In this document: piece after piece, positions 1 to 64,000 of the stretch
Position numbering within the stretch: position 1 is the first letter of the stretch
How the letters are laid out: each line of letters opens with the position of its first letter
Assembly (NCBI RefSeq): GCF_003970865.1
Contig: NZ_RXLZ01000019.1
Span: forward strand, 1 to 64,000
DNA: 64,000 nt
Direction of reading: 5' to 3'
DNA from: Stenotrophomonas maltophilia
GTDB lineage: Bacteria > Pseudomonadota > Gammaproteobacteria > Xanthomonadales > Xanthomonadaceae
The notes under the pieces: model-generated
What the model was told of the DNA's origin: nothing
The model's input: only the letters and a program-made list of their open reading frames with translations
The model's database searches: none
Position numbers and translations under genes: made by a program

Positions 1-147
1 TTTTCTGTTGGTGTTGATTGTATGTGTGATGCTTAGGTGCTACTGTTCATGTGCTGTGGTAGTAGTTTTTTAGTGTGCACGCGACGGCGCCGCCCGGAAG
101 CTCCAGGGGTAAGGTCGGGGGCAGCGTCAGATGTGTAAAAGAGGCAG
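1..147. other. Contig-end artefact: Nextera/P5 adapter plus noise
   Basis: Positions 115-147 match the 33-nt Nextera Read 1 adapter/transposase mosaic-end sequence at 29 of 33 bases without gaps (GCAGCGTCAGATGTGTAAAA at 121-140 is nearly exact). The 29 bases before an 8-base index-sized spacer (78-106) match the Illumina P5 oligo at about 17 of 29 ungapped positions, including ACGGCG in register. Positions 1-77 are G/T-rich noise unlike the GC-rich genome. The order P5, index, Read 1 adapter, insert is exactly that of a library molecule, so this stretch is not bacterial sequence. Confidence 0.93.
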
Positions 148-952
148 GCACCTGCACCACGCGCAGTTCATCGGTATCGAGCTGGATCGCGGTGAGCTTG
201 CCACCCCACACCGCGCCGGTGTCGATGGCGTGCACGCCCTGGGTGATGGTCAGGCCCAGCGCCGACCAGTGGCCGCAGACGACCTTGAGGTCACGCTCGA
301 CCCGGCCTGGCACTTCGAACCAGGGATACAGCCCCTGTTCCTGGGTGCCCGGCGTGCCCTTGTCTTCGATGCCGATGCGTCCGCGCGGGGTGCAGTAGCG
401 CATGCGGGTGAGCACGTTGATGATCGCGCGCGAGCGGTCATAGCCGGACAGGTTCGGTGCCCAGCTCGGCTTGTCGCCGTACATGTTGCGGAACAGCTTG
501 CGGTAGCCGGCGCCGTGCAGCTGCACCTCGACCTCGGCGGCATGCTTCTCGGCCATCTGCGTGGTCCACTTCGGCGCCAGGCCGGCGTGCACCATCATCC
601 AGCCCAGCTCGCGGTCCACGTGCACCAGCTTCTGCAGGCGCAGCCAGTCCAGCAGTTCGTCGCGGTCCTCGGCCTGCACGATGCGCAGCAGGTCCGGGTT
701 GACCTTGCGCTGTTCCTCTTCGGTGCGGGCACCGACGGCCAGCAGCGAAAGATCATGGTTACCCAGCACCACCACGCTGTGCTCGCGCAGCGAATGCACC
801 AGCCGCAGCGTTTCCAGCGACTGGCCGCCCCGGTTCACCAGGTCGCCGCAGAACCACAGGGTGTCCTGCGCCGGGTCGAAGCGGATCTTCTCCAGCAGTC
901 GCTGGGTGACGTCATAGCAGCCCTGCAGGTCGCCGATCGCCCACACACTCAT
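47..952 (-). CDS. apaH: Bis(5'-nucleosyl)-tetraphosphatase (symmetrical) ApaH, 3' end replaced by adapter
   Basis: Hydrolyses diadenosine tetraphosphate (Ap4A) to two ADP in the cytoplasm. The calcineurin-type metallophosphoesterase signatures are clear: GDLQG at residues 7-11, GDLVNRGG at 36-43 and GNHD at 64-67. It is the last gene of the lptD-surA-pdxA-rsmA-apaG-apaH operon, 15 bp after apaG, as in many Proteobacteria. Only about 268 codons (down to position 148) are genomic. The remaining ~33 codons, starting SFTHLTLPP, translate the adapter described at 1-147, so the real C-terminus is missing. Start ATG at 952. Confidence 0.95.
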   Translation of the reverse strand: MSVWAIGDLQGCYDVTQRLLEKIRFDPAQDTLWFCGDLVNRGGQSLETLRLVHSLREHSVVVLGNHDLSLLAVGARTEEEQRKVNPDLLRIVQAEDRDELLDWLRLQKLVHVDRELGWMMVHAGLAPKWTTQMAEKHAAEVEVQLHGAGYRKLFRNMYGDKPSWAPNLSGYDRSRAIINVLTRMRYCTPRGRIGIEDKGTPGTQEQGLYPWFEVPGRVERDLKVVCGHWSALGLTITQGVHAIDTGAVWGGKLTAIQLDTDELRVVQVPASFTHLTLPPTLPLELPGGAVACTLKNYYHST

Positions 953-967
953 CGTTCGGCCTCCGTG

Positions 968-1351
968 TCAGTGCAGGGTACGCGGGATGGCCAGCACGAA
1001 AGGTGCGACCGGCGCGGCAAATTCGGTGCCGTCGTCGGCGACCATGTCGTAGTGGCCCTGCATGGTCCCGTGATCGGTCCCCAGCATGACACCGGACGTG
1101 TAATGGAAGTCTTCACCGGGACGCAGGCGCGGCTGCTCGCCGATCACCCCGTCGCCATCGACATGCTCGACGCGGCCGTTGGCATCGGTGATACGCCAGT
1201 GGCGTGCGACCAGGCGCGCGGCAACACGTCCCTGGTTGTGGATGCGGATCGTGTAGGCGAACGCATAGCGCCCGTCTTCCGGCGCAGATTGATCGTCGAG
1301 GAAGCGCGGTGCGACTTCGACGGAGATGGCGTAAACGTCAGCGTCTTCCAT
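968..1351 (-). CDS. apaG: Co2+/Mg2+ efflux-associated protein ApaG
   Basis: Small cytoplasmic protein of 127 residues, the usual ApaG length (E. coli 125). It consists of one ApaG/FBXO3-type beta-sandwich domain; the family core [19 protein letters not shown] and GTMQGHY are visible. ApaG mutants in enterics are affected in cobalt/magnesium efflux, but the biochemical role is unsettled. I chose the ATG at 1351, giving [12 protein letters not shown], because the upstream in-frame extension (to 1444) overlaps rsmA and is not ApaG-like. It lies 13 bp after rsmA and 15 bp before apaH in the same operon. Confidence 0.93.
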
Positions 1352-1364
1352 ACCGGCAGTGTAA

Positions 1365-2168
1365 TCAGGAGGCATTGGCCAAAGCGATGAATTCGGCCAC
1401 GTCCAGCTGTTCGGCGCGGGCATCGGGACGCACGCCGGCGGCAACGAACTGTTCGGCGGACACCACGTTGTTCAGGGCGTTGCGCAGGGTCTTGCGGCGC
1501 TGCCCGAAGGCGGCCTTGACCACCTCGGCGAAACGCTTGTGGTCGTTGATGTTGATCGTGGCCGGGTCACGCGGCACCAGCCGCACCACGGCCGAATCGA
1601 CCTTCGGCGGCGGCCGGAATGCGCCCGGCGGCACCACGAACAGCGAGGTCACCTGGCAGTAGGCCTGCAGCATCACGCTGAGCCGGCCGTACACCTTGCT
1701 GCCGGGGCCGGCGGCCATGCGGTCGACCACTTCCTTCTGCAGCATGAAGTGCATGTCGCGGATCACCGCGGCATGTTCCAGTGCATGGAACAGGATCGGC
1801 GAGGAGATGTTGTAGGGCAGGTTGCCGACCAGGCGGATCGGCTGGCCGGCAGCCAGCTCGGTGAAGTCCACGCGCAGCACGTCGCGGTGGACGATGGTCA
1901 GCTCGCCCAGCGGCTCGGCGGCAGCGGTCAGCGGCGCGATCAGGTCGCGGTCGAACTCGATCACCGTCAGTTTCGGATGCACGCGCAGCAGGGGCAGGGT
2001 GATCGCGCCCTGGCCGGGACCGATCTCGACCAGCCGGTCACCGTCTTTCGGGTTGACCGCCATCACGATCTTGTCGATGTAGTGGCGGTCGGCCAGGAAA
2101 TGCTGGCCAAGCTGCTTCTTGGCCGGGGCGGTGAACACCGGGCCGGAGGGGGAATGCGGGGAATTCAT
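1365..2168 (-). CDS. rsmA: 16S rRNA (adenine1518-N6/adenine1519-N6)-dimethyltransferase RsmA (KsgA)
   Basis: Dimethylates two adjacent adenosines in the 3'-terminal hairpin of 16S rRNA using SAM, a late quality-control step in 30S assembly. The 267-residue product has KKQLGQHFL near its N-terminus, the SAM-binding motif [11 protein letters not shown], and the catalytic [12 protein letters not shown] motif. The ATG at 2168 overlaps the pdxA stop as ATGA, which suggests translational coupling and excludes the longer upstream start. The pdxA-rsmA-apaG-apaH order is the classical one. Confidence 0.97.
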
Positions 2169-3145
2169 GCGCTCAGTGTACGTTGCCGCGCAAGCTGCGC
2201 ACACAGCGTTGTTGCCGCCTGCAGGCTGGAAGGATCGGCAATGCCGCGGCCGGCCAGGTCCAGCGCGGTGCCATGGTCCACCGCCACGCGCGGGTAGGGC
2301 AGGCCCAGAGTCAGGTTCACCGCCTGCTCGAAGCCGGAATACTTCAGCACCGGCAGGCCCTGGTCGTGGTACATCGCCAGCACGGTGTCGAAGCCGGCCA
2401 GCTTGGCCGGCAGGAAGGCGGTGTCGGCCGGCAGCGGCCCGACCAGGTCCATGCCCTCCGCGCGCAGGCGCTGCAGCAGCGGGATGACCAGGTCCAGTTC
2501 CTCGCGGCCCAGATGGCCGTCTTCACCGGCATGCGGGTTCAGGCCGAGCACGGCGATGCGTGGCGCGGGCAGGCCGAACTCGCGGCGCAGCGCGGCGTGC
2601 ACGGTGCGCAGGGTGTGTTCCAGGCCGGGCGCGGTGATCGCGTCGGCCACCTCGCGCAGTGGCAGGTGGGTGGTGGCCAGGGCCACGCGCACGATGTGGT
2701 TGGCCAGCATCATGACCACCTTCACGCCGGCCTGGTCGGCCAGCAGTTCGGTGGTGCCGCTGTAGGCGATGCCGCCTTCGTTGATGACCGCCTTGTGCAC
2801 CGGGCCGGTGACCACGCCGTGCAGTTCGCCGGACAGGCAGGCCTGGCCGGCACCCAGCAGGGCGCCGATGACCGCCCCGGCATTGGCCGGGTTGGCCTGG
2901 CCGAAGTGGCTGGGCACGGTATTGGCCACAACGCGCGCACGCAGATCGCCGGGGACGCGTGCTTCGGCGTCCTCGGGCAGCAGCTGCAGGGGCAGGTTCA
3001 GCGCGGCCGCAGCCGCGCGCAGGGTATCCGGGTCGGCGAAGGCCAGCAGCCGGCAATCTTCACGCGGCTGCTGGACGAGGCGGACACACAGTTCCGGGCC
3101 GATCCCGGCGGGCTCGCCCGGTACCAGAGCGAGCTCGGGGCGCAT
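2165..3145 (-). CDS. pdxA: 4-hydroxythreonine-4-phosphate dehydrogenase PdxA
   Basis: NAD-dependent oxidation and decarboxylation of 4-phosphohydroxy-L-threonine in pyridoxal 5'-phosphate synthesis (DXP-dependent branch). The 326-residue product matches the family length. Visible conserved parts are GEPAGIGPEL at the N-terminus, GPVHKAVINEGG in the middle and the metal-ligand region MYHDQGLPVLKY, followed by LPYPRVAVDHGTALDLAG. It starts 3 bp after surA and its stop overlaps rsmA by ATGA, so it is co-transcribed with the operon. Confidence 0.96.
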   Translation of the reverse strand: MRPELALVPGEPAGIGPELCVRLVQQPREDCRLLAFADPDTLRAAAAALNLPLQLLPEDAEARVPGDLRARVVANTVPSHFGQANPANAGAVIGALLGAGQACLSGELHGVVTGPVHKAVINEGGIAYSGTTELLADQAGVKVVMMLANHIVRVALATTHLPLREVADAITAPGLEHTLRTVHAALRREFGLPAPRIAVLGLNPHAGEDGHLGREELDLVIPLLQRLRAEGMDLVGPLPADTAFLPAKLAGFDTVLAMYHDQGLPVLKYSGFEQAVNLTLGLPYPRVAVDHGTALDLAGRGIADPSSLQAATTLCAQLARQRTLSA

Positions 3146-3148
3146 CGG

Positions 3149-4495
3149 TCAGGACTGCGGCGGCGTGGCGGTGTTTTCCGCGCGGTCGCCGCTGCGGAAG
3201 CTGACGTAGGCTTCGCCACGCAGTTCCTGCAGGAAGCGGTTGTACTCGTCTTCCAGCTTGCGGCGGCCGATGGTCTCACGGACCTGGGCACGCTGATTGT
3301 CGGTGGTCACGTCGGTCTGGCGGGTGCCCACGCGCTGCACGATGTGCCAGCCCGCATCGGTGCGGAACGGCTGGCTGACGCCGCCATCCTGGATGCCGGA
3401 CACCTGCTGGCCGAACGCCGGACCGAACGCGTCGGCCGGGAACCAGCCCAGATCGCCGCCCTGGCCCTTGCTGTTGTTGTCCTCGGAGGACTCCTTGGCC
3501 ACGGTCTCGAAGTCCGCGCCACCGGCGATGCGGGCACGCAGGGTATCGATCTTGGCCTTGGCGGCAGCGTCGCTCTGGTGATCGTCCACGCGCACCAGGA
3601 TGTGGCGGCCGTGGTACTCGGTGACGGTGTGCTCACCACCGCTGGCGGCGCTGGCATCACGCACTTCCACCAGCTTCAGCAGCTGGAAGCCGCTGGGGCC
3701 GCGGATCGGGCCGACCACTTCGCCGGGCTTCATCTTTTCCATCATCTGCGCGAAGGCCTGCGGGATTTCATCCAGGCTGCGCCAGCCCAGGTCGCCGCCT
3801 TCCAGCGCGTTGGGGCTGTCCGAATAACGCACGGCGGCGGCGTTGAAGTCCAGCTCACCCTTGTCCAGCAGGGCCTTCACGCCTTCGGCCTTCTTCTGGC
3901 CGGTGGCGATCTGGTCGGCGTTGGAGCCGTCGGGCAGGGCGATCAGGATGTGCGCCAGGTGGTACTGGTTGCCCACCGTGGCCTGCTGCTTCAGGGCGGC
4001 GTCGACTTCGCCCTCGCTGACGCTGATGCGGCTCTGCGCGAAGCTCTGGCGCAGGCGCTGCACGGTGATTTCATCGCGCACCGAAGCGCGGAAATCGTTG
4101 AAGTCGATGCCGTCGTGGGCCAGGCGCTGGCGCAGTGCATCCAGGTTCGAGCCGTTCTGCTGGGCGATGGCATTCATCGCCTGGTTCAGCTCCTGGTCGC
4201 TGACACGGATGCCGCTGCCCTGGGCGCGGGCCACCTGCAGCTTGACCAGCACCAGGCGCTCGAGCACCTGGCGGCTGAGCACGTCTTCCGGCGGCAGCTG
4301 GTTTTCACGGCCGGCGTACTGCGCCTTGATGTTGGCGATCGCACGCTGGAGCTCGCTCTGCAGGATCACGTCCTCGTCGACGACGGCGGCGATGCGGTCC
4401 AACGGCTGCGCCTCCTGCGCGAGCACCTGCAGGGGGGCGGACACGCTGGACACCGCCAGCAGGGAGGCGAGAAGAACGGGGAAGCGCTTGGTCAT
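3149..4495 (-). CDS. surA: Periplasmic chaperone/peptidyl-prolyl isomerase SurA
   Basis: Periplasmic chaperone that escorts unfolded outer-membrane beta-barrel proteins, LptD among them, to the BAM complex. The 448-residue precursor has a signal peptide (MTKRFPVLLASLLAVSSVSA, cleavage probably near LAQEA), a SurA N-terminal domain (about 30-170) and two parvulin domains starting near HLAHILIALPDG (residue 179) and GRHILVRVDD (residue 296). It directly follows lptD: its ATG overlaps the lptD stop as ATGA, matching the functional link between chaperone and client. Confidence 0.96.
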   Translation of the reverse strand: MTKRFPVLLASLLAVSSVSAPLQVLAQEAQPLDRIAAVVDEDVILQSELQRAIANIKAQYAGRENQLPPEDVLSRQVLERLVLVKLQVARAQGSGIRVSDQELNQAMNAIAQQNGSNLDALRQRLAHDGIDFNDFRASVRDEITVQRLRQSFAQSRISVSEGEVDAALKQQATVGNQYHLAHILIALPDGSNADQIATGQKKAEGVKALLDKGELDFNAAAVRYSDSPNALEGGDLGWRSLDEIPQAFAQMMEKMKPGEVVGPIRGPSGFQLLKLVEVRDASAASGGEHTVTEYHGRHILVRVDDHQSDAAAKAKIDTLRARIAGGADFETVAKESSEDNNSKGQGGDLGWFPADAFGPAFGQQVSGIQDGGVSQPFRTDAGWHIVQRVGTRQTDVTTDNQRAQVRETIGRRKLEDEYNRFLQELRGEAYVSFRSGDRAENTATPPQS

Positions 4496-6993
4496 GGGAT
4501 CTGATTCGGATCGTAGTCATCCCGGGTCGCCCCGGTGTTGCTGGGCGGCACGAGATAGAGGTCGTCGCGGTTGTAGCCGAGGATAGCACGGCGCAGCGTA
4601 CGGTCCGTGTCCTGGCCGATGGAGCTGAGGCCCTTGAGCACGAACTCCAGCTGGATGGAATTGTTCATGTCGCCTTCGCGGTTGCGCACGTAGCGGCGGG
4701 CCACCGCACGCACGGCCAGGCAGCAGCTGTCCCACTGCACGCCGGCGATGATCTCCAGCGGTTCCTTGTCCTGCAGCGAGTAGTAATACCGGCCCACCAG
4801 GCTCCAGCGCGCATTCAGCGGGTACAGGAACGACAGGTCGGCCTGCTCCAGCAGGGTCCGGTCATGCTTGTTGGCGGTCGCCGGGGCGCCGGCGTTGATG
4901 CGGTAGCGGTAGCTGAGGTTGATCACGCCATCGTTGGGCATCAGATAGCGGGCGCGGACGCTGGCCAGATCCTCGCGCTTGTACTTCGGGTCCCACTGGT
5001 AGGTGGCGCCCAGGGTCCAGCGGTCGTTGATCATGTAGTTGCCGTCGGCGATCCACGCCGACTTGCCCTTCTCCACCGGCGCGCCGCCCGGCGTGGTGCT
5101 GACCCGCGATTCGTCGAAGTACTGGATCTGGCCGATCGCGGCCGAGAAGCGTTCCTTGCCGGTGGTCTGGTCGATGAAGCGGGTGCCCAGTGCCAGGGTC
5201 AGCTGGTTGGCATCGTTCTGGCGGTCGGCGCCGGTATAGCGCGAGTCGCGGAACAGCTGGCCCCAGCTGAAGGTGAAGTCACGGGTGTCGAAGATCGGCA
5301 GCTCGTCCTGGTTGCGATAGGGCGTGCGCAGGTAGAACAGGCGCGGCTCCAGGGTCTGCAGGAATGACTTGCCACCGATCGACGTCTCGCGATCGAAGAA
5401 CAGGCCGGCATCAAGGCTGCCGATCGGCAGGCTGCGGCTGGGCGAGGTATTGCCGCGCAGCTGTTCCGGGGTGGCCGTGGCCGGGTCGATGCCCTGCGAG
5501 CGCAGGATCTGGGCTTGGATGCCCCTTACCCCATCCACTAGACCACGGTCCAGTTGATAGGCGGTATAGCGGTAGGCCAGGGTAGGGGTCACATACCAAG
5601 CTGCGCCGCTGATCGGGAACGACACATACGGCTTCACGTCCAAGCGCGAACCGCCGCTGACACCGACGCCGTCAGTCCACTGCTCTCCATTGCGGGTGTA
5701 CTGCAGGTCCTTGCCGGCGCCGACGGCGTTCTTGAAGTTGATGTCGTCGTGGGTGAAGCGCACCGCTTCGGTGTAGATGCCGGTTTCCAGCCACGGCAGC
5801 ACCGGCTTGTTCCAGTTGAAGAACAGGCGTGGCTCGCGGTTGTAGGGCAGGGCGCGTTCGTCGAGGGTGTAGTCGGTCAGCTGCCAGCGGTCGGCCATGA
5901 TGCCGGCCGTCCAGTTCTGGCCGGTGCCGTACAGGCCGATGGTGCTCTGCAGGTTGGAGGCGGTCACCCCCACCAGGCGGTTGGCGAAGTCCTCGACATA
6001 GCGTTCGTCGCTCACCCAGGCCAGGTTGGCGCGGGCCTGCCAGTGGCTGTTCACGTTGTGGTAGCCGTCGAACATCACCCGGCCGCGGTCGCGGTCGCGC
6101 AGCTTGTCGTTGGGCATGTAGCTGGTCAGCACCTCGCCACGGCCGCCGTTGTAGAGGTAGCGGAACTCGTTGTCGAGCAGCAGGCCGCGCCGGCTCATGT
6201 AGCGCGGGGTCAGGGTGTCGTCGTAGTTCGGCGCCAGATTGAAGTAGATCGGCTGCGCGTAGTCGACACCGTTGCGGCCGGACATGCCCAGCTGCGGGAA
6301 CAGCAGGCCGGTCTTGCGGCGGTCATCGATCGGGAACTTGAAGTAGGGCGCCCACAGCACCGGCACTTTGCCGATGCGCAGCACGGCGTTGCGGGCCGTG
6401 CCGAAGCCTTCGTCGTTGTCCACTTCGATCTGCGGCGCCGACAGCTTCCACACCGGCTGCGACGGGTCGCAGGTGGTGTAGGTGGAGCGGTGCATCTGGC
6501 CGACCGCGCCCTGCAGGTCGACCGACTCTGCATCGCCGTTGCCCCGGCGCGACACCAGCTGGTACTTGATGTCGGAGATCTTGTGGGTGTCGCTTTCCTG
6601 GTTGCCTTCGGCGCGCTTGGCGACCATCCGGATCGACCCGTCCTGATAGCGGACATTGCCGTCGGCGATGTAGTTGCCGGTCTCGGTGTCGAAGCTGAGC
6701 TTGTCGGTACCGACGAACTGGTCACCCCGGCGCAGCGCCACGTTGCCCTCGTACTGCGGCACGGTGGTGGTGCCCAGCAGCTGGTCGCCTTCGATGTCGG
6801 TCGGCTGGTTCTCGCGGGCGGCCGCGGCGGCAGCCTTGTCCTGGGCCGGGACCGGGGTGGGGGCGTCGGTGAACGCGGGAATGACGTCGGTGGCCGGGCA
6901 CAGGCCCCAGTTGAGCGGCTTATCATCGGCCATCGCCGGCAGGCTGATGGCGATGCTCAGAGGCAGGGGAAGCAGGCGGAGGGCTCGGCGCAC
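4492..6993 (-). CDS. lptD: LPS-assembly protein LptD
   Basis: Outer-membrane beta-barrel that, with LptE, inserts lipopolysaccharide into the outer leaflet. The chosen GTG at 6993 gives VRRALRLLPLPLSIAISLPA, a good signal peptide, and an 833-residue precursor; in-frame ATGs at 7044 and further up only add a charged stretch. An OstA/LptA-like periplasmic domain (about residues 60-180) precedes the long barrel. Cysteines at NWGLCPATD, TTCDPSQP and the C-terminal WDSCCLAV can form the inter-domain disulfides needed for function. It is the promoter-proximal gene of this operon, overlapping surA by ATGA. Confidence 0.93.
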   Translation of the reverse strand: MRRALRLLPLPLSIAISLPAMADDKPLNWGLCPATDVIPAFTDAPTPVPAQDKAAAAAARENQPTDIEGDQLLGTTTVPQYEGNVALRRGDQFVGTDKLSFDTETGNYIADGNVRYQDGSIRMVAKRAEGNQESDTHKISDIKYQLVSRRGNGDAESVDLQGAVGQMHRSTYTTCDPSQPVWKLSAPQIEVDNDEGFGTARNAVLRIGKVPVLWAPYFKFPIDDRRKTGLLFPQLGMSGRNGVDYAQPIYFNLAPNYDDTLTPRYMSRRGLLLDNEFRYLYNGGRGEVLTSYMPNDKLRDRDRGRVMFDGYHNVNSHWQARANLAWVSDERYVEDFANRLVGVTASNLQSTIGLYGTGQNWTAGIMADRWQLTDYTLDERALPYNREPRLFFNWNKPVLPWLETGIYTEAVRFTHDDINFKNAVGAGKDLQYTRNGEQWTDGVGVSGGSRLDVKPYVSFPISGAAWYVTPTLAYRYTAYQLDRGLVDGVRGIQAQILRSQGIDPATATPEQLRGNTSPSRSLPIGSLDAGLFFDRETSIGGKSFLQTLEPRLFYLRTPYRNQDELPIFDTRDFTFSWGQLFRDSRYTGADRQNDANQLTLALGTRFIDQTTGKERFSAAIGQIQYFDESRVSTTPGGAPVEKGKSAWIADGNYMINDRWTLGATYQWDPKYKREDLASVRARYLMPNDGVINLSYRYRINAGAPATANKHDRTLLEQADLSFLYPLNARWSLVGRYYYSLQDKEPLEIIAGVQWDSCCLAVRAVARRYVRNREGDMNNSIQLEFVLKGLSSIGQDTDRTLRRAILGYNRDDLYLVPPSNTGATRDDYDPNQIP

Positions 6994-7082
6994 GCGGTTC
7001 GGATTCGGGCGAAAACGGACGGTAGCTTGCCCCATCCCTTGCATAGGGGCAATGAAGGACGCCGGAGCCTGCCGGTTCGGGT

Positions 7083-8021
7083 TCATCCGGCGGAGGCACC
7101 CGCAGAGGGTGTGATCAGGGCCTGGACATGGGCCACGCTGCACTCGGCAAGGGCCTGCAGGTCGTAGCCTCCCTCCAGCATCGAGACCACCCGGCCGGCC
7201 GCGTGACGGCGTGCCAGCGCGTGCAGTTCACGGGTGATCCAGGCGAAATCGTCGGTCTCCAGCATCAGGTCCGCCTGCGGATCACGCAGGTGGGCGTCGA
7301 AGCCGGCCGAGATCAGCAGCAGTTGCGGGCGGAAGTCGTCGATGGCCGGCAGCATCTCGTCGGCCCAGACGTTGCGGAAGCGGAAGCCACCGCTGCCCGG
7401 TGGCAGCAGGATGTTCATCAGGTTGCCGGCACCGCGGTCGCGGCGCAGGCCGGAATTGGGAAACAGCCCGGCCTGGTGGGTGCTGTAGTAGGAGACCCGG
7501 GCATCGTGCTGGAAGATGTCCTGGGTGCCATTGCCGTGGTGCACGTCGAAATCGACCACCGCGATCCGCTCCAGGCCATGGCGGTCGCGGGCATAGGCGG
7601 CGGCGATGGCGATGTTGTTCAACAGGCAGAAGCCCATCGCCGTGCTGCTGGTGGCGTGGTGGCCCGGCGGGCGTACCGCGCAGAAGGCCAGCGGGTCCTC
7701 GCCCAGCATCACCGCATCGACCGCGGCCACGCCGGCACCGGCGGCGTGCACGGCGGCGCTGGCCGAACCTGGCGAGGTCCAGGTGTCCATGTCCAGCTGG
7801 CGCAGCGGCGCGGTCTGCGGCTGCAGCACGAAGTCGAGCAGGGCGCTGTCGTGAACCCGGGTCAGTTCACCGAACTTGGCTGGCGGCGCTTCGCGCCAGT
7901 CCAGCTGGCCGGGGAAGGCGGTGTGCAGCGCGTCCAGCACATGCTGCAGGCGTTGCGGGCACTCGGGATGGCCGGGACCGGGGTCATGCAGCAGGCAGGA
8001 CGGGTGGGTATAGACCAGCAT
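7083..8021 (-). CDS. Histone deacetylase family protein (class II/AcuC-like amidohydrolase)
   Basis: Zinc-dependent deacetylase of the arginase/HDAC fold, 312 residues. The catalytic signature is complete: RPPGHHA (His121-His122), VVDFDVHHGNGTQD with zinc ligands Asp159 and His161, and ISAGFDAH for the third ligand. Bacterial members act on acetylated polyamines, acetoin-related substrates or proteins; the substrate cannot be told from sequence. It lies upstream of the lptD operon on the same strand, 10 bp after the adenosyltransferase gene, so the two are probably co-transcribed. Confidence 0.92.
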   Translation of the reverse strand: MLVYTHPSCLLHDPGPGHPECPQRLQHVLDALHTAFPGQLDWREAPPAKFGELTRVHDSALLDFVLQPQTAPLRQLDMDTWTSPGSASAAVHAAGAGVAAVDAVMLGEDPLAFCAVRPPGHHATSSTAMGFCLLNNIAIAAAYARDRHGLERIAVVDFDVHHGNGTQDIFQHDARVSYYSTHQAGLFPNSGLRRDRGAGNLMNILLPPGSGGFRFRNVWADEMLPAIDDFRPQLLLISAGFDAHLRDPQADLMLETDDFAWITRELHALARRHAAGRVVSMLEGGYDLQALAECSVAHVQALITPSAGASAG

Positions 8022-8030
8022 CGTGCCGAC

Positions 8031-8585
8031 TCAGCGCTGGCGCTGCTGTGGTTGCCACAGCGCTTCGCCCTGGCCATCGGCGCGGGCCAGCACCCGGGCC
8101 AGCACGAACAGCAGGTCCGACAGCCGGTTGAGGTATTGCAGCGCCTCGCTGCGCACGGCTTCGTGGCGGGCCAGGGTGACCGTTTCGCGCTCGGCGCGGC
8201 GGACGATGGTGCGGGCCAGATGGCAGCGCGCGGCGGCTTCGCCGCCGGCCGGCAGGATGAATTCCTTCAGCATCGGCAGGTTGGCGTTGTAATGGTCCAG
8301 CTGCTGTTCCAGTGCCGAGACGTCGGCGGCATGGATCGCGACGTGGCCGGGGATGCACAGTTCGGCGCCCAGATCGAACAGCTGGTGCTGCAGATGCACC
8401 ACCAGCGCGCGCACATCCTCGGGCAGGGGCACGGCCAGCAGCAGGCCGAGCGCGGCATTGGCCTCGTCGACGGTGCCGAAGGACGCCACGCGGGCGTCAT
8501 CCTTGGCCACGCGCTGGCCGTCGCCAAGGCCGGTACTGCCGTCGTCGCCGGTGCGGGTGTAGATGCGCGAGAGGCGATGACCCAT
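8031..8585 (-). CDS. Cob(I)yrinic acid a,c-diamide/cob(I)alamin adenosyltransferase (PduO type)
   Basis: Transfers the adenosyl group of ATP to cob(I)alamin to make adenosylcobalamin. The 184-residue product begins MGHRLSRIYTRTGDDGSTGL; RIYTRTGDDG is the PduO/MMAB nucleotide-binding signature, and the C-terminal part has RRAERETVTL and YLNRLSDLLFVLAR. The reading frame stays open far upstream, but that part is antisense to ubiH and has no homology, so I start at the ATG at 8585. Its neighbours are a membrane protein (8 bp upstream) and the deacetylase (10 bp downstream). No cobalamin synthesis genes are nearby, which suggests salvage of imported corrinoid. Confidence 0.92.
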   Translation of the reverse strand: MGHRLSRIYTRTGDDGSTGLGDGQRVAKDDARVASFGTVDEANAALGLLLAVPLPEDVRALVVHLQHQLFDLGAELCIPGHVAIHAADVSALEQQLDHYNANLPMLKEFILPAGGEAAARCHLARTIVRRAERETVTLARHEAVRSEALQYLNRLSDLLFVLARVLARADGQGEALWQPQQRQR

Positions 8586-8593
8586 GGCGCGGC

Positions 8594-9178
8594 TCAGTGG
8601 CGGATGTCGCGGCGGGCCTGCTGGAGCTTCAACACCTGCTCCACAGCCAGCTGCAGGGCGGCGGCCAGCGCCACATAGATCGCCGTGGTGCGCAGGTAGG
8701 GCCCGAACCACTGCGCGTAGTTCTGTGCCCAGCCGGCCAGGGTTGGCTCGGCCACGTTGCGGCTGGACCAGTAGAAGCCGCCCTGTGCCAGCAGGTGGCA
8801 GACCGCCACCGAGGCGACCAGCAGCAGTGCGCCCTTGGCCAGTACCGGCCAGCGCGCGCTCTGGTAGTTGCGGCCCAGCAGCATGCCGCCGGCCCACAAA
8901 GAGAAGTAGGCCGGCAGCAGCAGCCAGTAGCCCGGCGACACGCAGTAGTGCTGCCAGAAATCCAGTCCGCTGCTGCGGATCACGATCCAGTCCACCAGCA
9001 CGGCGAACACCATCAGCAGCGGGAACGCCCAGCGCGTCCAGCGGGCCAGGTAGAAGCCACCGATGAAGAACACGGCCCAGGAGGCATCCGGAATGGCCGC
9101 GAAGTGATTGACCCGGGTCGCCGCCAGCAGCAGTACGAGTACGGACAGGACGAAGGCGCGGTTGGCGGTATCGGACAT
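8594..9178 (-). CDS. Small polytopic membrane protein next to cobalamin adenosyltransferase
   Basis: A 194-residue inner-membrane protein with about five or six hydrophobic segments (for example VLSVLVLLLAA, AVFFIGGFYLA, FPLLMVFAVLVDW). I see no catalytic motif. The opening pattern, a short helix then RVNHFAAIPDASWAVFFIGG, resembles ECF-transporter-like S components and DUF6580-type proteins. Relatives in Xanthomonads are sometimes labelled as cobalamin transport proteins. Its position 8 bp before the cobalamin adenosyltransferase supports a role in corrinoid uptake, but this is inference from context only. Confidence 0.6.
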   Translation of the reverse strand: MSDTANRAFVLSVLVLLLAATRVNHFAAIPDASWAVFFIGGFYLARWTRWAFPLLMVFAVLVDWIVIRSSGLDFWQHYCVSPGYWLLLPAYFSLWAGGMLLGRNYQSARWPVLAKGALLLVASVAVCHLLAQGGFYWSSRNVAEPTLAGWAQNYAQWFGPYLRTTAIYVALAAALQLAVEQVLKLQQARRDIRH

Positions 9179-9284
9179 GGCGGGGGCCCGGAGCGGATTC
9201 AGGTTTCATTCTAGCCCGCCGCGCAGGTTGGCGCAGGTGCCGCCCGTTCGGCGTACAGTCGGGGCGAGCGCGTATCATGAACAC

Positions 9285-10493
9285 ATGAGTGAACGACATG
9301 ACGTGCTGATTGTCGGTGGTGGCCTGGTGGGTGCCAGCCTGGCCATTGCCCTGGACCGCCTGGGCCGTGACGTGGGCCTGCTCGAGGCCAGCCCGGCCGG
9401 CGAGCTGCCTGCGGTGTTCGACCAGCGCAATCTCAGTTTCGCTGCTGCCACCGTCAATGCGCTGACCGCGCTGGGGGTGATGCAGAAGCTGGCGATGGCG
9501 CCGGGCCCGATACGGCGCATCCATGTCAGTCGTGCCGGCGATTTCGGCCGTGTGCAGCTCGAAGCGGCCGATTACGACCGGCCGTGGTTCGGCCAGGTGG
9601 TGGTCGCGCGCGATTTCGGCCAGGCGCTGGAAGCGCGCCTGCAGGAGCTGCCGCGCCTGCGCCGTTACCGGCCGATGCGGTTCCTGGGGCTGGGCGAGGT
9701 GGTCGATGGTTACCGCCAGGTGCGGGTGGCTGACGAGGCCGGCGATCGCGTGCTGCTGGCACGCCTGGTGGTGGGGGCCGATGGCACCACCAGCGGCGTG
9801 CGTGGCGCGCTGGGCATCGAGGTCGACCGCCATGATTTCCAGCAGACCCTGTTCGTGGCCCGCGTGCGCAGCCAGCGCGCGCCGGATGGCACCGCCTGGG
9901 AGCGGTTCACCGATACCGGCCCGACGGCCCTGCTGCCGCGCGGCGATCGTCACTTCGGCACCGTGCACGGTGTTGCGCGCGACCAGGCCGATGCAGTGAT
10001 GGCGCTGGACGATGCCGCCTGGCTGCAACGCCTGCAGAACGCGATCGGCTGGCGTGCCGGCCGCCTGCTCGAGTCCGGCCCGCGTAGCGCCTACCCGCTC
10101 ATCCAGGTGCTGGCGCGTGCGCTGGCCGGTGAGCGCACGGTGCTGCTCGGCAATGCCGCGCAGACCATTCACCCGTTGGGTGCGCAGGGCTTCAACCTGG
10201 GCCTGCGCGATGCGCTGACCCTGGCCGAGCTGCTGGAGGATGCGCATGAAGATGCCGGCAGTGATGCATTGCTGCAGGCCTATGTCGCGCGCCGCGAGGA
10301 AGACCGCCGGCAGACTGTGGCGTTCTCCGGTGGGCTGGCACGCCTGACCAGCAACCCGGCGCCGCTGATGCGGCCGCTGCGCAGCCTCGGCCTGGTGGCC
10401 GCGCAACGCGCCTCGGTGCAGTCGATGCTGGTCGGTGGCGCGATGGGCTTCCGTGGCGAAGTGCCGCGCCTGTGCCGTGGAGAAGCCGCATGA
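9285..10493 (+). CDS. ubiH: 2-octaprenyl-6-methoxyphenol hydroxylase UbiH
   Basis: FAD-dependent monooxygenase of aerobic ubiquinone synthesis. The 402-residue product has the N-terminal Rossmann motif VLIVGGGLVGASLAIAL, the central VVGADGTTSGVR (DG motif) and the C-terminal NAAQTIHPLGAQGFNLGLRD (GD/FAD-ribityl region). ERFTDTGPTALLPRGD and YVARREEDRR also follow the UbiH pattern. Start ATG at 9285; the stop overlaps the next gene as ATGA. It is divergent from the 8031-9178 genes, with 106 bp between for both promoters. Confidence 0.9.
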   Translation: MSERHDVLIVGGGLVGASLAIALDRLGRDVGLLEASPAGELPAVFDQRNLSFAAATVNALTALGVMQKLAMAPGPIRRIHVSRAGDFGRVQLEAADYDRPWFGQVVVARDFGQALEARLQELPRLRRYRPMRFLGLGEVVDGYRQVRVADEAGDRVLLARLVVGADGTTSGVRGALGIEVDRHDFQQTLFVARVRSQRAPDGTAWERFTDTGPTALLPRGDRHFGTVHGVARDQADAVMALDDAAWLQRLQNAIGWRAGRLLESGPRSAYPLIQVLARALAGERTVLLGNAAQTIHPLGAQGFNLGLRDALTLAELLEDAHEDAGSDALLQAYVARREEDRRQTVAFSGGLARLTSNPAPLMRPLRSLGLVAAQRASVQSMLVGGAMGFRGEVPRLCRGEAA

Positions 10494-11671
10494 GCCGACG
10501 CATGCGTCTTGATGTGGCCATCGTTGGTGGCGGCGTGGTCGGTGCCGCGTGCGCGCTGGCGCTGGCCGATGCCGGCCTGTCGGTTGCGCTGGTGGAAGGT
10601 CGTGAACCGGCACCGTGGCAGGCCGCACAGCCTGACCTGCGCGTGTTCGCTTTTGCCGCCGACAACGTGCAGCTGTTGAACCGCCTGGGCGTGTGGCCGG
10701 CGATCGCGCAGGCCCGCGCCTGGCCCTACCGGCGCATGCAGGTGTGGGATGCGGCCGGTGGCGAAGATCTGCTGTTCGACGCCGATCGCTTCGGCCGTCG
10801 TGAACTGGGCTGTATCGTCGAGAACGGCCTGCTGCAGGATCGCCTGTGGGCGGCGTTGCCGGCGGCGGGCGTGCAGCTGCACTGCCCGGCACGGGTGGAA
10901 GCGCTGGAACAGGATGAAGACGGCGTGCGCCTGCGCCTGGATGACGGTCGCCGCCTGGAAGCGGCGTTGGCGGTGGCCGCCGACGGTGCCGAGTCGACCC
11001 TGCGCCAGCTGGCCGGGATCGAGGTGGAGCGGCACGATTACCACCAGCGTGGCGTGGTGGCCTATGTGGACAGCGATCTTCCCAACCAGGCCACTGCCTG
11101 GCAACGCTTCCTGCCGACCGGGCCGCTGGCGCTGCTGCCGGTGGCCGAGCGCCGCAGTTCGATCGTCTGGACCCTGCCCGAGGAGGAAGCGGCTCGCGTG
11201 CTGGCCTTGGACGAAGATGCGTTCAACCGCGAACTGACCCGCGCCTTCGCTGCGCGCCTGGGTGACCTGCGGCTGGCATCACCGCGCGCAGCCTTCCCGC
11301 TGCGTCGCCAGCTGGCCCGTCATTACGTGGCCGGCCGCGTGCTGGCATTGGGTGATGCCGCGCATGTGGTGCATCCGCTGGCCGGGCAGGGCGTGAACCT
11401 GGGCCTGCGCGATGTTGCCGCCCTGCAGCAGTGGCTGGCGCCGTCGGCCGAGCGTCGTGGCCAGCCGCGGCTGTCGCCGCAGCGCCTGCAGCGCTGGGCA
11501 CGCGAACGGCGCAGCGACAACCACATCGCCGCCTACAGCTTCGATGCGATCAACCGCCTGTTCTCCAACGACGAAATGCACCTGACCCTGGCCCGCGGTC
11601 GCGCGCTGGGCTGCGTCGGTAAATGGCCGCCGCTGGTGCAGGCATTCTGGAAGCGCGCCGCGGGGGTGTAA
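10490..11671 (+). CDS. ubiI: UbiH/UbiF/VisC family FAD-dependent hydroxylase (UbiI-like)
   Basis: Second FAD monooxygenase of ubiquinone ring hydroxylation, 393 residues, paralogous to the preceding UbiH. Visible motifs are VAIVGGGVVGAACALAL, VAADGAESTLRQ and GDAAHVVHPLAGQGVNLGLRD. The ATG at 10490 overlaps the ubiH stop (ATGA), which fixes the start and implies coupled translation. Whether it hydroxylates C5 (UbiI/VisC role) or C6 (UbiF/Coq7-like role) cannot be decided from sequence. The tandem ubiH-visC arrangement favours UbiI. Confidence 0.82.
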   Translation: MSRRMRLDVAIVGGGVVGAACALALADAGLSVALVEGREPAPWQAAQPDLRVFAFAADNVQLLNRLGVWPAIAQARAWPYRRMQVWDAAGGEDLLFDADRFGRRELGCIVENGLLQDRLWAALPAAGVQLHCPARVEALEQDEDGVRLRLDDGRRLEAALAVAADGAESTLRQLAGIEVERHDYHQRGVVAYVDSDLPNQATAWQRFLPTGPLALLPVAERRSSIVWTLPEEEAARVLALDEDAFNRELTRAFAARLGDLRLASPRAAFPLRRQLARHYVAGRVLALGDAAHVVHPLAGQGVNLGLRDVAALQQWLAPSAERRGQPRLSPQRLQRWARERRSDNHIAAYSFDAINRLFSNDEMHLTLARGRALGCVGKWPPLVQAFWKRAAGV

Positions 11672-11738
11672 GCGGAATACAAACCGCACGACGTTGCGGG
11701 CATCACTGCCGAATTGCCCACCGCAGGATGCCGTTCTG

Positions 11739-11892
11739 GTAGGTGCCAACCTTGGTTGGCACAACGCTGGAAATACCCTCGCCTCATCCGGGCCCGGGGT
11801 GCCTGATGGATGTGCCAACCAAGGTTGGCACCTACCCAAAGCGGGCGCTGCTACCGCCGTAGATCCAGTAGATCCACGCCATGCGTGGATGA
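11739..11892. repeat. SMAG palindromes, three copies
   Basis: Three GTAG-headed palindromes. 11739-11762 has stem GTGCCAACC/GGTTGGCAC, 11812-11835 is the same sequence inverted and ends CTAC, and 11868-11892 has stem ATCCACGC/GCGTGGAT. The first two form a head-to-head dimer with a 49-bp spacer. They sit between the convergent ubiI-like and EF-hand genes and could terminate or stabilise transcripts. This is the SMAG REP family of S. maltophilia. Confidence 0.88.
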
Positions 11893-11908
11893 AGATCGCG
11901 CCGGTGGA

Positions 11909-12304
11909 TCAATCAACCAGCCAACCGGCCAGGTCGGCACGATCCAGCTTGCCGCGACGCTTCACGTCCAACGCATTGAACTCATCGGCCAGCGCCGGGT
12001 TGGCCTGTGCTTCCTCGCGGCTGATGAAACCATCGCCGTTCACATCCAGCGCGGCGAAGTGGATGCGGTACTGGCCGACCACGCTGCTTGGTTCCAGCGA
12101 ACGCACGGTCACCTGTGCCTCGCCGGCCGGCCGTGCAATCTCGACGCTGCCGCTGACCCGGCCAGCATCCAGCGGTTGCTGGCGGATCGCGCCGCCGGTG
12201 GGGCCCAGCGGCTGGCTCTGCGCAGGTGTGTGCGGCAGCTGCTGGGCAATGGCCGGTGCGGTTGCCAGCAAGGTGATCAGCATGGCGAGCGAGTGGTATC
12301 GCAT
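11909..12304 (-). CDS. Exported EF-hand protein
   Basis: A 131-residue precursor with signal peptide MRYHSLAMLITLLATAPAIA (cleavage after AIA-Q), so it is periplasmic or secreted. A canonical EF-hand loop DVNGDGFISREE (Asp87, Asn89, Asp91, Glu98) is followed by a second, degenerate loop, DVKRRGKLDRAD (from Asp113), that lacks several ligands. It probably binds calcium; the partner is unknown. I start at ATG 12304 because the signal peptide begins there. It stands alone between SMAG repeats and rlmM. Confidence 0.85.
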   Translation of the reverse strand: MRYHSLAMLITLLATAPAIAQQLPHTPAQSQPLGPTGGAIRQQPLDAGRVSGSVEIARPAGEAQVTVRSLEPSSVVGQYRIHFAALDVNGDGFISREEAQANPALADEFNALDVKRRGKLDRADLAGWLVD

Positions 12305-12353
12305 GGTTCCCTTCCTCGGTAGCGCCGGGCCCTGCCCGGCGGGCGCGGTGGCC

Positions 12354-13421
12354 TCAGCGCAGCGGCGAGGCCAGTACCGTGATCTCCTCACGGTCGTGAT
12401 AGAGCTGCTTGGCACGTACCACCAGCGGCTTGCCGGCCTGGTCCTGGAACAGGTCCAGGCACAAGCGGGTTTCGTCCCAGCGCTTCTTCATCGGCAGCTT
12501 CAGATTGAAGATCGCGTGCCTGCACCAGCCTTCGCGGAACCAGGTGGCCATGCGTTCGGCCACGCGGCGCGGCTGCTCGACCATGTCGCAGACCATCCAG
12601 TCCAGTGGCTGCTCCGGGTGCCAGTGGAAGCCATCGGCGCGCAGGTGTTCGACCAGGCCGGTGTCCAGCACGTGCTGGCGCAGCGGGCCGTTGTCGATGC
12701 TCAGCACGTGCATGTGCTGGCGGGTCAGCACCCAGGTCCAGCCGCCGGGTGCGGCACCCAGGTCGGCCGCGCGCATGCCGGGCTTGGCCAGCGCTTCGCG
12801 TTCTTCCGGCGTCAGCAGGGTCAGCAGCGCTTCGTCCAGCTTCAGCGCCGAACGCGAAGGCGCTTCGGGCAGCAGCTTCAGGCGCGGGATGCCCAGTGCC
12901 CACGGCGCGCTGTCGGCCGGGTCGGCCACGCAGACGAAGGCGTGGGTGCCGTCGACAAACACCACGTGCAGGCGCGGCAGGCGATTGTTTGGCTTGTCAG
13001 TGAGCTTGCCGGCCTTGCGCAGCGCCGGGCGCAGTGCATTGCCGAAGGCGCGGGCCAGCCCGGACAGTGGTTTGCCGGCGTCCGAATCGGGGTGCTCCAC
13101 CCACAGGTCGCCGAAGCGCGGCGCATCGGCCAGCACCTCCAGCATCGGGGTGATCCGGTCAGCCGGGTCCAGCTGCGGCAGCTCGGCCAGCACCACCAGC
13201 TTCTGCCGCGCGAAGATCAGCTCACGCCAGCGCAGGCGCGGAGCCAGTGCCGCAGCTTCGTCGCACATGAAAAGCACGTAGCCGTCATTGCGCTGGGTAC
13301 GCGCATAACCTGCGAAACCGGCTTCGCCGGCGCGGAACTGCAGCTCGCCGGCCAGCTCGGGCTCGAAGCCCTGCCGGCACAGGCACAGCAGGCCGATGCC
13401 GGTCTCAGTAACGGGCGCCAT
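12354..13421 (-). CDS. rlmM: 23S rRNA (cytidine2498-2'-O)-methyltransferase RlmM
   Basis: SAM-dependent 2'-O-methylation of C2498 in the peptidyl transferase region of 23S rRNA. The 355-residue product has an N-terminal THUMP-like region, the RrmJ-fold SAM motif DLGAAPGGWTWVL, the acidic motif WMVCDMVEQP and the catalytic lysine region FNLKLPMKKRW. ATG 13421 (MAPVTETGIG) is preceded by the purine-rich GGGGAAAG; a start six codons upstream is possible. The 5' end overlaps the deaminase stop by 17 bp, so the two genes are likely co-transcribed. Confidence 0.94.
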   Translation of the reverse strand: MAPVTETGIGLLCLCRQGFEPELAGELQFRAGEAGFAGYARTQRNDGYVLFMCDEAAALAPRLRWRELIFARQKLVVLAELPQLDPADRITPMLEVLADAPRFGDLWVEHPDSDAGKPLSGLARAFGNALRPALRKAGKLTDKPNNRLPRLHVVFVDGTHAFVCVADPADSAPWALGIPRLKLLPEAPSRSALKLDEALLTLLTPEEREALAKPGMRAADLGAAPGGWTWVLTRQHMHVLSIDNGPLRQHVLDTGLVEHLRADGFHWHPEQPLDWMVCDMVEQPRRVAERMATWFREGWCRHAIFNLKLPMKKRWDETRLCLDLFQDQAGKPLVVRAKQLYHDREEITVLASPLR

Positions 13422-13965
13422 CGCTTTCCCCATAAGCACGCAGCACGCTGCGCGCGGCGTCGCGGTTCAGGCCCTGCACCACTTCGATGCCACGCTTGTT
13501 GAGTTCACCCACCCAGTCGGCCGGCAGCGGGCCTTCATCGAACGGGGTCAGCGCTTCGACGTCGGCCGAGTTGGCACCGATCAGCAGGCGGTCGATGCCG
13601 GCCCACACGGTAGCGCCATAGCACTGGCAGCACGGCTGCGAACTGGTGGCCAGGGTGACCGGCGACAGCACCGCGTTCAGGCGCGGGGTCTGCAGGCGCT
13701 GCTGGGCCAGCATGTAGGCCATGTTCTCGGCGTGCGCCAGCGAGGTCGCATGCGGCATCACCCGGTTCACGCCGGCGGCGATGACCTTGTCGTCCGGGCC
13801 GAACACCACGGCACCGAACGGGCCGCCACTGGCGTGCTCGACGTTCAGCCGCGACAGCTCGATCGCCAGCGCGACCTTGGCCTCATCGCCCGGATATCGA
13901 CGATCCAGGTCGATCTGGTCGTGGATCCAGGCGGGAAGGGTCAGGTGGACTTGCGCGTACAGCAT
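13405..13965 (-). CDS. Nucleoside/guanine deaminase-like zinc enzyme
   Basis: A 186-residue protein of the cytidine/deoxycytidylate deaminase fold. The zinc-site motifs are HAEN (His ligand and catalytic Glu) and PCCQCYGA (PCxxC cysteine ligands); GGPFGAVVFGPDDKVIAAG is the substrate-side strand. This fits guanine deaminase/tRNA-adenosine-like nucleoside deaminases, but the spacing SSQPCCQCYGATVWAG is not diagnostic for one base. Start ATG 13965 (MLYAQVHLTLPAW); longer upstream frames have no homology. It precedes rlmM on the same strand. Confidence 0.85.
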   Translation of the reverse strand: MLYAQVHLTLPAWIHDQIDLDRRYPGDEAKVALAIELSRLNVEHASGGPFGAVVFGPDDKVIAAGVNRVMPHATSLAHAENMAYMLAQQRLQTPRLNAVLSPVTLATSSQPCCQCYGATVWAGIDRLLIGANSADVEALTPFDEGPLPADWVGELNKRGIEVVQGLNRDAARSVLRAYGESDGARY

Positions 13966-14063
13966 CGCGGGGGTGCCTCGTAGTGGAATGGAAGAAAGTG
14001 CGGTTGCTTGGGAAACCGGCGCGCAGTGTAGCTGCACCGGCCTGTATCGGGTGTGGCGGCGGG

Positions 14064-14786
14064 TCAGCCCGGCGAGCCGGTGCGGATCACCACGTACTGT
14101 TTGCGGAATTCCAGCCCGGCCTGCGGCCAGCTGGCCGCGTAGGCGCGCAGCAGGGGCAGGGCGGCGGCGAAGTCGTGGCCGTTGACCCGGCAATCGGCCT
14201 CGCACAGGCCGTCGGCATCGCGCGAGGCGAACAGGCGGATGGCGAGGAATTGGCGGGCTTTCAGCAGCTCGTCGAAGGCGTCCATGCTGCGGGTGAACAG
14301 GCAGCAGGGGCAGGAACCATGGTCGTCCTCGCTGCAGGTGGAGGCATCCACTTCCTGCGCACGGTAGTGCGCCAACGGCCCCAGCACCACGGTGCGCTCG
14401 TGTTCCTCGCCATCGTCACTGGCCGGATAGGTCAGGCCCATCATCGGCAGGCCCTGTGCATCTTCGGCGCCGATCGCGGTCTGCAGGGTCGCCAGGTCCA
14501 CCCGCACCCAGGTCTGGAAGCCGGACAACAGCGATGCCTGCTCATCGGCACCATTTGCGTGCTGGTACTCGAACAGGCCATCGGCGAACAGTTGCGGATG
14601 CTGGCTTTCGATGACGGTGGAGGTCTGCCAGCCGCCGTTGTCGCGCGCGTGCGCGGCCATCGCATGCGGGGTCAGGCGCAGGCCGCTGTCCAGCAGCAGC
14701 GCGTTGCCGTCGACGCGACTGGCGATGCCGGCATCCTGCAGGACCTGCTGCAGCAGCGGGAGGAGGGCGGCGGAGGTCGTGGTCAT
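14064..14786 (-). CDS. Conserved hypothetical protein (DUF6348-like)
   Basis: A 240-residue cytoplasmic-looking protein with no signal or membrane segment. It contains a cysteine-rich patch, STCSEDDHGSCPCCLFTRSMD, and a later CEADCRVNGHDF, which may bind a metal or serve structurally. Length and pattern resemble the DUF6348 family, which has no assigned function; I hold that assignment loosely. Start ATG 14786 (MTTTSAALLPLL). It lies 50 bp after the next hypothetical gene and 98 bp before the deaminase gene. Confidence 0.7.
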   Translation of the reverse strand: MTTTSAALLPLLQQVLQDAGIASRVDGNALLLDSGLRLTPHAMAAHARDNGGWQTSTVIESQHPQLFADGLFEYQHANGADEQASLLSGFQTWVRVDLATLQTAIGAEDAQGLPMMGLTYPASDDGEEHERTVVLGPLAHYRAQEVDASTCSEDDHGSCPCCLFTRSMDAFDELLKARQFLAIRLFASRDADGLCEADCRVNGHDFAAALPLLRAYAASWPQAGLEFRKQYVVIRTGSPG

Positions 14787-14836
14787 GTCAGGCCTGTGGG
14801 TGGATGGGGTGGAACATCCAGGCAGGGCCTGGGGAT

Positions 14837-15490
14837 CTAGCGGTCGAGCGCGTCGAGTTCGGCGCGATATCGCAGCGCGTCGGGTTGCTGCTGCGGATCG
14901 TTGCCGTGGTCGCGCAGCCAGGTTTCCAGCTCGCGGCGATAGTCCGCGCGGAAATCGGCATTGCCCGGGCTGAAGTGCAGCTTGCGCGCCGCCACTTCCA
15001 CCCGCTCGCGTGCGCTGGCACGGGCCTGGGCGATGCCGTGCGGGGATTCGTTGGTGAGGATGACGAAGTTGCGCGGGAAACCCGGCGTGTACTTCACCAC
15101 GAACGGCTGGTCCTGCGCCGGGATGCGGATGGCGTTTTCCAGCGGCCACAGCGAGGCGGTATTGGTGTGGAACACCACCTCCACATCGCGCCCTTCGGCA
15201 GTGCGCAGCACCGCTTCGTAGCGCCAGATGTACTGCTCGTTCATCGTCGAACTGGTGCGCTCGGACTTCACGATCACCGCTTCACCACGCTCGCCCACCA
15301 CGTTGAGGAAGGCGGCGTTGAGGAAGTGGCCGAGGAAGATGTTGAGCATCGCCAGCGGGAACACCACGATGGCGTAGCCCGGAAAACGCCGCCACCACGA
15401 GACCAGCCCGGCCAGCACCATCGCCGAAAAGAACGTCAGCAGCGGATGCTGCGAGATGAACCAGAGCAGGACGGAGAGGGCGGTGATCAT
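14837..15490 (-). CDS. Hypothetical inner-membrane protein
   Basis: A 217-residue protein that I do not recognise. Two hydrophobic segments at the N-terminus (about 1-27 and 38-65: ITALSVLLWFISQHPLLTF, YAIVVFPLAMLNIFLGHFL) anchor it. The rest is a soluble domain with YIWRYEAVLRTAEGRDVEVVF, resembling the DUF3592-like proteins that read membrane or redox context, followed by a charged helical C-terminus. It lies 43 bp after glnS on the same strand and may be co-transcribed with it. Confidence 0.65.
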   Translation of the reverse strand: MITALSVLLWFISQHPLLTFFSAMVLAGLVSWWRRFPGYAIVVFPLAMLNIFLGHFLNAAFLNVVGERGEAVIVKSERTSSTMNEQYIWRYEAVLRTAEGRDVEVVFHTNTASLWPLENAIRIPAQDQPFVVKYTPGFPRNFVILTNESPHGIAQARASARERVEVAARKLHFSPGNADFRADYRRELETWLRDHGNDPQQQPDALRYRAELDALDR

Positions 15491-15533
15491 CGTCGCGGTA
15501 ATGCGGGCGCCGTGCTGGCGCCCGCGCAGGTCC

Positions 15534-17282
<1,749 letters not shown>

Positions 17283-17356
17283 GAGTCGGCGAAAAGAAAG
17301 GCAGAAAGGCCAACAGTCTAGCGCGTACGGGGCAGGGCTGCCCGGTGGGGTGAGGG

Positions 17357-17424
17357 GATGCCGGCCAGCGGCCGGCGGAACGTGGATCGCCGTGCAGTTG
17401 GGTAGTGCCGGCCGCTGGCCGGCA
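17357..17424. repeat. SMAG palindrome pair
   Basis: 17402-17424 is GTAG plus the stem TGCCGGCC/GGCCGGCA. 17357-17380 is an inverted, partly degenerate copy (TGCCGGCCAGCGGCCGGC). They lie in the divergent region between glnS and the DUF2007 gene. Confidence 0.8.
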
Positions 17425-17498
17425 GAACGGTCATGCGCCGTCACCACCACCATTCAGCCCCGGGCGTATGCTGGAACCCTGTCCCACGGAGCCGCCGC

Positions 17499-17762
17499 AT
17501 GCACATCGTGTACAAGGCCGACAACCTGTTCGACGCCCATCTGGTCAAGCACGCGCTGGAAGATGCCGGCATCCCGGCCTTCGTGTTCGGCGAGTCGTTG
17601 CTGGGCGGCATGGGCGAGTTGCCGCTGTTTGGTGTGCTGCGGGTGGGAATCCCCGATGCGGCACGCCCGCAGGCCGAGGACATCGTGGCGGCGCTGGACT
17701 TGGGCCACGCGCCGGACGCCCCCATTTCAGATGCAGACGACATAGCCGGACTTCCGGCGTAG
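17499..17762 (+). CDS. DUF2007 putative signal-transducing protein
   Basis: An 87-residue protein starting MHIVYKADNLFDAHLVKHAL. The family is a small ferredoxin-like fold (DUF2007) annotated as putative signal transducing on structural grounds only; GIPAFVFGESLLGGMGELP and VGIPDAARPQAEDIVAAL are typical. No catalytic residues are apparent. It lies 9 bp upstream of msrA on the same strand and is probably co-transcribed with it. Confidence 0.82.
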   Translation: MHIVYKADNLFDAHLVKHALEDAGIPAFVFGESLLGGMGELPLFGVLRVGIPDAARPQAEDIVAALDLGHAPDAPISDADDIAGLPA

Positions 17763-17771
17763 GAGCGCATC

Positions 17772-18458
<687 letters not shown>

Positions 18459-18498
18459 CGCGCGGTGGTCCGCCTGCGGCGGGCAACGTCAACGGCTG

Positions 18499-18581
18499 AA
18501 AGCCAAAGCCAAAGCCAAAGCCAAAGCCAAAGCCAAAGCCAAAGCCAAAGCCAAAGCCAAAGCCAAAGCCAAAGCCAAAGC
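18499..18581. repeat. Hexanucleotide tandem repeat (AAAGCC)n, about 14 copies
   Basis: Perfect uninterrupted AAAGCC units fill 83 bp, 40 bp after the msrA stop. The tract abuts structured repeat A on its tail side through GCCAAAGCG, the same junction seen at 50305-50313 beside element C. The + frame would read (Lys-Ala)n, but no plausible gene surrounds it. It is expected to vary in copy number by slippage. Confidence 0.95.
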
Positions 18582-18602
18582 GGCTCTGGGTTGCTGCTTG
18601 TT

Positions 18603-18788
18603 GGGTGGGGCGGTGTGGGTTGGCAGGACACGCCGTAAACCCCGCTCCGCGGTCCGGCCCAGCCGCTGGCGGCTGTGCGTTCGGGCGCTTGCGAAGCAGT
18701 GCTTCGCAAGCAAAGCGCCCTCACCCCTGGGGGCTCGATGGCGCCATCCATGGCGCCAACGGTCCTGCCAACCCACACCGCCCCACCC
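18603..18788 (-). repeat. Structured long-stem repeat, element A
   Basis: A perfect 27-bp inverted repeat (arms 18603-18629 and 18762-18788, core GGGTTGGCAGGAC) encloses a 132-bp GC-rich interior with its own hairpins: GCGCTTGCGAAGC/GCTTCGCAAGC around 18690-18715, and GGCGCC/GGCGCC with loop ATGGAT (minus strand) near 18741-18758. The head-side flank (minus strand) reads GGAAACTGTCGGGGG, as in element B. The tail side leads into the AAAGCC tract. It lacks the ACANGGACGU core of the other copies, so it is a divergent member. Confidence 0.85.
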
Positions 18789-18848
18789 CCGACAGTTTCC
18801 CGGTGACGGTGGGCGAGAGCATTGGTTACTGACGAACTGAAGAAAAAC

Positions 18849-18880
18849 AAAAAGGACGCGGCGTTCGCCGCGTCCTTTTT
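18849..18880. terminator. Bidirectional rho-independent terminator
   Basis: A ten-base-pair GC stem (GGACGCGGCG / CGCCGCGTCC) with a tiny loop is flanked by A5 on the left and T5 on the right, so it can terminate transcripts from msrA (plus) and from the tal side (minus). It lies between structured repeats A and B. Confidence 0.92.
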
Positions 18881-18912
18881 GTTTGGTTCTGCATTGCCCT
18901 TGTAGAGCCGAA

Positions 18913-18981
18913 GGCAGCGGCAGGAGCCGCTGCCAACGTCGCTTGCGACGGCCCGGAGGGTGCCGGTCAGGACGACCGGCA
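18913..18981 (+). other. Hairpins with AGGA loops
   Basis: Three perfect hairpins in a row. 18913-18934 has a 9-bp stem with the four-base loop AGGA. 18937-18950 has stem CGTCGC/GCGACG. 18961-18981 has stem TGCCGGTC/GACCGGCA with loop AGGAC. Loop-exposed GGA is the hallmark of CsrA/RsmA-binding RNAs. A degenerate SMAG-like unit (GTAGAGCCGA and CATGCTCGGCT) surrounds them. No gene is visible here. Confidence 0.7.
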
Positions 18982-19074
18982 TAGTCATGCTCGGCTGCGA
19001 GCAAGCGAAGCGTGCGACCCGCTGTTGCTCTTCTTTCTTTCTTCCGTGGCGGGCGGCCACCGGAAACTGTCGAA

Positions 19075-19257
19075 GGCAGGGTGGGTAGGCCGCGCAGGGG
19101 CGTGAGCCGCATGGGCCCGAGGCATGCCTCGGGCGGGTTGGGCAGGACGCCCAACCCCGGTCTTGCCGTGTGCGCAGGACAGCGCACACGAGCAAGCGGC
19201 GACCGAGCTTACAGGGACGTACTTGCAGCGTCCCCTGCACGGCCTACCCACCCTGCC
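19075..19257 (+). repeat. Structured long-stem repeat, element B
   Basis: Outer arms 19075-19102 and 19229-19257 pair over ~27 bp with one mismatch and one bulge. Inside lie GAGCCGCATGG, a 20-bp palindrome (19115-19134), hairpins with loops AGGAC (19135-19157) and AGGACA (19167-19190), then GCGGCGACCGAGCTTACAG and the motif ACAGGGACGT (19211-19220). That motif fits the RsmE/CsrA consensus ACANGGANGU. GGGACG/CGTCCC offers an alternative local hairpin at 19214-19234. The head flank is GGAAACTGTCGAAGG. The interior is identical over 96 bp to element C. Confidence 0.88.
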
Positions 19258-19324
19258 AACCACATGACCCGCTCTTCGCGACCAACCGACCCGCCACGAG
19301 GGGCTCAGCCGTTGGCCGAAATCC

Positions 19325-20281
19325 TCACAGTTCCGAACGAATGCGCTCGCGCAGCGCCTGCAGATCCTTGGCAAACGCATCGATACCGGTCGCCAGCTTC
19401 TCGGTGGCCATCGGATCGGCCGCCAGGTCGGCGGCGAACTTCGCCGCATCGATCGGGGTCACCGCCGCGCCATCGGCCGCACCGGCCACCAGCTTGCGCG
19501 GCAGCTCGCCGTGGTCGGCGTCCAGCTTCTCCAGCAGGTCCGGCGAAATCGTCAGGCGGTCGCAGCCGGCCAGAGCTTCGATCTGCGCGGTCGAACGGAA
19601 CGAGGCGCCCATCACCACCGTCGGCGAACCGCGGCGCTTGAATTCGGCATACACGCCACGCACGAACTTCACGCCCGGGTCTTCGTCGATGCTGGCCGGG
19701 GCCTGGCCGTTGGCCACGTACCAGTCCAGGATGCGGCCGACGAACGGCGAGATCAGGAACGCGCCGGCTTCGCTGCAGGCCAGCGCCTGGGTCGGGTTGA
19801 AGATCAGGGTCAGGTTGCAGTCGATGCCTTCGGCCTGCAGGATGCGCGCGGCTTCCACGCCTTCCCAGGTCGCAGCGATCTTGATCAGGATCTTCTCGCG
19901 CGGCACGCCGGCGTCGGCGTACATCTGGATGAACTGGCGGGCCTTGGCCACGGTGGCGGCGGTGTCGTGGGCCTGGTCGGCATCCACTTCGGTGGACACG
20001 CGGCCCGGCACCAGCGTGCTCAGCAGCGCGCCGACGCCGATGGTCAGGCGGTCGGCCGCGGCATGCACCACGGCTTCGCGGTCGCCACTCTGCTGGCGGC
20101 CCCAGGCCAGTTCGCGTTCGATCAGCTCGGCGTAGACCGGCAGGTCCAGCGCCTTCTTCACCAGGGTCGGATTGGTGGTGCAGTCCACCGGCTGCAGGCG
20201 CTTGATCGCCTCGTAGTCACCGGTATCGGCAACGACCACGGACAGTTCGCGCAGCTGGGACAGTTTGGACGGGGTACTCAT
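19325..20281 (-). CDS. tal: Transaldolase (TalB type)
   Basis: Transfers a dihydroxyacetone unit between sedoheptulose 7-phosphate and glyceraldehyde 3-phosphate in the non-oxidative pentose phosphate pathway. At 318 residues it is the TalB-size class. The Schiff-base lysine is Lys134 in [11 protein letters not shown], and CTTNPTL (residues 34-40) is the N-terminal signature. It lies on the minus strand downstream of rnk (50 bp). Its 3' end faces the repeat-rich region. Confidence 0.96.
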
Positions 20282-20331
20282 TACGGCTCCTGGTGCAGGG
20301 GGATCGAATCGCGCGCGGTGCGCAGCGGTAA

Positions 20332-20736
20332 TTAGGGGCGGTCGTTGTGGACCGCGGTCACGCGCAGGCGCAGCTTGCGGCCGCCGGGCGCGTTCCAGTC
20401 GATGCTCTGGCCGATCGAAAGGCCGAGCAGGGCACTGCCGACCGGGGCCAGCACGGAAACCTTGCCTTCATCGACGTTGGCTTCGCGGGGGAAGACCAGG
20501 GTCAGGACGTGCTTCTCGCCCGACACTTCATCTTCGCACTCCACGCGCGAATGCATCATGACGATGCCTTCGGGAATCTGGTCCGGTGCCAGCACGGTGG
20601 CACGGTTGAGTTCTTCAGCAAGCGCGAGCGCGGCAGGCGTCTGGCTCAGCGCAGGGGACTCGAGCATGGCGTCCAGGCGGTCCATGTCGAAGGTGGAAAC
20701 GGTGATCGACGGCGGCAGGCCGCTGGCGGTACTCAT
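20332..20736 (-). CDS. rnk: Nucleoside diphosphate kinase regulator Rnk (GreA/GreB-like)
   Basis: A 134-residue RNA polymerase-associated protein of the GreA/GreB C-terminal fold. [21 protein letters not shown] is the FKBP-like segment where factors of this family contact polymerase. In Pseudomonas and E. coli Rnk affects Ndk levels. The N-terminal coiled coil is short ([12 protein letters not shown]) as in Rnk, so transcript-cleavage activity is unlikely. ATG 20736 ([10 protein letters not shown]) is preferred over 20766, since the SD-like AAGGAGCTTC lies just upstream. Confidence 0.88.
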
Positions 20737-20764
20737 GGTGAAGCTCCTTGGTTGAAAGCCATGC

Positions 20765-20790
20765 AAAAGGCGGCACCTGCTGGCGCCGCC
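20765..20790 (-). terminator. Rho-independent terminator after oxyR
   Basis: On the minus strand, GGCGGCGCC and TGCCGCC form a stem followed by TTTT, about 70 bp downstream of the oxyR stop and just upstream of rnk. It separates the oxyR transcript from rnk-tal. Confidence 0.7.
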
Positions 20791-20859
20791 TGTCTGTATT
20801 GTGGGGACAAATGCGGCCGGAATCGACTCCTGACGATTCCAGGCCGGTGCTGCGGGGGT

Positions 20860-21822
20860 TCAGCCGTTCAGCGCGGGGCCGGGCAGGGCGGCAGTGTCGC
20901 CGGCGGCGTTGACCGCCTCCAGGGTGAACAGCGCCTGTGGCAGGCGCTTGAACTGGTCGGCCAGCTCCATCAGGAAGTCGTTCATGGCCGAGCTGCGGCG
21001 CCAGATCATGGCGATGCGGCGGCTGGGACGACCTTCGCCGGTGAAGTCGAGCAGGCGGATGTTGTTCGAGCGCGGCACCGGCGGCTGCACCGAGAGGCTC
21101 GGCAGCAGGGTGATGCCGACGTCGGCGGCGACCATCTGCCGCAGGGTTTCCAGGCTGGTGGCGCGGAACTCGGACTTCTCGTTGGCGCCGAACAGGCGGC
21201 AGACTTCCAGTGCCTGGTCGCGCAGGCAATGCCCGTCTTCCAGCAGCAGCAGCTTCTGCGTGGCCAGTTCCTGCACGTCCAGGTGTTCGCGACGGGCCAG
21301 CGGGTGGCGCCCGGAGACGGCCAGCAGGAACGGTTCCTCGAACAGGAACTCGGCATGCAGCTGGTCGTCGATTACTGGCAGGGCCAGCAATGCAGCGTCG
21401 AGCTTGCCTTCGCGCAGGCGGTCCAGCAGCACATCGCTCTTTTCCTCGACCAGCAGCAGTTCCAGCTCCGGGAAGCGATCGCGGATGCGTGGGATCACAT
21501 GCGGCAGCAGGTACGGGCCGAGGGTCGGGAAGATCCCCAGGCGCACCGTACCGGCTTCCGGGTCGCGGCTGCGTCGCGCCGCTTCCTTCAGCTGTTCCAC
21601 TTCGGACACGATCACACGCGCCCGTGCCGCCGCTTCCTGGCCGGCCGGGGTCAGCATCACCTTGCGCGGTGCGCGTTCCACCAGTGGCAGGCCCAGCTCT
21701 TCTTCCAGCTTGCGGATCTGCGTGGACAGCGTCGGCTGGCTGACAAAGCAGGAGGCGGCAGCCCGGCCGAAATGCTTGTGGTCGGCCAGGGCTACCAGGT
21801 ACTTCAGATCACGTAGGTTCAT
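20860..21822 (-). CDS. oxyR: Hydrogen peroxide-inducible regulator OxyR
   Basis: LysR-type activator that senses H2O2 through a disulfide. The 320-residue product has an N-terminal winged helix (SFVSQPTLS-type recognition region, here CFVSQPTLSTQIRKLE). The redox pair is intact at the E. coli positions, Cys199 (EDGHCLRDQ) and Cys208 (LEVCRLFGA), followed by FRATSLETLRQMVAA. It lies 85 bp downstream of ahpF on the same strand, so it may be partly read through from ahpC, its own target. Confidence 0.97.
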   Translation of the reverse strand: MNLRDLKYLVALADHKHFGRAAASCFVSQPTLSTQIRKLEEELGLPLVERAPRKVMLTPAGQEAAARARVIVSEVEQLKEAARRSRDPEAGTVRLGIFPTLGPYLLPHVIPRIRDRFPELELLLVEEKSDVLLDRLREGKLDAALLALPVIDDQLHAEFLFEEPFLLAVSGRHPLARREHLDVQELATQKLLLLEDGHCLRDQALEVCRLFGANEKSEFRATSLETLRQMVAADVGITLLPSLSVQPPVPRSNNIRLLDFTGEGRPSRRIAMIWRRSSAMNDFLMELADQFKRLPQALFTLEAVNAAGDTAALPGPALNG

Positions 21823-21907
21823 CCTTACACCCCAGGGGTAACGGACCGGCTGACGGCGTGGTTACCCGACAGGCAGACAATGCTCCCGGTGATCTGGGAA
21901 CGGTGGA

Positions 21908-23500
21908 TCAGGCAGCTTCAGCAACGGCACCGCTGCTGTTGCTCACCGACGAGCGGATCAGGTGGTCGAACGCGCTCAGTGCGGCGGTCGAACCGGCGCC
22001 CATGGCGATGATGATCTGCTTGTAGGGTACCGTCGTGCAATCGCCAGCAGCGAACACACCCGGCAGGTTGGTCTGGCCGCGGTCGTCGATGACGACCTCG
22101 CCACGCGGCGACAGCGCCACGGTGTCCTTCAGCCACTCGGTGTTGGGCAGCAGGCCGATCTGCACGAAGATGCCTTCCAGCTCGACGCGGTGGGCGTCGC
22201 CGCCGATGCGGTCCTTGTAGACCAGGCCGGTGACACGGCTGCCGTCGCCCAGCACTTCAGTGGTCTGTGCGCTGGTCAGCACGGTGACGTTGGCCAGGCT
22301 GCGCAGTTTCTTCTGCAGCACTTCATCGGCGCGCAGGCTGGAATCGAACTCCAGCAGGGTTACATGCGACACGATGCCGGCCAGGTCGATGGCTGCTTCC
22401 ACGCCGGAGTTGCCGCCGCCGATCACCGCCACGCGCTTGCCCTTGAACAGCGGACCATCGCAGTGCGGGCAGTACGCCACGCCCTTGTTGCGGTACTGGT
22501 CTTCGCCCGGCACGTTCATCTGCCGCCAGCGTGCGCCGGTGGACAGGATCACCGAACGCGACTTCAGCACCGCGCCGTTTTCCAGCTGCACCTGCACCAG
22601 ACCGTCTTCACCGGCCGGCACCAGCGCACTGGCGCGCTGCAGGTCCATGATGTCCACCTCGTACTCGCGCACGTGCTGTTCCAGCGCCGTGGCCAGCTTC
22701 GGGCCTTCGGTCTCCTTCACCGAAATGAAGTTCTCGATCGCCATGGTGTCCAGCACCTGGCCACCGAAACGCTCGGCGGCGATGCCGGTGCGGATGCCCT
22801 TCCGTGCGGCGTAGATCGCCGCTGCAGCGCCGGCCGGGCCACCGCCCACCACCAGCACGTCGAAGGCGTCCTTGGCGGCGATCTTCTCGGCATCGCGCTT
22901 GCCGGCATTGGTGTCCAGCTTGGCCACGATCTGCTCGAGGGTCATGCGGCCCTGATCGAACACCTCACCGTTGAGGTACACGGTCGGCACCGACATGATC
23001 TCGCGCTTCTCGACTTCGTCCTGGAACAGGGCACCGTCGATGGCCACATGCTGGATGCGCGGGTTGAGTACCGCGGCCAGGTTCAACGCCTGCACCACGT
23101 CCGGGCAGTTCTGGCAGGACAGCGAGAAGTAGGTTTCGAACTTGTACTCGCCTTCCAGGTTCTGCACCTGCTCGATCAGCTCAGCGGTAGCCTTGGACGG
23201 ATGACCGCCCACCTGCAGCAGGGCCAGCACCAGCGAGGTGAACTCGTGGCCCATCGGCAGGCCGGCGAAGGTCAGGTGGATGTCCTGGCCCGGGGTGCCC
23301 AGGTCGAAGGACGGCACGCGGCCCTGGCCATCGCGCAGCACCTGCAGCGAGATCTTGTCCGACAGGCTGTCCAGGGTCTGCAGCAGTTCCAGCATTTCCT
23401 GCGACTTGGCGCCATCGTCGGCGTGCGCGGTGATCTGGATCGGGCGGGTCACGCGCTCCAGATAGGTCTTCAGCTGCGACTGCAGGTTGGCGTCCAACAT
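21908..23500 (-). CDS. ahpF: Alkyl hydroperoxide reductase subunit F
   Basis: NADH-dependent flavoprotein disulfide reductase that reduces AhpC. The 530-residue product has an N-terminal double thioredoxin-like domain with redox site SCQNCPDV (around residue 130), an FAD motif [12 protein letters not shown], the active-site CPHCDG in the pyridine nucleotide domain, and a C-terminal GDCT. It lies 225 bp downstream of ahpC; the spacer holds a strong inverted repeat that may set the AhpC:AhpF ratio. Confidence 0.97.
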
Positions 23501-23573
23501 CGGGTCTTCTCCTGGCTTCAGGCAAACAGGGGGCGTGGCACCGCTGTAGAAGGTAGCGGACCAGCAGGGGGTA

Positions 23574-23652
23574 GGGGTGAACCCAAGACAGCGACCGTGG
23601 AAGGGGCTGGCTGGCCAAGGCGGGCGAGCGTTGGCTGTCTTGGGTTCACCCC
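23574..23652. promoter_or_regulatory. 19-bp perfect inverted repeat in the ahpC-ahpF spacer
   Basis: Arms 23574-23592 (GGGGTGAACCCAAGACAGC) and 23634-23652 pair perfectly around a 41-nt loop. It lies between ahpC and ahpF, which are otherwise one transcription unit. A stable hairpin here could terminate some transcripts or protect the ahpC 3' end, giving more AhpC than AhpF. There is no U-tract on the minus strand, so processing or stabilisation is more likely than intrinsic termination. Confidence 0.75.
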
Positions 23653-23725
23653 CACGCCGGCGGGGGGGCCGGCACGGGGATGAAGGGCTCGCTGTGGCGT
23701 GGGGCCACGGCAGGCCGGTACTGCC

Positions 23726-24289
23726 TTAGATCTTGCCGACCAGGTCCAGCGACGGGGTCAGGGTCTTCTCGCCTTCCTTCCACTTGGCCGGGCAGACCTG
23801 GTTCGGGTTGGCGGCGGTGAACTGGGCAGCCTTCAGCTTGCGCAGGGTCTCGGACACGTCACGGGCGATCTCGTTGGAGTGGATCTCCAGGGTCTTGATC
23901 ACGCCTTCCGGGTTGATGATGAAGGTGCCGCGCAGGGCCAGGCCTTCTTCCGGAATGTGCACGCCGAAGGCATTGGTCAGCTGGTGGGTCGGGTCACCGA
24001 CCAGCGGGAACTGGGCCTTGCCGACGGCCGGCGAGGTTTCGTGCCACACCTTGTGCGAGAAGTGGGTATCGGTGGTGACGATGTAGACCTCGGCGCCGGC
24101 CTTCTTGAACTCGGCGTAATGGTCAGCGGCGTCTTCGATCTCGGTCGGGCAGTTGAAGGTGAAGGCTGCCGGCATGAAGATCAGGACCGACCACTGGCCC
24201 TTCAGGGTGCTGTCGGAGACCTTGATGAACTCGCCATTCAGGTAAGCATTGGCTTCGAACGGCTGGATCTGGGTGTTGATCAGGGACAT
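23726..24289 (-). CDS. ahpC: Alkyl hydroperoxide reductase subunit C (peroxiredoxin)
   Basis: Typical 2-Cys peroxiredoxin that reduces H2O2 and organic peroxides, recycled by AhpF. The 187-residue product has the peroxidatic cysteine in FTFNCPTEIED and the resolving cysteine in NQVCPAKWKEG. An OxyR-like operator lies about 80-120 bp upstream. Highly expressed homologues have the same optimal codon use as seen here. Confidence 0.97.
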   Translation of the reverse strand: MSLINTQIQPFEANAYLNGEFIKVSDSTLKGQWSVLIFMPAAFTFNCPTEIEDAADHYAEFKKAGAEVYIVTTDTHFSHKVWHETSPAVGKAQFPLVGDPTHQLTNAFGVHIPEEGLALRGTFIINPEGVIKTLEIHSNEIARDVSETLRKLKAAQFTAANPNQVCPAKWKEGEKTLTPSLDLVGKI

Positions 24290-24370
24290 CGTTTTTCCTC
24301 TGGGTGAAGGGGAGTGGGTGAATCGACAGGACCTAGGTTACCGATTCGCTCGCGATAAGAACAATCCATT

Positions 24371-24400
24371 GATTGCATCTATTTGATAGATGGAGTCTAT
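24371..24400 (-). promoter_or_regulatory. Putative OxyR operator upstream of ahpC
   Basis: An AT-rich island in GC-rich DNA. ATAGATGGAGTCTAT (24386-24400) matches the OxyR half-site pair ATAGnTnnnAnCTAT except one inner base, and a further CTAT lies at 24379-24382 with helical spacing. It is 80-110 bp upstream of the ahpC start, within the promoter region. The oxyR gene itself is two genes downstream. Confidence 0.65.
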
Positions 24401-24544
24401 CAAAATACCATGAGCCGGCACTGAACCTTGCCGCCCTCATCCTGCAACTGCCTGTGTGACAAGGGAAATCTCCCCGAGGCGCGGAATGGGGCCGATAGCC
24501 CCTCCTTATTCCCTCCGGCGGAACCTGAACCGATTGCAGCTTTT

Positions 24545-24603
24545 GTAGAGCCGAGCCCATGCTCGGCTGCGGGTGGAGCAGCCGAGCATGGGCTCGGCCC
24601 TAC
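24545..24603. repeat. SMAG dimer directly upstream of prmC
   Basis: Two SMAG units head to head: GTAGAGCCGAGCCCATGCTC and its inverted copy, ending CCTAC. They can fold into one stem of about 25 bp with a short spacer. The element ends only 9 bp before the prmC ATG (24613), so it would occupy the 5' leader and possibly the ribosome-binding site. Confidence 0.9.
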
Positions 24604-24612
24604 AATTGCGGA

Positions 24613-25470
24613 ATGTCTTTCCAAACCGAACCCTCCCTGCGCCAGACCGTGGCTGAGGCCAGTGCCCGCCTGGGCGGCGTCGAAGCCCGCCACGAGGCGG
24701 AGCTGCTGCTGCTGCACGTACTGGACCGCCCGCGCAGCTGGCTGTTCGCCCACGCCACCGATCCGCTGCCCGCCAATGACCAGGCCGCCTTCGAGGCGTT
24801 GCTGGCCCGCCGCGTAGCCGGTGAGCCGGTGGCCTACCTGACCGGCCGCCGCGGATTCTGGACGCTCGACCTGGAGGTCGACCCGGCCACGCTGATCCCG
24901 CGTCCGGAAACCGAGCTGCTGGTCGAGCTGGCGCTGGAGCGGCTGCCGCCAGACCAATGGCTGCAACTGGCTGACCTGGGCACCGGCAGCGGTGCGATCG
25001 CCCTGGCACTGGCCAGCGAACGGCCGCTGGCGCAGGTGCTGGCCACCGATGCCAGCCCGGGCGCGCTGGCCGTGGCCGCGCGCAATGCGGCCCGCCATGA
25101 TCTGCGCAACGTCCGCTTCGCCGAGGGCGGGCACGACTGGTATGCGCCGCTGCAGGGCGCGCGCTTCGACCTGATCGCCAGCAACCCGCCGTATATCGCC
25201 AGCGACGATCCGCATCTGGAACAGGGCGACTTGCGTTTTGAACCGGCTACCGCGCTGGCCTCCGGCGTGGATGGCCTGGATGACATCCGCCGCATCGTAG
25301 ACGGTGGCCAGGCCCACCTGCTGCCCGGCGGCTGGCTGCTGATCGAGCACGGTTGGGACCAGGGCGAGGCGATCCGCGCGCTGTTCGACGCGGCGGGTTT
25401 TGCGGAGGTGCAGACCGTGCAGGATCTGGAGCAGCGCGACCGCATCACCCTGGGCCGACGTCCGGCCTAG
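24613..25470 (+). CDS. prmC: Peptide chain release factor N5-glutamine methyltransferase PrmC
   Basis: SAM-dependent methylation of the GGQ glutamine of release factors RF1/RF2. The 285-residue product has an N-terminal helical bundle (1-75), the SAM motif [16 protein letters not shown] (119-134) and the catalytic NPPY at 191-194. ATG 24613 follows the SMAG dimer by 9 bp. prfA, the usual neighbour, is not here. Confidence 0.95.
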
Positions 25471-25518
25471 AATGGAGGTTCTCCTGCCCCGGCAGGGCAT
25501 CACCCTGGAGCTGCAAGC

Positions 25519-26460
25519 ATGCGTACGCTGTACCCCGCCATCACCCCCTACGACGTCGGCACCCTGAAGGTCGACGACCGCCACACGCTGTACTTCGAAC
25601 AGTGCGGCAACCCGGACGGCAAGCCGGTGGTGATGCTGCACGGTGGCCCGGGCGGCGGCTGCAGCGACAAGATGCGCCAGTTCCACGACCCGTCCAAGTA
25701 CCGCATCATCCTGTTCGACCAGCGTGGTGCCGGCCGTTCCACCCCGCACGCCGACCTGGTGGACAACACCACCTGGGACCTCGTCGCCGATATCGAGAAG
25801 CTGCGCGAGCACCTCAAGGTCGATCGCTGGCAGGTGTTCGGTGGCAGCTGGGGTTCGACCCTGGCGCTGGCCTATGCCGAAACCCATCCGCAGCGCGTGA
25901 CCGAACTGGTCCTGCGCGGCATCTTCATGCTGCGTCGCTGGGAGCTGGAATGGTTCTACCAGGAAGGCGCCAACCGCCTGTTCCCGGATGCCTGGGAGCA
26001 CTACCTCAAGCCGATCCCGTCGGTGGAGCGTCATGACCTGATCTCGGCCTTCCACCGCCGCCTGACCAGCGAAGACGAGACCACCCGCCTGGATGCGGCC
26101 AAGGCCTGGGCGGTGTGGGAAGGCGCGACCAGCTTCCTGCATGTCGATGACGACTTCATCAACAGCCACGAAGACCCGCACTTCGCGCTGGCGTTTGCCC
26201 GCATCGAGAACCACTACTTCGTCAACGGCGGCTTCTTCGAAGTGGAAGACCAGCTGCTGCGCGACGCGCACCGCATCGCCGATATTCCCGGCGTGATCGT
26301 GCACGGCCGCTACGACGTGGTCTGCCCGCTGGCCAACGCCTGGGACCTGACCAAGGTCTGGCCGAAGGCGAAGCTGGAAATCACCCCGGCCTCGGGCCAC
26401 TCGGCGTTCGAGGCCGAGAACGTGGACGCGCTGGTGCGCGCCACCGATAGTTTTGCCTGA
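25519..26460 (+). CDS. pip: Prolyl iminopeptidase
   Basis: Alpha/beta-hydrolase that removes N-terminal proline from peptides (family S33). The 313-residue product has the oxyanion motif HGGPGGG, the nucleophile Ser110 in GGSWGS, Asp266 in GRYD and His294 in SGHS, so the triad is complete. No signal peptide is present, so it acts in the cytoplasm. It lies 48 bp after prmC and is followed by a SMAG cluster. Confidence 0.96.
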   Translation: MRTLYPAITPYDVGTLKVDDRHTLYFEQCGNPDGKPVVMLHGGPGGGCSDKMRQFHDPSKYRIILFDQRGAGRSTPHADLVDNTTWDLVADIEKLREHLKVDRWQVFGGSWGSTLALAYAETHPQRVTELVLRGIFMLRRWELEWFYQEGANRLFPDAWEHYLKPIPSVERHDLISAFHRRLTSEDETTRLDAAKAWAVWEGATSFLHVDDDFINSHEDPHFALAFARIENHYFVNGGFFEVEDQLLRDAHRIADIPGVIVHGRYDVVCPLANAWDLTKVWPKAKLEITPASGHSAFEAENVDALVRATDSFA

Positions 26461-26463
26461 TCG

Positions 26464-26724
26464 GTAGTGCCGGCCGCTGGCCGGCAACGCCTCACCGGTA
26501 GCGCTGGGCCATGCGCGGCGCTACCAACCCTCATCCACGCATGGCGTGGATCTACTGTGCATTGCGGCGCTACCGACAGTAGAGCCAGGCCATGCCTGGC
26601 TGTTCCTGCTTTGGATCCTCATCCACGCATGGCGTGGATCTACCACAGCCTGGTAGTGCCGGCCGCTGGCCGGCAACTGGGAAACGGTTGGATCGCGCAG
26701 ACGACGGCCAGCGGCCGGCGCTAC
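26464..26724. repeat. SMAG cluster, seven units
   Basis: Seven palindromes in 260 bp: 26464-26486, 26498-26524, 26531-26555, 26579-26601, 26619-26643, 26653-26675 and 26705-26724. Three stem classes alternate: TGCCGGCC/GGCCGGCA, ATCCACGC/GCGTGGAT, and GCGCTGGG- or AGCCAGGC-type. Most begin with GTAG or end with CTAC. They fill the gap between the convergent pip and lysR-type genes. Confidence 0.92.
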
Positions 26725-27620
26725 CAATCTCCGGCCAGCAACGCGTCGGCCAGCACCTGCAGCTTCGGCGAATGCTGGCGCGACGGCGGGTAGATCAACG
26801 ACAGTTCGCGGCTGCGGCCCTCGAACGGCTGCAGCACGCGCTGCAGGCGGCCGTCGGCCAGCGCGTCGGCCACTGCGAAATCCATCACCTGCACGATGCC
26901 GATACCGGCGATGGCCGCTTCCACCAGCGGATCGCCGCTGTCGAACACCATCCGCGTCGGTGGCGTGAACTCGCGCAGCTGCCCGTCCTGCAGGAACTGC
27001 CAGTCCACCAGCCGGCCACTGCGCAGATTGCGCACCGCCAGGCACGCGTGATCCTGCAGCGCGGCCACATCGTCCGGTGCGCCACAGCGGGCCAGATAGG
27101 CGGGGCTGGCCACCGTCACCCAGCGCAGCGGCCGCAATGGCCGCGCGACGATGCGCTGGTCGGCGATGACGCCGGTGCGCAGCGCGGCATCGAAGCCTTC
27201 CTCGACCAGATCGACCAGGCGGTCGCTGAGCACGGCTTCCACCTGCAGCTGCGGATGCTGTTGCAGCAACGGCGCCAGCATCGGCACCAGCACCTTGCGC
27301 CCGAACATCGACGGCGCACTGATCTTCAACGTGCCCGAGGGCGTGCACGGGCGGTCGGCCAGTTGCCGCTCGGCATCGTCCAGGCCGGCCAACAGTGGTG
27401 CCACCTGTTCCACGAACTGGCGGCCATCCGGGGTCAGCGCCACGTTGCGGGTGTTCCGCTGCAGCAGCTTCACCCCCAGCGACACTTCCAACCGCCCGAT
27501 CGCACGGGACAGGCCGGACTGGCTCAGGCCCAGCTGGCCGGCAGCCACGGTGAAACTGCGGGCTTCGGCCACCTGCACCAGCATGCGCACCGCATTGAGG
27601 TCCATCGAGGCTGCATTCAT
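26721..27620 (-). CDS. LysR-family transcriptional regulator
   Basis: A 299-residue regulator with an N-terminal winged helix-turn-helix (LGLSQSGLSRAIGRLEVSLGVKLLQR) and a periplasmic-binding-protein-like effector domain; it resembles the CrgA/AaeR-type group. It is divergent from the DHA2 transporter gene (90 bp apart) and is the likely local regulator of it. ATG 27620 gives MNAASMDLNAVRMLVQVAEARSF; 27605 is an alternative. The ligand is unknown. Confidence 0.85.
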   Translation of the reverse strand: MNAASMDLNAVRMLVQVAEARSFTVAAGQLGLSQSGLSRAIGRLEVSLGVKLLQRNTRNVALTPDGRQFVEQVAPLLAGLDDAERQLADRPCTPSGTLKISAPSMFGRKVLVPMLAPLLQQHPQLQVEAVLSDRLVDLVEEGFDAALRTGVIADQRIVARPLRPLRWVTVASPAYLARCGAPDDVAALQDHACLAVRNLRSGRLVDWQFLQDGQLREFTPPTRMVFDSGDPLVEAAIAGIGIVQVMDFAVADALADGRLQRVLQPFEGRSRELSLIYPPSRQHSPKLQVLADALLAGDW

Positions 27621-27710
27621 GCGGAAAATCATGACAGAAATGGCGGGTAGGGGGTTTATTGATTCGGCCGCATCAATGAGACTGCGCTCCCCCATCGATC
27701 CAGACCGCCG

Positions 27711-29129
27711 ATGCCTCCCCTCAAATACCCGCGCTGGGCGCTGACCCTGCTGGCCACCGCACAGCTGATCATCGCCCTGGATGCCACCATCATCTTCGTC
27801 GCCCTGCACGACATGGGGCGCGCGCTGCAGATCAATGCGCAGCAGCTGCAATGGGTGGTCAGTGCCTACACCGTCGCCTTCGGCGGCAGCCTGCTGCTGG
27901 GAGGCCGTGCCGCCGACCTGATCGGCCGCCGCCGCTTCTACCGGCTGGGCATGCTGCTGTTCGCGCTGGCGTCGCTGCTCGGTGCGCTGGCGCCGAATGC
28001 CACCCTGCTGATCATCGCGCGTGCTGCGCAGGGCATCGGTGCCGCACTGCTGTTCCCGGCCACGCTGGCGCTGATCAACACGCTGTACGCGGAAGGTCCA
28101 GTGCGCAACCGCGCGCTGGCGATCTGGAGCATGGCCAGCGCGGTGGGCCTGGCGCTGGGCACGCTGCTGGGTGGCGTGCTGACCCAGGCGTTCGGCTGGC
28201 CGGCGGTGCTGGCGGTGATCGTGCCGCTGGCTACGGCGTGCGCGGTCGCTGCCGGTGCGTGGCTGCCGGCCGATGGTCCACGGGTGCAGGGCCGTTCATT
28301 CGATCTGGCTGGTTGCCTCACTGTCACCGCCGGCGGCAGCCTGCTGGTCACCACCCTGGTGCAAGGGCCGGAATGGGGCTGGACGGCGCCGGCCACGCTG
28401 ATCTGCCTGCTGCTTTCAGCCGTACTGTTGACGGTGTTCGTACAGATCGAAAAGCGCAGCCGTGACCCGCTGATGCAGTTTTCGCTGTTGCGTCTGTCGG
28501 GCCTGCGCGCTGCGCTCGGCCTGACCTTCGCCTTCATGAGCAGCTATGGCGTGCAGTACTACTTCCTGGCGCTCTACTTCCAGGATGGCTATGGCTGGAG
28601 CCCGCTGCAGGCCGGCATGGCCTTCCTGCTGCCGACATTGGTGTGCACCTTCGGCATCCGTATTGCCGAACGCATGCTGCGGCGCCGTTCGCCACGGCAG
28701 GTACTGGCCTGGGGCTTCGCCGCCGGTGCCATCGGCATTGCCGCGGTGGCGCTGGCGATGCCGCATGGCGCCAGCTACTGGCCGCTGCTGCCGGGAATCG
28801 TGGTGCTCAGCATCGGCCAGGGCATGAGCTGGACGGCGATGTGGATCGTGGCCGGGCAGGGAGTGCCGGGTCCGCAGCAAGGCGTCGCGTCCGGCATGGC
28901 GGCCACCGCCCAGCAGATCGGCGGCGCCTTGGGACTGGCGGTACTGGTGATGATCGCCAACGCCGCACGCGGCACGCAGGCAGCAACCAGTCCCGATGCC
29001 CTGCAGGGCATGGTCAATGCACAGTACGGTGCCGCGCTGTTCGCGGCGCTCGGCGTGGTGATCGCGCTGGGCCTGCGCCCGGCGCCGGTAGACTCGGCAG
29101 CGACTGCCTGCCTGAGCACCGACGCATGA
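27711..29129 (+). CDS. MFS transporter, DHA2 family (14 TM)
   Basis: A 472-residue inner-membrane drug:H+ antiporter-type protein with about 14 hydrophobic segments. The N-terminal LDATIIFVALHDM is the DHA2 motif D1 region (normally LDxTIVNVAL), GGRAADLIGRRRFYRLG is motif A, and the motif C-like GPEWGWTAPATL is weak. The neighbouring divergent LysR regulator suggests substrate-induced expression. The substrate is not predictable. Its stop overlaps the next gene as ATGA. Confidence 0.88.
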   Translation: MPPLKYPRWALTLLATAQLIIALDATIIFVALHDMGRALQINAQQLQWVVSAYTVAFGGSLLLGGRAADLIGRRRFYRLGMLLFALASLLGALAPNATLLIIARAAQGIGAALLFPATLALINTLYAEGPVRNRALAIWSMASAVGLALGTLLGGVLTQAFGWPAVLAVIVPLATACAVAAGAWLPADGPRVQGRSFDLAGCLTVTAGGSLLVTTLVQGPEWGWTAPATLICLLLSAVLLTVFVQIEKRSRDPLMQFSLLRLSGLRAALGLTFAFMSSYGVQYYFLALYFQDGYGWSPLQAGMAFLLPTLVCTFGIRIAERMLRRRSPRQVLAWGFAAGAIGIAAVALAMPHGASYWPLLPGIVVLSIGQGMSWTAMWIVAGQGVPGPQQGVASGMAATAQQIGGALGLAVLVMIANAARGTQAATSPDALQGMVNAQYGAALFAALGVVIALGLRPAPVDSAATACLSTDA

Positions 29130-29797
29130 TCGAACTGCTGGACCTGCAACAGACCCTGCATGCCTTTGCTGCCTGCAACGATGACGATGAAGTGTGGAAC
29201 GCCTTCGGCTGGGTGATGGCCAGCGACGAGGACCTGCTGGCGGCACGGTTGTGGTTGCCGTCATCCAGTGATGAAGCGCTGGATGACGACGGCGAGCGAT
29301 CGGCCGCTTCGGCAGCGATGGGGCTGTTCCCGTATCTGGAGCCGGCCACGTTTGCCGACGTGCTGGATGTGCAGAAGCGGCAACGCCCGCTGTCGTCGCT
29401 GCAGGAGTACGCGCAGGCGCTGGCGTACTACGCCGAGTACGACGCGTTCCAGCAGGTCGAGGGTATCGACGAGGCCCTGGGCGAAGCGGGAGCTGCGGAA
29501 CAGGCGGCTGCGCGCGAGGCGGGTGTGGGCACTGGCATCTTCGCGTCCTTCGATCTGACGCTGAGGGCGTGCCCGGAGGGGCAGATCAAAGCCGCAGCCC
29601 AGCGCGTGGCGCGCCTGCTGGAGATTCCGGTGGGCGAGGCGTTGGCGCGCTGCCGTGCGTTGCCGTTGGTGCTGGGTGAAGCGCAGGATCGCCGCCGCGC
29701 GCAGGCGATCAAGGATCAGTTCGAAGCGATCGGCGCGACCGTACAGGTGCACGGCTTCAAGCCGTTCCCGTGGATGGACGCGCCCGTATTGCGTTGA
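29126..29797 (+). CDS. Hypothetical protein with L7/L12-like C-terminal domain
   Basis: A 223-residue soluble protein of unknown function, translationally coupled to the DHA2 transporter gene (ATGA overlap at 29126). The N-terminal two thirds are acidic and helical. The C-terminal ~60 residues (GQIKAAAQRVARLLEIPVGE through IKDQFEAIGATVQV) follow the pattern of the ribosomal protein L7/L12 C-terminal domain: helix, xxEAxxxxxxLPxxL, helix, GAxVxV. Such domains are known in standalone proteins without assigned function. Confidence 0.65.
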   Translation: MIELLDLQQTLHAFAACNDDDEVWNAFGWVMASDEDLLAARLWLPSSSDEALDDDGERSAASAAMGLFPYLEPATFADVLDVQKRQRPLSSLQEYAQALAYYAEYDAFQQVEGIDEALGEAGAAEQAAAREAGVGTGIFASFDLTLRACPEGQIKAAAQRVARLLEIPVGEALARCRALPLVLGEAQDRRRAQAIKDQFEAIGATVQVHGFKPFPWMDAPVLR

Positions 29798-29804
29798 ACA
29801 ACAC

Positions 29805-29907
29805 CATCCACGCATGGCGTGGATCTACTGGGAACCGACCTCGTTCGTTTTTCGCCGAATGCGGATGTCCGTCGGCGCTGCAGTAGATCCACGCAATGCG
29901 TGGATGA
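29805..29907. repeat. SMAG pair, ATCCACGC type
   Basis: 29805-29828 (ends CTAC) and 29883-29907 (begins GTAG) share the stem ATCCACGC/GCGTGGAT. They lie head to head with a 54-bp spacer between the convergent genes ending at 29797 and 29911. Confidence 0.9.
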
Positions 29908-29910
29908 CCC

Positions 29911-30708
29911 TCACCCGAACGCCAGCAACCCCGGCTGCAACGCGCTGAAGATCCGCGCCAGCCGCTCCGCCCACGCCTGCTGCCCAGCCACATCGGCAAT
30001 CAGGTCCTGGCGGATTTCCAGTTCCACGTGCACCAACCCGCGGCCTTCGCCATGCACCGGCACCGCGTAGTCGCTGGTGCTGCTGACCGAATACGGTTCG
30101 TTGTCACCCACCACCAGGTCGCCTTCGTCGCGCAGTGCCTGCAGCAAGGCATGGGCAAAGCGCGTGTCCTGGTGGTACAGCACGCCGGCATGCCACGGTC
30201 GCTGCGCGCCGTTCATCGCCGGAGTGAAGCTGTGCATCATCACCAGCAGGGTGGGGCGGCCGGCATCTCGGCGCGCATCCAGTTCTGCGTCGATGCGCGC
30301 GTGGTAGGGCGCGTGGATCGCATCGATGCGCTGCTGCCGCTGCGCCGCTGACAGCCCGGCATTGCCTGGCACCACGGTGTGGTCGCTCACTTCCGGAATC
30401 AGCGTTGGCGACACCAGCGGGCGGTTGCAGTCGATCAGCAGCCGCGAATAGGTCTGTTCGATCGCCCAGGCATCCAGCCGTTCGGCCAGTGCACGGGTAG
30501 TACCGGCAATGCCGATGTCCCAACCGATATGCCGGTCCAGCTCCGCCTGGGCCAGGCCGAGCCCGGTCAGCGCATGCGGCACCTGCTGGCCGGCGTGGTC
30601 GGCCAGCAGCAGGTACGGCGACGCGCCCTGCGCCCGGTGGATCGCGTAGATTGCCGGATCATCGGCGCCAAGCAGCGCCGGCAGCACATGCAGGTCGGCG
30701 TCAGCCAC
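29911..30708 (-). CDS. N-formylglutamate amidohydrolase family protein
   Basis: A 265-residue zinc hydrolase of the N-formylglutamate deformylase family. SPYLLLADHAGQQVP carries the metal-site Asp-His, followed by HIGWDIG and a later LVMMHSFTPAMNG with a His ligand. The family normally ends histidine degradation, but no hut genes are nearby, so the true substrate is unclear. The start at 30708 overlaps the Nudix stop by 8 bp. Confidence 0.85.
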   Translation of the reverse strand: MADADLHVLPALLGADDPAIYAIHRAQGASPYLLLADHAGQQVPHALTGLGLAQAELDRHIGWDIGIAGTTRALAERLDAWAIEQTYSRLLIDCNRPLVSPTLIPEVSDHTVVPGNAGLSAAQRQQRIDAIHAPYHARIDAELDARRDAGRPTLLVMMHSFTPAMNGAQRPWHAGVLYHQDTRFAHALLQALRDEGDLVVGDNEPYSVSSTSDYAVPVHGEGRGLVHVELEIRQDLIADVAGQQAWAERLARIFSALQPGLLAFG

Positions 30709-31255
30709 GCGGGCGTCCGTCCAGGTGATGCTCGATCATCCACAGCCCGGCCCAGAGCTTGGCGTCCAGCTCGTAGCCTTCGCCCATCTTCTGCACCAGC
30801 CAGGCCGCAGCCTCGCTGCGTGGAATCTCGTGCACGGTGATGTCCTCGCTGTCATCGCCGCCACCTTCGCCGATCCGGCGCAGGCCGGTAGCGCGCACGA
30901 AGGCGATTTTTTCGCTGCTGGCACCGGAGGAAGTGGGGCCGATCATCAGCACTTCGGCGTGGTCGGCGGTCCAGCCGGTTTCTTCTTCCAGTTCGCGCAC
31001 GGCCGAAACTTCAATCGATTCGCCGGCGTCGATGTCGCCGACCAGGCCGGCCGGCATCTCGATGGTGGGCGCCTGCAGCGGTACGCGGAACTGCTCGACG
31101 AACAGCACCTTGTCCTCCGGGGTGACGGCGATGATGATCGCGGCCAGGCCACCGGCGTGGGTACGTTCGCTGTATTCCCAGGTGCCGCGCACCAGCATGC
31201 GCTGGTACTTGCCTTCATAGACGACACGCGGGGCTTCGGTGTTGCGCTGGCTCAT
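30701..31255 (-). CDS. Nudix hydrolase
   Basis: A 184-residue pyrophosphohydrolase, closest in layout to ADP-ribose/NudF-type enzymes. The complete Nudix box GDIDAGESIEVSAVREL followed by EEETGW fits GX5EX7REUXEEXGU. Upstream AGGLAAIIIAV and QFRVPLQAPTIEMPAG are the ADP-ribose pyrophosphatase pattern. It overlaps its neighbours on both sides (31252-31255 and 30701-30708), so it belongs to the four-gene unit 32789-29911. Confidence 0.9.
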   Translation of the reverse strand: MSQRNTEAPRVVYEGKYQRMLVRGTWEYSERTHAGGLAAIIIAVTPEDKVLFVEQFRVPLQAPTIEMPAGLVGDIDAGESIEVSAVRELEEETGWTADHAEVLMIGPTSSGASSEKIAFVRATGLRRIGEGGGDDSEDITVHEIPRSEAAAWLVQKMGEGYELDAKLWAGLWMIEHHLDGRPRG

Positions 31256-32196
31256 GCGGGCTCGCTGTGGGTGGGAACGGGGTCGGCCACGCCAGCGGCT
31301 TCGAACAGCCGGCGGCGGGTCATCGGGCCGAAGCGCAGGGTCTGGCACAGGCCGCCGAGCAGCTCGGGGTCGGCCGCCTGGCGCAGCAGGCCGGGCTGGC
31401 TGCCTTCCAGCGGCGCGTCCAGCGCGATGGTGGTCAGCTGGCGCCAGAGCTGGGCGTGCTCGCGCTGCTCGCGTAGGCGCACCGCCATCTGTGCGGCACC
31501 GCGCAGGCGCAGGAACGGCACTTCGTCCAGACGTTCGTAGAGCACGTCCATGCTGCCGAAATGGGCCAGCAGCACGGCGGCGGACTTGCTGCCGACACCA
31601 CTGACACCGGGAATGTTGTCCACCGCATCGCCGCACAGCGCCAGGTAGTCGGCAATCTGGTGGGCGTGCACGCCGTGCCGCGCCTTCACCCCTGCCACGT
31701 CCCAGCGCTGGTTGCGTGCGTAGTCCCACTGCTCGTCGTGGTCCACCAGCAGCTGCGACAGGTCCTTGTCGGCGGAAATGATCAGGCCGCGATGGCTGTG
31801 CCGGTGCTGGTGCAGGGCACTGCCGATCAGGTCGTCGGCCTCGTAGTCATGGTGGGCCAATACCACCAGGCCCAGCGCTGCGCACAGCGCCTTGCAGTGC
31901 ACGAACTGGCGCTTCAGCGCTTCCGGCGCCGGGTCGCGGTTGGCCTTGTAGGCCGCGTACAGGCGGTGGCGGAAGCCACTGTCCAGCGCCTCGTCGAAGG
32001 CGATGGCGATGTGCCGGGGGCGTTCGCGCTCGAGCAGGTCCAGCAGGAAGCGGGCAAACCCATGTACTGCGTTGGTCGGCCAGCCCTGGCTGTCCTGGAA
32101 CTCGTCCGGTAGCGAATGCCAGGCGCGGAACACGTAGATGCTGGCATCCACCAGGTACAGCGGCGGCGGCAGCGGCACGGCATTCACGGCGCTCAC
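31252..32196 (-). CDS. 5'-3' exonuclease / flap endonuclease family (Xni/Pol I N-domain-like)
   Basis: A 314-residue standalone 5' nuclease. LYLVDASIYVFRAW holds the first metal-binding Asp, YEADDLIGSAL the second cluster, ISADKDLSQL the third, and GDAVDNIPGVSGVGSKSAAVLL the helix-hairpin-helix. It is the domain found at the N-terminus of DNA polymerase I and in E. coli Xni/ExoIX; the key acids of Pol I-type nucleases are present. Role: flap processing in DNA repair. Overlaps the Nudix and nitroreductase genes. Confidence 0.88.
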   Translation of the reverse strand: MSAVNAVPLPPPLYLVDASIYVFRAWHSLPDEFQDSQGWPTNAVHGFARFLLDLLERERPRHIAIAFDEALDSGFRHRLYAAYKANRDPAPEALKRQFVHCKALCAALGLVVLAHHDYEADDLIGSALHQHRHSHRGLIISADKDLSQLLVDHDEQWDYARNQRWDVAGVKARHGVHAHQIADYLALCGDAVDNIPGVSGVGSKSAAVLLAHFGSMDVLYERLDEVPFLRLRGAAQMAVRLREQREHAQLWRQLTTIALDAPLEGSQPGLLRQAADPELLGGLCQTLRFGPMTRRRLFEAAGVADPVPTHSEPA

Positions 32197-32789
32197 TGGC
32201 CGGTCCAGTCCTGCAGCAGGGCCGCGACGTCCGGCCGCTCGCGCTCAGGCACCTCGGCCTTGGGCGTGCCGATATGGATGAAGCCGGCGATGCCCTCGCC
32301 CTCGGTGAGGCCAAGGTGCGCCTGCACGACCGGGTCGAAGGCCATCCAGGCGGTCAGCCACTGCGCACCGAAGCCCAGCGCCTGCGCGGCCTGCAGCAGG
32401 GCGAAGCAGACACAGCCGGCGGTCATCAGCTGTTCCTGCTCGGGCACCTTCGGGTCCGGGCGTGGGCTGGTCACCACCACGATCACCAGTGGTGCATGGC
32501 TGAAACGCTGGCGGTCCTTCTCGATCACGGCCTCGCCGGCATGCGGGTCGCGCTGGCGGCTGCGCTCGGCCAGGAAGTCGCCCAGAGTGTGACGTGCATC
32601 GCCGGCGATCTTCAGGAAGCGGAACGGTACGCGCTTGCCGTGGTCGGGCACGCGCACGGCCGAGGCCAGCATGCGCTGCAGGGTGGCCGGATCCGGTCCG
32701 GGCTCGCCCAATTGCCGCGAGGGCACCGAGCGGCGGGCATCCAGGGCAAGCAGGGCAGCGGGGTCGGGCATGGAGTCTGAACCGGTCAT
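32193..32789 (-). CDS. Nitroreductase family protein (YdjA-like)
   Basis: FMN-dependent oxidoreductase of about 198 residues in the compact YdjA class, which reduces nitro compounds or quinones. DARRSVPSRQL is the FMN phosphate region, and PLVIVVVTSP plus AGFIHIGTP are conserved strands. The start is uncertain: ATG 32789 was used, but homologues suggest ATG 32771 (MPDPAALLALDARRS). The stop overlaps the exonuclease start (ATGA). Confidence 0.82.
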   Translation of the reverse strand: MTGSDSMPDPAALLALDARRSVPSRQLGEPGPDPATLQRMLASAVRVPDHGKRVPFRFLKIAGDARHTLGDFLAERSRQRDPHAGEAVIEKDRQRFSHAPLVIVVVTSPRPDPKVPEQEQLMTAGCVCFALLQAAQALGFGAQWLTAWMAFDPVVQAHLGLTEGEGIAGFIHIGTPKAEVPERERPDVAALLQDWTGQ

Positions 32790-33102
32790 CACGGGTGTTT
32801 GATTATAGTCGGGGTGGTCAATGACGCCGTCTGTGTCGCGTCCTGCCCCTGAATATCAAACTGTGATGAACATCATGCCACTGGCGGGAAAGGGACGACC
32901 GCTTCCTCTCGCCTCGTGGGCCTCGCACGGCTTACGATATCTATCTTGCCGGGCCGCCGGTCATGAGGTTTGAAGTGAGGACTGTTTCACTGTCCGTGAC
33001 GGGCTGGCCGGCCTACCATCGACGTACCGGTACATGGGGTGTGCCGGCCGTCGCGATGTCCATGCTGTCTGTCGTACCAGAGAAGGTGGGGAGCCTTCCC
33101 GA
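32790..33102. other. Divergent intergenic region, probable promoters
   Basis: About 310 bp between the nitroreductase gene (minus) and the DUF1631 gene (plus), so it must hold promoters for both. TGTGATGAACATCATG at 32861-32876 keeps one good TGTGA half of a Crp/Clp-like site but a poor right half. A strong purine-rich ribosome-binding site (GGTGGGGAG) lies just before 33103. Nothing else is recognisable. Confidence 0.4.
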
Positions 33103-35424
33103 ATGATGAGCGCGCCCACACCGATGGGATCGCCGGGCCGTGACCCGGCCCAGCTTCAGCGTGCCCGGGACATGGTCCTGCCGGCGCTGTGCCAGGCGTT
33201 CGGGGCCGCACTGGCGCGTTTCGACGATGCACTGTTCGACCGGGCCGGCAATGCAGGCTCGTCGCAGCTGCTGTTCCTGGATGCGATGCGCGAGCTGCGC
33301 CGCCGCCGTGAGGACATCGCCGCCGCCTTCGCCGGCCACCTGCAGCGGGCCTGGGATGCACTGGCCAGTGGCGAGCCGCTGTCGGCCGAAACCACCCTGT
33401 CCGGGCCGGCCGAGGATGGCCTGAGCCTGCTGGCTGAACATGTACTGGAGTCGCGGCTGGCGGTGCGCAATTTCGCCACCGTGCTGCTGCGCGACTTCAA
33501 ACCGGTGCTGGCGCGGCTGGACCGGCGCCTGGGCCGCTTGATCGGCGGCGCCGAGCTGGATGCCGACCACAACCCGGTCAGCCCCGAACACCTGGGTGTG
33601 GCCATCCATGAAGCCTTTGCCGGCTGCGAGCTGGCGCCGGAAGTGCACCTGGTGCTGATCAAGCTGTGCGAGCGCGACCTGCGCGCGCCGGTGGGCCGCA
33701 TCTACGAGAAGCTGGACGAGCAGCTGGCCGCCGCTGGCGTGATGTCGCAGATGGGGGCGCCGCGGCGTCCGCTGTCGGCCGCGCCCGACCCACGCATGGC
33801 GCCGGGGGCGGACGATCTGGTCGAGCCGCGCCACGCGGCGGGCTTCGAATCCGAATTCAGCGATGATGAACAGGCCGCGCCGGCCTGGGCGCAGCGTTTC
33901 GCCGCGCGCTGGTCCGAGCGCCGTGGCCACATGCAGCAGCACCTCGGGGGCGAGGATGCCGGCAGCGGCGAGGCGTATGCCGGCCAGCAGGGCATGCTGC
34001 TGGAGGCCCTGCATGAGCTGCTGCAGCAGACCCGCCACGTTCGCGAGGACGCCACCTCGGCCGCGCAGGTCGCGGTCGGCCAGCACCGCCCGTTGAGCCA
34101 GCGCGAGATGATGTCGGTGCTGTCGCTGCTGCAGGCCACGCCCAGTGCGACGCTGCGTGCGGCCATCGGCGAGGATGGCGAATCGCTGGCGCAGCGGCTG
34201 AAGAGTGAAGTGCTGTCCAGCGCCACCCGTCTCGGCGTCGATCCCGGCCAGACCCGGCTGGACCCGCAGGACGAGGACGCGATCGATCTGGTCGGCATGC
34301 TGTTCGACGTGATGCTGGACGAACGCGAGCTGGAAGGTCGCTCGCGCGAGCTGATCGGCCGCCTGGTGGTGCCCTTCGTCAAGGTGGCGATGCTCGACCG
34401 CCGCATGTTCGTGCAGAAGACCCACCCGGCCCGCAAGCTGCTCAACTCGCTGGCCGAAGCCTGCGAGGGCAATACCGGCGAAAGCCAGGCCGAGCGCATG
34501 CTGATGGCCAAGGTCGAGGAAATCATCGAACGCCTGGTGGCCGAGTTCAACGAGAACCTGGCGATCTTCCTGACCCTGGAAGAAGAATTCCGCGAATTCC
34601 TCGTGCAGCACCGCCGCCGCGTGGAAATCGCCGAGCGTCGCGCCGCCGAAACGCAGCGCGGCCAGGAAAAGCTGGAAATGGCCCGCAGCCGTGCCGGTGC
34701 CGAACTGGACCGCCGCATCGGCGATGCCACCCTGCCGCCGGCCATCGCCGAGTTCCTGCGCCAGCCATGGCAGCACCACCTGACCCTGGCGCTGCTGCGC
34801 GAGGGAGAGGAGGGCGCGTCGGTGGCCGAGGCACTCAGCCTGGCTGACGGCCTGCTGGAGGAAGTAGCCGAGGCCCGCCGCCAGATCGTCGGCAAGCCGT
34901 GGCTGCAGGCCTGGCAGCCGGTGCTGGCCAAGGTATTTGCCAGTGTTGGCGTGCACGGCGATGCCGCCACCGGTGCCATCGACGCCCTGCATGACACCCT
35001 GCAGGGCATTGCCGAATCGCGGCCGGAACTGCAGCGCGCGCTGCCGGAGCTGCCGCAGGTTGCCTTGCCGGCGCCGCCGGTGGCTGAAACGCCAGCGGTC
35101 GAACTGGGCGGGCAGATCGACGCCGACGATTTCGACAACGCCGATGCCGACCGCTTCCGCCGCATGGAAATCGGCAACTGGCTGGACTTCGTCGACAAGG
35201 ACGGCAAGGTGCAGGCCGGCAAGCTGTCCTGGGTCAGCCCGATTTCCTCGCGCCTGCTGTTCGTCAACCGCCGCGGCGTGCGCTTCTGCGTGGCCTCGCC
35301 GGAGGAGCTGGCGGTGATGGTGCGGCTGGGTCGCCTGCGCGCCCATGTGGACGATGGCGCCTTCGACAGCGCGATGCAGGGTGTGATCGATCGGCTGGAC
35401 CCGGGCAGCGCAACACTGCACTGA
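33103..35424 (+). CDS. DUF1631 family protein
   Basis: A 773-residue cytoplasmic protein filling the DUF1631 family length, misnamed thymidine phosphorylase in some databases. It is mostly helical with a long coiled coil near FREFLVQHRRRVEIAERRAAETQ. The C-terminal ~90 residues (RFRRMEIGNWLDFVDKDGKV, KLSWVSPISSRLLFVNRRG) form a PilZ-like beta-barrel. I see no clear RxxxR/DxSxxG c-di-GMP motif, so nucleotide binding is doubtful. ATG 33103 follows GGTGGGGAG. Function unknown; it is monocistronic. Confidence 0.85.
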   Translation: MMSAPTPMGSPGRDPAQLQRARDMVLPALCQAFGAALARFDDALFDRAGNAGSSQLLFLDAMRELRRRREDIAAAFAGHLQRAWDALASGEPLSAETTLSGPAEDGLSLLAEHVLESRLAVRNFATVLLRDFKPVLARLDRRLGRLIGGAELDADHNPVSPEHLGVAIHEAFAGCELAPEVHLVLIKLCERDLRAPVGRIYEKLDEQLAAAGVMSQMGAPRRPLSAAPDPRMAPGADDLVEPRHAAGFESEFSDDEQAAPAWAQRFAARWSERRGHMQQHLGGEDAGSGEAYAGQQGMLLEALHELLQQTRHVREDATSAAQVAVGQHRPLSQREMMSVLSLLQATPSATLRAAIGEDGESLAQRLKSEVLSSATRLGVDPGQTRLDPQDEDAIDLVGMLFDVMLDERELEGRSRELIGRLVVPFVKVAMLDRRMFVQKTHPARKLLNSLAEACEGNTGESQAERMLMAKVEEIIERLVAEFNENLAIFLTLEEEFREFLVQHRRRVEIAERRAAETQRGQEKLEMARSRAGAELDRRIGDATLPPAIAEFLRQPWQHHLTLALLREGEEGASVAEALSLADGLLEEVAEARRQIVGKPWLQAWQPVLAKVFASVGVHGDAATGAIDALHDTLQGIAESRPELQRALPELPQVALPAPPVAETPAVELGGQIDADDFDNADADRFRRMEIGNWLDFVDKDGKVQAGKLSWVSPISSRLLFVNRRGVRFCVASPEELAVMVRLGRLRAHVDDGAFDSAMQGVIDRLDPGSATLH

Positions 35425-35476
35425 GCCGTGGCCGCCTGCTAGGATCGGGAAAACTCACCGATCAGCGGGGACCTGC

Positions 35477-36556
35477 ATGGCCGTGGCGTTGCTGGGGATC
35501 AAGGAGACCGCGCCGGGCGAACGGCGCGTGGCGTTGACGCCGGAAACCGCGCGCAAGCTCGGTGCCCTCGGCATTACCGTCTGGTACGAGGCCGGCGCCG
35601 GCTTGGCGGCAGGCTTCACCGATGCCGCCTATGACGATGCCGGCGCACGTGTGTTCGACGCGGACCGTTGGGGCGAGATCGATATCCTGCTGTGCGTGCA
35701 GACGCCACCGGCGTCGGTCCTGGAACAGCTCAAGCCCGCTGCCAGCGTGGTCGGCCTGCTGGCCCCGGCCAGTGATCCGGCGCTTGCGGCATTGGCTGCT
35801 GGCGACCGCCTGCAGCTGTTCCCGCTGCAGCAGCTGCCGCGCACCACCCGCGCGCAGGCGATGGACGTGCTCAGTTCGCAGGCGGGCATGGCCGGCTACA
35901 AGGCCGCGCTGATCGCCGCCGAGCGTGCGCCACGCTTCTTCCCGATGCTGACCACCGCCGCCGGTACCGTGCGTCCGGCCAAGGTGCTGGTGATCGGCGC
36001 CGGTGTGGCCGGGCTGCAGGCCATTGCCACCGCGCGCCGGTTGGGCGCACAGGTGGAAGGTTTCGACGTGCGCCCGGAAACCCGCGAGCAGATCCAGTCG
36101 CTGGGCGCGCGCTTCCTGGATCTTGGCGTGAGCGCGGCCGGTGAAGGCGGCTATGCGCGTGCGCTGACCGATGAGGAACGCGCCGAGCAGCAGCGCCGGT
36201 TGGCCGACCACCTGCGCAGCGTGGATGTGGTGATCTGTACCGCAGCGGTACCGGGGCGACCGGCGCCGACGATCGTGACTGCCGCAATGGTGGAGGGCAT
36301 GGCCACCGGCAGCGTGATCGTGGACCTGGCGGCGGAGAGCGGCGGCAACTGTGCACTGACCCAACCGGGGCAGTGCATCGAGCATCAGGGCGTGACCATC
36401 GATGGCCCGCTGGGCCTGGCCAGCCGCGGCGCCACCCAGGCCAGCGAGATGTATGCGCGCAACCTGCTCAACTTCGTCGCGCTGTTCGTGCGCGAAGGCC
36501 AGCTCGGTTTCGACTGGGACGACGAGCTGCTGGCGAAGACCCGCTGGCAGGCGTGA
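35477..36556 (+). CDS. pntAA: NAD(P) transhydrogenase subunit alpha part 1 (PntAA)
   Basis: Soluble NAD(H)-binding domain I of the proton-translocating transhydrogenase, 359 residues, related to alanine dehydrogenase. LGIKETAPGERRVALTPETA is the N-terminal signature and KVLVIGAGVAGLQAIATARRLGA the Rossmann motif. The protein stops after domain I, so this is the three-subunit arrangement (PntAA, PntAB, PntB). The partners lie 1.57 kb downstream, beyond an opposite-strand sigma-factor unit. Confidence 0.93.
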   Translation: MAVALLGIKETAPGERRVALTPETARKLGALGITVWYEAGAGLAAGFTDAAYDDAGARVFDADRWGEIDILLCVQTPPASVLEQLKPAASVVGLLAPASDPALAALAAGDRLQLFPLQQLPRTTRAQAMDVLSSQAGMAGYKAALIAAERAPRFFPMLTTAAGTVRPAKVLVIGAGVAGLQAIATARRLGAQVEGFDVRPETREQIQSLGARFLDLGVSAAGEGGYARALTDEERAEQQRRLADHLRSVDVVICTAAVPGRPAPTIVTAAMVEGMATGSVIVDLAAESGGNCALTQPGQCIEHQGVTIDGPLGLASRGATQASEMYARNLLNFVALFVREGQLGFDWDDELLAKTRWQA

Positions 36557-36581
36557 GCCGGAGGCGCCGGTTGCCTTCCCG

Positions 36582-36640
36582 GTAGATCCACGCCATGCGT
36601 GGAGGGACGGCCAGTGTGCGGACCAGGGTCCGCACCCACC
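36582..36640. repeat. SMAG unit plus a second palindrome
   Basis: 36582-36603 is GTAG plus the stem ATCCACGC/GCGTGG. 36616-36640 is a palindrome, GTGCGGACC/GGTCCGCAC, ending in CACC. They lie between the convergent pntAA and DUF3106 genes and may terminate both. Confidence 0.8.
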
Positions 36641-36655
36641 ATGCGGATGCCGGCG

Positions 36656-37117
36656 TTACCGCGGCTTCGCCGGCGGCGGGTTGTCGCGCACCCAGTCCTT
36701 GCGCTGTTCCGGCGTCATCTGCGACCAGCGCTCGCGCAGTGCGTCGCGCTGCGCGGGCGGCAGTTCCCGCATCTGGCCGAACAGGGCCCGGGCCTGCTCA
36801 CGCTGTTCCGGGCTCATGTGCTCGAAGCGGCGCAGGCCACGGCGGGCCTTGTCGCGTTCCTCAGGGCTCATCGACTGCCAGCGTTGGCCGTGCGAGAGCA
36901 TGCGCTGGCGCTGGCCGGCATCGGCGCTGTTCCAGCGGTCGCGCAGCGGCGCCAGCAGCGATTCCCGCTGGGTTTCACTCAGCTGTTCCCAGGCTGGCAG
37001 CGGTGCGGCCGGCGCAGGGCGTGCGGCAGGGGCGGGCGCGGCACTCTGCGCCAGCGCCGGGAGGGCCGGCAGCAGCAACAGGGTCATCAGCAGGGGCAGG
37101 GTGTGCAGTCGGGACAT
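36656..37117 (-). CDS. DUF3106 exported protein
   Basis: A 153-residue precursor with signal peptide MSRLHTLPLLMTLLLLPALPALA, then a Pro/Ala linker and a run of short repeats of the form MSPEERDKAR / MSPEQREQAR / LPPAQRDALRERW / MTPEQRKDW. This repeated S/TPEQR-x-helix pattern is DUF3106, related in style to CpxP/Spy-like periplasmic helical chaperones. It is the last gene of the sigma-factor unit, so it may be an envelope-stress output or sensor. Function otherwise unknown. Confidence 0.82.
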   Translation of the reverse strand: MSRLHTLPLLMTLLLLPALPALAQSAAPAPAARPAPAAPLPAWEQLSETQRESLLAPLRDRWNSADAGQRQRMLSHGQRWQSMSPEERDKARRGLRRFEHMSPEQREQARALFGQMRELPPAQRDALRERWSQMTPEQRKDWVRDNPPPAKPR

Positions 37118-37120
37118 GAT

Positions 37121-37447
37121 TCACTCCATCGCCAGGTCGGTATCGCCCAGCCACAGGTACAGATCGGGATTTTCGTCGTAGAGCGCGCTGTTGTCTTCCA
37201 CCGAGGCAAGCACAGGTGCCGGCGCCGGGCCCGTCAGCGTGCCATGGCCGGTGAACTGCAGGCCGATACCCAGCGCCACCACCAGCGAACAGGCACTGGC
37301 CAACCACCAGCGCCAGCGCCCGCGATGGGTGGCCGTGGCGCCGTGGCGAGCCTGTCGCAGCCGGGCCAGCGTTGCCGGCGACAGCGCGTGCAGCGACTGT
37401 GCGTGCAGGCTGCGCAGGGTGTCATCGGAAGGCCGGGAGCGGTTCAC
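37121..37447 (-). CDS. Small single-pass membrane protein, candidate anti-sigma factor
   Basis: A 108-residue protein: a charged cytoplasmic N-terminal half (about 1-45), one transmembrane segment (WWLASACSLVVALGIGLQF, about 47-65) and a short acidic periplasmic tail ending YLWLGDTDLAME. Its ATG overlaps the stop of the ECF sigma gene. That topology and position are those of anti-sigma factors, but there is no recognisable ZAS zinc motif, so the role is inferred from context. Confidence 0.68.
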   Translation of the reverse strand: MNRSRPSDDTLRSLHAQSLHALSPATLARLRQARHGATATHRGRWRWWLASACSLVVALGIGLQFTGHGTLTGPAPAPVLASVEDNSALYDENPDLYLWLGDTDLAME

Positions 37448-38034
37448 GGGTGGATCTCCAGGTAATCCTGCAGCGCCTGGCGGGCGCGTGCCAGATGGGT
37501 TTTTACCGCGCCTTCGCTGCAGCCCATGGCGCGGGCGGTGGTAGCCCCGTCCAGGTCCTGCAGCACGCGCAGGGTGAAGGCCTCGCGCTGGCGGGCGGGC
37601 AGGCGGCGCAACGCGTCCACCAGCTGCTGGTACTGCTGGCGCTGTTCATGCGCCTGTGCCGGGTCCGGGCCGGGATCGGCCCAGTCGATCTCGCCGCCTT
37701 CCGCATCCTGGTTGTCGCGCCAGAACGGCAGGCGGAAGCGGCGCCGGCGCTGTACGTCGATCACGCGCCGGCGCAGGATGCTCCAGAACAGCGGCGCCCA
37801 TTCGGCCGCCGGCTTGTCGGCGTAGTCCAGCATGCGCAGCAGCGCGTCCTGCACCGCGTCCATGGCGTCTTCGCGCTGGCGCAGGCCGGCCTCGGCGAAG
37901 CGGAACGCACGCGGGCCAACACTGGCCAGGAACGCTTCCAGCGATGCCGGCAGGGCATCGGTCTCGGCGCTCGGGGGGACGGGGCTGCTCACCAGCACAG
38001 GGTACGGTTCCTCGCTCGGGGTCACCATCGACAA
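37444..38034 (-). CDS. ECF-family RNA polymerase sigma factor
   Basis: A 196-residue sigma-70 family protein with region 2 (RQREDAMDAVQDALLRMLDY, then WAPLFWSILRRRVIDVQRRRR) and region 4 (LRRLPARQREAFTLRVLQDL with helix-turn-helix ATTARAMGCSEGAVKTHLARAR). No region 3 is present, typical of ECF sigmas. It overlaps the membrane-protein gene by ATGA and heads the three-gene unit 38034-36656. It lies within the pnt locus on the opposite strand, divergent from pntAB. Confidence 0.92.
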   Translation of the reverse strand: MSMVTPSEEPYPVLVSSPVPPSAETDALPASLEAFLASVGPRAFRFAEAGLRQREDAMDAVQDALLRMLDYADKPAAEWAPLFWSILRRRVIDVQRRRRFRLPFWRDNQDAEGGEIDWADPGPDPAQAHEQRQQYQQLVDALRRLPARQREAFTLRVLQDLDGATTARAMGCSEGAVKTHLARARQALQDYLEIHP

Positions 38035-38126
38035 CGCGTGAGCGCGGCTTCGGTTGACGCCGGGCGCGCACCGGGTTCAGCCCATGGTTATGATGGGACG
38101 ACGAAGACAGAGCAGGAGCGTTGCCA

Positions 38127-38447
38127 GTGAGTGACGGGTTCGTAGCGCTGTACATCTTCATGCTGGCGGCCATTGCCGGCCACGTGATCATTTCGCGGGT
38201 GCCGGTGATCCTGCATACCCCGCTCATGTCGGGTTCCAACTTCATCCACGGCATCGTGCTGATCGGCGCGATGGTGGTGCTGGGGCACGCGCAGACACCG
38301 CTGGAAAAAGCCCTGGGCTTCCTCGCCGTGGTGCTCGGTGCCGGCAACGCCGCCGGTGGCTACGTGGTCACCGCGCGCATGCTGGAAATGTTCAAGCCGA
38401 GCGCGCCCAAGGGCGGCAAGGACGAGCCGAAGGAGCCGCAGGCTTGA
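38127..38447 (+). CDS. pntAB: NAD(P) transhydrogenase subunit alpha part 2 (PntAB)
   Basis: A 106-residue membrane protein with three or four hydrophobic helices, the N-terminal part of proton channel domain II. It starts at GTG 38127, eight bases after AGGAG; the TTG at 38121 is too close to that site. VPVILHTPLMSGSNFIHGIV is the conserved PntAB stretch. The stop overlaps the TTG start of pntB. Confidence 0.92.
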   Translation: MSDGFVALYIFMLAAIAGHVIISRVPVILHTPLMSGSNFIHGIVLIGAMVVLGHAQTPLEKALGFLAVVLGAGNAAGGYVVTARMLEMFKPSAPKGGKDEPKEPQA

Positions 38448-39904
38448 ACATCAGCACCGTCGAACTGCTCGATTGGCTGGTCAAGGCCAGCTACCTCGTC
38501 GCCGCCACGCTGTTCCTGCTGGGCCTGCAGCGCATGGCCTCGCCGCTGACCGCGCGCAGCGGCATCCGCTGGGCCGGGCTGGGCATGCTGCTGGCCACGG
38601 TGGCGACCTTCTTCCTTCCCGAACTGCACAACGTGCCGCTGATCCTGGTGGCGCTGCTGCTGGGCGCGGGCCTGGCCTGGTGGTCGGCCGGCAAGGTTGC
38701 CATCACCGACATGCCGCAGATGGTGGCGCTGTACAACGGCATGGGCGGTGGCTCGGCGGCGGCCATCGGCGCGGTGGAACTGCTGCGCTACGCCTTCCTT
38801 GCCAATCGCGATACCAGCCACTGGAGTGCGCAGGCGCTGGCCGACCTGGCCGCGCGCCAGCCGTCGGGCATGGTGCTGCTGCTGGCGGTGGTCGGCGCGG
38901 CGATCGGTGCGGTGTCGCTGTCCGGTTCAGTGATCGCCTGGGCCAAGCTGGATGGGCGCCTGGACAAGCGCGTGACCTGGCCCGGCCAGCAGGTGATGAA
39001 CCTGCTGGTGGCACTGGCGGTGGTGGTGCTGGCGATCATCGCGGCCAGCACGCTCAACACCTGGGCGATCGTCGCCTTCTTCGTGCTGGCACTGGCACTG
39101 GGCGTGCTGATGACGTTGCCGATCGGTGGTGCCGACATGCCGGTGGTGATCTCGCTGTACAACGCCTTCACCGGCCTGGCAGTGTCGTTCGAAGGTTACG
39201 TGCTGGGCAACGAAGCATTGATCATCGCCGGCATGATGGTCGGCGCGGCGGGCATCCTGCTGACCCGGCTGATGGCCAAGGCGATGAACCGGCCGATCCG
39301 CAACGTGTTGTTCTCCAACTTCGGCGGCGGCGCTGGCGGGGAAGCGCAGGCGATCACCGGCGCGCAGAAGCCGATTGAAGCGTCGGACGTCGCGGCGATG
39401 ATGGCCTACGCCGAACGCGTGGTGATCGTGCCGGGATACGGCATGGCCGTGGCGCAGGCCCAGCACAAGATCTGGGAGCTGGCGCAGCGGCTGGGCCAGC
39501 GCGGGGTGAAGGTGAAGTTCGCGATCCACCCGGTGGCCGGGCGCATGCCTGGGCACATGAACGTGCTGCTGGCCGAAGCGGGTGTGCCCTACGATCTGAT
39601 CGCCGACATGGACGACATCAACCCGGAGTTCGCCAACACCGACGTGGTGCTGGTGATCGGTGCCAACGACGTGGTCAATCCGGTGGCACGCACCGACCCG
39701 GCCAGCCCGATCTACGGCATGCCGGTGCTGGACGTGGTCAACGCCCGCAACGTGGTGGTGATCAAGCGCGGCAAGGGCACCGGTTTTGCCGGCATCGAGA
39801 ATGCGCTGTTCTATGCCGACAACACCCGCATGCTGTACGGCGATGGTGCGGAAGCGGCAGCCTCGCTGGTGAGCGAACTGAAGGCGCTCGACGGCGGGCA
39901 TTGA
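38444..39904 (+). CDS. pntB: NAD(P) transhydrogenase subunit beta (PntB)
   Basis: A 486-residue subunit: N-terminal membrane domain II (about nine helices, to residue ~280) and C-terminal NADP(H)-binding domain III with VIVPGYGMAVAQAQHKIWEL, GRMPGHMNVLLAEAGVPYD and DVVLVIGANDVVNPVA. It interconverts NADH and NADPH coupled to the proton gradient. The start is TTG at 38444 overlapping the pntAB stop, so its translation is coupled. Confidence 0.94.
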   Translation: MNISTVELLDWLVKASYLVAATLFLLGLQRMASPLTARSGIRWAGLGMLLATVATFFLPELHNVPLILVALLLGAGLAWWSAGKVAITDMPQMVALYNGMGGGSAAAIGAVELLRYAFLANRDTSHWSAQALADLAARQPSGMVLLLAVVGAAIGAVSLSGSVIAWAKLDGRLDKRVTWPGQQVMNLLVALAVVVLAIIAASTLNTWAIVAFFVLALALGVLMTLPIGGADMPVVISLYNAFTGLAVSFEGYVLGNEALIIAGMMVGAAGILLTRLMAKAMNRPIRNVLFSNFGGGAGGEAQAITGAQKPIEASDVAAMMAYAERVVIVPGYGMAVAQAQHKIWELAQRLGQRGVKVKFAIHPVAGRMPGHMNVLLAEAGVPYDLIADMDDINPEFANTDVVLVIGANDVVNPVARTDPASPIYGMPVLDVVNARNVVVIKRGKGTGFAGIENALFYADNTRMLYGDGAEAAASLVSELKALDGGH

Positions 39905-39913
39905 GCGGCGGCT

Positions 39914-40135
39914 GCATCGGGCAGGTGCGGACCTTGGTCCGCACGCTCCTGCCGGCCAGCGGCCGGCACTACCTGCATCCACGCGTGGTGGTTGCATCGG
40001 GTAGGTGCGGACCTTGGTCCGCACGCTTCTGCCGGCCAGCGGCCGGCACTACCACCATCCACGCGTGGTGGTTGCATCGGGTAGGTGCGGACCTTGGTCC
40101 GCACGCTCTTGCCGGCCAGCGGCCGGCACTACCTG
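39914..40135. repeat. 80-bp tandem repeat of SMAG palindromes, 2.75 copies
   Basis: Exact 80-bp period: copies begin at GCATCGG 39914, 39994 and 40074, the last truncated after ~60 bp. Each unit carries a GTAGGTGCGGACC/GGTCCGCAC palindrome, a TGCCGGCC/GGCCGGCA palindrome ending CTAC, and an ATCCACGCGTGGT palindrome. Copies 1 and 2 differ at only a few bases, so the duplication is recent. It lies between convergent pntB and the next gene. Confidence 0.93.
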
Positions 40136-40143
40136 CCGGTGGG

Positions 40144-40563
40144 TCAGCGCGCCAGCCAGGCGCCCACGGCTACGCCCAGGGCCAGCCACAGCCATTCCAT
40201 TGCGCCATTGGCGAGGGTGATCAGGGTCCAGGCCAGGTGCGGGCCCATCCGCATCGTGGCGTCCCACAGGTCCAGCCCGATCGAGCCGCCCATCCAGGCG
40301 CTGGCGATGGCCCAGTTGGCCACGGCCGCCACCAGCAGGGTGCCCAGTACGACCAGGGCAATGCGCAGCCGGCCCGGGCCCAGCGTACCCATGCGCAGCA
40401 TGAACACCAGTTCCAGAGCGGTCAGTACCGCCATCCAGCCGACCTGCCGGCCGGTCATCAGCGCCAGCATCATCCAGGCAAGGGGAGCAACAACCAGACC
40501 CAGCATCAGCATGATGGGCCAGAGCCAGGTCACGGTCCTGGCACGCACGGCATTGGAGGACAT
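40144..40563 (-). CDS. Hypothetical inner-membrane protein
   Basis: A 139-residue protein with four hydrophobic segments (WLWPIMLMLGLVVAPLAWMML, AVLTALELVFML, IALVVLGTLLVAAVANWAI, AMEWLWLALGVAVGAWLA). No motif is recognised. ATG 40563 (MSSNAVRARTV) is chosen; it is divergent from sufT. The short length and four-helix layout are all that can be said. Confidence 0.7.
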   Translation of the reverse strand: MSSNAVRARTVTWLWPIMLMLGLVVAPLAWMMLALMTGRQVGWMAVLTALELVFMLRMGTLGPGRLRIALVVLGTLLVAAVANWAIASAWMGGSIGLDLWDATMRMGPHLAWTLITLANGAMEWLWLALGVAVGAWLAR

Positions 40564-40685
40564 TGAAGCTCCCTGAAGATCACCCACAGGATACTGTGGT
40601 TTGCCGCAGTGCACCGGCGGCCGCAGGGCGGCTGGGCTAGAATGCCGTCTTGCGTGGCCCCGGCCACGGCCCCATATCGGTCCCC

Positions 40686-41237
40686 ATGTATTCCCGTAGC
40701 AGCGAACCTGTCCACTTCGAACGCGATTGCGAGGCCGTGATGGTCCCGCAGGGCGACACCGTGACCCTGCCCGCCGGCAGCTATGGGTACATCACCCAGG
40801 CGCTGGGCGGCAGTTATTCGGTGTTTGTCGAGGGCAACCTGTTCCGCATCGCCGGCAAGGACGGCGACGCCATCGGCAAGGAGGCGCCGGCACCGCTGGA
40901 GCTGCCGGCCGACGCCACCGATGAACAGGTGGAACAGCTGGTATGGCAGCAGCTGCGCACCTGCTTCGATCCGGAAATTCCGGTGAACATCGTCGAACTG
41001 GGCCTGGTCTACGAAGTCGAGATCAAGCACCTGGACGAAGGCAAGCGCGAGATCGACGTGAAGATGACCCTGACCGCACCGGGTTGCGGCATGGGCGACA
41101 TTCTGGTCGACGACGTGCGCAGCAAGCTCGAAATGATCCCGACGGTGGCCGAGGCCGACGTCGACCTGGTGTTCGACCCGCCGTGGAACCAGCACATGAT
41201 GTCCGAGGCGGCCCGGCTCGAGACCGGCATGCTTTGA
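40686..41237 (+). CDS. sufT: Putative Fe-S cluster assembly protein SufT
   Basis: A 183-residue protein with an N-terminal beta domain (DTVTLPAGSYGYITQALGGSY) and a C-terminal MIP18/DUF59 domain: TCFDPEIPVNIVELGLVYEVE and TLTAPGCGMGDILVDDV, whose cysteine (PGCGM) is the family-conserved one. SufT acts in Fe-S maturation under high demand. The suf operon is not in the window. ATG 40686 (MYSRSSEPVHFERD). Confidence 0.9.
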   Translation: MYSRSSEPVHFERDCEAVMVPQGDTVTLPAGSYGYITQALGGSYSVFVEGNLFRIAGKDGDAIGKEAPAPLELPADATDEQVEQLVWQQLRTCFDPEIPVNIVELGLVYEVEIKHLDEGKREIDVKMTLTAPGCGMGDILVDDVRSKLEMIPTVAEADVDLVFDPPWNQHMMSEAARLETGML

Positions 41238-41296
41238 CCCACGGCCCGCAGTGACGCGGGCCCGGCATTACCCGCAACCAGAACAGGAAATCTCCG

Positions 41297-42391
41297 GTGT
41301 CCCAGTCCATTCCCAGCTTCGCCGTCACCCGTTCGGACCACCCGCGCAGCGCTGAAGAGCGCGCCCAGATCCTGGAGAAGCCGGGCTTCGGCCTGCACTT
41401 CACCGACCACATGGTGGAAGTGCGCTGGGACAAGGACACCGGCTGGCACAACGCCAACGTGCGCGCCTACGGCCCGCTGCAGCTGGACCCGGCTGCAGCC
41501 GTGCTGCATTACGGCCAGGAAATCTTCGAAGGCATCAAAGCCTACCGCCATGCCGACGGTTCGATCTGGACCTTCCGCCCGGATGCCAACGGCCGTCGCC
41601 TGCAGCGTTCGGCGCAGCGCCTGGCGCTGCCGGAACTGCCGGTGGAGATCTTCGTTGAATCGCTGAAGCAGCTGATCGCCGTCGACAGCGACTGGGTGCC
41701 GTCGGCCGATGAGTCGAGCCTGTACTTCCGTCCGTTCATGATCGGCGACGAAGCCTTCCTCGGCGTGCGCGGCGCGCACAAGGCCGGCTACTACGTCATC
41801 GCCAGCCCGGCTGGCCCGTACTTCGCCAAGGGCGTCGCCCCGGTGTCGATCTGGCTGTCCACCGAATACGCGCGTGCAGCCAAGGGCGGCACCGGCGCCG
41901 CCAAGTGCGGCGGCAACTACGCTGCTTCGCTGCTGCCGCAGCAGAAGGCGCAGGCGCAGGGCTGCTCGCAGGTGCTGTTCCTCGACCCGGTCGAAGGCAA
42001 GTACCTGGAAGAACTGGGTGGCATGAACGTGTTCCTGGTCTACAAGGACGGCACGCTGGTCACCCCGCAGCTCTCGGGCAGCATCCTCGAGGGCATCACC
42101 CGCGAGAGCATCCTGCAGCTGGCCCGCGACCGCGGCATGAAGGTCGAAGAGCGCAAGGTCAGCATCGACGAGTGGAAGGACGGCGTTGCCTCCGGCGAGA
42201 TCGCCGAAGTGTTCGCCTGCGGCACCGCGGCGGTGGTCACCCCGATCGGCCAGCTGAAGGGCGAGGGCTTCTCGGTGGGCGACATCAACGCCCCGGCCGG
42301 CGAAGTGACCATGTCGCTGCGCAAGGAGCTGACCGACATCCAGTACGGCCGCCTGCCGGACCGCCACAACTGGCTGGTCAAGCTGGGCTGA
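41297..42391 (+). CDS. ilvE: Branched-chain-amino-acid aminotransferase
   Basis: PLP enzyme (fold type IV) that performs the last step of Leu, Ile and Val synthesis. The 364-residue product is the longer eukaryote-like/BCAT class. HYGQEIFEGIKAYRHADG, GGTGAAKCGGNYAASLLPQ (catalytic Lys within), and FACGTAAVVTPIG are diagnostic. It starts at GTG 41297 with AGGAAA six bases upstream. Followed by a terminator at 42440. Confidence 0.96.
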   Translation: MSQSIPSFAVTRSDHPRSAEERAQILEKPGFGLHFTDHMVEVRWDKDTGWHNANVRAYGPLQLDPAAAVLHYGQEIFEGIKAYRHADGSIWTFRPDANGRRLQRSAQRLALPELPVEIFVESLKQLIAVDSDWVPSADESSLYFRPFMIGDEAFLGVRGAHKAGYYVIASPAGPYFAKGVAPVSIWLSTEYARAAKGGTGAAKCGGNYAASLLPQQKAQAQGCSQVLFLDPVEGKYLEELGGMNVFLVYKDGTLVTPQLSGSILEGITRESILQLARDRGMKVEERKVSIDEWKDGVASGEIAEVFACGTAAVVTPIGQLKGEGFSVGDINAPAGEVTMSLRKELTDIQYGRLPDRHNWLVKLG

Positions 42392-42407
42392 TCGCCCACG
42401 CCGAACG

Positions 42408-42432
42408 GTAGCGTCGAGCCATGCTCGACTGC
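42408..42432. repeat. SMAG unit
   Basis: GTAG followed by the palindrome CGTCGAGC/GCTCGACTG, just after ilvE. Confidence 0.75.
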
Positions 42433-42439
42433 GCTTCTG

Positions 42440-42466
42440 GAAAGCCCGTCCCAGTGACGGGCTTTC
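42440..42466 (+). terminator. Rho-independent terminator after ilvE
   Basis: AAAGCCCGTC and GACGGGCTTT form a perfect ten-base-pair stem with a six- to seven-base loop. The A-rich left and TTTC right sides suit either direction. Confidence 0.85.
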
Positions 42467-42565
42467 TGCGTTATGGGCCCGCCCGCCAGACCGTAGCCGG
42501 CGACTGCTTGACGCAAATAGGTTTGCAGTGCAAACTAAATTCAAGCGACCCCGATGGAGCGTGTC

Positions 42566-43222
42566 ATGCAGCAGCCGTCCGTCATTGATCCTTCCACGCG
42601 CCTGCAGGCGCTGACCCGTGAATACTCGCGGTACTCGCGAAGTGACGGGGGCCTGTCGGCGATGGCAGGCGGCATCGCCTGCCTGGCCTCGTTCCTTGCC
42701 GGCGCCCTGTTGCCGACCACCCTGGCGCTGCGCATCGTGCTGATTGCCGTGCCGGTGCTGTGGATCGTCGGCAAGCAATGGCTGGCACGCCGCTACTACC
42801 AGCGGCTGGGCCAGGTCGAGGAGCAGGTCACGCCGGCCGAACGCAATTTCCAGCGCTTCTTCATCGCCTTCACCGCGCTGGTAAGCGTGCTGGTGATCGG
42901 CAGCGTGCTGACCCGGCTGGTGCCGATGGGCGAGTTGCCCTGGGATCTGCGCGCCGTCGGCTATCTGGTCGTGGTGGCACTGTTGCCCTGGGTGGTGTGG
43001 CGCTGGCTGCGTACGCCGCTGGAGTTCATCGTGGGCGTGTTCCTGCTGTGCCAGGCCGCGCTGGCCTTCACCGGGCAGGCGTATGGCTTCGGCGCGAGCA
43101 CCGCTGTGTTCCCGTTGGCATCCATCGCACTGATCGTGGTCGGCTGGCGTGACCATCAGCGCTTCCAGCGGCTGCAGGTGGAGATGCGCGCGTTCATGGC
43201 GGCGCGGACGAACCTCGAATGA
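42566..43222 (+). CDS. Hypothetical inner-membrane protein
   Basis: A 218-residue protein with about six hydrophobic segments (LASFLAGALLP, LRIVLIAVPVLWIVG, FIAFTALVSVLVIGSVL, VGYLVVVALLPWVVW, FIVGVFLLCQAALAF, SIALIVVGW). ATG 42566 has GGAG six bases upstream; ATG 42554 is an alternative. It overlaps the next regulator gene by four bases and forms an operon with it and the M23 peptidase. No function assignable. Confidence 0.75.
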   Translation: MQQPSVIDPSTRLQALTREYSRYSRSDGGLSAMAGGIACLASFLAGALLPTTLALRIVLIAVPVLWIVGKQWLARRYYQRLGQVEEQVTPAERNFQRFFIAFTALVSVLVIGSVLTRLVPMGELPWDLRAVGYLVVVALLPWVVWRWLRTPLEFIVGVFLLCQAALAFTGQAYGFGASTAVFPLASIALIVVGWRDHQRFQRLQVEMRAFMAARTNLE

Positions 43223-43554
43223 CCCAGCTGCCTGATTCCAGAGCGTTGCTCCAGCTCGACCGCTTGATCCACGAGCCGGCACGCCTGCTGATCCTGTCGA
43301 TCCTGGCAGGTGCTGAATCCGCCGAGTTCGGATTTGTCGAGCATCTCAGCGGGTTGAGCAAGGGCAATCTCTCCAGCCATCTGAGCAAGCTTGAAGCGGC
43401 AGGGCTGGTTGCCATCGACAAGTCGTTCCGCGGCAAGCGCCCCCTGACCACCCTGCAGTTGACGCCGATGGGCCGCACTGCCCTGGCCGAGTACCGCACG
43501 CAGCTGGCGGCGATCGTTGCCGGCATTCCCGATCCGGATCGAAAGGACTCCTGA
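43219..43554 (+). CDS. Winged-helix transcriptional regulator
   Basis: A 111-residue DNA-binding protein of the MarR/ArsR-like winged-helix group (HTH_34 type). LIHEPARLLILSILAGAE opens the fold, LSGLSKGNLSSHLSKLEAAG is the recognition helix, and KRPLTTLQLTPMGRTAL is the wing. It has no cysteines for metal sensing. It lies between the membrane protein and the M23 peptidase genes in one operon, which it may regulate. Confidence 0.85.
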   Translation: MTQLPDSRALLQLDRLIHEPARLLILSILAGAESAEFGFVEHLSGLSKGNLSSHLSKLEAAGLVAIDKSFRGKRPLTTLQLTPMGRTALAEYRTQLAAIVAGIPDPDRKDS

Positions 43555-43555
43555 C

Positions 43556-44578
43556 ATGACAATGCTCCTGCGCCTGTTTGCAGTTCTGGTTGTTTCCTTC
43601 TCTGCCCTCACCGGCGTGGCCGCGGCCGCAGATCCGCGCCAACAGGGAGCCACGCTGACCACGCAGTTCTACGAAGGGCACATCGACGCCCTGTGGGAAC
43701 GGATGACCCCGCAGATGCAGGCCGGGCTGCAGTCCCCGCAGAGCCTGGTGGCGCTGCGCGAGCAGGTGCTGGCGGGCTGGGGCGCAGAAACCGAGCTGGT
43801 CAGTGAGAAGGTCGAGAAGGTTGATGGATTCGACACCTATCTGCGGCAGGCGCGCTTCGCCAGGAGCCCGGCCATCATCCAGGTGCTGTGGGCCATCGAT
43901 GCCGACGGGCGGATCGGCGGCTTCTACATCCGCCCGCTACAGACCACGCCGCCGCAGGCCGCGGCGAGCGGGTTCCTCGACTACCAGACCCGCACACGGC
44001 TGCAACTCCCGTTCGACGATGAGTACTTCGTGTTCTGGGGTGGGCGTACTGTCGAACAGAACTACCATGCAGCCCATGCCGGCCAGCGCTTCGCGCTGGA
44101 TCTGCTGGTGGTCCGCGATGGCCGCTCGCACCGTGGCGATGGGCTGCGCAACGATGACTACTACTGCTTCGGTCGCCCGATCCTCGCGCCGGCCGACGGC
44201 ACGGTGGTGGAGGTGATCGAGGGGGTCGCCGACAACGTGCCTGGCCAGATGAACGCCGCCCAGCTCACCGGCAACCGCGTCATCCTCGACCACGGCAATG
44301 AGGAATATTCGGTGCTGGCGCACCTGCGTCAGGGCAGTGTGCGCGTCGCGCAGGGACAGGTTGTGCGCAGCGGCGCGCACCTCGGTGACTGTGGCAACAG
44401 CGGCAACTCCTCCGAACCGCACCTGCACTACCAGCTGCAGGCCGGGCCCGTGTTCGGTGTCGGCGAAGCGTTGCCGGCACAGTTCTCCGGCTACGTGGCC
44501 GATGGCCAGCCGGTTGCACGCGGCGAGCCGGTCAAAGGGCAGCGCATCCGGCCAGCGAGCGTTCCGCAGGCAAAGTAG
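43556..44578 (+). CDS. Exported M23-family metallopeptidase
   Basis: A 340-residue precursor with a signal peptide (MTMLLRLFAVLVVSFSALTGVAAA). An NTF2-like N-terminal domain (FYEGHIDALWERMTPQMQ...) is followed by a LytM/peptidase M23 domain: NYHAAHAGQRFALDLL with HxxxD-like ligands and EPHLHYQL for the HxH. DGTVVEVIEG and LAHLRQGSVRVAQGQVV are typical. It likely cleaves peptidoglycan cross-links or regulates amidases. GAAAGGA lies ahead of ATG 43556. Confidence 0.85.
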   Translation: MTMLLRLFAVLVVSFSALTGVAAAADPRQQGATLTTQFYEGHIDALWERMTPQMQAGLQSPQSLVALREQVLAGWGAETELVSEKVEKVDGFDTYLRQARFARSPAIIQVLWAIDADGRIGGFYIRPLQTTPPQAAASGFLDYQTRTRLQLPFDDEYFVFWGGRTVEQNYHAAHAGQRFALDLLVVRDGRSHRGDGLRNDDYYCFGRPILAPADGTVVEVIEGVADNVPGQMNAAQLTGNRVILDHGNEEYSVLAHLRQGSVRVAQGQVVRSGAHLGDCGNSGNSSEPHLHYQLQAGPVFGVGEALPAQFSGYVADGQPVARGEPVKGQRIRPASVPQAK

Positions 44579-44956
44579 TCAGCGCGTCCGACGCGACGGG
44601 CAGGCGCACCGCGGGCACGCTGCGCGGTCGTTGGGGTCAGCGGTGGACGCCGATGTCGGCAAAGTCATCGCAGGACACGTGATGACCCAGTCAGGTGCGT
44701 GCAGGGCACGAGAAAGTTCCTTCACCTTCACAAACCCTCGACCCGGGAAGTCTCAGAACGAACATTTCATCTTGCTGAAAAGACGCTGAAAATCTTGTGG
44801 TGTCCGGTTTTGGTCATTAGCGTCATCTGCACGGCGGATCGGAAGGGGGATCCGCTGGCTCGCCGGACTTCGAACCTCGCCAATGCAAGCCAGCCCAGGG
44901 TTCGGGCCGGTGCTTCTGCCGATTCCGGCATTCACACCACAAGAAAGGGAAATACG
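44579..44956. other. Intergenic region upstream of the subtilase
   Basis: 378 bp between the M23 gene and the protease. It must hold the protease promoter; a lower-GC stretch around 44755-44830 with TTGCTGAAAAGACGCTGAAA is the best candidate, but no clean -35/-10 pair stands out. AAGAAAGGGA before 44957 is the ribosome-binding site. No gene, hairpin or repeat was recognised. Confidence 0.4.
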
Positions 44957-46696
44957 ATGTCCCAGGTAACGCAACCGCGTGTGCGTCGAGTGTGGGTGGT
45001 CCTTGGTGCGTCCGTTCTGTCATCGCTGCTGCTGGCCACGCCTGCGCTGGCCGGTGATGTCCAGCTCAGCGGCCTGCAGTCCGCGCAGACCCACCAGCGT
45101 TTCATCGTGAAGTACCGCGACGGCAGCGCGCCGGTGGCCAACACCACCGCACTGGCCTCTTCACTGAAGAGTGCCGCCGCCGGCCTGGCCAGCAGCCAGG
45201 GCCGCGCGCTGGGCCTGCAGCAGGTCCGCAAGCTGGCCGTCGGACCGACCCTGGTCAAGACCGATCGTCCGCTCGACCAGGCCGAATCCGAGCAGCTGAT
45301 GCGCAAGCTGGCCGCCGACCCGAACGTGGAATACGTTGAAGTCGACCAGATCATGCGTGCCACGCTGACCCCGAACGACACCCGCTTCAGCGAGCAATGG
45401 GGCTTCGGCACCTCCAATGCCGGCATCAACATCCGACCGGCCTGGGACAAGGCCACCGGCACCGGTGTGGTCGTGGCGGTGATCGACACCGGCATCACCA
45501 ACCATGCCGACCTCAATGCCAACATCCTGCCGGGCTACGACTTCATCAGCGATGCGGCGATGGCGCGCGACGGCAACGGCCGCGACAACAACCCGAACGA
45601 TGAGGGCGACTGGTACGGCGACAACGAGTGCCAGGCGGGCTACCCGGGTTCGAACTCCAGCTGGCACGGTACCCACGTCGCCGGTACGGTGGCGGCGGTG
45701 ACCAACAACAGCACTGGCGTGGCAGGTACCGCCTTCAACGCCAAGGTCGTGCCGGTGCGCGTGCTCGGCAAGTGCGGCGGTTACACCTCCGACATCGCCG
45801 ACGCGATTGTGTGGGCTTCCGGCGGCAGCGTCAGCGGCGTGCCGGCCAATGCCAATCCGGCCGAGGTCATCAACCTTTCGCTGGGCGGCGGCGGCAGCTG
45901 CTCCAGCACGTACCAGAACGCGATCAATGGCGCTGTCGGCCGTGGCACCACCGTGGTGGTCGCCGCCGGCAACAGCAACACTAACGTGTCGTCGTCGGTG
46001 CCGGCCAACTGCCCGAACGTGATCGCAGTGGCGGCCACCACCTCGGCCGGTGCGCGTGCCAGCTTCTCCAACTATGGCAACGGCATCGATATCTCGGCAC
46101 CGGGCCAGGGCATCCTGTCCACCCTCAACAGCGGCACCACCACCCCGGGCAGCGCCAGCTATGCTTCGTACAACGGCACCTCGATGGCGGCACCGCACGT
46201 GGCCGGCGTGGTCGCGCTGATGCAATCCGTAGCCCCGAGCCCGCTGAGCCCGGCGCAGGTCGAAAGCATCATCAAGAGCACCGCACGTCCGCTGCCGGGC
46301 GCCTGCTCGGGTGGCTGCGGCGCCGGCATCATCGACGCCGACGCGGCGGTGGCTGCAGCGATCAACGGCGGCGGCCCGAACCCGGGTGGCAACGTGCTGC
46401 AGAACAACGTTCCGGTGACCGGCCTGGGCGCTGCCAGCGGCGCTTCGCTGAGTTACACCGTGAACGTCCCGGCCGGCAGCACCCAGCTGCGCGTGGCGAT
46501 CAGTGGCGGCAGCGGTGACGCCGACCTGTACCTGCGTCAGGGCAGTGCCCCGACCGACACGGTGTACACCTGCCGTCCGTACCTGAGCGGCAATGCTGAA
46601 ACCTGCACCGTCAACAGCCCCGCCGCCGGCACCTGGCATGTGCGGGTGAAGGCGTACAGCACCTTCTCGGGCCTGACCCTCAACGCCCAGTACTGA
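44957..46696 (+). CDS. Secreted subtilisin-like serine protease (StmPr1/StmPr2 type)
   Basis: A 579-residue extracellular protease precursor: signal peptide (to about ALAG, residue 33), inhibitor-I9-like propeptide (about 45-137), S8 catalytic domain with Asp177 (IDTGI), His237 (WHGTHVAG) and Ser409 (NGTSMAAPH), and a C-terminal pre-peptidase (PPC) domain (about 485-579). Layout and N-terminus resemble StmPr1, a major secreted protease of S. maltophilia active on host proteins; StmPr1 versus StmPr2 cannot be settled here. Type II secretion is expected. Followed by a strong terminator. Confidence 0.93.
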   Translation: MSQVTQPRVRRVWVVLGASVLSSLLLATPALAGDVQLSGLQSAQTHQRFIVKYRDGSAPVANTTALASSLKSAAAGLASSQGRALGLQQVRKLAVGPTLVKTDRPLDQAESEQLMRKLAADPNVEYVEVDQIMRATLTPNDTRFSEQWGFGTSNAGINIRPAWDKATGTGVVVAVIDTGITNHADLNANILPGYDFISDAAMARDGNGRDNNPNDEGDWYGDNECQAGYPGSNSSWHGTHVAGTVAAVTNNSTGVAGTAFNAKVVPVRVLGKCGGYTSDIADAIVWASGGSVSGVPANANPAEVINLSLGGGGSCSSTYQNAINGAVGRGTTVVVAAGNSNTNVSSSVPANCPNVIAVAATTSAGARASFSNYGNGIDISAPGQGILSTLNSGTTTPGSASYASYNGTSMAAPHVAGVVALMQSVAPSPLSPAQVESIIKSTARPLPGACSGGCGAGIIDADAAVAAAINGGGPNPGGNVLQNNVPVTGLGAASGASLSYTVNVPAGSTQLRVAISGGSGDADLYLRQGSAPTDTVYTCRPYLSGNAETCTVNSPAAGTWHVRVKAYSTFSGLTLNAQY

Positions 46697-46720
46697 GCCC
46701 AAGCCCCTCTCCATGGGCAC

Positions 46721-46746
46721 GCCCCGGCTCAGGCCGGGGCGTTTTT
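46721..46746 (+). terminator. Rho-independent terminator after the protease
   Basis: GCCCCGGC and GCCGGGGC form a stem around TCAG, followed by GTTTTT. Confidence 0.95.
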
Positions 46747-46753
46747 GCTTTGG

Positions 46754-46809
46754 GTAGGTGCCGACCTTGCAAGGGCAGCGCTCTGGTGGGTGCCGACCTT
46801 GGTCGGCAC
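46754..46809. repeat. SMAG units, GTGCCGACC type
   Basis: 46788-46809 is a palindrome GTGCCGACC/GGTCGGCAC, and 46754-46768 is a half copy starting GTAG. They sit between the protease terminator and the convergent asparaginase-like gene. Confidence 0.8.
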
Positions 46810-46817
46810 GCTGTTCC

Positions 46818-47303
46818 TCAAACCGATTCGAAGCGGTTCGCGGCCACGTTCTTGCGCACGTGCTGCGGGTCGAAAATCCGCCCGTTCATCGCGATGTACA
46901 CGCCGCTCGGCAGCGACTGCACCGCACCGATCGCGCAGCCGATGTTGAACTCCGCATCCGAACCGCGGAAACGCGCCGGGCTCAGCGCGCCGGTCATCAC
47001 GATGGTCTTGTCCGGGATCGTCGCCAGCACCTGGCCGGTCTGCACCATCGAATCGGTGCCATGGGTCACCAGCACGTGCCGGGTCGGCTGCGCGGCGATG
47101 GTGGCGCGGATCAGCTCGCGGTCCTCATCGTTGATGTGCAGCGAATCCTTGCGCAGGATCGGAATCACGTTGAAGCGGAACGTCACGCCCAGCTCGCGCA
47201 GGATCATGCCGATCTGGGGGTCGCCGATCTGGTAGTCCGACTTGTCGTCGAAGTAGATCTTGTCGATCGTGCCACCGGTGGTGACGACCAGGAGCTCTTC
47301 CAT
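46818..47303 (-). CDS. Short asparaginase-like protein (single N-terminal domain)
   Basis: A 161-residue protein that has the N-terminal half of bacterial asparaginases: VVTTGGTIDKIYF (first catalytic Thr) and LVTHGTDSMVQTG (TDS motif with second Thr, Asp). The whole C-terminal domain (usual length 320-350) is absent, and the gene ends normally, with no frameshifted remainder visible. It is a known short class in Xanthomonadaceae with no proven activity. ATG 47303 (MEELLVVTTGG); 47306 or 47312 are possible. Confidence 0.8.
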   Translation of the reverse strand: MEELLVVTTGGTIDKIYFDDKSDYQIGDPQIGMILRELGVTFRFNVIPILRKDSLHINDEDRELIRATIAAQPTRHVLVTHGTDSMVQTGQVLATIPDKTIVMTGALSPARFRGSDAEFNIGCAIGAVQSLPSGVYIAMNGRIFDPQHVRKNVAANRFESV

Positions 47304-47382
47304 CATGTGCATGCGCGAAACCAGGACAGGTACAGCGGCGCGGGGCCAGGAACACAGATGATACGGCCCGGCGGGCGCAGCG

Positions 47383-47718
47383 TCAGCGTCGCTTGCCGAA
47401 GCGGGCGCGCAGCCCCGGCAGGCTGGCACTGAAGATCACCAGCAGGGCCAGCGCGATCTCGATCAGGGCCAGCCAGCGCGTTTCCGGGTGGCTCCAGGCA
47501 CTCATCACGCCGTGGCTGAACCAGCCCAGGGCCAGCACCGAGGCCCAGAACCCCGCCTTGCGCCAGCCCAGGCGCAGTGCGATGGCCAGCGCCAGCGGTG
47601 GCGCGGTGAACACCAGCTGGGTGGCCAGCCAGTGTTTGTCATTGATGAACCAGCCGGCGAACAGCGCGGCCAGCCCCATCAGGGCCAGCAGCAGGACCGT
47701 GCGCGGCGCGGCGCTCAT
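47383..47718 (-). CDS. DUF2069 membrane protein
   Basis: A 111-residue protein with four hydrophobic helices (LLLALMGLAALFAGWF, LATQLVFTAPPLALAIAL, FWASVLALGWFSHGVMSAW, LALIEIALALLVIFSASL). WFSHGVMSAWSHP is the DUF2069 core, a family of unknown function that often follows wrbA. Its ATG overlaps the wrbA stop as ATGA. Confidence 0.85.
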   Translation of the reverse strand: MSAAPRTVLLLALMGLAALFAGWFINDKHWLATQLVFTAPPLALAIALRLGWRKAGFWASVLALGWFSHGVMSAWSHPETRWLALIEIALALLVIFSASLPGLRARFGKRR

Positions 47719-48308
47719 CGGGCCAACCGCTGCGCGATGTCGGCCACCCGGCGGCCCAGCGCGCGCGCCAGCACGGCTTCATCGTCGGTCGGCTGCGGGT
47801 CGTCGGCCGCACCGGCCACATGGCTGGCGCCATACGGCGTGCCGCCACTGGTGGTGTGGCTCAGCGCCGGCTCGGTGAACGGGATGCCGACGATCACACA
47901 GCCATGGTGCAGCAGTGGCACCTGCATCGACAGCAGGGTCGATTCCTGCCCGCCATGCATCGAGGCGGTGGAGGTGAACACGCCGGCCGGCTTGCCGGAG
48001 AGGGTGCCGTTGACCCATTCGGCGCCCAGTCCGTCGAGGAAGTGCTTCACCGGCGCGGCCATGTTGCCGAAGCGGGTGGGGCTGCCGAGCAGCAGGCCCT
48101 GGCATTCGACCAGGTCCTGCACGCTCACGTAGGGGGCACCATCGTCGGGTACCGGCGGCTGTGCGGTCTGGGTCACGGCGGCCACCGGCGGCACCGTGCG
48201 CAGGCGCGCGGTCATGCCCGGCACTTCGCCGATACCCCGCGCGATCTGGCGCGCCAGCCGTGCCACTGAACCGCCCCGGCTGTAGTACAGCACCAGAATC
48301 TCGCCCAT
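47715..48308 (-). CDS. wrbA: NAD(P)H:quinone oxidoreductase WrbA
   Basis: Flavodoxin-like FMN enzyme that reduces quinones by two electrons, limiting redox cycling. The 197-residue product has the FMN phosphate loop LVLYYSRGGSVARLA, GSPTRFGNMAAP and TSTASMHGGQE. ATG 48308 (MGEILVLYYSRGG). It is coupled to DUF2069 by ATGA. Confidence 0.94.
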   Translation of the reverse strand: MGEILVLYYSRGGSVARLARQIARGIGEVPGMTARLRTVPPVAAVTQTAQPPVPDDGAPYVSVQDLVECQGLLLGSPTRFGNMAAPVKHFLDGLGAEWVNGTLSGKPAGVFTSTASMHGGQESTLLSMQVPLLHHGCVIVGIPFTEPALSHTTSGGTPYGASHVAGAADDPQPTDDEAVLARALGRRVADIAQRLAR

Positions 48309-48385
48309 CGTGCCCGCTTCTCCTCGTCGTGTGGCCACCAGTATGGCTATCCTGCGAGCATTCCGCATCGGGTACCCTTTCGCCG

Positions 48386-49660
48386 ATGGAACCTTTGGAT
48401 ACGCTCAACCTGTGGATGGAGCGCGCGCGGGATCGCGCACGGGCCATCAGTTTCGGCCGCTTCCTGTGGCATCGCTTCCTCGACGACCGCCTGTTCCAGG
48501 CAGCGGCGGCGCTGGCGTACACCACGGTGTTCGCGCTGGTGCCGCTGGCCATCGTGGTGTTCGGCGTGCTCTCGGCCTTCCCTGTCTTCGACCGCTGGAG
48601 CGACCAGCTCAGCGATTACGTCTTCTCCAACTTCGTGCCCAATGCCGCGCGCGCGGCAGAGGGCTACCTGCGGCAGTTCTCGGCCAGTGCCGGCCAGCTC
48701 ACCGCCGCCGGCTTCATCGCGCTGGTGGTATCGCTGCTGATCACCCTCAACAGCGTTGAAGAGACCTTCAACCAGATCTGGCGGGTCGGCTCGACCCGGC
48801 CCAAGCTGACCCGCTTCCTGGTCTACTGGACCGTGCTGACCCTGGGCGCGATGCTCGCTGCCGCTTCGCTGGCGGTGTCGGCGCGGGTGTTTGCGATGCC
48901 ACTGTTCGGGACCCAGGAAGGCCGTTGGCTGGCCGAGTTCGCGCTGCGGCTGGCGCCGATCCTGATCGAGTTCGTCTGCATCACGCTGATGTTCCGGGTG
49001 GTGCCGCACCACACCGTGAAATGGCGGCACGCGGTGCCCGGCGCGATTCTCGCGGCGGTCATCCTGGAACTGGTGAAGTGGGGCATCGGCGCTTACCTGG
49101 GCAGTTTCCAGTCCTACCAGAAGCTCTACGGCACGGTCGCCTTCGTGCCGATCCTGCTGCTGTGGATCTACCTGTGCTGGGTGGCGGTGCTGCTGGGCGC
49201 GTCGCTGTCCTCGTCGATGGCGGCCTTCCGCTACCAGCCGGTGGAACTGCGCCTGCCGCAGGGCTACGAGTTCTATGGCCTGCTGCGCCTGCTCGGCCGC
49301 TTCCACCATGCCCGAGCCAAGGGCAAGGGCCTGGCCGATGATGAAATCCTGCGGCTGGAGCCGATGCTGACCGATTCGCTGCTGCAGGACCTGGCCTGCA
49401 ACCTGCAGGAGATCGGCCTGCTGCGCCGCGATGAACGCGGCGAATGGCTGCTCTCGCGCGACCTGGACCAGGTGAGCCTGGCCGATCTGTACGAATGTAC
49501 CCAGTTGCGCATTCCGGTAGCCGAGCAGCATCTGCCATACCGCGACGACACACTGGGCCGTGCTGCGCTGGCAGCACTGGACGATCTGCGGCTGCCCCTG
49601 CGCGAACGCCTCAAGCGCAAGGTCAGCGATATCTACACCGATTCCGGAGACATGCCATGA
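48386..49660 (+). CDS. YihY/virulence factor BrkB family membrane protein
   Basis: A 424-residue inner-membrane protein with six helices (about residues 30-280), formerly named RNase BN in error. AAALAYTTVFALVPLAIVVFGVLSAF is the signature, with KLYGTVAFVPILLLWIYLCW at the end of the membrane part. The C-terminal 150 residues are a soluble winged-helix-like domain. ATG 48386 was chosen; it is divergent from wrbA. The stop overlaps the next start (ATGA). Confidence 0.88.
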   Translation: MEPLDTLNLWMERARDRARAISFGRFLWHRFLDDRLFQAAAALAYTTVFALVPLAIVVFGVLSAFPVFDRWSDQLSDYVFSNFVPNAARAAEGYLRQFSASAGQLTAAGFIALVVSLLITLNSVEETFNQIWRVGSTRPKLTRFLVYWTVLTLGAMLAAASLAVSARVFAMPLFGTQEGRWLAEFALRLAPILIEFVCITLMFRVVPHHTVKWRHAVPGAILAAVILELVKWGIGAYLGSFQSYQKLYGTVAFVPILLLWIYLCWVAVLLGASLSSSMAAFRYQPVELRLPQGYEFYGLLRLLGRFHHARAKGKGLADDEILRLEPMLTDSLLQDLACNLQEIGLLRRDERGEWLLSRDLDQVSLADLYECTQLRIPVAEQHLPYRDDTLGRAALAALDDLRLPLRERLKRKVSDIYTDSGDMP

Positions 49661-50226
49661 CCCGCAAGACCCCATTGCTGCTCCCGCTGGCCCTGCTGCT
49701 GGGGCTGTCGGCCTGCAAGCCGGCCCAGGAGCCGACCCCCGCCAGCAGCCAGCCACCGGCACAGGCACCGACGCCGACCGCACCGGCACCGGTCGAAGAG
49801 ACCCCGGCCGAACGCACCACCGCCGAGTTCCCGACGCTGAAGATGAAGGCAGTGGATGGCAGCGACTACGACCTGGCCGCGCACCGCGGCAAGTGGGTGA
49901 TCGTGAATTTCTGGGCGACCTGGTGTGCACCGTGCCGCAAGGAGATGCCGGAGCTGTCGGCGCTGCACGCGATGCGCAGCAACATCGAGGTGGTCGGCCT
50001 GGCCTATGAGGATATCGAGGTGCCGGAGATGCAGTCGTTCCTGACCAAGCATCCGGTGACCTATCCGATCGTGATCGTGGATCCGTTCGATCCGCCGGCG
50101 GACTTCGCCACGCCGCGCGGTTTGCCGCTGACGCACCTGCTGGATCCGCAGGGCAAGCTGGCACACACCTTCCTCGGCCCGGTGACGGCCGCCGACATCG
50201 AAAAGCAGATCGCGGCTGCCAAGTAA
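49657..50226 (+). CDS. TlpA-like thioredoxin lipoprotein
   Basis: A 189-residue lipoprotein: lipobox LSAC with Cys20, a Pro/Ala linker to about 55, then a TlpA/ResA-type thioredoxin domain with WCAPC (Cys90, Cys93). Likely a periplasmic thiol reductase for cytochrome maturation or protein repair. The stop codon of the preceding YihY gene overlaps its ATG, so both are in one operon. The 3' end faces the repeat-rich region with elements C and D. Confidence 0.9.
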   Translation: MTRKTPLLLPLALLLGLSACKPAQEPTPASSQPPAQAPTPTAPAPVEETPAERTTAEFPTLKMKAVDGSDYDLAAHRGKWVIVNFWATWCAPCRKEMPELSALHAMRSNIEVVGLAYEDIEVPEMQSFLTKHPVTYPIVIVDPFDPPADFATPRGLPLTHLLDPQGKLAHTFLGPVTAADIEKQIAAAK

Positions 50227-50275
50227 TGGGGTTGGCCGGCAGGGCCTGCGGCCCTGCACCCGCCGAAACATTCAA

Positions 50276-50311
50276 GCAACGGCAACGGCAACGGCAACAG
50301 CAACAGCCAAA
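50276..50311. repeat. Hexanucleotide tract beside element C
   Basis: Six units: GCAACG three times, GCAACA twice, GCCAAA once, then GCG. The last unit is the same as the one repeated at 18499-18581, and the junction GCCAAAGCG is shared, so this is the short counterpart of that tract on the tail side of element C. Confidence 0.85.
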
Positions 50312-50332
50312 GCGCGATTTCCGTGTGGTGGC

Positions 50333-50526
50333 GGGGCGGTGCCGGAGTGCGGGGACGCCGCAAGTACGTCCCTGTAGCAACTGTGTTGATGGAGGGGCTT
50401 GGCAGCCGCTTGCTCGTGTGCGCTGTCCTGCGCACACGGCAAGACCGGGGTTGGGCGTCCTGCCCAACCCGCCCGAGGCATGCCTCGGGCCCATGCGGCT
50501 GACACCCCGCACTCCGACACCGCCCC
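50333..50526 (-). repeat. Structured long-stem repeat, element C
   Basis: Arms 50333-50354 and 50505-50526 (GGGGCGGTGCCGGAGTGC...) pair 21 of 22 bp; the exception is a G-U wobble in the minus-strand RNA. Read on the minus strand, the interior has the 96 bases identical to element B (50405-50500), including the palindrome (50471-50490) and AGGAC and AGGACA loops, then ACAGGGACGT (50366-50375). The tail side leads to the hexanucleotide tract, and the head side carries the CTGTC motif at 50533-50540 as its complement. Confidence 0.88.
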
Positions 50527-50551
50527 ACCTCTGACAGATTTCTGCGATCTG

Positions 50552-50641
50552 GTAGATCCACGCCATGCGTGGATGAATCTCAATCGGAATCGAATATTTC
50601 GCATTGAAATCGAAATGCATCCACGCATGGCGTGGATCTAC
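50552..50641. repeat. SMAG dimer between elements C and D
   Basis: 50552-50576 (begins GTAG) and 50618-50641 (ends CTAC) share the stem ATCCACGC/GCGTGGAT with a 41-bp AT-richer spacer. They can pair as a long stem. Confidence 0.9.
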
Positions 50642-50653
50642 AGAATGCAATGC

Positions 50654-50777
50654 CGACAGATCGCGGAGATCTGTCGAAGGCGGGGTGGGTCCGGTTGCGG
50701 GGGCGTGAGCCGCATGGATGCGGCGACCGAGCTTACATGGACGTACTTGCAGCGCCCCCCGCAACCGGACCCACCCC
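50654..50777 (+). repeat. Structured long-stem repeat, element D (minimal copy)
   Basis: A 9-bp hairpin with loop GCGGA (50654-50676) precedes outer arms 50682-50705 and 50753-50777 (24 bp, one bulged C). Inside is only GCCGC-ATGGAT-GCGGC (50709-50724), then GAGCTTACATGGACGTACTT, whose ACATGGACGT (50735-50744) fits the RsmE/CsrA consensus. This is the shortest copy and defines the conserved core. A GCAACA-type tract follows at 50796-50825. Confidence 0.88.
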
Positions 50778-50795
50778 GGCTACCCACAGGTAACC

Positions 50796-50825
50796 CGCTT
50801 CTGCTTCGGCTGTTGCTGTTGCTGT
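50796..50825. repeat. Hexanucleotide tract beside element D
   Basis: Read on the minus strand: ACA, GCAACA, GCAACA, GCCGAA, GCAGAAGCG. The unit type and its decay toward the junction mirror the tract beside element C. Confidence 0.75.
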
Positions 50826-50902
50826 AACGGCGCGCGATAAATCGACCGCCGCTGGTGAGATAAACGATGGGCCACCAATGTTGCGCCCAGCGGAATGAAA
50901 TT

Positions 50903-50926
50903 GCACGGGGCGGAACCGCCCCGTGC
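50903..50926 (-). terminator. Terminator after the phage methylase
   Basis: An 11-bp perfect stem GCACGGGGCGG/CCGCCCCGTGC, followed on the minus strand by AATTTCATT, 10 bp after the methylase stop. It likely ends the prophage late transcript. Confidence 0.75.
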
Positions 50927-50936
50927 CCTGGCTTCC

Positions 50937-51698
50937 CTACCAGGTCGTGTAGATCAGCTCCCGCCGCTGAACAGCCTGGCGGCCGATGGTGTAGCGGATT
51001 GGCACTACCCGGTCCTTGAACTGACTGAAGACTTCCCGCATGGCCGGGTGGTCGTTGATCGTCAGGATGGCTGAGCCGCGCAGCCCTGCCATCTGACGGG
51101 CCAGCTCCTGGTACTGGTCCATGCCAAAGGGAGCGCCGTACCCCTCGGTCTCCCAGTACGGCGGATCGAGGAAGAACAGGCTGTCGGCGGCATCGTATTT
51201 GGCCACGCACTGCTGCCAGGACAGGTGCTCGACGGTGACCTTATGAAGCCGGAGGTGCGCAGCACTCAAATCCTCCTCAATCCGCAGCAGGTTGAGGCCC
51301 TTGCCGCCCCGGCCGAAACCGGGGGTCTGGCCAGTCGCCTTGCCACCCCATGCCAGTCGCTGCAGGTAATAGAAGCGTGCGGCACGTTGGATGTCGGTCA
51401 GGGTGTCCGGGTGCTGGAGCTGGCACCATCGGAACATCTCGCGGCTCGTCAGCGCCCATTTGAACTGGCGGACGAACTCTTCCAGGTGGTTGGCCACTAC
51501 CCGATACAAGCGCACCAGCTCGCCGTGGCAGTCGTTTAGGACTTCAGCCCTGGCCGGCTCCCTGGCGAACAGCAGAGCAGCGCCACCAGCGAATGCCTCG
51601 ACATAGGTGCGGTGGGGGTTCTCGGCCACCAGGGGCAGCAGGTGCGGCAGTAGGCGGGTCTTCCCGCCCGGCCAGGGAAACAGCGTTGTGGTCTTCAT
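50937..51698 (-). CDS. Prophage DNA adenine methylase (Dam family)
   Basis: A 253-residue SAM-dependent N6-adenine methyltransferase. EAFAGGAAL (34-42) is the SAM-binding FxGxG-like motif and FLDPPYW (DPPY at 178-181) the catalytic site. The N-terminal KTTTLFPWPGGKTRLLPHLL is the Dam/phage signature. It is the last gene of the prophage late operon. It may protect phage DNA from host restriction or modify host gene expression. The recognition site is unknown. Confidence 0.9.
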   Translation of the reverse strand: MKTTTLFPWPGGKTRLLPHLLPLVAENPHRTYVEAFAGGAALLFAREPARAEVLNDCHGELVRLYRVVANHLEEFVRQFKWALTSREMFRWCQLQHPDTLTDIQRAARFYYLQRLAWGGKATGQTPGFGRGGKGLNLLRIEEDLSAAHLRLHKVTVEHLSWQQCVAKYDAADSLFFLDPPYWETEGYGAPFGMDQYQELARQMAGLRGSAILTINDHPAMREVFSQFKDRVVPIRYTIGRQAVQRRELIYTTW

Positions 51699-51842
51699 TC
51701 TCAGCCTCTGCGATGGATCTCGGCCAGACTGAGCCTCCCCGCGCGAGGGGGCTGGGCCTTGGCCAATTGCACGCGGGCTGTCGCGTGTGTTGCGGCGCCG
51801 GCCGATCAGTTCCCGCTGATCGGCCGGCGCCCAGTTCTTGCA
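51699..51842. other. Gap with a strong hairpin (51794-51831)
   Basis: A 16-bp perfect stem (GGCGCCGGCCGATCAG and its complement) with a 6-base loop lies 12 bp after the tail fibre stop. It has no U-tract. No credible gene lies in the gap; a 100-codon frame across it is Arg/Pro-rich and shadow-like. Confidence 0.6.
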
Positions 51843-53522
51843 CTACTTGCCGGACTCAAGGACAGCCAGGCGCTGCTCGATGTTGGCCAGACGCAGCTCG
51901 ACCGCCTCTCGCTCGCGGCGGTCGCGGCGAGCCATAGCTGCCAGAATCCAAGCATGCAGCTCGGAGGTGCGGAAGCTGTAACGGTCACCGGCTTCCCTTG
52001 CTGGCTCGACGAGGATTCGCTCAGCTGGCTTCCCCTCTAGCACGCAGATGCGGCGCGCCTCGACAGCTGGGGCCAGCAGGCCGCCTTGTCGCTCTGGCGT
52101 GAGCATCTCCCCCTGCCGTGCCGGCTCCAATTCTTCGCCAGTAGCTTCGTCGTACTTGGCCGGAATGATTGCGTAAGTAGCTGGTACCACCTCATAGACC
52201 GCATCCTGCGCGGGGATTTCAAGCCACTCCCCTTCCTGCGCTGGAATCTCATGCCATACCTCCTCCGTGGCTGACCAAGAGTCGTAGCAGAATGCGCTGT
52301 AAGCGAACGGGTCCAGATCGTGCTGCTCCATCACTGCAGCAGCGGCTTGAACGGCCGGACCGGCATGCCAGCGAGCATCGTCACCCTCCTCGGAAACGCG
52401 CTCCAACCACTTCCACTTCATCGCCAGCTCGTTGATCTCCAGGAATGCCGCTTCCTCAGCATCCGTCATGGTCTCCAGCGGGGTTTTCAACCGAGCGTCG
52501 GATGCGCTGATCGCCGTGTTCTGCGCGAAGAACTGGTTGAACGGAAGCGCTGCTGTACCAACAGTCTGCGTATTGGCTGTGAATGGCGTGAGGGACGTGC
52601 CAGTACGAGCCCCCGAATCAGTGAACTGGAACAGAGTCGACACCTGAGCACCGAAATTCGGGGATCTCAGGTTGACGTTCAGCCGAGTGCCATCCGTGTT
52701 GACCATGAACCCGTAGGTCGCCGACAAGGACTCGAGCCAAAACCCGGCGCCGGCTGCGAGGCTTCGGATAGCGTTGTTCGAAGTGTAGGTCTTTGCGCCG
52801 GCGATGTTCTCATCACCGACGTTGTGGACAACGTTGGGATCAAGAGCGAGTAGCTTCGCCGTTGCGTAGACGATCCCGGCCGGCTCTGCAGTCACAAGAT
52901 TCCCAGCTCCACCAAGCGGAGGCGCGAGGTAAGCGACTCCCACCTCACCACGCTTGGCAAGCGTGAAGCCGCGAGTGTACGCAGGAAGCCGGATCCATAG
53001 ATCTACACCTGTGAATGAGCCTGGAGAGCCAGCCAGCGTCAAACCAACCTGAATCGGGATAGATGGTGCACCGTCCTGCAGACGCAGGTGGCTGACCATG
53101 TCGTCAACAATGCTCTGAGTGAGCGCAGAGATTGCAGAGCTGTAGCCCTTGACCGAAGCGGTGACAAGATCACGGGCGAATTTCGTCGTGTTGATGTTGC
53201 CGCTTCCAGCGTCGAACATCAGCATGCTGCCTGCAGCAGGTTGCCAGGGAAGGGTTGCCAGGCGGATCCACTGCACAACGGTGTTGTTGATCCCCAGCGG
53301 TTCGGCGGGTATGGCACCGGCCCATTGCGTGCCAGTAGCAGACCTCTGTACGAACTGCCCAGCCGTGCCGCCCGAGGGAAGCCCCTGCTCGCTGGTTGCC
53401 AAGCCCGCCCGAATCGCACTGACCAGCACCTTCACGTTGCTGCCCCCTTGGACAGCAGGAATCGCCTCATTACCGGTGAGCGCAGCGGCGTTGGGGAGGC
53501 CAGAGATCTTTACGTCGACCAT
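51843..53522 (-). CDS. Tail fibre/spike protein with S74 intramolecular chaperone
   Basis: A 559-residue receptor-binding protein. The N-terminal VDVKISGLPNAAALTGNEAIP is a tail-attachment pattern common in siphoviruses. A beta-structured middle (about 80-330) includes DLWIRLPAYTRG. Peptidase S74 begins at ISASDARLKTPLETMTD, with Ser341-Asp342, the autocleavage dyad, then INELAMKWKWLE. The region after about 415 is unusual: repeats of EIPAQ/VPAxY and LxPARQG, ending in a coiled coil. Base composition is lower in GC than the neighbours. Confidence 0.82.
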   Translation of the reverse strand: MVDVKISGLPNAAALTGNEAIPAVQGGSNVKVLVSAIRAGLATSEQGLPSGGTAGQFVQRSATGTQWAGAIPAEPLGINNTVVQWIRLATLPWQPAAGSMLMFDAGSGNINTTKFARDLVTASVKGYSSAISALTQSIVDDMVSHLRLQDGAPSIPIQVGLTLAGSPGSFTGVDLWIRLPAYTRGFTLAKRGEVGVAYLAPPLGGAGNLVTAEPAGIVYATAKLLALDPNVVHNVGDENIAGAKTYTSNNAIRSLAAGAGFWLESLSATYGFMVNTDGTRLNVNLRSPNFGAQVSTLFQFTDSGARTGTSLTPFTANTQTVGTAALPFNQFFAQNTAISASDARLKTPLETMTDAEEAAFLEINELAMKWKWLERVSEEGDDARWHAGPAVQAAAAVMEQHDLDPFAYSAFCYDSWSATEEVWHEIPAQEGEWLEIPAQDAVYEVVPATYAIIPAKYDEATGEELEPARQGEMLTPERQGGLLAPAVEARRICVLEGKPAERILVEPAREAGDRYSFRTSELHAWILAAMARRDRREREAVELRLANIEQRLAVLESGK

Positions 53523-53527
53523 TTTCG

Positions 53528-55786
53528 TTACTCCAGAATCAGGGGGTCGCCCGCTTCGGTGACCAGGCGATCGCCTGCCTCGGTCACCAGCTGCGCGCGG
53601 TACAGGAAGGTGTGCTGCTGGATCTGCCAGCTGCGGTAGCCATCACGGATGGCTTCGACTTCGACACGGATCTGCTTTCCACCGCTGCCGGCGGGCGGCG
53701 TGTAGGTGTCGGTCGTGCCGCTGATGGCGGCCTGCGTCCGCACCAATGCCCCGGCGAGGTACCAGCGAACGGTGTAGGTGGTGCCAGGCTCCGGCCCAAT
53801 GTTGCCCTGCGTGGTGTCGACCAGCTGGTCGGCCTGCAGGATGCGATCGCGGTGTGCCCACTGCACCGTCAGTTCGGTGCCGAAGGTCCACAGCTCCGGC
53901 GGGTAGGCCTCACCCTGCACGCGCAAGCGGCCGGGCGGATAGGGCCGGATCTGGCGACGCTGCAGCGTCAGTCCGATCGTCGTAGCCAGATCCGGATTCA
54001 GCTCACCCTGGCTGGTGCGGGTGATCAGCTTCGCCTGGGGCGATTCGTTGGCCAGGTACTCGCGCCCGTCGAAGCCGACGTATTCGTCGGTGAACCACAC
54101 CCGCGTGCCCACGGCATGCGGCATCGGCACCGTGTCCACGCATCCACGGGCCACGGTCAGCGTCGCGGCCACCGGGTCGATCGAGACCACGCGGACCAGC
54201 TCGTCATCGATCAGCGCCTCGGTGCCGACCTCGATCATGTCCAGGCTGACGCCGGCGGACAGCGCGATCGCCGTTGTGGTGGCCGTCATTGCGGTGATCA
54301 GCAGGCCAGTGGGGGCGAAGTCGGCCGCGCCCGCCTCGGCGAACGGCGCGCTTCCCAGCCGGGTCTGCAGCGTGTAGCCGAACGCCACCGAGGTCGGCCG
54401 CACACCGATCGAAGTCAGGTAGCCCACGTCAGGCGACACAGCAGCCAGCTCCGACGCCCCAAGCGTCGTGGCCAGGTCGCGGTAGCTGGCCTCCTGCAGG
54501 CGCTGCACGGTGACCGGCTTGGGCTTGGTGTCCGGCTCCACCCAGGCATTCTCAGAAGGCTGGATGTAGCTGGCAGCGGCCATGCCGGCGACGTCCTGGA
54601 CGACGGTCAGCACCACGGCTGTCTCGGTCTGTGTGCCGTCGTCGACGTCCAAGATGCGCACTGGCATGCGGGCAACGCCGCGCCGTGGCCACGACAGGGC
54701 ACGCACCTGCCCGCGCTTGAAGGGGCCGGCATCCTGCCGTACCCGGATCTTCACCCTGCAGGGCAAGCTGCTCACTGCCGCCACTTCGCGCGCCGCAACC
54801 CGGCCCGCGAGCGCAGCGTTCCACAGGCCGGGATAGTTCTTGCGACTGCTGACGACACGGCCCTGCGCCTGAACGCTGGCCAGATTCTGGTAGGTGACAG
54901 CTGCGTCCTTGTTGGTGGCGATATCCCGGTAGACGACCGTGATCTCGTTGACGCTGCCTTCCAGCATCGGCTGCTGCCACTCCAGCAGTTCGATGATGTT
55001 CGCCGGGCCGATCTCTTCCAGGGTGGCTGGGTCATAGTCCGGCCGCACCAGCACCAGCTCGGTCAGCCCCGTCACCGGATCCTCGATGCGCATGCCACCA
55101 ATGTGGTCGCACACCATGTCCATGAACTCGCCTGCAGGAACTGATCGGGACCACTTCAGGCACAGGCCGAACCCTTCGTTCTTCAACGTCTGTGCCGCCT
55201 TGCGGAAGCTCTCGTCGTTGATCACGTCGATCGGGTGGCCCATGCCCTCAGTGCGCACCTGGTAGATGATGTGGGCCGGGTTCATCCCTTCATCGATCTG
55301 CACCAGGTCGCCCTGCCAAAGCCCCTTCTTCCAGCCTTGGCGCCAGCGCGAGACCTTCTTCGTCCAATTCTTGATGTACGGGTTCATGGCCGACACCTGG
55401 CCATTGAAAACCGTCGTGAACAGGCCACGGGCAGCTGGCCACGGGCCGGGCACCAGCGACTGCAGATAGGTGCTTGGCATCTGGGCGGGCTCGCCCATGC
55501 GCACCTCCAGTGTGCCGACGATGCCGCCTTCGCCCTTGTCGCCGCCGAAGATCTCCGGCGCCAGAATGGTGATCGATCGAGATGCTGTAATCGGGCCGGT
55601 GGCTGGCACCGTCCTGGGGATGTTCATCCCGAGTACCTTGGTCCACGCCGTTTGCGCGCTGCCGTCCCAGACCTTGCGATCGCCCACGCGGATCTCCCGC
55701 AGCGCGTCGACCGGGCCAAGGCATTCGCCCATGTAGAGGGCCATGTAGTAGCGATAGCCTACGGTCTGTTTCTTGCCACTACCCAC
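53528..55786 (-). CDS. Phage tail tip protein (J-like)
   Basis: A 752-residue protein starting at GTG 55786 that overlaps the preceding gene by 8 bp. The N-terminal MGECLGPVDALREIRVGDRKVW matches tail-tip/host-specificity proteins of the lambda J/GTA gp15 group (TIGR02217-neighbour modules). C-terminal PPAGSGGKQIRVEVEAIRDGY is a fibronectin-like fold. It is the baseplate hub or tip that connects to the fibre gene 5 bp downstream. Confidence 0.75.
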   Translation of the reverse strand: MGSGKKQTVGYRYYMALYMGECLGPVDALREIRVGDRKVWDGSAQTAWTKVLGMNIPRTVPATGPITASRSITILAPEIFGGDKGEGGIVGTLEVRMGEPAQMPSTYLQSLVPGPWPAARGLFTTVFNGQVSAMNPYIKNWTKKVSRWRQGWKKGLWQGDLVQIDEGMNPAHIIYQVRTEGMGHPIDVINDESFRKAAQTLKNEGFGLCLKWSRSVPAGEFMDMVCDHIGGMRIEDPVTGLTELVLVRPDYDPATLEEIGPANIIELLEWQQPMLEGSVNEITVVYRDIATNKDAAVTYQNLASVQAQGRVVSSRKNYPGLWNAALAGRVAAREVAAVSSLPCRVKIRVRQDAGPFKRGQVRALSWPRRGVARMPVRILDVDDGTQTETAVVLTVVQDVAGMAAASYIQPSENAWVEPDTKPKPVTVQRLQEASYRDLATTLGASELAAVSPDVGYLTSIGVRPTSVAFGYTLQTRLGSAPFAEAGAADFAPTGLLITAMTATTTAIALSAGVSLDMIEVGTEALIDDELVRVVSIDPVAATLTVARGCVDTVPMPHAVGTRVWFTDEYVGFDGREYLANESPQAKLITRTSQGELNPDLATTIGLTLQRRQIRPYPPGRLRVQGEAYPPELWTFGTELTVQWAHRDRILQADQLVDTTQGNIGPEPGTTYTVRWYLAGALVRTQAAISGTTDTYTPPAGSGGKQIRVEVEAIRDGYRSWQIQQHTFLYRAQLVTEAGDRLVTEAGDPLILE

Positions 55787-56006
55787 GGCCAGCCTCCTCG
55801 CGGGCGATCGCCGCCAAGCGCCGTGCGAAGGCGTCGTCCAGCGCTTCGAACTGCTCTACCGGCAGGCCTTCATCCAGGAAGCGACGCAGATCCAGACCGT
55901 GACGATCCATCCAGGTGCGGATGCCGGCGGCGCACAGCACACCGCTTTGCTCGCCCAGCTTGGCCGCGCGGGCGTGCTCGACGGTAACCAGGACAGGACG
56001 ATCCAT
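55779..56006 (-). CDS. Small prophage tail-module protein
   Basis: A 75-residue protein of unknown function, charged (DRHGLDLRRFLDEGLPVEQF, then a helical tail RRLAAIAREEAGRG). The short GL-x(2)-F/DDAF pattern resembles chaperone-like factors between tail tip genes. ATG 56006 overlaps the previous stop. Overlaps the J-like gene by 8 bp. Confidence 0.65.
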   Translation of the reverse strand: MDRPVLVTVEHARAAKLGEQSGVLCAAGIRTWMDRHGLDLRRFLDEGLPVEQFEALDDAFARRLAAIAREEAGRG

Positions 56007-56236
56007 CACTTCTTGCCACCCTTGACCTTGATCGGTGTGGTGCGCAGATCGCCGTAGAACAGCACGTTGGGATCATCAATCCAGTTCGTACCGAAGACCA
56101 TGCTGCACTCGCGACCGTCCTCGGCGGTGGGGACATTGAAGTCCTCCAGGGCGGCCGGCTTCGGAACCGTAGGCTTCGGGCGCATCACGTAACTGACGAT
56201 CAGCGCCACGATCATTACGACGATTTGAACCCACAT
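56006..56236 (-). CDS. Small prophage protein, N-terminal TM and tail-tip motif
   Basis: A 76-residue protein: hydrophobic N-terminus (IVVMIVALIVSYVM), then ALEDFNVPTAEDGRECSMVF and GTNWIDDPNVLFYGDL. That VPTAEEG-x(3)-VVFGT motif is also the opening of J-like tip proteins in related phages, so this may be a detached tip segment. Twelve bp after the BR0599 gene. Confidence 0.65.
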   Translation of the reverse strand: MWVQIVVMIVALIVSYVMRPKPTVPKPAALEDFNVPTAEDGRECSMVFGTNWIDDPNVLFYGDLRTTPIKVKGGKK

Positions 56237-56247
56237 GGGAGGCTCCT

Positions 56248-57030
56248 TTAGAAGATGGGATCAGGTCCGAAGGGGTTCTTCGGCGGGATGGTGTGCTGGC
56301 CGCCGTAGTTCAGCGCGTTGTTGAACTTCTCGTGGCAGATCTGCAGGGCATGGCCACAGCCGGGGTAGGCAGACACCAGTGCGCCCGCAGCGAGCGGCGC
56401 TGCGGTAAGCAAGGTGAGGGTCGGCCCAACATGACCCACCACGAAGCGGTACTCGATGGCCGTGCCCTGCACCCACTTGATGAAGCCGCCGACGAACCAA
56501 CCGTCCGGCTTCGCTGCGAAGGCAGTGGACGTGATCGTCTGAGCGGATGCGGCCGACAACACGCCATCGACTCGGAACAGCTCCGGATTCAGACCGCAAT
56601 CTGCATCGAACAGCGCGAACGGGCACTGCGCCTGCCAGCATCGGCGAAGGCCGTTCGTCGCGGCGGCGCCGGCATTGCTCTGGCAGGTCAGGATCAGATC
56701 ATTCTGTCGCTCGCTGAAGTCGCTCAGCACGCCATTCCAGGTGCCGCGGATCGCGCCGTCGCTCTTCCGGATCCGCCGCCACCGAACGATGATCCGATCG
56801 GTTGGCGGATAGGGGCGCAGCACTGACGCCAACGTGAGGGACAGCGGTACGGTTACCTCAAGATTGGACCTGGCCTCCTGGGCAGACTGGCCAAGTCGGC
56901 CGCGCTTGATTGCCTCGGGGCTGAACGACTGCGAGTCGTAGATCTCCACCCGATCGCTGGACGTGTAGCGCCAGCGCTGGGAACCACGCCCAAACTCATA
57001 CAGCTCAACATGGCGGGAGAACAGGCTCAC
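56248..57030 (-). CDS. Phage BR0599/DUF2163 family tail protein
   Basis: A 260-residue protein of the BR0599 family, the gp13-like tail component found in GTA-like and siphovirus tail modules. It has cysteines at CWQAQCPFALFDADCGL and CGHALQICHEKF, which in relatives bind an iron-sulfur cluster or zinc. SNLEVTVPLSLTLASVLRPY is the N-terminal beta region. ATG 57030 overlaps the upstream stop. Confidence 0.82.
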   Translation of the reverse strand: MSLFSRHVELYEFGRGSQRWRYTSSDRVEIYDSQSFSPEAIKRGRLGQSAQEARSNLEVTVPLSLTLASVLRPYPPTDRIIVRWRRIRKSDGAIRGTWNGVLSDFSERQNDLILTCQSNAGAAATNGLRRCWQAQCPFALFDADCGLNPELFRVDGVLSAASAQTITSTAFAAKPDGWFVGGFIKWVQGTAIEYRFVVGHVGPTLTLLTAAPLAAGALVSAYPGCGHALQICHEKFNNALNYGGQHTIPPKNPFGPDPIF

Positions 57031-58727
57031 GGTTCGCTCTCCTCAGCGCCAATGCCGGCGAAGGACACGCGGCAACGCGCGACGCCCTCACCATCGGTTT
57101 CATGGGACAGCTCCACGGTGTCGGAACTGAGGCGGGCCAGCACCATCCAGCTGATCAAGCGGATGGCACTCGGCTGCAGGGCGATGCCGTGCGGCGCATC
57201 CAGCTGCAGGAACTCCCGCTGTGAATCCAGCTCTGTGGCCTCAATCAGCTGCCGGTACAGCACCTGGCCGCTGAACAGCTCGATGCGTAGGTGACGACGA
57301 CCTGCCTGGGCGCGCCCGAAGCGGGCCACGCCTGCCCAAGCCACCACAATGCCGCTGGAGGTTGTCAGGGCTGGCTCGACCAGCTCCAGGTCATCGGCCC
57401 AAGACGGCACCCACAGCGCAGCCGCGCGGCCCTGCAACCAGTACAGCAAGCTGCGCAGATTGGCCTGCTCGGTGCGCCCCCAGGTTTGCCAGGCGTGCGA
57501 CTGCAGTGGCCATACCTTGCCGGTGATGTCATCGACGGCAACAGGGCCGATATCGCCATCGATCACCACCAGCTGCCGGCCGAACTCGGCCGTCTGCGCC
57601 TGGTCGAGGTCGGGGCGCTGCTCCAGCACAGGTCGACCGCGATAGACCGCCGCCGGCGCCGCTGCGGGCCAGTCGCAGGTCTCCACCGCAGCCAGGCGCA
57701 CGGTCGACCGCATGACCTGGTCGGTCACGCGTTCCAGGCTGGGGATCTCGGCAATACGAGCTGTCCTGCAGGGCAGCACCCGTGTGCCAGGTTCCCAGGC
57801 GTTGGCCGTGGGGCGGGCCAGCTGCAGGCTGTCGGCGGTAATGTCGGCCACTTCCACCAGCTCGTAGGTGGTGACGTCCTTCCAAAGCATGGCCAGGCCG
57901 CCGGGGCGGTAGTCGCGCTGCGTGGCGGCCTGTACCGGGATGGACTGCACTCCCAGTGCCAGGCGCGCACTCAGCCACGACACGTCGTTCCAGACCGGCA
58001 GCGCCCAGGTACGCGCCGACCAGTCGAACAGTGCGTGTTCAAGCACCTGGCGCTCGCGCCGGTCGGCCAGCACACTGAACTCCCAAGAGCGCCTCGGCGA
58101 GCCACGCAATGGGAATCGGGCTTCGCCGCCGCCGATCGACTGCTGGACGTCGGTCGCCCAGGCCAGCGTTTCGGTGACAGGCCGCTCCCAATCCGGCGGC
58201 AGCATCCACGCCGACATGCGATTGCCGGTAATCGTGACGGTGCGGCGCCCCAGGGCCACGAAGTCGTAGGACAGCGACGCCGCGATTACCGGCGGGCCTT
58301 CTGTCGTGACCGACAGCTGCCAGCGGCGCAGCTGCAGGGCCGAGAATGCCAACGGCGGGGCGCCAGGACCTACCAGCTCGACGCCTTCGCCGTTCTCAAG
58401 GGTCACCGAGGCCAGGGTCTGCTGCTGGAGGTATGAGTTCCAGACCTGGACGTAGCGCACCTGGTTGGTGACCAGGTTGCCCAGGTCAATCCGCAGCGGC
58501 AGAACATGGATCCGGTAGTACCAGTCGTCGAACGATGTGCGCTGCTGGGGTCCGCTGGATCGCTGTTCGGGTTCCTCGATGGTCGATTCTTTGGTCGACC
58601 CGGTGTAGAAATCCAGCCGCGCAGCTGCGCCGCGAAACTGGAGAGGAATGCGGGTGCGCGGTATCGCCAGATTGCCACTGCGCCAGTTGGGCCCTGTGCT
58701 GCTCTGCGTGGTGAGAATGATGGCCAT
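57027..58727 (-). CDS. Phage tail protein (distal tail-like)
   Basis: A 566-residue protein, beta-rich, without a recognised catalytic motif. RISAWMLPPDWERPV-like segments (MSAWMLPPDWERPVTETL) and REFLQLDAPHGIALQPSAI suggest repeated beta-sandwich domains of a distal tail or hub protein. It replaces the DUF2460 gene expected before DUF2163 in GTA-like modules. ATG 58727 shares a base with the preceding stop (TGATG). Confidence 0.65.
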   Translation of the reverse strand: MAIILTTQSSTGPNWRSGNLAIPRTRIPLQFRGAAARLDFYTGSTKESTIEEPEQRSSGPQQRTSFDDWYYRIHVLPLRIDLGNLVTNQVRYVQVWNSYLQQQTLASVTLENGEGVELVGPGAPPLAFSALQLRRWQLSVTTEGPPVIAASLSYDFVALGRRTVTITGNRMSAWMLPPDWERPVTETLAWATDVQQSIGGGEARFPLRGSPRRSWEFSVLADRRERQVLEHALFDWSARTWALPVWNDVSWLSARLALGVQSIPVQAATQRDYRPGGLAMLWKDVTTYELVEVADITADSLQLARPTANAWEPGTRVLPCRTARIAEIPSLERVTDQVMRSTVRLAAVETCDWPAAAPAAVYRGRPVLEQRPDLDQAQTAEFGRQLVVIDGDIGPVAVDDITGKVWPLQSHAWQTWGRTEQANLRSLLYWLQGRAAALWVPSWADDLELVEPALTTSSGIVVAWAGVARFGRAQAGRRHLRIELFSGQVLYRQLIEATELDSQREFLQLDAPHGIALQPSAIRLISWMVLARLSSDTVELSHETDGEGVARCRVSFAGIGAEESEP

Positions 58728-59701
58728 CAGGACTTCTTCACGGCCCAGCCATAGTTGCCACTGGCCGGCGGCGCGTTGGTCACGCTGCTCATGGCCAGCT
58801 TGCGCAGCCAAGGAAATACCATCCACGTGTCTTCGCCGATGGTGATCTCCTGCTCGGGCTCGAGCTTTTCCAGGTAGCAGGCACGCAGTCCAGACACTCG
58901 CCCAATCGGTGAGAGGTACACACCGGTACCGGGGCGGCGAATGCTCAACTGGATCGGATGAAGCACGCTGCGGCCAGAGAAAGTGTTCTCGTCGCAGCCT
59001 CCCAGGGCGTAGCCCAACCACATGCTGTCGTAAGTGGCGCTAGTGTTCGACTGGTAGAGCGATCCGACGCCGCTTCCGGCTTGCCCTTCGGCTCCAAGCG
59101 CGTTGCCGTAGTAGTTGCAAATCTGGTTGTAACTATTGGTACGGCCATCCTCAGCTGAGTCCGCACGCACGTGCCCACACCCCGTTGTATTGGGGTTGTG
59201 GCCGAAGAGAACCACGTTGCTGCCATTCGCTATCAGCACCCCGCTATAGCTTCCCGTGCGCGCCCAATAAGTTCCATCGACATACGTTCCGCCCGTGTAC
59301 GCGCCGGCCTTCTCAAGGACGCCGAAGGTGTGGTGGCGGTATTCGCCGGCAACAGCCAGTGCGATGGCAACGTGGATAGCATTGCCGTTGGCGAACAGCT
59401 TCAAACGTGGGAATGGCCCAACTAGCTCGTACGTCAGGATGTCGCGCGGGGACACCAGCGGCTGTGCGGACGGTGTTGCGTTCCCGTCATAGCCAATCGA
59501 GATGCGAGATTTCAGGCTCAGCTGGTCGGTATTGAAAAGATGGACGTAGTCGGAGACGCCAGGAATGCGGAGCGTGGCGGTGCGATTGGCGCCGACAAGA
59601 TTGTTGCGATCGACGATCCAGCCATTTACCTGCGCGAACTGGACCACCAGGTCGATCAGAGTCTGTACGTTGGGGACGTTGGTGAATTCGGCGTAGGCCA
59701 T
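58727..59701 (-). CDS. Phage virion structural protein, copy 1
   Basis: A 324-residue protein of lower GC, with no recognised domain. KLFANGNAIHVAIALAVAGE and the C-terminal TGVYLSPIGRVSGLR are reminiscent of the neighbouring 59705-60679 product, which has the same length and a matching ANG-x(2)-hydrophobic pattern. Probably a tail surface or baseplate protein. Confidence 0.6.
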   Translation of the reverse strand: MAYAEFTNVPNVQTLIDLVVQFAQVNGWIVDRNNLVGANRTATLRIPGVSDYVHLFNTDQLSLKSRISIGYDGNATPSAQPLVSPRDILTYELVGPFPRLKLFANGNAIHVAIALAVAGEYRHHTFGVLEKAGAYTGGTYVDGTYWARTGSYSGVLIANGSNVVLFGHNPNTTGCGHVRADSAEDGRTNSYNQICNYYGNALGAEGQAGSGVGSLYQSNTSATYDSMWLGYALGGCDENTFSGRSVLHPIQLSIRRPGTGVYLSPIGRVSGLRACYLEKLEPEQEITIGEDTWMVFPWLRKLAMSSVTNAPPASGNYGWAVKKS

Positions 59702-59704
59702 CTC

Positions 59705-60679
59705 TTACTCCAGAGCAAATGCGGCGTACTGCCCATCGCCGGTTCGATAGACATTGGGTACTAGAAGGTGGTCCACGCCGCTCACTGTGGCTACTTGTTC
59801 AGCCGTGGCCCCGAAGGCCGGCGTGTAGAAAACGCCGTCAAAGCTGCCGTAGAACTGTCCGCCTTCCGGCACCTCGCTGTAGCGATCGCCACGATCAACG
59901 CTGCCCCGGTTCCAACCGATCGCCATAAGCTGACCGCGCTGTAGCCAACGCTGACCATCGAGGCAACTGCGGACGTTTTGATTACCTGCAGATGGGTTCC
60001 AGGGCATGGTGATGCGCCCCAAGGCCACGGGCGTGTTGCCGGACCCATTACGAATCGGTAGCCATGCCTGCATCGGCGTGAAGAGATAGCCTTGGCTAAA
60101 GGCATTGTTGTACTGGGTATTCGCGGCCGCATTCCAGAAATTGGAATGCTCGTAGGTATCCAACGACGCTACGCCGTTGCTGCCCAGGAAAGAGCCACCG
60201 ATGAAAAGCGGGTAGCTCCAGTCGCCCGGCAGGTGCTCCGGCAGGATGAAACCAGCATACAGAGCGTCATAGCGCCCGTTGATGCGGGTGATCACCTTGA
60301 AGCAGCGTCCGTTGGCAATGAACCAGTACTTGATCTGCGAATTGACGCCAAGGATCGATACGTACTCGGAGTTTGCCCCCGCCTGGGTCATGCCCGGCAA
60401 TGCGGGGTTGTATGCGGTGTGGCCGCGCATGCGCATGTTGTAGTAGTTGCTGGCCGGCACTACCCACGCCTGCAGCGATACGTAGATCTCATCCTCTCCG
60501 GAGAGCCCACGGCCCTTCAGTGACACGAAATCGTTGGCCGCGATCGGGCCGCTGGCCACGCCACCGACGACCTGCCACTGCTGGTTCGCCGCCACCAGGG
60601 CCGCGTTGGTGGTCAGGAAGTCCCGCAGGCGGGCCATGAGGTCGGTGATGTTGGCGGCGGTGTCGGTTGCCCAGGCCAT
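59705..60679 (-). CDS. Phage virion structural protein, copy 2
   Basis: A 324-residue protein. Its N-terminal DLMARLRDFLTTNAALVAAN and central WFIANGRCFKVITRINGRY follow the same plan as the preceding product (FANG, strand, then YRHHTFGVL versus YDALYAGFI), so the two may be a divergent duplication. It directly follows the tape measure gene (2 bp). Confidence 0.6.
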   Translation of the reverse strand: MAWATDTAANITDLMARLRDFLTTNAALVAANQQWQVVGGVASGPIAANDFVSLKGRGLSGEDEIYVSLQAWVVPASNYYNMRMRGHTAYNPALPGMTQAGANSEYVSILGVNSQIKYWFIANGRCFKVITRINGRYDALYAGFILPEHLPGDWSYPLFIGGSFLGSNGVASLDTYEHSNFWNAAANTQYNNAFSQGYLFTPMQAWLPIRNGSGNTPVALGRITMPWNPSAGNQNVRSCLDGQRWLQRGQLMAIGWNRGSVDRGDRYSEVPEGGQFYGSFDGVFYTPAFGATAEQVATVSGVDHLLVPNVYRTGDGQYAAFALE

Positions 60680-60681
60680 GT

Positions 60682-63600
60682 TCAGAGTCCCAATACTTGG
60701 CGGATCGCCGCAGAGTTGCGGTTGATCTTGTTGATGACGGTGGTGTCGCTCCCGGGATCGTCCAGGTACTGGTCGAGCAGGTCCGGCGACACCTGGTTGA
60801 TCACTCGCAAGCCCAACTGCGCGGCAGTGCTCGGCGGCGCCGAAGCTGCGCTGGTGAACACGGGGGACCGCTGCAGCATGGGCATCGCGGCCACATGCCC
60901 TCCATCGGCATAGCCGCGCCAACGATCGATTGCCGCCATACCGACCTGGTTGAAGGCCGACAGGAATGCCAGCGCACCAGGCTGGCGCACCACCTCCTGG
61001 CGGTGGACGAACTCGCCGGCGTGAACAAAGCCCGCCAGTTGGTACTTGCCACCAGGTCCGGTGAAGCCGCCGCTGGAGTAGCCGGCCGCGCTGGAAACGG
61101 CCATTGCTGCAGCAGCAGCCTGCATCTGACGGGCCGCCTGGGAAATCGCCTGCGCGCCGACAATGAGTCCCACGCTGGACGAACCAAGGGTGGTGGCCGA
61201 GGTCTCCAGTTTGGAGGCACCCACACTGACGATCGCGCCCGCCGCCGCAGTAGCTGCCGCAGCCTTGGCCATGTCCTGCGCGCCGTCACCACCGCCATTC
61301 CCCTTGTCGCCGGCGAAGAGCCCCATCAACTTCATGGTCGCGGCCTGCGCCAACTGCGCGGCCGCGAATTCGGCAATGCCTTGGGCGATGCTGAGGAAGA
61401 AGTTGCGCACCGACTCGGACAGCGAATCGGTTTGCATGATCAGCGAGGTGAACAGGTTCGAGAACGATCCTTCAAGCGTGTTACGGATGGACTGTTGGAG
61501 CAGGTTTGTGGTCGCCTCCATCTCCTGCAGCTTGAGCTTGATCTGCTCTACGTTTGCCAGTGCGGCCGGATCCTTCAGCTTCTCTGCGGCGGCCTGCATT
61601 TGGGGGACAAGCGCCTGGAGAGCACCAGACTGCTGGCGGTAGAGGTCGACCACACGCTGCTGCGCGCCCGCCTGAGTGATCAGGCCCGCCTGCAGCTCCA
61701 GCTGAATCCGCTGCTGGGCCAGTGCAATGCCTCCCATTACCCTGTCGTAGGTCTCCTGCAGATTCTTGAGGTCAGTGCTGGCCTTGCTCAGATCCATCAG
61801 TTTGGAAATGTCGGCGGCATCCGCTGCTCGGCCCGCCGCCTCCAGCTCTTCCTTCAGCTTCGTCAGCTCGCGCGTGGTCTTGGCCAGCTCTGCGTCGGGA
61901 CCACGTCCTTGCAAGGCCGCAATGCGATCACGGATGTCCAGCATCTTGCGGTCGGCTTCGACCCGGAGGTTGGCCAGATCCAGCTTCTTGGCTTCGTCCA
62001 GCAGGTCCTGCTTGGTCTTCGCCGAAGCGTTCTGGAAATTGCCCTCTGCAATGGCCGCCTGGATGCGGGACGTTTCGGTCGCCTTCTTGCGGGTCTCATC
62101 CAGCGTTCCGACCAGATCGATCTGCTGCTTGAGCCGCTCCAGCTCCCGCTGTGCGGCGGCCTCATCTTTCTGGCTCTCGGTCTTGGGCGTCTTTCGAGTG
62201 CGCTCTTTGAACTTCTCCTGCAGCTGGGCGACCCGCTTGTCATAGGCGCCGCCGCTGACGCTGCCATCGTCGCCGAAGCTGACACCCTTGAGGAGGTCGC
62301 TTCCTGGATTGGCCTTGCGCAACTCGCGGAACTGCTTGGCAACCTCTTCGGTTGCCTTCTTCAGCTTCTCGGCCTTGCTGGCACCCTCTTCGAGACCTGA
62401 AGCGATCGCCTTGGCGGCTTCGACGCCGGCATCTTGGACCCGCTGGGCCTGGCCGGCGCTCTCGGCGGCATTGACGTCACGATCGTAGGCGGCCCGCGCC
62501 TTGCGGAGCCGGTCGATCTGCTTGATCTGCTGGTCGTAGTAGTAGCCGATGGCTGGGGCATTACCGTTCTTCAACGCCTGCTGCAGTTGCTCGGTCGTAC
62601 CACGCATCGCCGCAGTTTCTGCCCGGAGCATCGCTTCGGAGTCGGTGCGACCGATGTCCTTCAGTCCTTGCCAGACGCGCTTAAGCGTACGAGCAACGGC
62701 ATCCCACGCCTGCTCCAGATATCCGGCCCGCGACTCCATTTCTCTGACACGCTGGTCGCTGACATTGGCGATGGCCTCCAGCGCTGTCTTGGCGGCGTCG
62801 GTCGCCTTGCCCTGGTCCTCCAGCGCCCGAACCTGTTCGTACACCGCTGCGGTGAGGAAGTGGTACTGCTCGTTGAGCTTGGCCAGCGTGGCCGAAGGCG
62901 CCTTGGAGACCTCGACCACCTTGGCGGTGGTGCCCTCAATCGACTCGCCCGTCAATTTGGCCAGGTTGACTGCGACGCTGATCGCTGTAGACAGGGTGTT
63001 GGCGGTCAGCTTCCCGCTGGCCGCAAGTTGCTGCGCAGCTGCCGTTGCATCGGAGTATTCGCCAGTGACCGCACCGACAGCATTCGCCTGGGCATAGAGC
63101 TGACCACTGGACACGCCAAGTGAATGGCCTGTCGAGATCACAGCGGCGTCGAAGGCTCGCAGCTGCTTGTAGCCCTGCAGCGCGGCAAAGCCAACAACAC
63201 CCAGTCCGGCGGCCACACCGCCCAAGACGACCACCGCGGGATTGAGCGCACCGGTGAGTGCGCGCGCGGCCGGGACCACGCCGCCGAAGGAATCCTTCAG
63301 CTGGCCGCCCTGCTGGATGGCCACCATCCAGATCGGCATGCCGCTGACGATGCTGGTGGTGATATCAGTGATCTGCGCTGGCAGTTGGCGCATGGCCATC
63401 TGGTACTGGCCGGCCGAGATCGCCCCGGCGCCCAGGCTGCGACTGGTCGCTTCGGCAACTTTGACGGCGTTGCGTTGTACATTGATGCCCGCGAGGGCGC
63501 GGTTGTACTGCTCGCGGCTGATGCGGCCGGCATCCACCGCCGCCTTGAGCTCCTGCTCGTCCCGCTCCAGCTTCTGCAGCTTTACCGATGCACTGTCATA

Positions 63601-64000
63601 GCGCCCCAGGGCGCCCTCAACAGCACGCTGGCGCTGTTGCTCCGACCGAGCCAGGCCTGCTTCCTGCTTATCCAGCGCCTTGAGCGCGCTGTTGTAGTCC
63701 TCGGTGGTGATCAGGCCGCGCGCCATCACCCGATCAAGCATCGCCTCGGTGTCGGCCAGGTCGGACATGCTCGCCGCGCCGCGCTCCAGACGTGCATCGA
63801 GCTCGGAGATGAGGCGGATCTCATCGGCCACTGTTTTCTGCACCGCCGCGCCGGACGTTCGGACGCGATCTGCGGCGGCCGCCACATCCGTCGACATGGC
63901 CTTGGCTGATTCTCCTGCCGCGGCCATGCCCGCCGCGCCGGCGGCCGCCTTCTGGCCAGCATCCTCCATTTGGCTGCCCGAGGCGGCACTGTTGCGGGCG
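60682..64000 (-). CDS. Phage tail tape measure protein (5' end cut by window)
   Basis: At least 1,105 codons; the frame is open to the window edge, so the true start lies outside. Long helical and coiled-coil segments ([41 protein letters not shown]), a hydrophobic glycine-rich stretch ([15 protein letters not shown]) and a C-terminal part with [22 protein letters not shown] (the GGxTGxGG...VHxGEfV motif of lambda H-like tape measures) identify it. It sets tail length and is ejected with the DNA. Confidence 0.85.

Follow-up and report, generated by a model that had tools for sequence, protein, structure and literature searches.

Two pairs of long-stem repeats between convergent genes

The window analysed here, a 64,000-nt stretch of a Stenotrophomonas maltophilia contig, contains four long-stem repeats (A, B, C and D) that lie as two pairs, each between convergent genes: A and B between an msrA-type peptide methionine sulfoxide reductase gene and the transaldolase gene tal, and C and D between a thioredoxin/redoxin-type gene and a gene for a D12-class adenine methyltransferase (Table 1). 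As A and C are on the minus strand and B and D on the plus strand, each pair is head-to-head, and at both loci each flanking gene reads its nearest copy antisense. The inverted arms pair at 27 of 27 (A), 25 of 26 (B), 21 of 22 (C) and 23 of 23 (D) positions, and the fold energies lie 10.0, 9.4, 10.1 and 7.8 standard deviations, respectively, below those of dinucleotide shuffles, with none of 200 shuffles folding as well as the copy in any of the four cases. A, B, C and D are genuine non-random inverted-repeat elements, as an earlier note on this DNA had claimed. That note also described arms that differ completely between copies yet each pair with their own partner; the pairing holds in all four copies, whereas the difference is confined to the inner halves, the outer half being common to A and C and to B and D.

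Table 1 Features of the two loci in the window
Feature	Position	Strand	Description and basis
Peptide methionine sulfoxide reductase gene (msrA-type)	17772–18458		Flanks A/B; Pfam
A, hexanucleotide tail	18499–18581	−	(AAAGCC)n on the plus strand; sequence
A	18603–18788	−	Nested insert in second hairpin; arms, fold, hairpin scan
A, first loop ATGGAT	18746–18751	−	Intact; hairpin scan
T-tailed palindrome, intrinsic-terminator-like	18845–18884	.	Bidirectional; between heads of A and B
AGGA/AGGAC hairpin segment	18907–18981	+	In 4 of 17 aligned orthologous spacers
B	19075–19257	+	Nested insert in first hairpin; arms, fold
B, nested-insert hairpin, loop AGGAC	19135–19157	+	Fold; variants in other copies
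B, nested-insert hairpin, loop AGGACA	19167–19190	+	Fold; variants in other copies
B, second loop AGGGAC	19213–19218	+	Sequence
Transaldolase gene tal	19325–20281		Flanks A/B; Pfam
Thioredoxin/redoxin-type gene	49657–50226		Flanks C/D; Pfam
C, hexanucleotide tail	50276–50313	−	Inverted-repeat/sequence inspection
C	50333–50526	−	Nested insert in first hairpin, extra bases before second; arms, fold, sequence
C, motif ACAGGGACGT	50368–50373 (loop)	−	Sequence
REP dimer, presumably SMAG-type (GTAG)	50552–50641	.	Inverted repeat in spacer between C and D
D, head palindrome GACAGAT..ATCTGTC	50655–50675	+	Sequence; similar heads upstream of further copies
D, intact element	50679–50780	+	25-bp outer stem, 52-nt core, two ANGGAN hairpins; arms, fold
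D, first loop ATGGAT	50714–50719	+	Sequence, hairpin scan
D, second loop ATGGAC	50737–50742	+	Sequence
D, hexanucleotide-type tail	50797–50825	+	GCNGTT-like; sequence
D12-class adenine methyltransferase gene	50937–51698		Flanks C/D; Pfam

D matches the family model R1 at 112 bits (E = 2.4 × 10−21, window search) and gives the plan of the element, which from 5′ to 3′ comprises a head palindrome, the outer stem, a core, the returning outer stem, ~20 nt and a hexanucleotide tail, often followed by one more hairpin adjoining the gene end. The structure first delimited as D is real, but its 5′ part is the head palindrome, and the element proper spans 50679–50780. Both of its ANGGAN loops are C-G closed, and the GGA of the second follows that of the first by 20 nt. 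A, B and C are further copies of this element, each interrupted within a hairpin by a nested insert of ~80 nt; in A the insert splits the second hairpin, which reads CCCCANGGANGGG in other copies of the A type. The sequence agrees with the earlier report of ACA(G/T)GGACGT in B (19211–19220, plus strand), C (50366–50375, minus strand) and D (50735–50744, plus strand), the motif being absent from A, and with that of hexanucleotide tails in three of the four copies (A, C and D, not B). Variable hexanucleotide repeats form the tail 3′ of many further copies as well. Hairpins with a six-base ANGGAN loop (at least five Watson–Crick pairs) are rare, accounting for 2 of the 334 six-base-loop hairpins on both strands of the window, both being first hairpins, one in D and one in A. 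Rfam searched at curated cut-offs gave no match within the window.

The insert common to B and C adds hairpins with AGGAC and AGGACA loops, variants of which occur in other copies. Two unrelated ~80-nt inserts interrupt a GGA loop immediately behind its A-N-G-G, one of them in the first hairpin and the other in the second (for example, window 19115–19195 and 50410–50490, L340, L343 and others), and insertion into the GGA loops is apparently site-specific. The AGGA and AGGAC hairpins of segment 18907–18981, to which the earlier note had drawn attention, are real, but as the segment occurs in 4 of 17 orthologous spacers they do not belong to the conserved element; this 70–80-nt segment, missing from the other orthologous spacers, is possibly a small insertion cassette. 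Of 17 aligned orthologs, 16 retain the palindrome that separates the two heads at the A/B locus, its plus strand also being recovered in a scan of the A/B region. A consensus scan, itself weak evidence, found no sigma-70-like promoter in either the A/B or the C/D region. Among orthologs of the C/D locus, L314 lacks the elements while both gene ends keep GCAGGGC-type hairpins; this empty site does not fix the ends of any mobile unit, because spacers and tails differ. In two others, L304 and L306, two arm types stand in swapped left/right order, which suggests inversion between head-to-head copies. We take the REP dimer between C and D, and a further one at window 29805–29906, to be SMAG-type. 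The GTAG tag of SMAG palindromes is described in PMC3733652.

A dispersed family with covarying structure

A BLAST search with 50640–50830 returned 125 matching pieces in the same genome (hereafter the own genome), with about 40–45 at the top of the list being separate copies and many of those lower down single arms. R1 gave 105 matches there, at 103 separate places, 97 of which score at least 50 bits; 103 is a lower bound because 150 of 4,471 first-look candidates were scored and insert-bearing copies score low. A core pattern matched at least 109 stretches in named genomes, and the matches listed were all titled Stenotrophomonas or [Pseudomonas] hibiscicola.

From 105 distinct 102-mers, 70 were aligned without gaps after near-duplicates and out-of-register rows had been dropped. 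Pairing was kept in 98.7% of the 2,520 pair cells of these 70 copies, 27 of the 36 pairs had changed on both sides, and sliding the partners by 1–3 columns reduced pairing to only 41–46%. An absence of significant covariation, which the earlier note had named as evidence against the family, did not arise: none of 500 shuffles scored as high on any of five pairing measures. The family is dispersed, covaries in structure and has near-invariant loops, and the pair counts against shuffles and slides, together with the double changes, bear out the proposal that its structure is kept by selection. Unaided, RNAalifold recovered the named outer stem together with its two hairpins, arranged as a three-way junction, and added pairs 26–51 and 27–50; it also paired 36–41 inside loop 1, which reduces this loop to a UGGA tetraloop, and supported hairpin 2 by 53–55/73–75 in place of the 51–53/68–70 of the named structure. 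Single-sequence folding of D likewise paired the A and U of loop 1, again giving a UGGA tetraloop in place of an open hexaloop.

The family extends well beyond the genus. In searches with stricter filters than that of the own genome, R1 matched 74 of 247 genomes (18 of 54 genera) in the family, 75 of 299 genomes in the order and 68 of 369 genomes (60 of 271 genera) in the class (gamma-proteobacteria). At least three genomes of the same genus had no match in the family search. The matches listed outside the genus were nearly all full length, and those printed share the core but have unrelated arms.

CsrA-type loops and the probable folded strand

Elements from other genera and families were used to assess loop conservation; these numbered 39, being the 43 printed minus L268 (same genus), L253 (a near copy of L252) and L284 and L297 (other length). 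All 78 of their loops read ANGGAN and all 78 are C-G closed, with loop positions 2 and 6 varying freely, although the 39 are among the best model hits, which favours conserved copies in such counts. At Stenotrophomonas loci, where the 138 distinct copies had been pre-picked so that the first loop departed from ANGGAN by no more than one change, both loops were ANGGAN in 133 and both closures C-G in all 138; loop 1 was ATGGAT in 134 and loop 2 often AGGGAC or AAGGAC.

All 78 loops and closures of the 39 elements, and both loops of 133 of the 138 Stenotrophomonas copies, fit the CANGGANG pattern of CsrA/RsmA sites, which in sequence bears out the CsrA/RsmE-type loops of the earlier note. Hexaloops of the form CANGGANG are reported in PMC4894983, with a best intersite distance of 18 nt, as against 20 nt from GGA to GGA in the element, and the RsmE consensus is given as A/UCANGGANGU/A in PMC6849547; the freedom at loop positions 2 and 6 agrees with both.

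Substitutions in the stems were used to ask which strand folds. On a given strand a C:G transition leads equally to G-U or A-C, and pairing on that strand favours G-U. The outer arms of the 39 elements held 19 G-U against 2 A-C (one-sided P = 1.1 × 10−4), and Stenotrophomonas copies, with events counted within clusters of at least three, held 31 against 15 (one-sided P = 0.013; 28 versus 12 in the outer stem and 3 versus 3 in the inner stems). This bias suggests that folding takes place on the strand with the GGA loops. As G-T is likewise favoured over A-C when DNA is single-stranded, the test is no proof of RNA.

CsrA (PF02599) was found in 313 of the 369 genomes of the same class draw, own genome included. 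Among good-quality genomes (at least 90% complete, at most 5% contaminated), it was present in 56 of 57 with the element versus 224 of 257 without (P = 0.0097), a comparison that is uncorrected for genome size and hence weak support; across all 369 genomes, the difference was not significant (63 of 68 versus 250 of 301, P = 0.06). Five element-positive genomes had no CsrA match (G479, G539, G570, G665 and G811), four of them less than 90% complete, leaving G665 as the one of good quality.

Relationship to TwoAYGGAY and other known elements

The closest known relative is TwoAYGGAY (RF01731), which PMC2864571 lists as probably an RNA of non-cis-regulatory type, with occurrences in human gut, gamma-proteobacteria and Clostridiales, and which is predicted to bind CsrA (PMC4333381). 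The two share an architecture in which a long outer stem of low conservation encloses two hairpins with GGA in their loops, and in bridging genomes core letters around GACCGTC..GTCGAGCG are shared; the present element differs in that its loops are ANGGAN rather than strictly AYGGAY, its second hairpin is shorter, and it occurs in ~100 copies with head-to-head pairs. RF01731 itself gave no match on D (E up to 10) and matched 1 of 11 distant loci (35.3 bits, E up to 1). In the own genome, with 118 of 263 candidates scored, it found at least six places at 31–39 bits, below its gathering cut-off of 43, and all six are also R1 places. Of ten genomes searched, five had no match at all, whereas G655 had 12 places, 11 of them above the cut-off; R1 matched all 11 fetched G655 places that passed the RF01731 cut-off (57–69 bits), and G655 cores share letters with those of Stenotrophomonas type. 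We conclude that the element and TwoAYGGAY form one superfamily, with the Stenotrophomonas copies as divergent members below the Rfam cut-off. The family is thus not of a new kind: the TwoAYGGAY motif and its predicted CsrA binding are already known, and what the present analysis adds is the high copy number, the head-to-head pairing and the conserved place beside tal. Dispersal, covariation, loops and strand bias nevertheless uphold the dispersed CsrA-type family that the note proposed. A literature search, mostly outside subscription journals, returned no paper describing these repeats in Stenotrophomonas.

CsrB, CsrC and RsmX/Y/Z are dedicated RNA genes, each with many sites. The element resembles these sponge RNAs in presenting GGA in hairpin loops (PMC4333381) and differs from them as a dispersed two-site repeat; the consensus scan of the two window loci gave no sigma-70-like promoter. 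RsmU (sRX061), an RsmA-sequestering RNA from a 3′ UTR of the related genus Xanthomonas, binds RsmA, as the element is predicted to do, but is one RNA, described in PMC7694677 as restricted to that genus. When its four predicted GGA motifs were changed, RsmA was still reported to bind, with an altered band position (PMC7694677); binding in this bacterial family therefore need not hinge on GGA loops. REP/SMAG GTAG palindromes and BIMEs are likewise extragenic, of high copy number and often head-to-head (PMC3733652). In contrast to these, the element is longer and has conserved internal loops, the SMAG-type dimers being separate and in spacers, and the printed copies carry no GTAG end but a CTGTC-type head and hexanucleotide tails.

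The model of the Yersinia sRNA Ysr224 (RF02770), among the most prevalent annotated sRNAs (PMC9029176), resembles the reverse complement of the element core and thus lies on the opposite strand, without the GGA loops; in ten genomes no match exceeded its gathering cut-off of 70 bits (best, 51.3), and sub-threshold matches also occurred in 5 of 14 control genomes. Matches to microRNA families at permissive E-values reflect the long stems and were set aside, as was sX9 (RF02228) as a possible expressed relative, for which the own genome gave one weak match (E = 0.89) and no connection with the element was seen. G207, G064 and G118 each have more than 100 sX9 matches (E up to 1), so this RNA is a repeat in its own right.

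Genomic placement

In the own genome, all 22 match pairs no more than 600 nt apart are head-to-head, with gaps of 135–270 nt. Exceptions elsewhere are same-strand neighbours at G098:C3 and G537:C321, and one named locus is a triple with two same-strand copies. With gaps classed by our own gene caller, and with 22 own-genome and 26 named-set elements omitted because they lie at contig ends or are otherwise unplaced, the share of convergent gaps in the own genome was 18 of 40 where an element was present and 15 of 100 where none was (P = 0.0003), the corresponding shares at named loci being 20 of 67 and 50 of 322 (P = 0.008; loci of related strains are not independent). Divergent gaps were under-represented (4 of 40 versus 27 of 100 and 6 of 67 versus 74 of 322, respectively). 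Lone copies between co-directional genes had no orientation bias (antisense/sense, 6/5 in the own genome and 13/12 at named loci), so a sense 3′-UTR role as a general rule is unsupported; the bidirectional terminator separating the heads of A and B also argues against a simple role of that sort. Among the best 30 of 41 genomes searched, 22 had at least one R1 match beside tal, where the element thus behaves like a resident, and in these tal-side copies stems change in a compensated way while loops stay mostly constant. At the C/D locus, 15 of 30 genomes had an R1 match.

Possible functions of the element

We lean, by little more than an even chance, towards the explanation that the copies are a repeated RNA-like element of TwoAYGGAY type that acts as distributed RsmA-binding sites, as predicted from the loops. 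The GGA strand would be transcribed and would fold so that a long outer stem encloses two hairpins whose ANGGAN loops are C-G closed, and the two GGAs, 20 nt apart, would be laid out to suit one CsrA/RsmA dimer. RsmA would then bind the GGA-strand element, and the ~100 copies, often near gene 3′ ends, may titrate or recruit it. The nested inserts of B and C bring further AGGA-type hairpins, which we count in favour of this explanation. Counting against it are the antisense reading by the neighbouring genes, the terminator separating A from B, the lack of a sigma-70-like promoter in the consensus scan, the absent orientation bias of lone copies and the folding of loop 1 as a tetraloop. That the spacer from the msrA-type gene to tal might instead contain a single CsrB-like sRNA gene, made up of the AGGA hairpins and B, seems very improbable: several GGA hairpins do fall within ~370 nt, but the AGGA segment is confined to 4 of 17 orthologs and no promoter matched.

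A more serious rival, though in our judgement still an unlikely one, is a REP/BIME-like non-autonomous DNA element, whose hairpins would be substrates of a transposase or recombinase on single-stranded DNA, with the loops as recognition signal. The ~100 dispersed copies (many at contig ends), the uniformly head-to-head close pairs of the own genome, the SMAG-type palindromes in spacers and the arm types swapped between L304 and L306 would all be accommodated, whereas the retention of a match beside tal in most of the genomes compared, and the agreement of the free loop positions 2 and 6 with CsrA sites, speak against it. We give still less credence to a structural 3′-end device, in which the stem on either strand would block exonucleases or polymerase at convergent gene ends. 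It would explain the enrichment in convergent gaps, the strong stems on both strands and the weak matches of the opposite-strand Ysr224 model at the same places, but it has no need of two conserved ANGGAN loops at fixed spacing; moreover, TTTT within 12 nt past the 3′ arm was found in none of the 167 listed hairpins (four of which look like non-members), and the copies are thus not intrinsic terminators.

Should distributed RsmA binding apply more widely, Xanthomonadaceae and many gamma-proteobacteria may carry a distributed RsmA/CsrA sponge, either in addition to a few CsrB-like genes or in their place, an extension that we regard as speculative and on balance doubtful. Such a sponge would consist of tens to ~100 two-site RNA elements, often in head-to-head pairs at gene ends, the copies multiplying as repeats while natural selection would hold loops, spacing and stems. 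In Xanthomonas, rsmB homologs had not been identified and an undiscovered mechanism was considered likely, according to PMC3937308; the sponge, if it exists, would supply the missing RsmA counter-regulator of Stenotrophomonas. With two CsrA-type sites in each copy, the element would offer a testable answer for the wider family, would give an orphan RNA motif a function, and would exemplify a regulator with binding sites that spread through the genome as repeats.
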